Virus record (IMG/VR): IMGVR_UViG_3300042520_002218
Span: 1-31,354 of that record
Length of the DNA stretch: 31,354 nt
Source of the DNA: a virus
Direction: 5' to 3' (one strand)
Shown: positions 1 to 31,354 of the stretch, one piece after another
How positions within the stretch are numbered: position 1 is the first letter of the stretch
Layout: each line of letters starts with the position of its first letter
Notes under the pieces: model-generated
The model's input: the letters and a program-made list of their open reading frames with translations, nothing else
What the model was told of the DNA's origin: nothing
Databases searched by the model: none
Made by a program: the position numbers and the translations under genes

Positions 1-279
1 AGAGGTGTTTCCAAGATACACAACATCACTTTTATATGTATCCGTATTTGTTTTCTCTTTAAGGATATTTAGATTTATGAATGGTTTAATTCTGTGAAGT
101 TCCGAGAGATCATAAGCTCCCTTGTATTTTACACTACTGAATACAATATCGGGATTGAACTCTCTCACTGAATTCTCATCGAATACCGTCATTATACCGA
201 CCTCCATAATCTCTTGGAGAGGGTATATAAGATTACTTACTCTAAAATCCCGCATATCACTAATAATCAGGGCTTTCAT
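1..279 (-). CDS. Partial protein, possibly CgeB-like glycosyltransferase N-terminus
   Basis: An open frame starts at ATG 279 and runs off the left edge of the window, giving about 93 residues. It begins MKALIISDMRDFRVSNLI and ends at the edge with DVVYLGNTS. It overlaps the end of the nucleotidyltransferase gene by 20 bases, in keeping with the tight coupling of this cluster. A Rossmann-like start (MKALIISD) and a D-VVY-GN element are seen in some GT-B enzymes of the CgeB type, and the neighbours are sugar-handling genes. Only the N-terminus is visible, so glycosyltransferase is a guess. That the frame is a real gene is fairly sure. Confidence 0.6.
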   Translation of the reverse strand, partial: MKALIISDMRDFRVSNLIYPLQEIMEVGIMTVFDENSVREFNPDIVFSSVKYKGAYDLSELHRIKPFINLNILKEKTNTDTYKSDVVYLGNTS

Positions 280-898
280 AATTCTTCTCTATTTCCACTA
301 TTTTTATGTCGTCAGATTGGCGAACGACTATTTTTGTTTTTGTGATCATCTCATTGATGAGTTCATATGTCGACATATTACTTTTACAAGTATTGGCCAA
401 ATCTTTTAATGTCGAGAAATCCTTAGAGTTGAAATAAGCGATTTGTCCCCACTTATTATCAATACCGTAAGACATTCCAACTAATGATAAAGAATTATGA
501 CATAGGCCAACTTTTCTTTTATCTGTTGAATTTTCCAAAACCACATGGGAAATTTTTGTCTTTTTGATTGCGGCACTATTGAAAACGACATCTCCGTGTA
601 TTACAAATATGTCAGTTTTGTTAGTTGAATTTAGGCCAATTTTTATACTTTCAGATTGTCCGGTTGATTCGTATTTGTGATTATAAACTATTCTCACCGA
701 CTCTTGTAATGCTGCTTTTACGACCTTATTACACTGAAAGCCAACAACAATACAGATATCGGCTTTATCGTCTGATGATCTTATGGTACGAATCTGATGC
801 TGTAAAACGGATATACCGTCATACTCAAGCAGACTTTTAGCTCCTTTGGTCTTCATTGATCGACCAATACCAGCCGATAAAAGAAGATATGCAGTCAT
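260..898 (-). CDS. Nucleotidyltransferase-like protein (MobA/sugar-nucleotidyltransferase fold)
   Basis: The 212-residue product resembles small NTP transferases that activate sugars or alcohols with CTP, GTP or UTP. The N-terminal signature LLLSAGIGRSMKTKGAKSLL (residues 5-24) is a variant of the family's LAAGxGxRM...PKxLL loop. A second element, VIHGDVVF with D103, matches the metal-binding Asp region, and YESTGQSESIKIGL (77-90) matches the Y-x-TG-x-x-S block. The usual GxGxRM loop is altered to GIGRSM and the Pro before Lys is missing, so substrate and activity are uncertain. The start overlaps the previous stop as ATGA. It probably supplies an activated sugar to the adjacent glycosyltransferases. 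Confidence 0.65.
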   Translation of the reverse strand: MTAYLLLSAGIGRSMKTKGAKSLLEYDGISVLQHQIRTIRSSDDKADICIVVGFQCNKVVKAALQESVRIVYNHKYESTGQSESIKIGLNSTNKTDIFVIHGDVVFNSAAIKKTKISHVVLENSTDKRKVGLCHNSLSLVGMSYGIDNKWGQIAYFNSKDFSTLKDLANTCKSNMSTYELINEMITKTKIVVRQSDDIKIVEIEKNYESPDY

Positions 899-1263
899 AC
901 TACAACCCTGATGATTGGTTTTGGGATATATCTTACGATAGTCTTACCCCATGTTTTATTAAGAAGGTCATCTATCCCAAACTGTTGGAATATATCTTTT
1001 CTTACTATGAGGCCCGGATACTCATTTAGTAGAGACGGGAAATGACTATGAATCTTGTAAGTGCCGTTTGGTGATATAAAGTCAGAGTAATATATACCAG
1101 CCGAATCAAACCACAGACTAGGATCTTCAAGTAATTTAATGTTGTCAACATCAATAATGTAATCAAAGTCATTGTGTTGATTTGTAATTTCGCTCCTACT
1201 TAAATAGGAGTGTATGAAATCACTTTTTACTGGTGTTTTATTGTAAATTCCCAAAATTCTCAT
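895..1263 (-). CDS. Uncharacterised protein, weakly GT-A-like
   Basis: This 122-residue protein is not firmly recognised. It starts at ATG 1263, preceded by AGGA eight bases upstream, and overlaps the preceding gene by 26 bases. The middle holds FDSAGIYYSDFISPNGTYKI and then GLIVRKDIFQQFG. This order (acidic GxxYxDF, small insert, LIVRK-x-x-F) is loosely like the acceptor half of GT2-type glycosyltransferases, in a protein too short to be a complete enzyme. It may be a partner or degraded domain of the neighbouring GT-A-like protein. That link is inference from context. Confidence 0.6.
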   Translation of the reverse strand: MRILGIYNKTPVKSDFIHSYLSRSEITNQHNDFDYIIDVDNIKLLEDPSLWFDSAGIYYSDFISPNGTYKIHSHFPSLLNEYPGLIVRKDIFQQFGIDDLLNKTWGKTIVRYIPKPIIRVVV

Positions 1264-1942
1264 ATACTTTGTCCTGAGTAATTACATTACCATTTAAGCA
1301 ATGTATTTTTTCTTTTATGTTAACAGCTTTGTTACCTTTCAAATGCTTATAGATTATAGCCAAATACCCATCTATTTCGCCAAATACAGCAACGAAATTT
1401 AGCAATAGGTGATTTTTTGAAAAATTGACAGCCTCTAGATAATCATCTGGAACAATTTTTCCAGAGTCAACAAAAAAGACCCATCCATTTTTCGCCCTGT
1501 TAAATGCTTCATCATACATGATATCTTTATAGAGCTTGTCAACCATATACACGCACTGAAATTTTATTCCAGAAAGGTTTTCAGATGCGAGTGTGTGTAT
1601 CTCTTTAAGATTATGTGTATCATGACATATGATCACATTTGTTGGTTTTGGAGTAACTACTTTTGAAATACTCTTTAGAGTATCAACCAAATTACTACCT
1701 TCAGAATGTATGATAACAAAAGTAGATGGTATAAAGTTTTGGATAAAAAGATCTGTGTAAGATCCTTCCCATTGTTCTAAACGTCTAGACATACAAACTC
1801 CGGGAAATTTAAAGAATCCCCCATCTTTAGATATATCCACACCGTTTTTTTCTAACTGGGTCAATACTCCTACTGAGCATCCAGTTTGAGATCCATTATC
1901 CATATCTTTAAATTTACATTCTCTACAAGTTGTCTCAAACAA
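1238..1942 (-). CDS. GT-A-like glycosyltransferase with N-terminal Cys cluster
   Basis: The product is about 234 residues. The frame is open to a GTG at 1975, but a TTG at 1942 is better placed: AGGAG lies seven bases before it and it overlaps the previous stop by only eight bases. The N-terminus has CRECKFKD, then two further Cys ending in GVCMSRR, a likely zinc-binding knuckle. The rest resembles a GT-A fold: STFVIIHSEG-x-LVDTLKSI, then an ICHDTHN strand, then GWVFFVDSGKIVPDDYL, where VD stands where the DxD strand would be. The classical DxD is not intact (VDSG), so it could be inactive or unusual. Its neighbours are a GT-B enzyme and a nucleotidyltransferase. Confidence 0.55.
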   Translation of the reverse strand: MFETTCRECKFKDMDNGSQTGCSVGVLTQLEKNGVDISKDGGFFKFPGVCMSRRLEQWEGSYTDLFIQNFIPSTFVIIHSEGSNLVDTLKSISKVVTPKPTNVIICHDTHNLKEIHTLASENLSGIKFQCVYMVDKLYKDIMYDEAFNRAKNGWVFFVDSGKIVPDDYLEAVNFSKNHLLLNFVAVFGEIDGYLAIIYKHLKGNKAVNIKEKIHCLNGNVITQDKVYENFGNLQ

Positions 1943-3563
1943 GCCAGTTCTCCTCTTGTAATTTAATGACTCCACACCTTACTTTTTCCCAGAAGTTAAA
2001 CACATCACATTTACTCTTAAACATGTTTATTACGTCTTTTCTACTAAATTCTGTATAGTTGACTCGATCAAAATACGAATTTTCCGAATAGAAATATCCA
2101 CATGGGCCTTTTCTGCAAGATCCAAAATTAAGATCTCTTAATAGGCACATTAGATCATAAGAGTCTTTTAAGTCAGAATATGGTAAGAAATTATCGACGC
2201 ACCAATCTAGAAACTGTTTATTGTTTAATCCATCTGGTGGATTCTCTGCTGGGTTTACCTGTCTTAATGGAATATCCCAACAACCTTCTGATTTATCTAT
2301 TGAGGCAGACCAAACATCTAGTACATTTTCCCAATTATAATGTTCTAATGTTAGCTCTCTAGTTTTATTACTAAGCTCTTGAATTTGATCTTCTGTTAAA
2401 GAAAAAAATGACTTCCATATGTCGACCATATGGAGAACATCTGGCTTTGCTCTATAACAACCAGTTTCAAGTTCGAGTATAGACGATTTAACATCTATTG
2501 GGAATCCAGACAGCATCCGTACGGTTTCTGACATCGCAGAATAATCAGTGCCCATAACTGGAATTCCACATGCTCCGGCCTCAATGACTGGAACACCGAA
2601 TCCTTCTGAGTTAGCGCACTGGACATAGATATCGAAACATTGGTAGATCCTCTTTAGATCTTCGATTGAAGCCCCATGGTTGACATTAGAAAGTCTAGAA
2701 GTGAATCTCTTACATGAGGTACACTGTTTGATTGTATCAACAAAGGTTGAAGTGGTTATCTTTCCACAATCACAAGAATATGTGAACAGAACCCTATTTG
2801 ATATATTCTCTTTTATGAGTAATTGTGGAATATCCCATCCATTATCTGGGTATGAAGTATGACAATAAAGATAAACATTCTTTTCGCCAGTTTCTTCTAG
2901 ATATTTGCCAAAAGCCTCAAACAACTCCGGAAACATTTTGCGTCTTTGATTACGCATGACAGTTCCGATAATCTTCCAGTCCGGATTTATACCCATAGAA
3001 ATCTTATGGGGAATCTTTGGCACTGGATTATAAGATTCAGGAAAACAAATACCGGCAACTCCACCATAATTGTCTTGATCGGATTGATCTTTTATGACAG
3101 ATTGGCCCCAATGAGTCAAAGTCAAAAATGAGTTCGCTGAAGCAAAGGTATTAACCCATTCAGCATTTTGTGGCATAGCATCTATTGTTGACTTTAAGCA
3201 CCAATGAAACAAATTCCTAAAGGGTGACTGTCTAACAAAAGAGCACATCCAAAAATCACGCATATCTAATACAGCATCTGGTTTAAAATCCAGAGCCGCT
3301 CTTTCTAATCTCCATGCACCAAATTGATTTGAGATATTAGACGCATATGCTTTTTTGACCTCGTCAGAATCACTACCACATGGAACATTTGGGTAATTTT
3401 TCCATTTGATGGAAGATCTTCTTGGATCGTCTGCTGCTCCATAAACAGAGAATTCTGCTACATCATAGCCCCTATTTATAAGACCTTGTATCAATCCTCT
3501 TCCGTCAGCAGCATATCCAGTATTTAGATAGGTTGCCTCTGTCAAGACCAATATCTTCTTCAT
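1935..3563 (-). CDS. GT-B (GT4-like) glycosyltransferase with inserted zinc ribbon
   Basis: This 542-residue protein transfers a sugar from an activated donor to an unknown acceptor. The N-terminal Rossmann domain starts KKILVLTEATYLNTGYA. The C-terminal donor-binding domain starts near residue 195 (WKIIGTVMRNQRRKMFPEL) and holds the GT4 EX7E signature in NSEGFGVPVIEAGACGIPVM (E320 and E328). Between these is a short CDC...CTSC element (C264, C266, C281, C284), which looks like a zinc ribbon inserted before the EX7E motif. About 150 residues at the C-terminus have no clear match. The start ATG overlaps the exonuclease stop as ATGA. Targets could be virion proteins, host surface glycan or modified phage DNA. 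Confidence 0.85.
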   Translation of the reverse strand: MKKILVLTEATYLNTGYAADGRGLIQGLINRGYDVAEFSVYGAADDPRRSSIKWKNYPNVPCGSDSDEVKKAYASNISNQFGAWRLERAALDFKPDAVLDMRDFWMCSFVRQSPFRNLFHWCLKSTIDAMPQNAEWVNTFASANSFLTLTHWGQSVIKDQSDQDNYGGVAGICFPESYNPVPKIPHKISMGINPDWKIIGTVMRNQRRKMFPELFEAFGKYLEETGEKNVYLYCHTSYPDNGWDIPQLLIKENISNRVLFTYSCDCGKITTSTFVDTIKQCTSCKRFTSRLSNVNHGASIEDLKRIYQCFDIYVQCANSEGFGVPVIEAGACGIPVMGTDYSAMSETVRMLSGFPIDVKSSILELETGCYRAKPDVLHMVDIWKSFFSLTEDQIQELSNKTRELTLEHYNWENVLDVWSASIDKSEGCWDIPLRQVNPAENPPDGLNNKQFLDWCVDNFLPYSDLKDSYDLMCLLRDLNFGSCRKGPCGYFYSENSYFDRVNYTEFSRKDVINMFKSKCDVFNFWEKVRCGVIKLQEENWLV

Positions 3564-4207
3564 TGAAAACAGCCTTCGAACTTTACGTTACTAACAGTTT
3601 TTCTTATTAATCTCATACTCTTTATGAACACTTCTGCCGTCATAACAACGTCAGCTAACGCATCATGACCCTTACCGATATTATAGCCGAAGTATCCACG
3701 AATCAGATTGTCTGCAGATAGACTTCCAACATTTTTGTCGTTTTCAAAAAATAGACCCATAAGCTGCATTACGTCGACAATATCTCTTGGGTGAAATGGC
3801 CATTCCATTCCGTATCTTTTTAAATCTCTTCTTAATAGTGGATGGTCATAATTGACTATGTTATACCCTGCCGATATCGGCCTACTCCACTGTCCCTTTT
3901 TTATAGCGTGGCTTCCAATATACGATAAAAAGTTAGTTAAAGCAGATTCAAGAGAAACTCCTTCTTTGGCCAATAATTCGTGAGTTTTCCCATGGACTTT
4001 AATAGCTCCATCACTTAACTCTTCCAAACCAGCTTTTGCACACTCTTCGCCATATAGTGGTTTAATTAATATGTTGAACTCACTATTTGGTACAATTTCC
4101 ATCCTTCTACCATCTACTACAACAGCACCTATTTGTACTATCTGTGATGTTTCATTACTTAAACCGCCAGTTTCCAAATCCCATACGATATAGTTATTAT
4201 TGTTCAT
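3560..4207 (-). CDS. DnaQ-like DEDDh 3'-5' exonuclease
   Basis: The product is 215 residues and carries the full DEDDh set of a 3'-5' exonuclease: D10-L-E12 in VWDLETGG (motif I), D121 in NIVNYDHPLL (motif II) and H181-x4-D186 in GHDALADV (motif III). The length fits a free-standing exonuclease without a polymerase domain. It overlaps the upstream small gene by 11 bases and the downstream glycosyltransferase by an ATGA. It lies at the end of a run of replication and recombination genes, so proofreading, DNA end trimming or host-DNA degradation are all plausible. No polymerase gene is in the window. Confidence 0.9.
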   Translation of the reverse strand: MNNNNYIVWDLETGGLSNETSQIVQIGAVVVDGRRMEIVPNSEFNILIKPLYGEECAKAGLEELSDGAIKVHGKTHELLAKEGVSLESALTNFLSYIGSHAIKKGQWSRPISAGYNIVNYDHPLLRRDLKRYGMEWPFHPRDIVDVMQLMGLFFENDKNVGSLSADNLIRGYFGYNIGKGHDALADVVMTAEVFIKSMRLIRKTVSNVKFEGCFQ

Positions 4208-4463
4208 TGTATTTCTTTTCTAGAAAGTCCAGTAATTCAGAGATAAAATATTTGAGTAACCACCAACCAATAATACCAAGACCAGAACCATATCTAATAT
4301 TCTTTTCAACTTGTTCTCTGGTCATTTGTGGGTAAGATATTTTGCCGTCCCAGAATCTATCAAAAACATATTCTGCGACTTTTTCTTTCTTTGATCTGTT
4401 TTTACCAGTGAAGGTAAAACCATATTCTCCCATCATTTTAGTTCGTAATTCTGCCTTAATCAT
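4197..4463 (-). CDS. Uncharacterised 88-residue protein
   Basis: The frame is open to a TTG at 4481, but ATG 4463 is chosen because GGAGG lies six to seven bases upstream and the overlap with the nuclease stop falls to eight bases. The protein starts MIKAELRTKMMGEYGFTF. A charged first half is followed by SGLGIIGWWLLKYFISELLDFLEKK, a hydrophobic helix with a charged end that could be membrane-associated or a packing helix. I do not recognise a family. It is held between the RecB-like nuclease and the DnaQ-like exonuclease, so a link to DNA end processing is possible. Confidence 0.65.
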   Translation of the reverse strand: MIKAELRTKMMGEYGFTFTGKNRSKKEKVAEYVFDRFWDGKISYPQMTREQVEKNIRYGSGLGIIGWWLLKYFISELLDFLEKKYNEQ

Positions 4464-6438
4464 CTCTAGCCTCCAAATCAACGTTTAATCTTCCACCACC
4501 ATCGTAAGTTTTCATCCTTGAAAGATCTCCATATTCCGAAGTAACCCAATCTATGCCCTTCTTTTTTATTTGCTCGCTTAGGAATAAGCACGCTGGAGTA
4601 TCTGGACTTATTGATGGTATTATTTTTGAATATGCACATAGACTTTTACACTTCCAATTAGTATTCTTATCACTAAGTAATCTTGGACGAGTATTCGACT
4701 TAATTGACTCAAATTCTTTTCTAAGCATATTCTCTGCTAATTTGAATTCGTCATCACCAAATGCAAAAGAAAAGATGCCGCCTTCAACAAGAACTTTGTC
4801 TATTGTATGATCGTTTATGTAATAAATTGATATGTAGAATCTCTTATCTGGATACTTACATCTTAAAGCATAATAATACAAAAGCAACTGCTTATCTTCT
4901 TTAAGACATTCGTAGGTTTTAACCTTTTCAGTTGCCCAATTATATCTACGTCCAGTATTGTGTGTAGGTATCATATTTTCTGTACACAAATATGTATGAT
5001 CATTACTATCCACACTTATACACTGAGTTTCCTTTATGCCAATCTTTTCTATATTTTTGATAGATCTTCTAAAAGAATTTCCATCACCCCAATTTACTTT
5101 ATCTCTTTTAATTGGTAGTAAGAACGGATTTATACCAACTGGCCTAAAAGATACTGGATACGCATTTACTTCTAGTCCAAAGCCTTTTGCTATAGTATTA
5201 GATAATAATGGTCTTTGCCCAAGAGTTAAAAGTAATGCCTTTACATCCTCTGACAAACGCTTATTACAATTCATAAAAACACATTGTTTTCGAGCGTTAT
5301 TAGCACTACCGTCGCTATCCATTAATCCTCTAAGCAAATCCAACCTTTGATTATAAGATGATCTTAAATAAACTTCTGGTATATGTTTATTATTTAATAG
5401 ATCAAGCTTTCTCAATATTGGTGTTGAATCAAAAATAGTTCTACTCTCACATTTCACTTCCCTTTTTTCTTGATTTTTACCTACCTTAAAACCTCGCCTC
5501 TCAATTTCCTCAAAAATGAATTTATCCCCAGATGTAATTTCGCAACTTCTATTTCTACCGTCTCCAAGCCATACACCAAGAACATATGGATCTATAGGTA
5601 ATTCTATATTACAGCAATCGATAGGGGAGGCTACTTTTATTTTATCTCCTATTTTAAGTTCAGTAATTTGTTTGACATTTCCATCGAGTAATTTCCAATA
5701 ATGTTCATCATCGCATTCTACTACCGAAGTGTCGTCAAATACTATACGGAAACATTCTCTCATCTTTTTAGATGATTTAGCTATAACTTTAGTTTGTTTC
5801 CCATATTGATCAAATACAAAATCTCCTACACATAAATCTCCCATTGTACTCCAACCATTTGGTGTTGGTATTTTAGTTTCTACTGGTAATCCTTTGTAAT
5901 CTAATACATGCAGATAATAATCGTCCTCTTTAAATATTAAGTCAACTGTTCCTTTAATGCCTAGTTGACCTTCTATTACTTCTCCACCGATCTCATATCT
6001 ATACTTGGCCCATTCGTGAGGTATCTCAATTTCAAAGAATTCCTCTATAGCGTGTATATCTTGCTTCCTTGGGTCTAAGTCGCCATCCATTTTAGTGATA
6101 GCTGCTTTTGTCCATTCTAGGGTAATCTGTTCAGCCTTTGGAGGCATGAGTCCGGGAGCATCATTCTCGTAATAATCATAACTCAGTTTATTGATTAGTT
6201 CTAACGAGAATTTCTTGAAGGTAATTTTCCCAAAATTGTCATCTACAAGATATTTCTTACCATTTTGTTCTGCTAATTTGTATTTTGCCAGAAGTTCAAG
6301 ATTCTTGTGTACAACATTACCCATGTAAGCTTTGGCGTTCTTTTTGTCTGGAACACCAAGCACATAGTTAATAAAGTACTTCTGCTGACACATGGCATAG
6401 GAGCCAATGCTTGAAGAACGCAGATAAGTAATTAGCAT
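4456..6438 (-). CDS. RecB/Cas4-like PD-(D/E)XK exonuclease interrupted by an intein
   Basis: The 660-residue precursor consists of a 348-residue nuclease split by a 312-residue intein. The extein starts RSSSIGSYAMCQQKYFINY, a typical RecB/Cas4 N-terminus with C17. Catalytic motifs are GTVDLIF (D166), D180-Y-K182 directly before the intein, and QLLLY (Q517, Y521) after it. C597, C601 and C617 near the C-terminus, with C17, fit an AddB/Cas4-type 4Fe-4S cluster. Removing the intein joins DYK to TGRR and restores the family motif DYKTG, so the nuclease should be active only after splicing. It overlaps the dNMP kinase by seven bases. It probably works with the recombinase and helicase on DNA ends. 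Confidence 0.9.
   Translation of the reverse strand: MLITYLRSSSIGSYAMCQQKYFINYVLGVPDKKNAKAYMGNVVHKNLELLAKYKLAEQNGKKYLVDDNFGKITFKKFSLELINKLSYDYYENDAPGLMPPKAEQITLEWTKAAITKMDGDLDPRKQDIHAIEEFFEIEIPHEWAKYRYEIGGEVIEGQLGIKGTVDLIFKEDDYYLHVLDYKGLPVETKIPTPNGWSTMGDLCVGDFVFDQYGKQTKVIAKSSKKMRECFRIVFDDTSVVECDDEHYWKLLDGNVKQITELKIGDKIKVASPIDCCNIELPIDPYVLGVWLGDGRNRSCEITSGDKFIFEEIERRGFKVGKNQEKREVKCESRTIFDSTPILRKLDLLNNKHIPEVYLRSSYNQRLDLLRGLMDSDGSANNARKQCVFMNCNKRLSEDVKALLLTLGQRPLLSNTIAKGFGLEVNAYPVSFRPVGINPFLLPIKRDKVNWGDGNSFRRSIKNIEKIGIKETQCISVDSNDHTYLCTENMIPTHNTGRRYNWATEKVKTYECLKEDKQLLLYYYALRCKYPDKRFYISIYYINDHTIDKVLVEGGIFSFAFGDDEFKLAENMLRKEFESIKSNTRPRLLSDKNTNWKCKSLCAYSKIIPSISPDTPACLFLSEQIKKKGIDWVTSEYGDLSRMKTYDGGGRLNVDLEARDD
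4957..5892 (-). other. Class 3 intein with LAGLIDADG homing endonuclease
   Basis: Codons 183-494 of the nuclease gene encode the intein. It starts with Gly instead of the usual Cys or Ser (GLPVETKIPTPNGW), so class 1 splicing cannot start normally. The class 3 Trp-Cys-Thr signature is present: block B is ECDDEHYWKLL with H246 and W248, block F is QCISVDSNDHTYL with C473, and block G is PTHN with T492, H493 and N494, followed by the +1 residue T495. Two LAGLIDADG motifs (VLGVWLGDG at about 287-294 and DLLRGLMDSDG at 367-377) show an apparently intact homing endonuclease. The boundaries follow from restoring DYK|TG in the host protein. Confidence 0.92.
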
Positions 6439-7283
6439 AGATTAATATTCCTATGTGAAAGTTCTCTCAAGAATAATTCATGAGTCTCAAGTATAGAAAG
6501 ATTTCTATTGTCTAATTTGATATCAAACACAACATTCTTCATAGCGTGTTCTGATATGTGAGTGTCTGGCTCTGTTTCTCTTTCTAGTAGAACAAGTAAT
6601 CCACCTTTTTCTTTTATAGCATTAGCTTCGTTTTCAAAACGACAATCTGCTATAATAGCAACTTCTGGATTATCCATCTCAATTTGATTAATAACCAAAT
6701 CGACCCATACACTATTGTTCATCCTGCGGAATATATCAGTGCCGACGAACTGAAGAACTTCTCTGGCCGACATTACGCCACTTTGGTGAACTAATGTGAT
6801 ATCCTGAAACATGTCATTAAGTTCTTCTAGAGTTGGCTCATATCCAATCCTCCATAGATTATTTGATTCACCAAATTCAATAGCACATTCCGGAGTGATA
6901 ACTCCCGGCATATCTTCCCATCGTAATTTAGTTGGGCTATCTTTATCTAAGCCGTATGCTTGATCATATGTCAGACCAAACATAGACATGCAGATTTCTT
7001 TTAATGCATCGGCAAAATGATACAATTTAACATGCGGCCAAATTCTGTTACTAGCGAAATCGAAGAATGCTTCATTTTTCTGGGTAAGATCTAATATGCC
7101 CATATCTTCAACTACACTACCATCTCTCTCAATACGGTGAGAATTAACTATCAAATCGCCAAACTCTGATATTTGGTAGTTACGAATAACTTCCTTATTC
7201 TTTAAAATTTCCCCATGCATAAAGTTAGCTAGGGTATTCTTTCCACTTCTTTTTTTACCTGATATACCAAAAATCTTAGTCAT
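6432..7283 (-). CDS. Deoxynucleoside monophosphate kinase
   Basis: This 283-residue kinase should phosphorylate dNMPs to dNDPs, as T4 gp1 does. The P-loop is GISGKKRSGKNT (residues 6-17). The lid and base region DALKEICMSMFGLTYDQAYG and the block REVLQFVGTDIFRR are typical of phage dNMP kinases, as is IADCRFENEA, a strand with the DxRxxxE motif. The start ATG overlaps the primase stop and has AGGG upstream. It completes the nucleotide route that includes ribonucleotide reductase, thymidylate synthase and dCMP deaminase in the same unit. Confidence 0.88.
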   Translation of the reverse strand: MTKIFGISGKKRSGKNTLANFMHGEILKNKEVIRNYQISEFGDLIVNSHRIERDGSVVEDMGILDLTQKNEAFFDFASNRIWPHVKLYHFADALKEICMSMFGLTYDQAYGLDKDSPTKLRWEDMPGVITPECAIEFGESNNLWRIGYEPTLEELNDMFQDITLVHQSGVMSAREVLQFVGTDIFRRMNNSVWVDLVINQIEMDNPEVAIIADCRFENEANAIKEKGGLLVLLERETEPDTHISEHAMKNVVFDIKLDNRNLSILETHELFLRELSHRNINLC

Positions 7284-8295
7284 TAAAATATCCCTTTAGG
7301 GTTTCTCTTAAAGAAGAAGGAGTCATGTCTCCTGCGTCGTGAGAGGTTGGCCTTTTGTGTTCTATGTTGAATAATCGTTTAAGTTTTTCATCACACGATG
7401 ATCTAAATTTATCGCCAGCTACATCATTATCCACAAACGTGATTATATCCATAGCTCCAGTCCTTTGTAAGAGCAGTTCCTGAGTTGAGCTTATTTGGCT
7501 CCCTAACATACCAAAAACATTTCTTATGCCAGACATCCATAATTTTAGATAATCACCCTGCCCTTCGACAAGTATAATTTTCCCAGAACGGCAAACTTCC
7601 GGTAATGCTTTAGCATAGCCATATATGTGTTCTGATTTCTTGAATCCCTTTTGATTTTTCCATTTCATTGGGTCATCAATTATTGTTCTTCCAACACAAC
7701 CGGCCATATACTTTCCAGAGAGGTTGTATATTGGGAAGACAATTCTGTTATACATTTCTTTACTTGGATCGTCACAAAGACCAACATCAAATTCATCTAA
7801 TGCTTCTTTTGAGAATCCCCTATTGATATAATATGATGATGGTATTTTTAGTTTTGATCTAACCTGTTCTCTTGTTATACCACTGTCTTTATCTTTACCT
7901 CTTCCTAAGATAGTACTTATATTATCGTGCGTATAAGTGTGTATTTTTTCTCCACATAACTTTTCTGCCGCTTTAAGCACTTCAGTAAAGTTCACCTTAT
8001 CGTCACGACACATTAATCCCCTTAATAATCCAAGCTCATCACCACCATACTCATTATGACATCCTTTCGTGTTACAAAACCACCTTCCACAAAATTCAGA
8101 GTTTATATCAACATTGACGTTAAACGCTGACGTATTGTCTCCAGCATGAACAGGACAATTTGATATTAAGAGTTGTCCAGATCTAAATGTCTTAACATCA
8201 AACATATCCAATATTTCAGGTATCTTCGTCCTCAACTTCCTCTTCACTAGGTGAATTTTCGGGGAAATCTCTGCGGTTGATTCGAACGGGTCCAA
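7276..8295 (-). CDS. DNA primase (CHC2 zinc finger plus Toprim)
   Basis: The product is up to 339 residues and makes RNA primers for lagging-strand synthesis. An N-terminal zinc ribbon is seen in NCPVH (C47, H50) and WFCNTKGCH (C74, C79). The Toprim domain has LVEGQGD (E244) and FVDNDVAG (D289, D291). The start is uncertain: TTG 8295 has GAGGA nine bases upstream but gives an 80-base overlap with the helicase, while ATG 8205 would lie just past the helicase stop and would cut off only poorly conserved residues. The adjacent helicase is its natural partner. It is shorter than bacterial DnaG and lacks a helicase-binding C-terminal domain. Confidence 0.88.
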   Translation of the reverse strand: MDPFESTAEISPKIHLVKRKLRTKIPEILDMFDVKTFRSGQLLISNCPVHAGDNTSAFNVNVDINSEFCGRWFCNTKGCHNEYGGDELGLLRGLMCRDDKVNFTEVLKAAEKLCGEKIHTYTHDNISTILGRGKDKDSGITREQVRSKLKIPSSYYINRGFSKEALDEFDVGLCDDPSKEMYNRIVFPIYNLSGKYMAGCVGRTIIDDPMKWKNQKGFKKSEHIYGYAKALPEVCRSGKIILVEGQGDYLKLWMSGIRNVFGMLGSQISSTQELLLQRTGAMDIITFVDNDVAGDKFRSSCDEKLKRLFNIEHKRPTSHDAGDMTPSSLRETLKGYFND

Positions 8296-9658
8296 TTTCT
8301 TTAATCCTCGCTATGTCACCATTCATCTGACAGCAAATATAACCACCGTCTTCCATTCCGGGACCATGCCTAGCTACTAGAGGTACTATTTTCTTGTTTC
8401 CATTTCTTGGGCCATCATCGGCTATCTCTTCGGCTGATTTATCTTTGAAGATGGAGATAGATGTTGCAACCCAAACTAACCTATCAGATCCAGCTATTGT
8501 GTCTATAGTTTCTTTAGTGATTCCGTCACGATTAAGTTGAACGAAACACAGGCAAGAACAATCATGCTCGACTACAAAATTATGTAGCTGAATCATCTGA
8601 AAGCCCAAAACCTGATGTTCTGCTAAAGCATTTGATATACCCTCAGTTGATGTTAGTTTAAGATAGTCATATATGATTAAACAATCATTTGTTCTTCCGT
8701 TTGACTGAAAACCGACATCTTTTAGAATCCATCTTCTAGCTATCGCCAACATCTCTGGAAAAGGTTTACCAGTTATATTAATATGCTTGCATTTAGTAGA
8801 TTTCAAAACTTCAGCAGCTTTAAGCACATCTTGTTTAGATTTTGGGTCTCTGACAAACCTTCCAGAAGCTATTTCATTAATTGGAACTCCAGAAATATTC
8901 GCCAGCATTCTATTTCTATTATCTTCTTCAGACATTTCAGTATCTAATATTAATACTGGTATTTGTAATTCCGAAGATAAGTGTAATGCTATAGATTGAC
9001 CCAAAAGAGATTTACCCTGCTTACTTCTGGCAGCTACAAGGTCTATACACTTACGACGTAAACCTCCACCTATCGATGAATCCCAAGATGGAAAGTTAGT
9101 TGGAAGTCCAATACTTGGCTTATCATCACTCATCAAATGAGCTATGTAAGCATCTATATCCTCTCCAACACCTTTTGGTCTAAAATCATCCTGTTTGGTA
9201 TATAATAATGATGCATCTTGTATTGGGGTTTCTACAAGGCCCATTATTTCTGATATAGACTCATCACCATTAATAGATGATAAACTTTTCCATGATTCCC
9301 TTATGGTGTTTTGTAAATGTCGGCCAAATTGTAGTCTTCGTATCTTTTTAGCATGGAGCTTAACAGAATTGACATCTACAGGAGTTTCCATTATTCCATG
9401 TATATGTTTTAATACCTCCTGTTTTTCTACATACTCTCCAAGAGATAGAGCATGACCTGCTGACAAAACAGAGACAAAATCTACCTTATCCGACTTTGAT
9501 AAAATATCCTTTACACACTTATATAGAACCTTATTGTAATCTACACTAAATGTATCTTCTTCTAGTAATGCCTCTATATCTAAGTAACAATCTAATCCAT
9601 ATCTGCAAATACCAGCTAATACTGCTCGTTCACTAGCTATATTAACAAGTTCACTCAT
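8216..9658 (-). CDS. Replicative DnaB-like DNA helicase
   Basis: This 480-residue helicase unwinds the fork as a hexamer. The N-terminal domain (residues 1-110) starts ASERAVLAGICRYG, as in DnaB. The RecA-like motor has PSWDSSIGGGLRRK, Walker A ARSKQGKS (210-217, K216), the catalytic Glu in LDTEMSEED (E241) and Walker B CLIIYDYLKL (326-335). FVQLNRDG is the DnaB QLNR block. The C-terminus is acidic (SEEEVEDEDT), possibly a protein-contact tail. Its start overlaps the small zinc-finger gene by four bases and it is followed directly by the primase. Confidence 0.93.
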   Translation of the reverse strand: MSELVNIASERAVLAGICRYGLDCYLDIEALLEEDTFSVDYNKVLYKCVKDILSKSDKVDFVSVLSAGHALSLGEYVEKQEVLKHIHGIMETPVDVNSVKLHAKKIRRLQFGRHLQNTIRESWKSLSSINGDESISEIMGLVETPIQDASLLYTKQDDFRPKGVGEDIDAYIAHLMSDDKPSIGLPTNFPSWDSSIGGGLRRKCIDLVAARSKQGKSLLGQSIALHLSSELQIPVLILDTEMSEEDNRNRMLANISGVPINEIASGRFVRDPKSKQDVLKAAEVLKSTKCKHINITGKPFPEMLAIARRWILKDVGFQSNGRTNDCLIIYDYLKLTSTEGISNALAEHQVLGFQMIQLHNFVVEHDCSCLCFVQLNRDGITKETIDTIAGSDRLVWVATSISIFKDKSAEEIADDGPRNGNKKIVPLVARHGPGMEDGGYICCQMNGDIARIKEIGPVRINRRDFPENSPSEEEVEDEDT

Positions 9659-10005
9659 CTTTTAAACCTTTTCGCTGCACATCTATCGCAGGTAAAATTT
9701 TCCCTAGCTAAATCTGGATGAACTTCAAATGTTTTTTTACAGCCAGAACAGGACATAGATCTCATTTTAAATGGTTTTCTGGATCTTGCTGTTGGAGTAA
9801 CATTGTCATTAACCTTATCATATCCCGGAATCTTATCTTCTTCATAACCCTTCATTGATTCAAACAAGTTTTGTCTCTTGTTGGTTTCGACTGGTTTTAC
9901 TTCTTCTGCTTCTGTTTGTCCACCAGATAAAATATTGACAACATCAAGTACAGCATCCCAATCTTTTTCTTTTATGGCTAAAGCCAATTTATCAATTACG
10001 TTCAT
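9655..10005 (-). CDS. Small protein with C-terminal zinc ribbon
   Basis: The 116-residue product has a helical N-terminus (IDKLALAIKEKDWDAVLDVV), an acidic, low-complexity middle and a C-terminal zinc ribbon, SCSGCKKTFEVHP then FTCDRCAAKRFKR. Two CxxC knuckles about 20 residues apart suit a zinc-bound nucleic-acid or protein contact. The start ATG is preceded by GAGGA at a good distance. It lies directly before the helicase, so it could be a helicase-loading or ssDNA-related accessory factor. That role is inference from position only. Confidence 0.7.
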   Translation of the reverse strand: MNVIDKLALAIKEKDWDAVLDVVNILSGGQTEAEEVKPVETNKRQNLFESMKGYEEDKIPGYDKVNDNVTPTARSRKPFKMRSMSCSGCKKTFEVHPDLARENFTCDRCAAKRFKR

Positions 10006-10483
10006 ACGATTTCCTCTTAGCTAAATTTTCCATGACATCTGCCATTTTACTAACGCTGTAAATTTTGTCTTTACTTTGGGCCATAATCGAGGTAAAATAT
10101 ATTCTGGCTCTCTCTACCTTTGTGCCAAAAGTATCCTGCTCTATAGCAGCCTGTCTTCTTACCTCATATTTCATCCAGTTATCAAACTGTTTCCAAGATT
10201 TTGCCACCATTCTGTTTATGATCTCTTCACACCACAAGATCTTAGGAAATATTTTATCACAACTTTTTCTTAAGAATAAACAGTAAGAATGCAATTTAAA
10301 AGCATAAGCACTAGCTTCTTCAGAAGTCAAACTGATAATATCCTCATGAGTTAAATCCAATATCGACTGCACTATTGGATCAAATTTACAATCAGGAATT
10401 AACGCTTCTTCACAATATTTATCAACATATAAGCATAGTTCATCTAATCCCTTGATATCGTCGAATCTATTATCTGCTTCCAT
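9992..10483 (-). CDS. Uncharacterised helical protein in the replication cluster
   Basis: This 163-residue protein is predicted to be mostly alpha helix and soluble, with no signal or membrane segment. It starts MEADNRFDDIKGLDELCLYV at ATG 10483, with GAGGA upstream, and overlaps the nuclease gene by 40 bases. The second half is rich in charged helices (WCEEIINRMVAKSWKQFDNW). I do not recognise the family. It lies between a recombinase/nuclease pair and the helicase, where phages often encode a helicase loader or mediator, but no AAA+ motif is present. Confidence 0.65.
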   Translation of the reverse strand: MEADNRFDDIKGLDELCLYVDKYCEEALIPDCKFDPIVQSILDLTHEDIISLTSEEASAYAFKLHSYCLFLRKSCDKIFPKILWCEEIINRMVAKSWKQFDNWMKYEVRRQAAIEQDTFGTKVERARIYFTSIMAQSKDKIYSVSKMADVMENLAKRKSYERN

Positions 10484-10866
10484 TTATCTTCCTCGTTATA
10501 TGGTAGTACTGCAAAAGATATATTGTTGATTCTTGCCCACTCAGCTTTATCTTTATCTGCTCGTAACGCAGAATAAAAGTCAGCCTTAGTTTTATGAAAG
10601 AAAGATACAAATTCGTAATGCTGTCTACCATGGACCTCGACTATCAGAGGTATTCCCGGTATAAAAATATCAGCATACAGACAATTAGATTTAAATCTTT
10701 TTGATCCGGGGAGAGTTATTTCCTCGTATATAGGGAAACCCGGAAAGACTTCATATAAAAGAGAAAGTGCAGCCTGATGGGGTGCTGACTTATTCCTATC
10801 GGATCTCTTTTTGAATTTGGCAAGATTTAATTTGTGCTCTCTCCCATCAAATCCAGTCACTATCAA
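10444..10866 (-). CDS. Vsr/DUF559-like PD-(D/E)XK endonuclease
   Basis: The 140-residue product resembles small Vsr-fold nucleases. The core is LYADIFIP (D66), then PLIVEVHGRQHYEF with E77, H79 and H83, then RADKDKAEWARINNISFAVL (D104, K107), the order of D, ExDG-x-x-H and D-x-x-K seen in DUF559 and in Vsr-like homing endonucleases. The start appears to be non-AUG: TTG 10866 overlaps the recombinase stop, with GTG 10860 as an alternative. It could be a structure- or mismatch-specific nuclease of the recombination module, or a free-standing homing endonuclease. The sequence does not decide this. Confidence 0.7.
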   Translation of the reverse strand: MIVTGFDGREHKLNLAKFKKRSDRNKSAPHQAALSLLYEVFPGFPIYEEITLPGSKRFKSNCLYADIFIPGIPLIVEVHGRQHYEFVSFFHKTKADFYSALRADKDKAEWARINNISFAVLPYNEEDKWKQIIDSTISRD

Positions 10867-11876
10867 GCTAACACCGATTTAATTTCTTGTTCGAGTTTTG
10901 AGAAATATTCAGGATTACTTGCAAATGCCTCATATAGATTTGCCGCACCTTGAAACTTCTGATCACCAGTTATAGATGGACATGAAAACCATGCCCCAGC
11001 CTTATCTATAACGCCAAAAGCTTCTCCCAATTCCATTAACTCTTTTATTGAGTCAATACCTCTACCAAATCGCACATAAGAAGTTATAACACTCCCAGCA
11101 GATCCATTACCCGAACAGTCAATCTCTGCTGAGATTTTTATACCAACCTTATTTTCGCCTTCCATCCAATCTTCAGTCTTAACTATATCGATACGGTTAG
11201 AAGCCTGATATTGAATAAAAGTTCCACTATCGGCAACATTCTTCTTCCCATAGCCACTAGTATTTGTAATATAGTGGGTGATCAATATGAGGGAAATTTT
11301 ATTTGCCGAAACCTTCTGTAGAATCTTTTTGCCCCAATGAGTAATTGTCTTTGGGAGATTAGCACGAAGAGTTCCTGAAATTTCTGCGTCCATTTCACTT
11401 CTCGGTAAAAGAGAAGATATGGAGTCGAGAACTATGACCGCCCCTTTGTTCGCTGGGTCTTTGATAATCGATTCTATGATAGTAAACACATCTTCTGCCG
11501 CTAGAGCTTCCTGATCTTCGTCTGGCCCTATAACACTCAACAGGTCTTGATCTAAACCATTAATACCTGAGAGGTTGTAATTTCTTAGGCGGCATTCTGT
11601 GTCAACATAAAATCCTTTTTTCCCAATCTTTTGAGCATTCGCCAAAATTTGAAGGCAAATCGTGCTTTTCCCAGATTTTGGCAAGCCAGAAAGAACAGTC
11701 CAAGTACCTTCTAGAATTCCACCACCAAGACCATTATCAAAAGAAATACTTACAGGAATAGACTTAAGGTTATTATTCCTACTGAATATTTCGGCTCCTG
11801 TCCTAATGACATTCCCATACTTCTTTATAATCACAGCCATATTTGATGATGTAACTTCTTCTTTCTTCTTAGCCAC
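10863..11876 (-). CDS. RecA/UvsX-type recombinase
   Basis: This 337-residue protein should form filaments on ssDNA and catalyse strand exchange for recombination-dependent replication and repair. Walker A is LSGLPKSGKST (62-72), the catalytic Glu region is GFYVDTECR, and Walker B is GAVIVLDSISSLLP (D151). The L2-like region carries GTFIQYQASNRIDIV. The C-terminal half is diverged from bacterial RecA, as in phage UvsX proteins. The start is GTG 11876, preceded by GGGGGAT, and its first G is the last base of the previous gene's TAG stop. It lies next to the nuclease, helicase and primase genes. Confidence 0.9.
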   Translation of the reverse strand: MAKKKEEVTSSNMAVIIKKYGNVIRTGAEIFSRNNNLKSIPVSISFDNGLGGGILEGTWTVLSGLPKSGKSTICLQILANAQKIGKKGFYVDTECRLRNYNLSGINGLDQDLLSVIGPDEDQEALAAEDVFTIIESIIKDPANKGAVIVLDSISSLLPRSEMDAEISGTLRANLPKTITHWGKKILQKVSANKISLILITHYITNTSGYGKKNVADSGTFIQYQASNRIDIVKTEDWMEGENKVGIKISAEIDCSGNGSAGSVITSYVRFGRGIDSIKELMELGEAFGVIDKAGAWFSCPSITGDQKFQGAANLYEAFASNPEYFSKLEQEIKSVLA

Positions 11877-12283
11877 TATAGATCCCCCAGTTTATTTTTC
11901 TTTCCGAACGCTTCTCTTGGTTTATTAAATTCAACCTTGCTTTTTTCTATAACTTTTTCTTTATCGGTTTTCGCTAGATGAATCCTTTCGACTATTTTAA
12001 TATAGGCCGGATTTGTTACCGATAAAGCTTTACTTTCCTTGAATGCTGATATCAGCGTTGATATTGAATATGTCTTTAAGAGCTTATTGATATTTATCAA
12101 TTGTCCGACATATTGTCCCTTGAATTTTTTATTCAACCACAATTCTTGAGGAACGGCATTTTTATCATACTCACCGCGTCTCTGAAAAATTAATTCACAA
12201 AGATAGTTCGGTGCAGTTATATATCCCTCTTTGTATAAAGACTTAAACGGTCTAGCTTCGCTCTGGTCGTATCTTTTGGACAT
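11876..12283 (-). CDS. Uncharacterised basic protein upstream of the recombinase
   Basis: The frame is open to 12322, but ATG 12283 is chosen because AAGG lies about ten bases upstream and the overlap with the HTH gene is shorter. The 135-residue product starts MSKRYDQSEARPFKSLYKEG and is basic. The centre (FKGQYVGQLININKLLKTYS) looks helical and the C-terminus is Lys-rich (KSKVEFNKPREAFGKKNK). No known domain is recognised. Position next to RecA suggests a recombination mediator or DNA-binding factor, but there is no sequence proof. Confidence 0.62.
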   Translation of the reverse strand: MSKRYDQSEARPFKSLYKEGYITAPNYLCELIFQRRGEYDKNAVPQELWLNKKFKGQYVGQLININKLLKTYSISTLISAFKESKALSVTNPAYIKIVERIHLAKTDKEKVIEKSKVEFNKPREAFGKKNKLGDL

Positions 12284-12629
12284 GTTTTTGTAGCCTTGGT
12301 GACATTTTTTGTCTCGTAGCATCCCCTAACTCAGATGCTGACTCAGTCATTACAACAACACCCTTACGTTTATTTTTCACCATAAGGTCATCAACTCTTG
12401 GCACTGTTGCTTCTTGAACTTTTACAAGTCTTTCTAGTTCGATCTTTTTCTTCTCAGCTTCTTCCTCGGCCTTTTTTCTTCTTTCCAAAAGTTTTAAGTA
12501 TCTATTTACATACACAACTTTAACGTCTAAAGTTCTTGCAATTTCTTTTGCGGTTTTATGTGTATGACCCTCTATGTAAAATTTCTCTACAATACTTAGT
12601 GGTTTTGGTGGAATTGCTTTTGCCATCAT
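12252..12629 (-). CDS. Helix-turn-helix protein with coiled coil
   Basis: The 125-residue product has an N-terminal helix-turn-helix: HKTAKEIARTLDVKVVYVNR (residues 21-40). This is followed by a long charged helix (LERRKKAEEEAEKKKIELE), probably a coiled coil for dimerisation. The C-terminal third is basic. The start has AGGAAGG upstream and overlaps the previous stop. It may be a transcription regulator of this unit or a DNA-binding packaging/replication factor. The sequence supports DNA binding but not the target. Confidence 0.65.
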   Translation of the reverse strand: MMAKAIPPKPLSIVEKFYIEGHTHKTAKEIARTLDVKVVYVNRYLKLLERRKKAEEEAEKKKIELERLVKVQEATVPRVDDLMVKNKRKGVVVMTESASELGDATRQKMSPRLQKHVQKIRPERS

Positions 12630-12949
12630 CCTTCCTCTATATATTTAATCTTTTGCTTAAGTGTCATCTTATTGATTTCGTCAATTTCTCTTTTCTTTTT
12701 CTTCTTAGCTGTCTTTCCAGACTTATCATCCTCTTCCTGAATTTTTGCTCCCATTTTCTTGGTATTTCTTTCTGCGAGTTGTCCTAGAGTTGTTGCCTCT
12801 CTAGCCACGAACCCTATACAAGCAGAAATTAATCTCTCTAGCTTGTTTTTACCACAATCATCACATTTCTTTTTAGGAGCATCTTTTATATTCTGGAAAA
12901 TTTCGCTCTCTTTTCCGCATGATCCACACTTATACTCATATATTGGCAT
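12626..12949 (-). CDS. FmdB-type zinc-ribbon protein
   Basis: The 107-residue protein begins MPIYEYKCGSCGKESEIFQ and continues PKKKCDDCGKNKLERLIS, the diagnostic start of FmdB-family zinc ribbons with two CxxC pairs (C8/C11 and C29/C32). In bacteria this family is annotated as regulatory, and it is common in phages with unknown function. The C-terminus is a Lys-rich helix (KSGKTAKKKKKREIDE). It overlaps the HTH gene by four bases, so the two are probably co-translated. Confidence 0.8.
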   Translation of the reverse strand: MPIYEYKCGSCGKESEIFQNIKDAPKKKCDDCGKNKLERLISACIGFVAREATTLGQLAERNTKKMGAKIQEEDDKSGKTAKKKKKREIDEINKMTLKQKIKYIEEG

Positions 12950-12950
12950 A

Positions 12951-13151
12951 TTAAACTCTGTGTTTATCTTTTTCCACTAAATCATATTCCATTATATAGC
13001 AATCTTCTGATTTAATGTCTTTGTGTTTATTCTTTCTAAGAAACTGAATCAATGCAATCTTTGCATTTTTTAAGGACGTATATAATCCAAGCTTATTTGT
13101 CCTATGGATTATCAAGGTTCCGTCCGTCTTGAAAAGTTTGAAAATTCTCAT
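12951..13151 (-). CDS. Uncharacterised 66-residue protein
   Basis: A short frame starts at ATG 13151 with AGG seven bases upstream, and ends one base before the FmdB-type start. It overlaps the PhoH gene end by 50 bases. The product starts MRIFKLFKTDGTLIIHRTNK and is basic with a mixed alpha/beta pattern (LYTSLKNAKIALIQFLRK). No family is recognised. The ribosome site and perfect fit between neighbours support a real gene. Confidence 0.6.
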   Translation of the reverse strand: MRIFKLFKTDGTLIIHRTNKLGLYTSLKNAKIALIQFLRKNKHKDIKSEDCYIMEYDLVEKDKHRV

Positions 13152-13785
13152 TGTTTAGCCTTTTCATTATTGGGCCTATGATGGCGTTTCTTACGATGTC
13201 ACCTGATGTAAATTTAATAGTGCCGACATCGAACATACCTTCAAGTGCTTTATAACAGAAACTTAGCCCATCTCTCTCTGCGAATTTTAGGTCTGTTTGG
13301 TCTGGATCACCATTAATAACCATTTTACATTTTCGACCTATACGAGATATCACTAGTCTGATTTGTTCTATAGTACAGTTTTGTGCTTCATCCAAAATAA
13401 AGAAGCAGTTGTGCATATTTCTGCCTCTAAGAAATTCTGGAGGACATATCTCTATAATACCCTCAAGTATCATTCTATCAACGGTAGTTTTACCCAACCA
13501 TTTATTAAATTCATCAAGCAAAGGCATCATATATGGAGTGCATTTCTCCAACATACTTCCCTTTAAAAATCCAATACCATTTCCTGATTCAACTATTGGC
13601 CTACTTATTACTATCTTAGTTATTTCATTAGCAAGGATCTTTTCACAAGCTAAGGCTGCAGGTATTGCTGTTTTAGAAGTCCCAGCTGGACCTATAGCTA
13701 TCGTGATTTGATTTTCAGCTATCAGACGAATATACTCTTCTTGTTTTTTGTTCCAAGGAGTAAATTTCTTTTGATCTTTTGCCAT
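13102..13785 (-). CDS. PhoH-like ATPase
   Basis: The 227-residue protein is a PhoH-family P-loop ATPase, common in marine and freshwater phages and probably linked to RNA handling, though its role is not settled. Walker A is IAIGPAGTSKTAIPAAL (about residues 30-46). The family blocks KIVISRPIVESGNGIGFLKG, FLRGRNMHN, Walker B FILDEAQNCT and MVINGDPDQTDL are all present. The length matches the single-domain form. AGGATAAAA precedes the start ATG, and two bases separate it from the NrdA stop. Confidence 0.92.
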   Translation of the reverse strand: MAKDQKKFTPWNKKQEEYIRLIAENQITIAIGPAGTSKTAIPAALACEKILANEITKIVISRPIVESGNGIGFLKGSMLEKCTPYMMPLLDEFNKWLGKTTVDRMILEGIIEICPPEFLRGRNMHNCFFILDEAQNCTIEQIRLVISRIGRKCKMVINGDPDQTDLKFAERDGLSFCYKALEGMFDVGTIKFTSGDIVRNAIIGPIMKRLNNENFQTFQDGRNLDNP

Positions 13786-13787
13786 TT

Positions 13788-15425
13788 TTATCCTTCACAA
13801 GATTTGCATTCTAAAATGCTACGAGTTAGCTCTTGACTTGGGTTATAGCCGCGTTGATAATAAAAACCTTTAATACCATTCTCCCAACCATATATTAGTA
13901 GTTGACTAACATCTTTCGGTGGAGTTTTTGGAGAAATCATGAGATTCAGACTTTGACCCTGATCAATGTATTTTTGCCTTTGTATAGCTTGTATTACTAT
14001 CTCTTTCTGGGAAATTTCCCCAAAAGTCTTAAATACTTCTTTATCATGGTCAGATAAAAAGGAAAGATGCTGTACTGAGCCGCCATGTTCCAATATAGAG
14101 GCCCACGTTTGTGGGGTATCCTCATTCAGTTCTTTAAGTTTTATCTTTAGGTATGGATTTTTGTAGGTATGATTACCCTTTGATAATCTCTTAACGAAGT
14201 AATTACTATTCAGAGCCTCAATACCTTGGGAAATTTGTCCCAAAATAGCTGAGTTTGACGTAGTTGGAGCAACAGCCATTCTGGTTGCCATTCTCTGGCC
14301 TGTACCAACCATCAATTCTGGTTCACCAAATTTTTCGGCCAATTCAATACTTGCTAATAGAGTCTGCTCATTGATGTATTTAAATATTTCAGTATTCAGG
14401 AATTTGGCCTGCATACTTTCAAAAGCTATATTTTTAGACTGCAAATATGAATGCCACCCTAAAACTCCCAAACCTATTGCTCTTTGGCGTTTCGCAAAAT
14501 TATGGGCGGATTTTAAGAACTTAATCGATTCTGTTTTTTCTACATATTCAGTAGTAACAGTATCGAGAAAATATGTTAGTACTTTAATTAGATCTGTGTT
14601 TTTCCATTCATCATAATGTAGTAAGTTTGCAGAAGATAGTACGCATACGTAAGATTCGTCTTCTTCCAAAGACAGCATTATTTCATTGCAAAGATTACTA
14701 GAATAAATTTTCTTATTATGTTTCTTGTAAACTTCTGGTGCATTATTATTTGCATTATCAGTAAAAACAAGATAAGGATATCCAGACTCAAATCTCTTCT
14801 TTATGATCTGACTCCAAATTTTTAGCTTATCTTTGTCTTTATTTTTTAGATCATTCATCCATTTGTCTGATATGCAGACTCCTATAGATAAATCCTGTAT
14901 TGGATTCCCGATACTTTTGATTCTTAGAAATTCGAGAATGTCCGGATGATCAACAGGCAAATAAGCCGCCATAGACCCTCTACGAATCGATGACTGAGAT
15001 ATGACCGAGGTAATCTTGTCAAACAATTCCATGAAGTGTACGGGGCCACTAGACTCGCCACCAGTCGAAATTTTGGCCCCTCTAGGTCTCAACTCACCAA
15101 AATAAGCTGAAGTGCCAGCACCATATTTCGTCATTGACGCAATTTCTGCCATCTTAGACAAAATACTATCCATATTGTCTTTTATTAGGCTTGAATTACA
15201 AGACGCAGGAAGTCCCCTGTTTGTTCCATAATTTGCCCATACTGGACTAGATAAGCCTATCCATCCCTTAAGGATATAATCTTCTATTTTATCAGCATAT
15301 CCTTCTATACCCAAATGTTTTTCAGCAGTTTCAGCTATCTGCCTAATTCTTTCTTCTACTGTTTGTCCTTCTGCTAGATAACCTTTAGATAGGAAACTTC
15401 TGGATTTTTCATTTAGCCATGTCAT
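13788..15425 (-). CDS. nrdA: Ribonucleotide reductase, class I alpha subunit
   Basis: The 545-residue subunit reduces ribonucleotides to deoxyribonucleotides. Key residues are C76 (PASCNS) and C261 (YVCVLSSANL), the redox pair; N244, C246 and E248 in SNLCNEI, the catalytic site; and Y522/Y523 (GFYYQRG), the radical-transfer tyrosines. C540 and C543 near the end form the C-terminal shuttle pair. The N-terminus starts almost at the catalytic barrel, so the ATP-cone activity-control domain is missing, and dATP inhibition through it is not expected. The start overlaps the beta-subunit stop as ATGA. Confidence 0.94.
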   Translation of the reverse strand: MTWLNEKSRSFLSKGYLAEGQTVEERIRQIAETAEKHLGIEGYADKIEDYILKGWIGLSSPVWANYGTNRGLPASCNSSLIKDNMDSILSKMAEIASMTKYGAGTSAYFGELRPRGAKISTGGESSGPVHFMELFDKITSVISQSSIRRGSMAAYLPVDHPDILEFLRIKSIGNPIQDLSIGVCISDKWMNDLKNKDKDKLKIWSQIIKKRFESGYPYLVFTDNANNNAPEVYKKHNKKIYSSNLCNEIMLSLEEDESYVCVLSSANLLHYDEWKNTDLIKVLTYFLDTVTTEYVEKTESIKFLKSAHNFAKRQRAIGLGVLGWHSYLQSKNIAFESMQAKFLNTEIFKYINEQTLLASIELAEKFGEPELMVGTGQRMATRMAVAPTTSNSAILGQISQGIEALNSNYFVKRLSKGNHTYKNPYLKIKLKELNEDTPQTWASILEHGGSVQHLSFLSDHDKEVFKTFGEISQKEIVIQAIQRQKYIDQGQSLNLMISPKTPPKDVSQLLIYGWENGIKGFYYQRGYNPSQELTRSILECKSCEG

Positions 15426-16393
15426 ATTAAGTCATTCTCGTCTACGAATAAATTGCGTTGATAATCTGTTGGTCGTTGATGGAAAAAGTCTGTTGAATTA
15501 TTGGCCAATATTTCTTCATTCATCCATTCAAAGTCTCTTTCAACTTCTTCTTTTACTACGAATAATTGATTATAGCCAATATCACGAAGCGAATTGTTGA
15601 TTCTTGACTGAATAAAACCCTTGATAATATCAGAAGAAATCCTAGTACCCACATAACCGGAAAGCATCCAATCCACTATTTTACACTCAGCCTTATAAGC
15701 TTCTTGAGCTTCGTGTAAAATTTTATCTTCAAGGTCTTTGTCAAATAATTCTGGATATTCTTTCTTTATGGTATTAATTAATTTGATACCAACTTTACTA
15801 TGTAATAATTCTTCATTCTTTGTATATGTGATTTGTTGTGTTGTATCTTTTAATACGTTTTTATATCTACCAAACCACAACATAATGTAGAATTGGGAAA
15901 ATAATGATACGTTTTCAACAAAGAGAGTGAACAATATAAGTGCATAAATATACTGTTTCTTGCTGTCTTTGTAGAATTTATGATTGTATTTCTTTAGGTA
16001 GTTTACCCTGCCCTTGATACAATCAAGCTGCAAATTCTCAAGGAAGATATCTTCAATTCCGAGAACTTCTAATAATCGCAGATATGCGTTTGAGTGGATT
16101 ACTTCTGAGGCACCAAGCACAACACCCAAGTCAGATAGACTCGGGTGTGGTAGATTATCTCCAAGTTTCGTCCAGAAGGTTTTTACAGCTACTTCAATTT
16201 GAGCAATAGCAGACAATGTGCGTACTACTATCTCTCTTTCTTCTTCGTTCAGTACAACCTTAAAATCCTGAATATCACTACTAAAACTAAATTCTTCGTC
16301 AGTCCAGAATCCAGCATGCATCGCTCTAATAAAATCTTTTGCCCATGGGTAATTGTCTGGTTTTCTTGAAATCTGCTCGTCAAAAATACCCAT
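15422..16393 (-). CDS. nrdB: Ribonucleotide reductase, class I beta subunit
   Basis: The 323-residue subunit holds the metal centre that makes the radical for NrdA. Proposed ligands are E67 (AIAQIEVAV), E97 and H100 (GASEVIHSNAY), E160 (LFVENVSLF), and E195 and H198 (NEELLHSK). Y104 is four residues after H100, as is Y122 after H118 in E. coli, so a tyrosyl radical is possible. The first ligand position is Glu where E. coli has Asp84. AGGAAAAGTAT precedes the ATG. It is directly coupled to nrdA. Confidence 0.93.
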   Translation of the reverse strand: MGIFDEQISRKPDNYPWAKDFIRAMHAGFWTDEEFSFSSDIQDFKVVLNEEEREIVVRTLSAIAQIEVAVKTFWTKLGDNLPHPSLSDLGVVLGASEVIHSNAYLRLLEVLGIEDIFLENLQLDCIKGRVNYLKKYNHKFYKDSKKQYIYALILFTLFVENVSLFSQFYIMLWFGRYKNVLKDTTQQITYTKNEELLHSKVGIKLINTIKKEYPELFDKDLEDKILHEAQEAYKAECKIVDWMLSGYVGTRISSDIIKGFIQSRINNSLRDIGYNQLFVVKEEVERDFEWMNEEILANNSTDFFHQRPTDYQRNLFVDENDLI

Positions 16394-16426
16394 ATACTTT
16401 TCCTTTTTTAAGTGCTGTGCTTATAT

Positions 16427-17167
16427 CTATACGCTGATAAGTGAGACTTGTCGTTTTAGTTCACTCACTATCTTTTGTCTATCGCAATCGTACCAACCAG
16501 CAGATAATAGACTATTTATTTCGACAACTTTCAGCGAGCCATTTTTAAGCCTACATATGTCTAAAGTCCACATTGGAGCAGGCTCTTGTAGGTCGGCGAG
16601 AACGGTTTCTGCGAATTTTTCGATTTCGGGTGTAACCTCTTCTATAGTAGGAGGATAGGGTGATCCCGTCAAGATTACCATGTCAGAAATGACAAATCGC
16701 CACTCGGCCACAATTTCCTTCAGAGGAGCCATTAATATAAGTTCTTCCGGGAAGAGAATCGGAAGATCGTATTTTATATCCTCATATTTGCCACCACTCA
16801 TTGATTTATATCCATTATTATCTTTAATGAATATATTATCATACTTTATGCTCTGAATTAAAAGATGGAAAGTTCCAGCTTCACAAAACATATGAGGGTT
16901 ATTGAGTGCATTTAGTCCAAGCTGAGGTAGATACTTATTGCAGTCATAGACCTTATCGTAGAGCCAAGTTATTGCTCTCGGCATCGTTTTAGTGATTCTT
17001 CTCCCAATAGGAATTGAACCACGAAATAAAAATGGACCGGATACTTCTTGTGAAAATATCGGCCCATCTATTGACGATTCGCATGTTATTATGTCAAATT
17101 CAGAATGTAGTACATCATAATCTTCAGGAAAAACTTCTGTCTGATATACTAGCTTATAATCTTTCAT
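16427..17167 (-). CDS. ATP-grasp protein (R2K/DUF4343-like)
   Basis: The product is 246 residues from ATG 17167. The frame is open further to 17299, but that extension lies over a separate zinc-ribbon gene in another frame, so the shorter start is chosen; GGGAAAGA lies upstream. The C-terminal half has EWRFVISD, MWTLDICRLKNGSLKVVEIN and SAGWYDCD, the pattern of ATP-grasp enzymes (metal-binding D and VEIN), closest in my reading to the R2K/DUF4343 group. These enzymes join a carboxylate to an amine or thiol using ATP. The substrate is unknown. It is next to nucleotide genes and a Cys-rich small protein. Confidence 0.72.
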   Translation of the reverse strand: MKDYKLVYQTEVFPEDYDVLHSEFDIITCESSIDGPIFSQEVSGPFLFRGSIPIGRRITKTMPRAITWLYDKVYDCNKYLPQLGLNALNNPHMFCEAGTFHLLIQSIKYDNIFIKDNNGYKSMSGGKYEDIKYDLPILFPEELILMAPLKEIVAEWRFVISDMVILTGSPYPPTIEEVTPEIEKFAETVLADLQEPAPMWTLDICRLKNGSLKVVEINSLLSAGWYDCDRQKIVSELKRQVSLISV

Positions 17168-17330
17168 TATATCTTTCCCAATAGACCCCAACCCAACATT
17201 CAGAATAATCAGGCAAACAATCTTCTTCAAAAGAAAATCTATTGAAGCAAACTGGACATTCGCCAGCTTCCCATTCTTCGTATTCAAATTCATGCCCACA
17301 TGATGGACAATCTAAGTCTGTTTTGCTCAT
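17154..17330 (-). CDS. Small zinc-ribbon protein (58 residues)
   Basis: This short frame starts at ATG 17330 with AGG seven bases upstream and ends inside the ATP-grasp start (14-base overlap). The product begins MSKTDLDCPSCGHEFEYEEW and continues GECPVCFNRFSFEEDC. Two CxxC knuckles (C8/C11 and C25/C28) make a treble-clef or zinc-ribbon fold likely. The C-terminus is acidic and aromatic (WVGVYWERYNERL). It is separated by two bases from the 95-residue gene upstream. It could be a partner or carrier for the ATP-grasp enzyme, which is inference from the coupling. Confidence 0.75.
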   Translation of the reverse strand: MSKTDLDCPSCGHEFEYEEWEAGECPVCFNRFSFEEDCLPDYSECWVGVYWERYNERL

Positions 17331-17332
17331 AT

Positions 17333-17620
17333 TTAACCTGAAGCCATTATAGATTTGTTCTGTTCTACGTGAGAAGTACGCTCTCTTTTTATTTTAATTT
17401 CTAACTTTATTAATTCTTCGAGCCATTCAATATTAGGATCTAATGATGCTCTTTTATATCTATTTATGGCTTCATATAAATCGTCTCTTCGTTTTTCAAG
17501 CCACACAATTTTGGGGTCTATTCCAATTGGAGGTTTGTCGATAGTTACATTAAGATATGGTGCGAATGGATGTTTAAGACCATCATATAGAGACCATTGA
17601 GGCCAATCACCAGTAGGCAT
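17333..17620 (-). CDS. Uncharacterised 95-residue protein
   Basis: The gene has a strong AGGAG site seven bases before ATG 17620. The product begins MPTGDWPQWSLYDGLKHPFAP and has two related segments, IDPKIVWLEKRRDDLYEAIN and LDPNIEWLEELIKLEIKI. Both follow the pattern DP-x-I-x-WLE followed by a charged helix, so this may be an internal duplication. No known family is recognised and no export signal is seen. It is followed after two bases by the zinc-ribbon gene. Confidence 0.65.
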   Translation of the reverse strand: MPTGDWPQWSLYDGLKHPFAPYLNVTIDKPPIGIDPKIVWLEKRRDDLYEAINRYKRASLDPNIEWLEELIKLEIKIKRERTSHVEQNKSIMASG

Positions 17621-17631
17621 TATATTCTCCT

Positions 17632-18387
17632 TTATTGTTTTGATCCTATCAATGTATAAATTTCTCTACTTGTTGGTATTGTATGCATACCACCCGGACC
17701 GAAATGAGGCTCGGCTTGCTCCCATATTCCTTTTTCTGGATATATCATCATTTGAGCCGCTAGTAAATCATGCATGGCTTTGTCATTAGATAAGTCATCA
17801 TAATATTTTTTTATAGCGACTGGAAAAGCATTTCTTATTTTTGGATCTACATTTGATTTTTTGTATCCATGACACACATTCTTACCTACGTAGTATCTCT
17901 TATTTATTTCTGCCTTATCTCTTAGTAGGATAAAGTCTCTTCTCGCCCCATTTGGATTAAACGAAGGCACCGATGTTTTACCAACAAATTTTTCTAATGG
18001 TCTTATGCTGTTCGCAGAATAGCCTCCTTGAAATACCATCTTGTTGCATTTTATCCAAAGTCCCTTTGGGGGTCCAATTACTAGTGCTGTAGAACATTCA
18101 ATAGCTTCATAAGGCGATAGTTCTATGGATGAATCCGAACCAAGAGACAAGATTTCATTTATGGCTTTGGAGCCCTGATATTGCTTTAGCGGCTTATGAG
18201 AAGCGTATATTGTTGGTCGATTTAATCCAAATTGTCTATAGATAGAATCTACTATTAGTGCCTGTTCGGAGAATCCGGGATTAATAAAAACAATAGATGG
18301 AACATAATCCCCTCTCGAAATCAAATATGACAGAGCGATTATATCATCAGGATCATGACCAATATCAGTGTGAAGTAGAAATGTCAT
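17632..18387 (-). CDS. Nucleoside-hydrolase-like protein
   Basis: The 251-residue product opens with FLLHTDIGHDPDDIIALSYL, a variant of the calcium-binding DxDxGxDDAxAL motif of inosine-uridine nucleoside hydrolases (D8, D12, D14, D15). The family splits nucleosides into base and ribose. The usual first Asp is His6 and there is a one-residue insertion (HDPDD), so substrate choice may differ. The C-terminal MHDLLAAQMMIYPE has the helix and aliphatic run seen before the active-site loop in the family. It overlaps dCMP deaminase by 23 bases, with AGGGAAATAG before the ATG. A salvage or NAD-related role is possible. Confidence 0.72.
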   Translation of the reverse strand: MTFLLHTDIGHDPDDIIALSYLISRGDYVPSIVFINPGFSEQALIVDSIYRQFGLNRPTIYASHKPLKQYQGSKAINEILSLGSDSSIELSPYEAIECSTALVIGPPKGLWIKCNKMVFQGGYSANSIRPLEKFVGKTSVPSFNPNGARRDFILLRDKAEINKRYYVGKNVCHGYKKSNVDPKIRNAFPVAIKKYYDDLSNDKAMHDLLAAQMMIYPEKGIWEQAEPHFGPGGMHTIPTSREIYTLIGSKQ

Positions 18388-18844
18388 AATCTATTTCCCT
18401 ATATCCAAGTCCAACTTCTTCAATTATCGATCTTGAGAATTCAATATCATCTTTCCATCTGTCTGGAATACAAGTATTTTTTATACTAACTATTTCTGAT
18501 ATACCAGCCTGTATCAAAGATACAAGGCATCTAGAGCACGGTGGTCCCGACCATAGTACCCCATTTGATTCAGCCGCTAAGTACATAGTACATCCTTGTA
18601 CACGTATTCCCAGATTGGCTGCAGCCAATATGGCGTTCATTTCAGCATGTACAACCAACTTAAGCTTGACTTCTCGATCAAGCAATCGCTCGTCGTCTTT
18701 AACGCCTCTAGGGAATCCATTGAATCCAGCAGACACTACCTGTCTATCAGGTGTAACAATAACCGCCCCAACTTTTGTGGAGGGGTCCTTGCTTAGTTTG
18801 GCGTGAAGCCGACACATATCGATAAAGTGCTTATCCCACTTCAT
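18365..18844 (-). CDS. Deoxycytidylate (dCMP) deaminase
   Basis: The 159-residue enzyme converts dCMP to dUMP, the substrate of the nearby thymidylate synthase. The zinc site is HAE in VVHAEMNAI (H66, E68) with PCSRC (C103, C106). The start KWDKHFIDMCRLHAKLSKDP and STKVGAVIV match the family closely. The extra allosteric zinc site of T4-type deaminases is not seen. The ATG overlaps the stop of a 27-codon frame as ATGA. Confidence 0.92.
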   Translation of the reverse strand: MKWDKHFIDMCRLHAKLSKDPSTKVGAVIVTPDRQVVSAGFNGFPRGVKDDERLLDREVKLKLVVHAEMNAILAAANLGIRVQGCTMYLAAESNGVLWSGPPCSRCLVSLIQAGISEIVSIKNTCIPDRWKDDIEFSRSIIEEVGLGYREIDYDISTSH

Positions 18845-18924
18845 TCAATCATTTCCAAAGACTTTACTGCGGCTTCATCTAGGTCGTCAGTTATATTTAA
18901 GACTTCTTCGTTTGTTAAGCCCAT
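18841..18924 (-). CDS. Possible 27-residue small protein
   Basis: A short frame starts at ATG 18924, ten bases inside the end of the Tat-lipoprotein gene, and its TGA overlaps the dCMP deaminase ATG as ATGA. The product is MGLTNEEVLNITDDLDEAAV and seven more residues, acidic and probably helical. No other frame explains the roughly 70 bases between the two larger genes. It could be a real micro-protein or only a coupling leader that brings ribosomes to the deaminase. There is no family match to support a function. Confidence 0.45.
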   Translation of the reverse strand: MGLTNEEVLNITDDLDEAAVKSLEMIE

Positions 18925-19328
18925 GTAATTGCACTCTCCCCAGTATCTAAGTTAAAAATCTCATAATAATTATTCGGTGCTATATCTGGCCAAGTTGTTT
19001 TTTTTATATATTCTTCGTAGTCATGTTCTTTTTTAGATTCAAGTTTGATATAAATATTGTATGTAACATGGAAAATTATAATACCATTTTCTAGCAAGAA
19101 TTCATTATCGTATTCTTCATAGAAGCATGATGGCATCCTAAAATTTTTATTTATGGTGCGACATATTGGATTTAATGAAGATAATTCTGCTCTTTGGAAC
19201 CTTTCATGATATGGCTTTGCATTCCCAAGCAATGGTAGATCCATAGATCTATTAGTGCTTGCACACTTACATCCAGCTAATCCGGCTAAAGCTATACCAA
19301 AAAGCTTTCTTCTTGAAATTGTGTTCAT
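18915..19328 (-). CDS. Exported lipoprotein with Tat-type signal
   Basis: The 137-residue product starts with a twin-arginine signal and lipobox: SRRKLFGIALAGLAGC (residues 5-20), where R6/R7 begin the Tat motif, a short hydrophobic stretch follows and LAGC ends with the lipid-bearing C20. The mature part is soluble, with SSLNPICRTINKNFRMPSCF and an acidic middle. No known domain is recognised. AGGAGATGAATTAATT precedes the ATG. Phage lipoproteins can act in superinfection exclusion or lysis, but nothing in the sequence decides this. Confidence 0.75.
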   Translation of the reverse strand: MNTISRRKLFGIALAGLAGCKCASTNRSMDLPLLGNAKPYHERFQRAELSSLNPICRTINKNFRMPSCFYEEYDNEFLLENGIIIFHVTYNIYIKLESKKEHDYEEYIKKTTWPDIAPNNYYEIFNLDTGESAITWA

Positions 19329-19343
19329 AATTAATTCATCTCC

Positions 19344-19577
19344 TTAGCACCTATAAATTTCGCCAGTATCTTTATCGATTCCCCCAATTTTGGGCGGATT
19401 ATGAATCTTGTTTAGTTTTGCCTGATGTTCTTCCGAGCCTTGTGACGGATCTATATCATGCATGAAAACAAGAGCTAGATGTCTTTTTATTAGATCTGTT
19501 TGTTTTTTTGAAAGTGTTTTTGGATCACTTAATTCAAATAAGCCTTGTAGCCAATAACAAAAGTCTTGAGTTTTCAT
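19344..19577 (-). CDS. Uncharacterised 77-residue protein
   Basis: The product starts MKTQDFCYWLQGLFELSDPK and is helical in its first two thirds (LSKKQTDLIKRHLALVF). It ends with GGIDKDTGEIYRC, a short turn-rich tail. The N-terminal pattern (FCYWLQG-x-FE) occurs in small phage proteins of unknown role, which I note from memory without a family name. The ATG overlaps the previous stop by four bases. Confidence 0.65.
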   Translation of the reverse strand: MKTQDFCYWLQGLFELSDPKTLSKKQTDLIKRHLALVFMHDIDPSQGSEEHQAKLNKIHNPPKIGGIDKDTGEIYRC

Positions 19578-19789
19578 TTAATTGTTGCTTTCCCTTCCAA
19601 TATTTCCACTACACCAACACCCTTAATCACTATATGCGGCTGAGTCTTTCTTATGTGAGTCCAAGTTTTTACATTACAAACAATACCTTCTACGGAGTGG
19701 CAAGCCCCTCCGAAGTGAATCGTCATCATTGGCTTCCCTAGCTTTCTTGAAAGCGGTTTGTTGTAATGAAACCAGAAGACCCTTTTCAT
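19574..19789 (-). CDS. Uncharacterised 71-residue protein
   Basis: A short gene joined by ATGA overlaps to thyA upstream and to the 77-residue gene downstream. The product starts MKRVFWFHYNKPLSRKLGKP and is basic and beta-rich (MTIHFGGACHSVEGIVCNVK). The pattern NKP-S-K-G-P-x-x-TIHF-GAC is conserved-looking, but I cannot assign a family. Its fixed position beside thyA hints at a minor nucleotide-related or regulatory role. Confidence 0.65.
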   Translation of the reverse strand: MKRVFWFHYNKPLSRKLGKPMMTIHFGGACHSVEGIVCNVKTWTHIRKTQPHIVIKGVGVVEILEGKATIK

Positions 19790-20811
19790 ACGGTAACTTC
19801 GCCCATATCCATCTTCTCTTGCGGATTATATCCTATTAATTCCACTTCATCGTAAGTCCAGCTAAAAATATCAAACGTCCCATCCTGTTTTCGCTTGATC
19901 TTAACTTGTGGTAGTGCTGATTCTTCTCTTTTTACTAGCTCCCTTACTGAAGGTAAGGTGTTTTCGTATAAGTGACAATCAGATAATACACCAACTAACT
20001 CTCCCGGCTCTAGACCGCTTTCTTCACATAAAAGAAGTAGGAGCAGTGCATATGATGCAATATTTGCCGGGACTCCGTGGCTAAGATCGCAAGATCTCTG
20101 GAACCAAGTTAAATTTAGCTTATTACCATATACAACAACGTTAAACAAAATATGGCATGGCGGCAAAGCCATTAAAAACTCTTGATTAGGATTCCATGCC
20201 GAACATACCATACGACGATCATATGGGGAATTATGTAGCTTCGTTACAATAGAATGAAGTTGATCTTCACCTTCCATTAGTCCATTACAATCGGAAACAA
20301 AAGTATGCTCAAGTTCTACAACCATATCTTTATTTGTATGATCAATATAATGTTTCCCAAAGTTTCTCCACTGTGCTCCATAAATCGGCCCTAAATCTAT
20401 TCCTCCCTTTTTTATTCGCTTAATCACCTCATCTGCGGCAGCTTGTGAGCCACCAATTGGAACAGCTAAAATTTTGGCAAAATCTTCTCCATTTTCTGGT
20501 CCAGTTAAATATTCTGATACTGCCTTTGGGCTGCACCATTCATCCCAGAATTTACAGTTTCTATCTTGGAACCATCTTTTGTTAGTGATTCCCTTAATAA
20601 ATCCTTCAAGTTCAACCCGAATAGACTTCCAAGGCATTTTACGAAGTGTTGTCAGAGGAAAGCCCTGACTCATGTCATGACGAAAGATTTCACAGAATGT
20701 CCCTATAGTACCATTCTCTACTGGAATAACACTACCATCAGGAGCGTATCGTGTAGCTTGTTTTGGTTTTCCGTTAATGAGTACGTTTTTTACTATTTCT
20801 AAATAGTTCAT
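19786..20811 (-). CDS. thyA: Thymidylate synthase (ThyA type)
   Basis: The 341-residue enzyme methylates dUMP to dTMP with methylene-tetrahydrofolate. The nucleophile is C219 in ALPPCHILF, the phosphate and base pocket is FQRSCDLSHGVPANIASYAL (237-256), and GPIYGAQWRNFG (141-152) is the conserved substrate block. N250 at the base-contacting position favours dUMP over dCMP, so this is not a dCMP hydroxymethylase. SHG replaces the usual LG in the loop. The DHFR encoded nearby would recycle the cofactor. Its ATG overlaps the stop of a small membrane-protein gene. Confidence 0.93.
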   Translation of the reverse strand: MNYLEIVKNVLINGKPKQATRYAPDGSVIPVENGTIGTFCEIFRHDMSQGFPLTTLRKMPWKSIRVELEGFIKGITNKRWFQDRNCKFWDEWCSPKAVSEYLTGPENGEDFAKILAVPIGGSQAAADEVIKRIKKGGIDLGPIYGAQWRNFGKHYIDHTNKDMVVELEHTFVSDCNGLMEGEDQLHSIVTKLHNSPYDRRMVCSAWNPNQEFLMALPPCHILFNVVVYGNKLNLTWFQRSCDLSHGVPANIASYALLLLLLCEESGLEPGELVGVLSDCHLYENTLPSVRELVKREESALPQVKIKRKQDGTFDIFSWTYDEVELIGYNPQEKMDMGEVTV

Positions 20812-20963
20812 TTGCTTACCTTAAAATAACTGGTCCAACTAATACCTAATCTTCCAAATAGCAATATTGTACTCGTCTTTACTGTCTTTTCACTTAATGA
20901 AGTCCATACTACTAATAGACCCAGCAAAGAAAATCCGTAGTACTCTATATGACTTTCAGTCAT
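20808..20963 (-). CDS. Small single-pass membrane protein (51 residues)
   Basis: This short frame starts at ATG 20963, one base after the protease stop, and its TGA overlaps the thyA ATG. The product starts MTESHIEYYGFSLLGLLVVW, with one hydrophobic segment (FSLLGLLVVWTSL) and a basic C-terminal half. The fit between two genes and the ATGA overlap support translation. No ribosome site is obvious, so it is probably coupled to the protease gene. Function is unknown. Confidence 0.6.
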   Translation of the reverse strand: MTESHIEYYGFSLLGLLVVWTSLSEKTVKTSTILLFGRLGISWTSYFKVSK

Positions 20964-20964
20964 C

Positions 20965-21510
20965 TTATTGACCTAAAAAGTTAATCACGGTATCATAAGA
21001 GACCGTGTCTGTAGAAGATGGCCCACCACCAAACTGTATTCCGGTGACTACGTCACCGAAGAAGACGGGAGACCCAGACATTCCTGAAGTAGCTTCGCAC
21101 GAATACCCAATAATCGGGTAACCGTCGACAGTACCATTATACAAAAATCCGCCGTTTCTTTCAACGCGATTCCCACCGATGTAGCCAATAATCTTGGCCG
21201 ATTTTCCCTCTTTTGAGAGTTTGTGTCTTTTTATTTTTACGTATGTGGGTACTGCACATTCGTACAAAGCAATATCGGCAATCTTATTTTGCTTCGCGAG
21301 TTTAATCTTGACCCCGATTATTTCAGTATCATTTTCAAAATAAGCTACACATTTTTGTTCGTCTGGATGTGCTACAGTTAAAACACCCTGCTCTATTAAT
21401 ACTCCGGACCACTGTTTATCATTAGTGGCAATTCGGCATATTCCATCAAATTCTTGAGCTACTACATGACTTGATAGTAGACTAAAAATCAATATTAAGA
21501 CATTTTTCAT
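20965..21510 (-). CDS. Exported trypsin-like serine protease
   Basis: The 181-residue protein has a Sec signal, MKNVLILIFSLLSSHVVAQ, probably cut after A18. The mature part has a complete chymotrypsin-fold triad: H48 in VLTVAHPDE, D79 in IADIALYE and S145 in SGMSGSPVF (GxSGSP). Length fits a minimal single-domain S1 protease without a PDZ domain. It should act in the periplasm or outside. It lies in the folate and thymidylate cluster, an odd neighbourhood. The start overlaps the YqeY-like stop as ATGA. Confidence 0.82.
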   Translation of the reverse strand: MKNVLILIFSLLSSHVVAQEFDGICRIATNDKQWSGVLIEQGVLTVAHPDEQKCVAYFENDTEIIGVKIKLAKQNKIADIALYECAVPTYVKIKRHKLSKEGKSAKIIGYIGGNRVERNGGFLYNGTVDGYPIIGYSCEATSGMSGSPVFFGDVVTGIQFGGGPSSTDTVSYDTVINFLGQ

Positions 21511-21938
21511 TTTGCATTTACACTCCTAGCGTTTTCGACCGCGACTTTAAGCGTATCTCCAGAAACAGTAATTCCCAGATCCTTAAGTGTCTTTGATAAA
21601 AGACCTATTGCTTTACCTACAGACTTACATTCAACTAATTCAGGCGTTAGCCTGTCTACATGGATTTGAATTTCTTCTAGTGTAGATTCAGAAGGCACAT
21701 AGCTACGTAGTAGCTCGATTTCCCTTCTCAGTTTCTGTGACTCACCACCTAGTTTTAGGGTCTCAGTATTGGCTTCAATAATCTTCCGGCAGATCTTGAC
21801 TACTGTCTCATTAGATGGGTTGGTTTCGGCTCTTTCAGAGTCCGAAACAACTAGTCTCAGCACATCTTTGGCGACCTGATTGCTGGCTTTTAAAGCCAGC
21901 AGTATGTCGCCCCTAATTCGTTCTAGTAACTGGCCCAT
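21507..21938 (-). CDS. YqeY/GatB-like domain protein
   Basis: The frame is open to ATG 21956, but ATG 21938 is chosen because AGGAG lies seven bases upstream. The 143-residue product is all-helical and matches the YqeY family: LLERIRGDILLALKASNQVA, then DVLRLVVSDSERAE, then LRREIELLRSYVPSES, the three typical blocks. The same domain ends GatB of the tRNA amidotransferase. Phage members have no proven function; a tRNA or translation link is possible. The gene lies between DHFR and the serine protease. Confidence 0.82.
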   Translation of the reverse strand: MGQLLERIRGDILLALKASNQVAKDVLRLVVSDSERAETNPSNETVVKICRKIIEANTETLKLGGESQKLRREIELLRSYVPSESTLEEIQIHVDRLTPELVECKSVGKAIGLLSKTLKDLGITVSGDTLKVAVENARSVNAK

Positions 21939-22402
21939 AAATTTTCTCCTATCCATTTTTCTAGAGTAAAATTGTCGAACTTTATCTCGCTAGCCTTTTT
22001 CCATCCAGAAGGAATCGTGAAGAATTTATCACAATCATACAGACCCTTAATTCTAGAAATGTATATTTGATCTAATTCTATGGAGGATAATGCTGCCTTA
22101 TAGATTTCTTCTCCACCTATGATCCAATCAGCTTCGGATAATGCGGCATCCAGAGTGAAGAATCCAAACTCCCTGTGTCCATTAGCTGTATCACTCCAAA
22201 GAAGCGACTCATTTCTTGTAATTACCATATTATATCTATCGGTAAGTGGCCTTCTTATTGAAGACCACGTATTCATACCCATAGCAACTTTGTCACCAAT
22301 TGTAAGTAGTTTAAACATCTGCTGGTCTTCTTTACAGACCCAAGGAATTTTGCCATTTTTTGCAATTCCACCAGCTTCATCAACAGCTACGATAAGTTTC
22401 AT
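21923..22402 (-). CDS. Dihydrofolate reductase
   Basis: The 159-residue enzyme makes tetrahydrofolate from dihydrofolate with NADPH and supports thymidylate synthase. The start LIVAVDEAGGIAKNGKIPW is the typical folate and NADPH loop, followed by the acidic substrate residue in KEDQQMF, the VAMGMNTWSSI strand and WIIGGEEIY, the GG-x-x-IY motif. Length matches bacterial DHFR. GGAGG lies about 12 bases before the ATG, within the upstream phosphoesterase frame, with a 23-base overlap. Confidence 0.93.
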   Translation of the reverse strand: MKLIVAVDEAGGIAKNGKIPWVCKEDQQMFKLLTIGDKVAMGMNTWSSIRRPLTDRYNMVITRNESLLWSDTANGHREFGFFTLDAALSEADWIIGGEEIYKAALSSIELDQIYISRIKGLYDCDKFFTIPSGWKKASEIKFDNFTLEKWIGENLWASY

Positions 22403-23054
22403 CTAGTATCATTACCTCCAGTTCAGCAAGACACACAAATCTAGTACCATCTATTACTTTATCGAAACTTTTATGATGATGACCAAAGACCCATAATTTT
22501 GGCCTATGTTCTTTTAAGCATTCATCACCTAACAAACTCGTGTTTTCCATAAATCCATCAGCAAAACCATATTTGCCTAATATTGAGTTTTCTCGATGTA
22601 TATGATTTATTACACAGGCTGGTGGAACATGGCTTAAAACTATATCTTGTTTACTATTCGAGTAATCGTCTAAACATATTCTCATTTCTGGAAATGTTAA
22701 TTCTTCATTAGAGAACCAAGTTCTAGAAGATCCGGATAACCATTCCCCAACCCTATATGTTTTGTCTATAGACAGACCACCCCTAATAAAGAAAAAGGGT
22801 ATATTATTGAGTTGAGATGTCCCAAAATTGCCAAGAGAATACTGGGAATTTAAGCACATTGGGTATTGATCATGGTTACCACATATGATTTTATGTTTAT
22901 TGTGGTCTAATCCGCTATATCCTAGATTATTCCAAGCTTAAGAAAATCCGAAATCTCCTAGTTGGATGGAATACTCAGAATTTTTGGCTATGTGTATATA
23001 ATGGTCAAATTTACCATGTGTGTCACCAATCAGAGTAATTTCATATTGGCCCAT
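22380..23054 (-). pseudogene. Metallophosphoesterase interrupted by an in-frame TAA
   Basis: From ATG 23054, with AGGGA well placed upstream, the frame reads MGQYEITLIGDTHGKF and QLGDFGFS, then hits TAA at 22938-22940 (codon 39). The same frame continues after the stop with IICGNHDQY, LSHVPPACV and FGHHHKS. Together these give all five calcineurin-like motifs: GDTH, GD, GNHD, SH and GHHH. Without the stop the protein would be 224 residues. The 3' part has an ATG at 22859 but no ribosome site, and would lack the first three motifs. This may be a recent nonsense mutation, a sequencing error or read-through. Confidence 0.8.
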
Positions 23055-23625
23055 ATGTGTCCCTATACCATTCAACCGGATCATGCCCAGTTTTTTTGTT
23101 TAAGATTTCGTAAATCTGATTTTCATCAAAGATTCCAAAATCGCCAAAATGTCTCTTATAAGATTCAGGACAAACATCTAGGCTTTTTATGTTGCGTAGA
23201 TATGGTATCTCGTTCCAAAAATCAGTTCTGGAATCGTGTACGTGCCCATAAAGATGAAAAGAGCCATAATGTGAGGAAGGCCAGATAAGATGGGGATAAT
23301 GGGATAAGAAAGTTTTTACCCCAGACATCTTGATTTCCAAAGTGTCGTATACTTTATCTTTACCGAAGGCCAATCGGCATTGTTCAAGCGATGGGCAATG
23401 ATTACCCTTTATTAAAATTACATTCTTAAGATTGATCTTAGATCGCCAATTATTTGGCTTAAATGCAAAATCGCCAAGAATATATAGAGTGTCACCCCTA
23501 CTTGTTCTTTTATTGATTTCCCCAATGATCATTTCTTGCCATTGTGGAAGCAAAAAACCACGACGACCCGGAAACTTCACGGATCGTTCGTGGTCTAAGT
23601 GTAAATCAGCAGTGAAAAATTTCAC
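23041..23625 (-). CDS. Calcineurin-like metallophosphoesterase
   Basis: The 194-residue product has the full dinuclear metal set: FTADLHLDHER (DxH), YILGDFAF (GD), LIKGNHC (GNH), FLSHYPH (H) and LYGHVHDS (GHxH). It probably cleaves phosphomonoesters or phosphodiesters; the substrate is unknown. The start is GTG 23625, overlapping the previous stop as GTGA. It is next to a second, distinct metallophosphoesterase that is broken by a stop codon, so this copy may be the only active one. Confidence 0.88.
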   Translation of the reverse strand: MKFFTADLHLDHERSVKFPGRRGFLLPQWQEMIIGEINKRTSRGDTLYILGDFAFKPNNWRSKINLKNVILIKGNHCPSLEQCRLAFGKDKVYDTLEIKMSGVKTFLSHYPHLIWPSSHYGSFHLYGHVHDSRTDFWNEIPYLRNIKSLDVCPESYKRHFGDFGIFDENQIYEILNKKTGHDPVEWYRDTYGPI

Positions 23626-24056
23626 TTCTTCTTCTTCTTTCCGACTACGTATTTGGTCTTATTAAGAATTGCCCATTTAATGGTTCTGTGGTCAACCTGT
23701 CGTAGTCTATGACCATCGAGGATTTCGAGATCCTCAAAGTAAGATCTTCCCAGAAGAGGTTCTGTAGATAGGAGCCTACCGATCAGAACCCTTTCTCCAC
23801 CTTCCTGCTTATCGAAACAAACAGTCATTGGAGTATTAAAACTTGTAGAAACAATAGTTGCAGCTTCTGTGAGTGTAACTTTTTCTTCTTTATCGGTTAA
23901 TGCTGCAGACTTCAGAGCTTCAACTATAGGCTTTCCACGAATAGAAAACTCACTCTTATCGTCTACATCCTTTACGTCAACGTCTCCGTTAGTTTTAACA
24001 TCTACTACGTGAGCGTAGCGAACGATAGCAACCAAATCGCCCTTACTATGTCCCAT
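23622..24056 (-). CDS. Conserved phage protein, function unknown
   Basis: The 144-residue product starts MGHSKGDLVAIVRYAHVVDV and is beta-rich. The later block LLGRSYFEDLEILDGHRLRQ, then VDHRTIKWAILNKTKYVV, is a pattern I recall from other phage proteins of unknown role, without a secure family name. It ends in five Lys residues from repeated AAG codons. GAGGAAATTT precedes the ATG, and it overlaps the MazG-like gene by 11 bases. Confidence 0.7.
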   Translation of the reverse strand: MGHSKGDLVAIVRYAHVVDVKTNGDVDVKDVDDKSEFSIRGKPIVEALKSAALTDKEEKVTLTEAATIVSTSFNTPMTVCFDKQEGGERVLIGRLLSTEPLLGRSYFEDLEILDGHRLRQVDHRTIKWAILNKTKYVVGKKKKK

Positions 24057-24747
24057 AAATTTCCTCGAACCCTAAAGAGACTAACTTATTTACCAAGTCC
24101 ACTTTAGACATTGGTTCCAATGATTCAAAACAACTTTCCATTATTTCCTGAAAACCATATTTTGTCATATCGATTTCTACACATTCGTCAATATACTTAT
24201 GTTTGTTCCAGAAAGACTTTTCAACAATATAAAATTGTGTGAATCCCTTCTTATCGAATAGTCCATCTTCTGCCAACATGAAATAATATGGCTTTTTATT
24301 TATGTCTTCAAGACACGAAGCTATATCTGCTGGAGAGTAAGATGGGCCTTTCACCCATTTTCCGTCATCGCGGCGATATCCGTCGATGAACTTACTCATG
24401 TTGCTTCTATCGACTTCTTCTAAAACTTTGCCAAAGTTGAAGCCGCACAATGCCGCAACACCACCACAACCTACCCAAAATATATCAGCAGCAGCATCTG
24501 CGACACCGATCATATCAAAGTTTTTCGAGGAGTCAATGGAAAAACCCAAAGATTCTTCAGTTAACTTCTGCCCATTCGCAACAACTTCGACCCCAAGAGC
24601 GTCACAAAGCTCTAGGGCTTCTTCCAGAACTAATTTGGCTCTTAGTACCATTTCAGATTCTGAAGGAATCGTGATCGAATCTGGGGCGTTCTGTCCAGCA
24701 CTCTTACTGAACTCTCTGATAATATCTACGTGTTCTGATATATCCAT
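24046..24747 (-). CDS. MazG-like/phosphoribosyl-ATP-type NTP pyrophosphohydrolase
   Basis: The 233-residue protein has an N-terminal all-alpha pyrophosphatase domain. LVLEEALELCDALG (about 38-51) gives the ExxE half of the metal site and DMIGVADAAADIFWVGCGG gives the acidic second half. FGKVLEEVDRSNMSKFIDGY and DDGKWVKGPSYSPADI are typical of phage HisE/MazG-like proteins. They hydrolyse NTPs or dNTPs to NMP and pyrophosphate, perhaps clearing non-canonical dNTPs or alarmones. The C-terminal 90 residues are not recognised. It is the first gene after the strong promoter and has GGAGATAATTA before the ATG. Confidence 0.82.
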   Translation of the reverse strand: MDISEHVDIIREFSKSAGQNAPDSITIPSESEMVLRAKLVLEEALELCDALGVEVVANGQKLTEESLGFSIDSSKNFDMIGVADAAADIFWVGCGGVAALCGFNFGKVLEEVDRSNMSKFIDGYRRDDGKWVKGPSYSPADIASCLEDINKKPYYFMLAEDGLFDKKGFTQFYIVEKSFWNKHKYIDECVEIDMTKYGFQEIMESCFESLEPMSKVDLVNKLVSLGFEEIYGT

Positions 24748-24781
24748 TAATTATCTCCAAAAAGGAATTGGTTCAACACAT

Positions 24782-24810
24782 AGTATATAAACAGAAAAAT
24801 CGTGTGTCAA
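24782..24810 (-). promoter_or_regulatory. Sigma70-type promoter
   Basis: On the minus strand, TTGACA (24805-24810) is a perfect -35 element and TATACT (24782-24787) a near-perfect -10, separated by exactly 17 bases. Transcription should start near 24775, giving a short leader before the MazG-like start with its GGAG site. The promoter lies just past an intrinsic terminator, so the unit running leftward is isolated from genes to the right. It matches host sigma70 and so suggests early expression. Confidence 0.85.
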
Positions 24811-24811
24811 T

Positions 24812-24835
24812 AAAAAAGGCGGCAAATTGCCGCCC
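24812..24835 (-). terminator. Intrinsic terminator at the end of the export module
   Basis: On the minus strand a GC-rich stem GGCGGC/GCCGCC closes a five-base loop and is followed by six T residues. It lies about 30 bases after the stop of the gene ending at 24863, so it ends the transcript that carries the 24863-28929 genes. The T-run abuts the -35 element of the next promoter. Confidence 0.92.
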
Positions 24836-24862
24836 GGAATGGAAAAGATTTTGAGTTTATTT

Positions 24863-25372
24863 CTATGTTAGATTGCCGAGAACCGAATAAGAATAGCTCG
24901 CTCCAGATCCAGATACATCAAATAGCTGTATGTTTTTTTGGCTTGCACTTACTACGGTTTTCCATGGGTCTATATAGACATGAGAACCATATGGCCTAAT
25001 AATTAGATTACCGCTTCCACCATTAAACATATTAGTGAAGGCATTAGAGCCAGTAGCCATAACCCTTATATTTCTGCCTGATTCAGTAGACAGGTTAGAT
25101 ATAATAATTGCTTTTACACCAGATAGTGATACTGTTGAACTGTAATTCAAGTACGTTTTTGTCAAGCTATTAAGATTAATATTTAGGCTTCCGCCAGATG
25201 GTAGAACTCCTGTATTTTGAATAGCGGCATCTATTTCTAGAGTTCCACTCCCATATGTAAAATCTGCTACAGAAGATGTAGTAGATATATCTGACACCAG
25301 AAGTCCGTTAGAATTGGTATCTGAAAAGTTAAAATAAACTGAATTTTCAGCCTTTGCTACTACTGTTGTCAC
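24863..25372 (-). CDS. Beta-rich, possibly virion-associated protein
   Basis: The 169-residue product is rich in Ser, Thr, Asn and Gly with alternating hydrophobic residues (SLNINLNSLTKTYLN, then VSLSGVKAIIISNLS), which suggests a beta-sandwich. No signal peptide or membrane segment is seen. The start is GTG 25372, preceded by AGAGGTG. It overlaps the upstream gene by 26 bases. It is the last gene before the terminator. Composition resembles decoration or fibre-type structural proteins, but no family is recognised. Confidence 0.6.
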   Translation of the reverse strand: MTTVVAKAENSVYFNFSDTNSNGLLVSDISTTSSVADFTYGSGTLEIDAAIQNTGVLPSGGSLNINLNSLTKTYLNYSSTVSLSGVKAIIISNLSTESGRNIRVMATGSNAFTNMFNGGSGNLIIRPYGSHVYIDPWKTVVSASQKNIQLFDVSGSGASYSYSVLGNLT

Positions 25373-25652
25373 GAGACACCTCTATATCTGGAAGATTTTC
25401 TATATCTATTTTGTAAGAAGTTGGTGTAATCGTAATCGAATTTAGTGTTGGAGAAAACCAATTTATAAAACGATAAGACCCAATCTTTTTAACAACTATC
25501 TTATTTTCACTATCGAACTTTATAACTAACCCACGATCATAATGTAATGAAAAACTAACTTCTCCATTACAATGCAATTCTACACCATCATATATAGTAC
25601 ATACTTTATCTTTTACTAGTTTTTCTATTAGTGCTAGATAATTTATCTCCAT
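25347..25652 (-). CDS. Uncharacterised 101-residue protein
   Basis: The product starts MEINYLALIEKLVKDKVCTI and is beta-rich afterward (VSFSHYDRGLVIKF-like strands, with one Cys in LHCNGEVSF). AAGGGAT precedes ATG 25652. The ATG lies inside the end of the -1 frame extension of the thioredoxin-like gene, whose TAA falls eight bases into this gene. No family is recognised. Confidence 0.6.
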   Translation of the reverse strand: MEINYLALIEKLVKDKVCTIYDGVELHCNGEVSFSLHYDRGLVIKFDSENKIVVKKIGSYRFINWFSPTLNSITITPTSYKIDIENLPDIEVSRDNSSSKG

Positions 25653-25822
25653 CTATGATCCCTTTCGTGAAGATTGTTCAGCTGATCATCAGATAGATTA
25701 TTTAGTGTTGACAAACTATGTTTACCCCTATGAATCCCATCAAGAAGAAGGTGCTTTATCAAAGTGTCACGAGATTCGTGTGAAGTTCCAATTCGTCCAA
25801 ATAAATTTGGATTTCTTGCTAC
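25643..25822 (-). CDS. Frameshift (-1) extension of the thioredoxin-like protein
   Basis: After the zero-frame TAG of the thioredoxin-like gene, the -1 frame stays open for 59 codons and ends in TAA at 25643. It reads VARNPNLFGRIGTSHES, then RDTLIKHLLLDG, then HSLSTLNNLSDDQLNNLHER. The end is strongly helical and protein-like. The frame has no ATG, GTG or TTG between its upstream stop and this sequence; the first TTG is 19 codons in and lacks a ribosome site. It fills what would be a 166-base gap. The likely route is a slip on the A9 run just upstream, giving a C-terminally extended form. Confidence 0.6.
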   Translation of the reverse strand, partial: VARNPNLFGRIGTSHESRDTLIKHLLLDGIHRGKHSLSTLNNLSDDQLNNLHERDHRWR

Positions 25823-26448
25823 TTTTTTTTTGGGGTCTGTGCGAAAGCGATAAAATCGCTATATGACATATAACCTACTGCCATTTTCTTTGAACCATCT
25901 TTACTTAGGAAGTAAAATGTTGGTATGCTAGAATAAGGTAATTTAAGGTTTTCTATTTCTGCTATAGAGTCGGGTTCGCTTAAATCCAATACTTGAACAT
26001 TAGCATCTCTAGTATTAGAAACAACCCACCCAGACTTCTTGTGAGATTCGTCAGTCAGCTTCTTAAGAACATCCCTTTCTATATTTCTGCATGGAAGACA
26101 AGATTTAACATGTGTTATTAAAACAACCCTTGGGAATTTTTCTGTGACTTCAGAAGCCCCTTTATTACTGTGTACACATCCACAATTGTTAGTCCCATTA
26201 GAACATTCACAATCAGTTAGAGATGTACCACCATCATATGAAATTTTCCCAGTTCTTTTATTACATTTACATTCTTGTTTAGGCTCAGGTTCAGGTTCAG
26301 GCTCTGGTTTAGATGATGTTGGAATATAAGTCATTAGACCCGCATAGGCAACAGCTTCTAAATCCTCATCAAATAAATCTAAATTCTTTTTTACCTGATC
26401 TGGTAGCAACATTATCAATATAGCTATAATTACAATTATGTTTCTCAT
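25819..26448 (-). CDS. Membrane-anchored thioredoxin-like protein with CxC cluster
   Basis: The 209-residue product starts at ATG 26448, two bases after the protease stop; an in-frame TTG at 26457 is less likely. Residues 4-15 (IIVIIAILIMLL) form a signal or membrane anchor. A PEPEPEPEP spacer follows, then three CxC pairs (CKC, CEC, CGC at about C60-C91), a likely metal or redox site, then a thioredoxin fold with C117-L-P-C120 (VKSCLPCRN) and a cis-Pro in SSIPTFYF. It probably works in the periplasm on disulfides. The last codons are Lys on an A9 run that may allow a -1 slip. Confidence 0.82.
   Translation of the reverse strand: MRNIIVIIAILIMLLPDQVKKNLDLFDEDLEAVAYAGLMTYIPTSSKPEPEPEPEPKQECKCNKRTGKISYDGGTSLTDCECSNGTNNCGCVHSNKGASEVTEKFPRVVLITHVKSCLPCRNIERDVLKKLTDESHKKSGWVVSNTRDANVQVLDLSEPDSIAEIENLKLPYSSIPTFYFLSKDGSKKMAVGYMSYSDFIAFAQTPKKK
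25822..25828 (-). promoter_or_regulatory. Slippery heptamer A AAA AAG (candidate -1 frameshift site)
   Basis: On the minus strand nine A residues (25823-25831) are followed by G and the TAG stop. The last seven bases give the canonical bacterial slip site A AAA AAG in the correct phase (zero frame CCA AAA AAA AAG TAG). A stop codon directly after the site favours pausing. A weak stem CCAAA/TTTGG follows 11 bases past the AAG. Slippage of RNA polymerase on A9 would have the same outcome. Confidence 0.55.
26282..26311 (-). repeat. Six-base tandem repeat coding the Pro-Glu spacer
   Basis: Five near-identical hexamers (GGTTCA/GGCTCT types on the plus strand) code for the PEPEPEPEP spacer between the membrane anchor and the Cys-rich region. 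Such a spacer is usually stiff and extended and keeps a domain away from the membrane. Copy number may vary between relatives. Confidence 0.8.
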
Positions 26449-26450
26449 TT

Positions 26451-27338
26451 TTACCAACTTATTGTTGAATCTATAGGTCGTTTAAATCCTTGAAACCCAC
26501 TAATAGACCAAGCGTCCCCATTCCTCATATGCTCATCTACTTTTTCAGCGTCAACCCAAAAAGTGCCATCTGGTTGATTAAGTTTACGCTTACGTATCTT
26601 TAGCCATCGACGACCCCAAGAGTTAACACAAAGTGCCCCTTTTCTCTTTGAGTCATCATCCACAGCACAATAATACATGTCATGACCCCATGTCGTAGTG
26701 TGCTTACAAAATCCTTCATCATCAGTTTCTGATGAAAAACCAAGTCTAGAACCAACAGATACCGGAAAACCATTAGCGATACTATCTCTAAGTTCTTCCC
26801 AAGATTTTACCCTAGCAATAGTTAGTACTATATTATCTTTAGAGATTTCTTCTAAGCTCTTTGGGAAACCGCTATTACTGCCCCATTTTCTGCATCTATC
26901 AGCAGAATAATTAGTAAGATCAATATTTCCATATTTCTTTTTTACAAGTGTGCCATATTGATTGACATATTGTGCAGCATATGCAGACACAGCACCATCG
27001 CCCCTTATTCTATTTTTACCGATTACTACTCTAGCACCATAGTATATCGGCTCAATAGCAGTTTCATTTACGTATAGCTCTCTCTCGCCATTAGCGATCT
27101 CTGTAGCTTTTAATACGTCTATCTGACCAGATTTTGATGCGGCTACGCAACTTCCAACTGGACCCTGATCTGTATAGCAAAATTCTTCTCCTATCTTCGT
27201 AAAGCTCTCATGAAGACAGACTATTTTACCTTTACCAGACCCTGTCAAAAAATTAGCGGCAGAACCAAAGACTCCCATCATTGCTTCTACCGCGTCGGAT
27301 GCTTCTGGGTTTTCTACCCAGCCAAAATTATCTGGCAT
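26451..27338 (-). CDS. Papain-like (C1A) cysteine protease
   Basis: The 295-residue protein has the complete papain active site: Q58-x5-C64 in DQGPVGSC (same spacing as Q19-C25 of papain), H219 in TTWGHDMYYCAV and N239 in CVNSWGRRW, the NSWG motif. Extra Cys (41, 54, 149, 211, 224, 237) could form disulfides. No clear signal peptide is seen; the N-terminus is VENPEASDAVEAMMGVFGSA. It lies between a secreted protein and a membrane-anchored thioredoxin-like protein, which could help fold it. Substrate could be host envelope, rival phage or virion proteins. AGAGG precedes the ATG. Confidence 0.85.
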   Translation of the reverse strand: MPDNFGWVENPEASDAVEAMMGVFGSAANFLTGSGKGKIVCLHESFTKIGEEFCYTDQGPVGSCVAASKSGQIDVLKATEIANGERELYVNETAIEPIYYGARVVIGKNRIRGDGAVSAYAAQYVNQYGTLVKKKYGNIDLTNYSADRCRKWGSNSGFPKSLEEISKDNIVLTIARVKSWEELRDSIANGFPVSVGSRLGFSSETDDEGFCKHTTTWGHDMYYCAVDDDSKRKGALCVNSWGRRWLKIRKRKLNQPDGTFWVDAEKVDEHMRNGDAWSISGFQGFKRPIDSTISW

Positions 27339-27705
27339 TTTTAATAGCCTCTTTTAGTCCTTCGCTTATGTTATTAAGTTCGGAACTTAATTTATTCTTG
27401 TTGTCTTCTGTGAAATCCATAGCCTCAAATTCTTTCAAACTTGTTGCTTTAACAAAATTTACATTGCCTTTAGTTGGTAGATTTTTATCTCTGACAACTC
27501 GAAGCTTATCAAATACATCACCAAAGTCTTTACAACCTACAGCATCGTATTCTTTGACGTAAATATACGCTCCCTTATAGATAGAATACCATTTACGCAT
27601 ATCTTGTTCAGACATACCGTCTTCTTTTACTGAGTCTGTTACAACTTTCGGATCAGCAGCGTTAGAAACGACACATAAAAGTAAAAGTATACTAAGAATT
27701 CGCAT
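27328..27705 (-). CDS. Secreted small protein
   Basis: The frame is open to 27747, but ATG 27705 is chosen because GGAG lies seven bases upstream and it begins a clean signal peptide (MRILSILLLLCVVSNA, cut before ADP). The 125-residue precursor gives a mature charged, mostly helical protein with a single Cys (VGCKDFGDVFDK). It overlaps the papain-like gene start by 11 bases. An exported helical partner or inhibitor-like propeptide of the protease is possible, but this is inference from order only. Confidence 0.7.
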   Translation of the reverse strand: MRILSILLLLCVVSNAADPKVVTDSVKEDGMSEQDMRKWYSIYKGAYIYVKEYDAVGCKDFGDVFDKLRVVRDKNLPTKGNVNFVKATSLKEFEAMDFTEDNKNKLSSELNNISEGLKEAIKNAR

Positions 27706-27991
27706 TTTTAGCTCCAACGTGTAGATCGTAGAATTTACCGTCCACACTTTTAATTACATTGACGAGATCCTTATCCCCACACTCCACTGCTCTCTTTCTA
27801 AGATGTCTCATAGCCGCCTGATCAGCTTCTTCTACGTCTACTTCAACTTCAACAACCTTAGATAGACCAGAAAGGCTAGGTAGAGATGGTAATTTGATCT
27901 TTGACAAAAGTGTTTTTAGTTGTGGGAAAAATAGGCTAAGAATAATCATAGCCCCACCGATTGCATATTTATTTTGTACGAGAAAGTCCAT
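27692..27991 (-). CDS. Single-pass membrane protein
   Basis: The 99-residue product has an N-terminal membrane segment (AIGGAMIILSLFFP, residues 10-23), then a Pro/Leu-rich stretch (LPSLPSLSGLSK) and an acidic to basic soluble domain (VEVEVDVEEADQAAMRHLRK). The arrangement could fit a spanin- or holin-partner protein, but no lipobox is seen. It overlaps the upstream membrane-protein gene by 23 bases. Confidence 0.62.
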   Translation of the reverse strand: MDFLVQNKYAIGGAMIILSLFFPQLKTLLSKIKLPSLPSLSGLSKVVEVEVDVEEADQAAMRHLRKRAVECGDKDLVNVIKSVDGKFYDLHVGAKNANS

Positions 27992-28235
27992 TGTCTTTTA
28001 TAAACCTCATTAAAAAGTCTGTAGAAACAGCTATAACAAGAGCAGCAAGCATAGAATGATTGCCGAACATATCTGGTTTTAAATTTCCCAAAATTTCTAC
28101 TACTGTGGTTGATCCACCAACTAGTAATGCAGTTCTTACAACTTTTACAATATCGGTTGCGTTAACAGAAACTGGACCAGATGTATCTGGTAAAGTCTTA
28201 ACAATACTCGCTTTCAATTTTTCGAAGATATTCAT
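27969..28235 (-). CDS. Small membrane protein, possibly holin-like
   Basis: The 88-residue product has two weak hydrophobic segments (VVRTALLVGGSTTVVEIL and MLAALVIAVSTDFLMRFI) between charged ends. Size and layout suit a class II holin, and the next gene also codes a membrane protein. GGAGG four bases before the ATG is a strong ribosome site, directly after a hairpin. No endolysin is recognised nearby, so the holin label is tentative. Confidence 0.62.
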   Translation of the reverse strand: MNIFEKLKASIVKTLPDTSGPVSVNATDIVKVVRTALLVGGSTTVVEILGNLKPDMFGNHSMLAALVIAVSTDFLMRFIKDNGLSRTK

Positions 28236-28245
28236 AAAGCCTCCA

Positions 28246-28271
28246 ATTGGGCCAGAATTAACTGGCCCAAT
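28246..28271 (-). promoter_or_regulatory. Perfect 10-bp hairpin between virion gene and membrane-protein gene
   Basis: ATTGGGCCAG and CTGGCCCAAT form a ten-base perfect stem with a six-base loop, 13 bases after the stop of the probable virion gene. On the coding (minus) strand it is followed by GGAGG and the next ATG, not by a T-run, so it is not a normal terminator for these genes. It may protect the 3' end of an abundant transcript, direct RNA processing or lower expression of the downstream gene. Confidence 0.7.
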
Positions 28272-28284
28272 CTTTTAATTGATA

Positions 28285-28929
28285 CTAAGTGGTTTTGGCT
28301 GGATAATCTCTAGCAGCTGGATTAATACCAGAAGCACCCATGAACACTAATTCGCCGGGTATGCTACGATATGTAACATAATTTGCTTCGTCATCAGCGT
28401 TAACAGCATTATTAGTTGTTGACTTGTATGTATAATTCATGCTTGTTGGAGCAGTAGTCCAGTTAGTACGCTGTGCTGTAGCACCAGTACCAACCTTTGT
28501 AAAGCTGAAATAACCAGCACGAAACGCAGTTCCAAAACCATAGCCCTTAGACTTATTAGTTTCTGAGCTTCTAGGTCTTAGACCTTCAATACCGGGAATA
28601 GCTAGAACATTACTTGCTGAACCATTAACCTTTGTGCTATATCCATTAATGAGAAATTCTCGTTCAGGATTATACTGGAAGGTTCCACCAGTCATAGCTG
28701 TTTTAACACTGTACGCATGAGCAGCACCGCTCGCCTGAACAACAACAACTCTACGATTTCCACCCTTATAAGTGTTGTCATAGATCGGCATTGTAGCAGT
28801 CAAAGGATTACCAGTAGTAACCTGAGTCGCACTTGTGATGCCCATTGCAGCACCACCAATCTGTTCTGTTGGACTAACGTTGTGAACACCATTTGTGCCT
28901 ACAACATATCCGGTTGGTAACATCGCCAT
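28285..28929 (-). CDS. Probable virion structural protein
   Basis: The 214-residue product starts MAMLPTGYVVGTNGVHNVSP and is rich in Gly, Ala, Thr, Ser and Asn with a beta-rich pattern (RRVVVVQASGAAHAYSVKT). It has no signal, membrane segment or enzyme motif. Such composition is typical of head decoration or tail tube/fibre proteins. It has its own leader with a candidate promoter and GGAGAT before the ATG, and a strong hairpin after the stop, all signs of high expression. No family is recognised with confidence. Confidence 0.65.
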   Translation of the reverse strand: MAMLPTGYVVGTNGVHNVSPTEQIGGAAMGITSATQVTTGNPLTATMPIYDNTYKGGNRRVVVVQASGAAHAYSVKTAMTGGTFQYNPEREFLINGYSTKVNGSASNVLAIPGIEGLRPRSSETNKSKGYGFGTAFRAGYFSFTKVGTGATAQRTNWTTAPTSMNYTYKSTTNNAVNADDEANYVTYRSIPGELVFMGASGINPAARDYPAKTT

Positions 28930-28939
28930 TTTAATATCT

Positions 28940-28952
28940 CCACATTGTGTGG
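28940..28952 (-). promoter_or_regulatory. Leader hairpin overlapping the ribosome site
   Basis: CCACA and TGTGG form a five-base stem with a three-base loop in the leader of the probable virion gene. Its 3' arm overlaps the start of the Shine-Dalgarno sequence (GTGGAGAT). It may tune translation or protect the transcript 5' end. The stem is short, so this is tentative. Confidence 0.4.
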
Positions 28953-28995
28953 CTTATCCAAGTTTCCAAATATAAATTTCCCGTGTTTTCCTATA

Positions 28996-29003
28996 TTATT
29001 ATA
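28996..29003 (-). promoter_or_regulatory. Candidate promoter -10/late-type element TATAATAA
   Basis: The minus strand has TATAATAA about 70 bases before the probable virion gene start, in the gap between genes. It could be a sigma70 -10 or a T4-like late element (TATAAATA-type). No good -35 lies 16-18 bases upstream, so a phage-specific late factor would be needed. A second TATAATAA lies 28 bases upstream, in coding sequence. Confidence 0.35.
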
Positions 29004-29006
29004 CGT

Positions 29007-29528
29007 TTATTTGTCTTCGGACGTTATTATATTTAGTGGCTCTGTTAATTTTAACTCCATCAATTCTTCTTCGAACGATTCTTTTGATGGTAAAACAGTT
29101 TTATGTGTTCCATCTTTATAGATAGCAACCAACCAAAAACTTTGGCCTTCTATTTCCTTTAGTATTTTCTCTTTTGCTGACTCTTTGTTTATACTTAAGG
29201 CTATTTCTATCTTTGGCCTTACGTCTGTTAGACTGAATAATTTACCAATACCGACAAAGAATCTATATCTACTCATAATTCGAAGTATTTCTACGCCATC
29301 GATATTATTTAGTATGTATTTTTCTTTATGAGTTATGGGGAAATTAGTATGTCCTATCCAACAATCAAACATTTTATTTGGAGACATAGATTCAGATGGA
29401 TTAAACATACCCAGCGGGGTTCTTATCATAATCGGGATTAATTGCATACCCTCTTCCATTTCTTCGTCTATAGATAATTCTGAAGAGTTATCAAAATCAA
29501 TCCATTGTTCCCATGCCATTTTTCTCAT
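29007..29528 (-). CDS. Uncharacterised 173-residue protein
   Basis: The start is set at ATG 29528, which overlaps the previous stop as ATGA; the frame is open to a GTG at 29537, and ATG 29519 is also possible. The product is acidic in its N-terminal part (SSELSIDEEMEEGMQLIPI), mixed alpha/beta after (IMSRYRFFVGIGKLFSLTDV) and has no export signal. No family is recognised. Confidence 0.62.
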   Translation of the reverse strand: MRKMAWEQWIDFDNSSELSIDEEMEEGMQLIPIMIRTPLGMFNPSESMSPNKMFDCWIGHTNFPITHKEKYILNNIDGVEILRIMSRYRFFVGIGKLFSLTDVRPKIEIALSINKESAKEKILKEIEGQSFWLVAIYKDGTHKTVLPSKESFEEELMELKLTEPLNIITSEDK

Positions 29529-29803
29529 ATCACACACTCGCTTGGGCTAATGCCCGTGTCAATAGAGTCAATAAATAGGTTTGCCGAATCTACTTGGCCA
29601 TTTTTTCTTAGAGTTTCATATATGAGGGCTATTGAAGCATCTCTAACTTTCAAGTTTAGAACATGATCAGCCACAGCTATTAGTTCTTCAATATCATTAT
29701 ACTGAAATTCTATTTTTAGATTGCCATCAAGAATAAAATATTTTATATATGTTTCTTCTTTTACTTCTTTTTTCTTAAACAATTTTTTTAGAAAGTTTAT
29801 CAA
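29525..29803 (-). CDS. Uncharacterised 92-residue protein with basic N-terminus
   Basis: The start is TTG 29803, supported by GGGAG seven bases upstream. The product begins INFLKKLFKKKEVKEE after the start residue, an amphipathic basic helix, followed by IKYFILDGNLKIEF strands and the helices DIEELIAVADHVLNLK and DASIALIYETLRKNG. It overlaps the glycosyltransferase end by 29 bases. No family is recognised. Confidence 0.6.
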   Translation of the reverse strand: MINFLKKLFKKKEVKEETYIKYFILDGNLKIEFQYNDIEELIAVADHVLNLKVRDASIALIYETLRKNGQVDSANLFIDSIDTGISPSECVI

Positions 29804-30803
29804 TACTATTCTCCCATGTAAATTCTTTAGAATCTTTTACACCATTTGAGTTTATGATATAACTTCTATTCTTATGAAATTCTCTCATGTAATTTACTAG
29901 TTGATCGAATTGATCCTTACCAAGAGATCTCCACTTAGATGCTCCATTAAAGAATACGCCATCATAGGCCGATTCAAATTTATCGGGCATGTCTATCATC
30001 ATTGAGTTATTGGAGTTAGCATATTCCTTATGTCCAGTACAATCACTTATGATTAGGTGTTTTCCACATGCTAACAGTTCTAGAGGTTCTAAATTCCAAC
30101 CTTCTGCTCTAGCTGGGAATACGCCACAATGAATTTGGTTCATAACATGGGCTACATCTTTATGATTAGGTAATCTAGGAACTATTTGAACTTTAGATCC
30201 TAACTTAGAATTAAGATACATCTTTTCCCAAGCCGATCTTTGTGTTTCAGATAAGAATGGGTTAGAAGGCATCATAACTAATGTGACATTATCATCCTTC
30301 TCAAAAGCTGCGTTAAATGCTCTGATAAGAACATCGTGACCCTTGCGAATTTCCCACTTACCAAAATTCCCAAAGATTGTGTGGTCTTTTTCTTCCTGCG
30401 GAGTAGGATAAAAGATTTCATGATCATAACCTAATGGAACAACTGATGCGTTAATCCCATGATTTTCACACACCTTTTGAGCCCATTTAGATGCAACTAT
30501 CAATTTGTCTGGATATTTCATATTCCAAACTTCATTCTCATTAAGATCTTCAAGCTCAAATACTGTAAAACCTATTTTGGGGCTTCCAGTGAAACCAGAT
30601 AAATCGAATTGATGCCAAATTTTTAAGCATGGTGCATCATAATGAAATTTTTCTTTACCGAACGAAAACTTTTCGTCTGGATTATTTTGTCCAATTGGTA
30701 AATGTCTTACATCCCACCCCATCTTTGATAGGTAGTGATATGTATAACTTGAATGATAACCATAACTAGTAGTGTTCAATGGTGCAAATAAATTAAGCTT
30801 CAT
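29775..30803 (-). CDS. GT-B (GT4-like) glycosyltransferase
   Basis: The 342-residue product starts at ATG 30803, with GGAGAG eight bases upstream; an in-frame start at 30821 is less likely. The C-terminal donor domain has the GT4 EX7E signature in RAEGWNLEPLELLACGK (E234 and E242) and the acceptor-linked elements KWEIRKGHDVLIRAF and VPLGYDHEIF. The N-terminus is MKLNLFAPLNTTSYGYHSS, a glycine-poor start that differs from the 542-residue enzyme at 1935-3563. Target is unknown: virion, DNA or host glycan. Confidence 0.88.
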   Translation of the reverse strand: MKLNLFAPLNTTSYGYHSSYTYHYLSKMGWDVRHLPIGQNNPDEKFSFGKEKFHYDAPCLKIWHQFDLSGFTGSPKIGFTVFELEDLNENEVWNMKYPDKLIVASKWAQKVCENHGINASVVPLGYDHEIFYPTPQEEKDHTIFGNFGKWEIRKGHDVLIRAFNAAFEKDDNVTLVMMPSNPFLSETQRSAWEKMYLNSKLGSKVQIVPRLPNHKDVAHVMNQIHCGVFPARAEGWNLEPLELLACGKHLIISDCTGHKEYANSNNSMMIDMPDKFESAYDGVFFNGASKWRSLGKDQFDQLVNYMREFHKNRSYIINSNGVKDSKEFTWENSIDKLSKKIV

Positions 30804-31188
30804 TAATATTCTCTCCGTCAAAATAAAATACTCTAATACCCAAAGGTTCTAATATGTTAGTGCAGGATTTACATGGTTTACTTATCATCAACTCATTTTT
30901 CTTATTTAGCCTTAGACTGACTAGAGACATTTTAGGCCCAATATGAGTGTTTCCCCATAATTTGGCAATCGCATCAATCTCGGCATGTAAAAAAGGAAAT
31001 GTGATGGTTTTTTCTGCACCGAATCTCCGGCCAAATCTGTAAGCTTTAGCTGACGTAGTCTCCATATCGTTCTGGCCAATACTCAACAGCTTATTACGGA
31101 CGTATATAAACGCAAAATGCCTATGGGTTTTATCCGCATAGACATTTAGTTTCGTTGCTATTCTTATGGAAGAATCAAATATCTTCAT
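30793..31188 (-). CDS. Zinc-dependent cytidine deaminase-fold protein
   Basis: The 131-residue product carries the deaminase zinc site HAE in FLHAEIDAI (H68, E70) and KPCKSC (C106, C109). It lacks the PSTKVGA block of dCMP deaminases and differs from the enzyme at 18365-18844, so it likely acts on another substrate, such as a cytosine nucleoside, a modified base or nucleic acid. It overlaps the glycosyltransferase start by 11 bases. Confidence 0.82.
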   Translation of the reverse strand: MKIFDSSIRIATKLNVYADKTHRHFAFIYVRNKLLSIGQNDMETTSAKAYRFGRRFGAEKTITFPFLHAEIDAIAKLWGNTHIGPKMSLVSLRLNKKNELMISKPCKSCTNILEPLGIRVFYFDGENINEA

Positions 31189-31197
31189 TACTTAAAT

Positions 31198-31338
31198 TCA
31201 CTCATGGTTTTTTATCTCTTTCAAAAATTTTTCGACTTTTGCTGACTCTATCAATTTCTTACGTTTTGCAGCTAATTTCGCCTTAACTTTAGCTTCCCTA
31301 TCATACTTCTTTTTTAACTGTGTCTTTTTATGACTCAT
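31198..31338 (-). CDS. Small Lys-rich protein (46 residues)
   Basis: A short frame runs from ATG 31338 to TGA 31198, nine bases before the deaminase start. The product begins MSHKKTQLKKKYDREAKVKA and is a single very basic helix with heptad-like spacing. It could bind nucleic acid. No strong ribosome site is seen, and low complexity weakens the case, but its position between window edge and deaminase leaves no better explanation. Confidence 0.5.
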   Translation of the reverse strand: MSHKKTQLKKKYDREAKVKAKLAAKRKKLIESAKVEKFLKEIKNHE

Positions 31339-31354
31339 ACTTGCACGATATATA

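Follow-up and report, generated by a model that had tools for sequence, protein, structure and literature searches.

On the minus strand of the window, by which we mean the whole 31,354-nucleotide stretch of viral DNA analysed here (IMG/VR record IMGVR_UViG_3300042520_002218), one open reading frame encodes a precursor in which a RecB/Cas4-like PD-(D/E)XK nuclease is interrupted by a class 3 intein (Table 1). The precursor matches the Pfam family PF12705 (PDDEXK_1, E = 2.3e-12), and the spliced nuclease is predicted at 348 residues. Between its two splicing regions the insert carries a LAGLIDADG homing-endonuclease region, which matches LAGLIDADG_3 (PF14528) over residues 365-407 above the curated cut-off (E = 5.2e-05). 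A structure prediction for the whole precursor was poor (pLDDT 60.4) and was set aside as uninformative. Elsewhere in the window lie a gene for an R2K ATP-grasp domain protein (16430-17299, E = 5.4e-14) that adjoins ribonucleotide reductase genes (13791-16393), and two cytidine/deoxycytidylate deaminase-like genes (18368-18844 and 30796-31188); the phage also encodes thymidylate synthase, DHFR and a deoxynucleotide monophosphate kinase.

Table 1 Parts of the intein-containing nuclease gene in the window, with the loci that share a different intein end (a slash marks an intein-extein junction here and throughout)
Feature	Position	Strand	Basis
Precursor gene, RecB/Cas4-like PD-(D/E)XK nuclease with intein, 660 aa	4456..6438	-	Open reading frame; Pfam matches
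N-extein, aa 1-182, last residues DYK; C17, H44, D166, D180, K182	5893..6438	-	Alignment
Class 3 intein, aa 183-494, 312 aa	4957..5892	-	Alignments to relatives and to solved inteins
N-terminal splicing region, about aa 183-272 (we chose aa 272 as a rough boundary)	5623..5892	-	Gly183, C229, block B DDEHYW; aligned to 6bs8, 6rix and 6riy
LAGLIDADG homing-endonuclease region, about aa 273-444 (limits approximate)	5107..5622	-	VLGVWLGDG and LLRGLMDSDG; PF14528
C-terminal splicing region, about aa 445-494	4957..5106	-	Block F TQCISVD with C473; block G PTHN
C-extein, aa 495-660, first residues T495-G496; Q517/Y521, C597, C601, C617	4459..4956	-	Alignment
Loci with the intein end THN/SSLGRLG: L165, L166, L168, L169, L171, L181-L185, L205, L231			

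The insert carries the signature of a class 3 intein. Its first residue is Gly183, with no Cys, Ser or Thr at that position, as is characteristic of the class; block B (CDDEHYW) supplies D243, H246 and W248, block F (TQCISVD) supplies C473, and the terminal PTHN supplies T492, H493 and N494. The C-terminal H493-N494 pair is followed by Thr495 as the +1 nucleophile, again as in class 3, and both LAGLIDADG motifs, VLGVWLGDG and LLRGLMDSDG, have their acidic residues. These details agree exactly with the initial annotation, which had listed the Gly start, HYW, QCISVD, PTHN, two LAGLIDADG motifs and the same limits for the insert. Kelley et al. 2016 place the class 3 triplet at W in B:12, C in F:4 and T in G:5 (PMC5050341). 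The best solved-structure matches to the insert were mycobacterial DnaB inteins (phmmer; 6rix, E = 1.1e-17, and 6bs8, E = 3.4e-16), and W67, C118 and T137 of 6bs8, numbered by counting along the printed alignment, align on W248, C473 and T492 of the window. The earlier assignment to class 3 is upheld by this register of the W/C/T triplet with solved class 3 inteins and by the leading Gly. Taken alone, the C-terminal stretch of the intein matched solved inteins weakly (i-Evalue about 0.5), and the window protein scored 14.8 bits with the NCBIfam C-terminal intein model TIGR01443, slightly under its cut-off of 15.6. Because tblastn matched the insert to a phage exonuclease at E = 2e-77, its resemblance to phage inteins, as judged from sequence, is far above chance.

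The conserved residues of RecB-like PD-(D/E)XK nucleases are H, D, (D/E)xK and QxxxY, and the Fe-S nucleases Cas4, AddB and Dna2 have four Cys, of which one lies towards the N-terminus and three towards the C-terminus. In the window protein H44, D166, D180, K182, Q517 and Y521 are invariant across 7/7 aligned intein-bearing relatives, and the corresponding residues, renumbered, across 23/23 intein-free relatives in a set that we chose; C17, C597, C601 and C617 are invariant in the same two sets. Together with the PF12705 match, the nuclease residues bear out the RecB/Cas4-like host proposed at the outset, and from its sequence the window nuclease has the four-Cys layout of the Fe-S type, with a putative cluster. 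When three distant named phages were included, H44, D166, D180, K182 and Q517 were invariant in 10/10 proteins and Y521 nearly so, while C17 and C601 were invariant in 10/10, C597 nearly so, and C617 was absent from the conserved columns. The H44 column was not aligned throughout the set formed by the window and the phages Traft412, Frankenweenie, Rollin and ET08. A structural model of the intein-free relative L020 (pLDDT 88.8) contains a strand that stops at residue 182, the insertion point. This model had 15 PDB matches at E of 0.001 or better, with low query TM-scores (0.25-0.46), and the matches include the Argonaute-associated Cas4-family protein ACE1 (E = 9.4e-08), AdnA, RecB, RecE, SSO0001 (a Cas4), AddAB and Dna2. 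CRISPR Cas4 proper was rejected as an identity: the window protein scored 15.3 bits with TIGR00372, and since this lies far under the cut-off of 65, the host protein is Cas4-like and not Cas4 itself.

The initial annotation had placed the insertion at DYK/TG. Alignment puts the insert right after the Lys, and intein-free relatives read DYK/TG at this place. The nearest intein-free proteins, which read DYK/TG or DYK/SG, are 347 residues long as compared with the 348 predicted after splicing, and their Q205, Y209, C285, C289 and C305 correspond to Q517, Y521, C597, C601 and C617 of the window with an offset of exactly 312. A scan with aligned N-exteins returned at least 80 loci. Among the 80 matches listed, 75 run on from the D-x-K junction with TG or SG (the junctions of L038 and L044 were read by eye), three continue with an intein and two are broken off at a contig end; these counts are not a frequency, because the 80 matches listed omit occupied loci known from another scan, such as L008, L010 and L011.

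One occupied relative, L009, could be compared with intein-free counterparts at the level of DNA. This locus, a 7.9-kb metagenome contig that may be a chimeric assembly, encodes a protein 66% identical to that of the window, and upstream of the insertion point it is identical to the intein-free L025 and L026 at 3546/3546 bp; downstream, over 1277 bp, it agrees with L025 at 99.77% and with L026 at 99.69%. Relative to L025 and L026, L009 gains exactly 939 bp, the intein, between TATAAA and ACTGG, which carry the codons of DYK and TG. Among the relatives of the window gene, alleles with and without the intein therefore exist for precisely the same site, as expected of a homing intein, and the presence of nearly identical DNA that lacks the intein suggests that the intein is an optional mobile passenger. 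For the window gene itself we found no intein-free copy with near-identical flanks; L008 and L010 encode a protein 100% identical to that of the window, intein included, and both are occupied. In an extein tree with 93 rows, of which 23 carry an intein (loci of the precursor scan plus the window) and 70 do not (from the N-extein scan), the intein must have been gained or lost at least 8 times, with 6 of these events forced by starred branches, although this was a quick tree with several long branches. Such a scattered distribution of occupied and empty sites is typical of mobile inteins.

We searched 50,697 phage records with tblastn and found 753 similar to the window protein and 757 similar to the intein alone. 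As neither extein alone matches any of these records at E 0.01, it is the intein that drives the matches. The RecA-like protein of the window phage resembles phage records no more than distantly, with 27-31% identity among the best 10 of 365. Five phage records carry an intein after D/E-x-K in a RecB-like protein, namely those of Traft412, Frankenweenie, Rollin, ET08 and an unannotated faecal phage, and the four named phages, aligned together with the window, have their intein at the corresponding place. The search for same-site inteins among RecB/Cas4 phage homologues that had been proposed as a check thus found them not only in these five records but in dozens of environmental contigs.

A scan with a precursor alignment returned 52 loci. 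From these we assembled 56 proteins, comprising the window, 50 loci (two copies of the window protein were removed) and the five phage records, and 47 of the 56 could be split at both junctions, giving 35 distinct proteins. The nine that were not split are the truncated L133, L139 and L144, the other or unidentified host proteins L146-L149 and L151, and L138, which was missed by the pattern and which by eye has the same site. Removal of eight near-duplicate or truncated copies from the 35 left 27 same-site inteins. W, C, T, H and N are present in 27/27; the conservation of W, THN and the following Thr or Ser arises partly by construction, since the scan patterns include the block B Trp and the splitting rule required THN and then Thr or Ser. 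The +1 residue is Thr in 26 and Ser in one, and the first residue is Gly in 26 and Ser in one (ET08). In an intein tree 26 of the 27 cluster, and the ET08 intein sits with those of other host proteins, for the most part terminases; a single clade for all 27 was not rejected (AU p = 0.127, on a quick tree with long branches). Three bacterial genome contigs (L161, L162 and L167, among the 80 matches listed) also fit the same-site RecB-like pattern, and L163, which is spread over two frames, may be a fourth bacterial case. As a separate observation, the intein end THN/SSLGRLG occurs in 12 mostly actinobacterial genome loci among the matches listed (Table 1). L165, the one such locus that was scanned, matches dCTP deaminase (TIGR02274, E = 5.9e-55), and from L165 and L169, the two that were read, the group appears to represent a class 3 intein with LAGLIDADG motifs, hosted by a cellular dCTP deaminase.

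Substitution rates were computed for five pairs. Between the window and L101, pN was 0.239 in the exteins, 0.261 in the splicing regions and 0.187 in the endonuclease, with pS at 0.84-0.87 (0.866 in the endonuclease), which is saturated and yields no ratio. The dN/dS values for L106 and L107 were 0.158 (exteins), 0.116 (splicing regions) and 0.076 (endonuclease), and those for L103 and L104 were 0.143 (splicing regions) and 0.145 (endonuclease). For L107 and L112 the exteins gave 0.06, the endonuclease value of 0.271 being nominal and drawn from too few intein differences, and the pair L105 and L150 was saturated. The intein, including its endonuclease, changes mostly at synonymous sites. L107 and L112 are identical at 556/558 positions of the N-extein, 942/945 of the intein and 416/489 of the C-extein; the breakpoint near the 3' end of the intein could reflect homing repair or ordinary phage recombination. 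Ten of the 11 loci compared with L107 (L112-L114, L116, L118, L119, L121, L122, L127 and L134) are sharp mosaics of this kind, with a breakpoint near the intein 3' junction and with 95-100% identity in the N-extein, about 99-100% in the intein and 85-87% in the C-extein; the eleventh, L117, is L107-like throughout.

We consider it very likely, on these alignments, that the window insert is a mobile intein of class 3, equipped with a LAGLIDADG homing endonuclease, lodged at a recurrent site in a phage RecB/Cas4-like exonuclease and predicted to splice itself out and restore the nuclease. By analogy with the class, C473 would attack the K182-G183 bond, T495 would receive the N-extein from C473, and cyclisation of N494 would release the intein and rejoin DYK/TG in a 348-residue nuclease. 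Spread would proceed through cleavage of intein-free DYKTG alleles by the endonuclease, repair of which would copy the intein in. Since D180 and K182 are parted from Q517 and Y521 by 312 residues, the unspliced precursor is probably inactive. The initial annotation went further and proposed that splicing may gate the enzyme, a step that is not supported, because in a relative the intein is missing from DNA that is otherwise nearly identical across the 4.8 kb examined. Given how closely L009 matches L025 and L026 over that length, the intein seems to be dispensable, and a regulatory role on which the phage depends is unlikely.

A stronger version of the gating proposal would make the intein a domesticated post-translational switch, in which conditional splicing, for example in response to redox state, times the activity of an Fe-S type nuclease; we regard this as improbable. 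The insert does separate D180 and K182 from Q517 and Y521, and C17 from C597, C601 and C617, and C229 and C473 of the window align with Cys48 and Cys118 of DnaBi1, the M. smegmatis intein whose structure is 6bs8, an identity that follows from the agreement of its residue numbers with the Cys48, Trp67, Cys118 and Thr137 named in PMC6195587. As described there, oxidant brings about an intramolecular Cys48-Cys118 disulfide in DnaBi1 and H2O2 inhibits its splicing (PMC6195587). A C229-C473 disulfide could by analogy hold the window nuclease, as an Fe-S type enzyme, split until reducing conditions return, a proposal that we find no easier to credit, even though the C229 column is Cys in 26/27 same-site inteins. 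That column is, however, also Cys in 9/14 class 3 inteins of other hosts and so is not special to the nuclease; moreover, every Cys48 mutation tried in that study abolished DnaBi1 splicing (PMC6195587), so the conservation of C229 may simply reflect a need in splicing. The absence of the intein from 75 among the 80 extein relatives listed, and the fact that L009 differs by little else from L025 and L026 over the 4.8 kb, likewise argue against a switch.

Still less probable is a decaying or splicing-dead intein with loss of the nuclease in the window phage. Erosion does occur at the same site, where L130 (264 aa) has an altered second motif and neither LAGLIDADG motif was found in L135 (239 aa), though the splicing triplet is intact in both; the window gene retains an unbroken reading frame, a complete splicing triplet, the Asp of each LAGLIDADG motif and the nuclease residues in its two exteins, and amino-acid change is low relative to synonymous change. 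A class 1 or 2 intein, or some other insertion mistaken for class 3, finds no support in the data, has next to no chance of being correct and is already refuted at the sequence level by a first residue other than Cys, Ser or Thr and by a W/C/T triplet in register with solved class 3 inteins. L009 set against L025 and L026 offers natural pairs with and without the intein for probing claims about the fitness or regulatory effects of inteins.

Among known systems, the class 3 mini-inteins of DnaB (6bs8, and 6rix and 6riy, which we take to be M. chimaera DnaB inteins) share with the window the splicing region, the W/C/T triplet and an equivalent of Cys48, but differ in their DnaB host and in length, since chains of 139-146 residues leave no room for an endonuclease domain. 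Closer in kind are Mycobacterium phage Traft412, Streptomyces phage Frankenweenie and Pseudomonas phage Rollin, which like the window read D-x-K/G at the start of the intein and THN/T at its end and carry the class 3 triplet and LAGLIDADG; their whole proteins are 33-35% identical to that of the window and are annotated as a Cas4 family exonuclease (Traft412), an exonuclease with the remark 'Cas4 exonuclease and intron' (Frankenweenie) and a hypothetical protein (Rollin). The environmental contigs L009, L011-L013, L015, L016, L103-L107, L123, L128, L135 and L150 have the nuclease family and site of the window, and such same-site environmental relatives, all metagenomic contigs, are 35-66% identical to the window in their best segment. 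In ET08, which we take to be a cluster C1 mycobacteriophage, gp202 has a RecB-like host as in the window and reads ELK/S and THN/T at junctions in the same alignment columns, but its whole protein is 26% identical to that of the window and its intein stands apart from the other 26 same-site inteins.

Kelley et al. 2016 report 40 intein-containing Cas4/RecB-like exonucleases in cluster C1 mycobacteriophages, with the inteins inserted in the PD-(D/E)XK motif and handled as class 3 (PMC5050341); as in the window, these are class 3 inteins at a single PD-(D/E)XK site of a Cas4/RecB-like exonuclease. The suggestion that host protein and site might be new for the class accordingly fails, since host family, class and motif are already in print in the 2016 report (PMC5050341), and same-site copies also lie in Traft412, Frankenweenie, Rollin and ET08. 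No other account of the site was recognised in a literature search on inteins with Cas4 or RecB and phage, which left most subscription papers outside its reach, and the accessible parts of PMC7412058 and PMC12403621 contain no description of it. The window intein is thus an instance of a known system type and not a new kind, and together with its relatives it shows that an intein site known in cultured phages, most of them mycobacterial, is also occupied in many uncultured ones.
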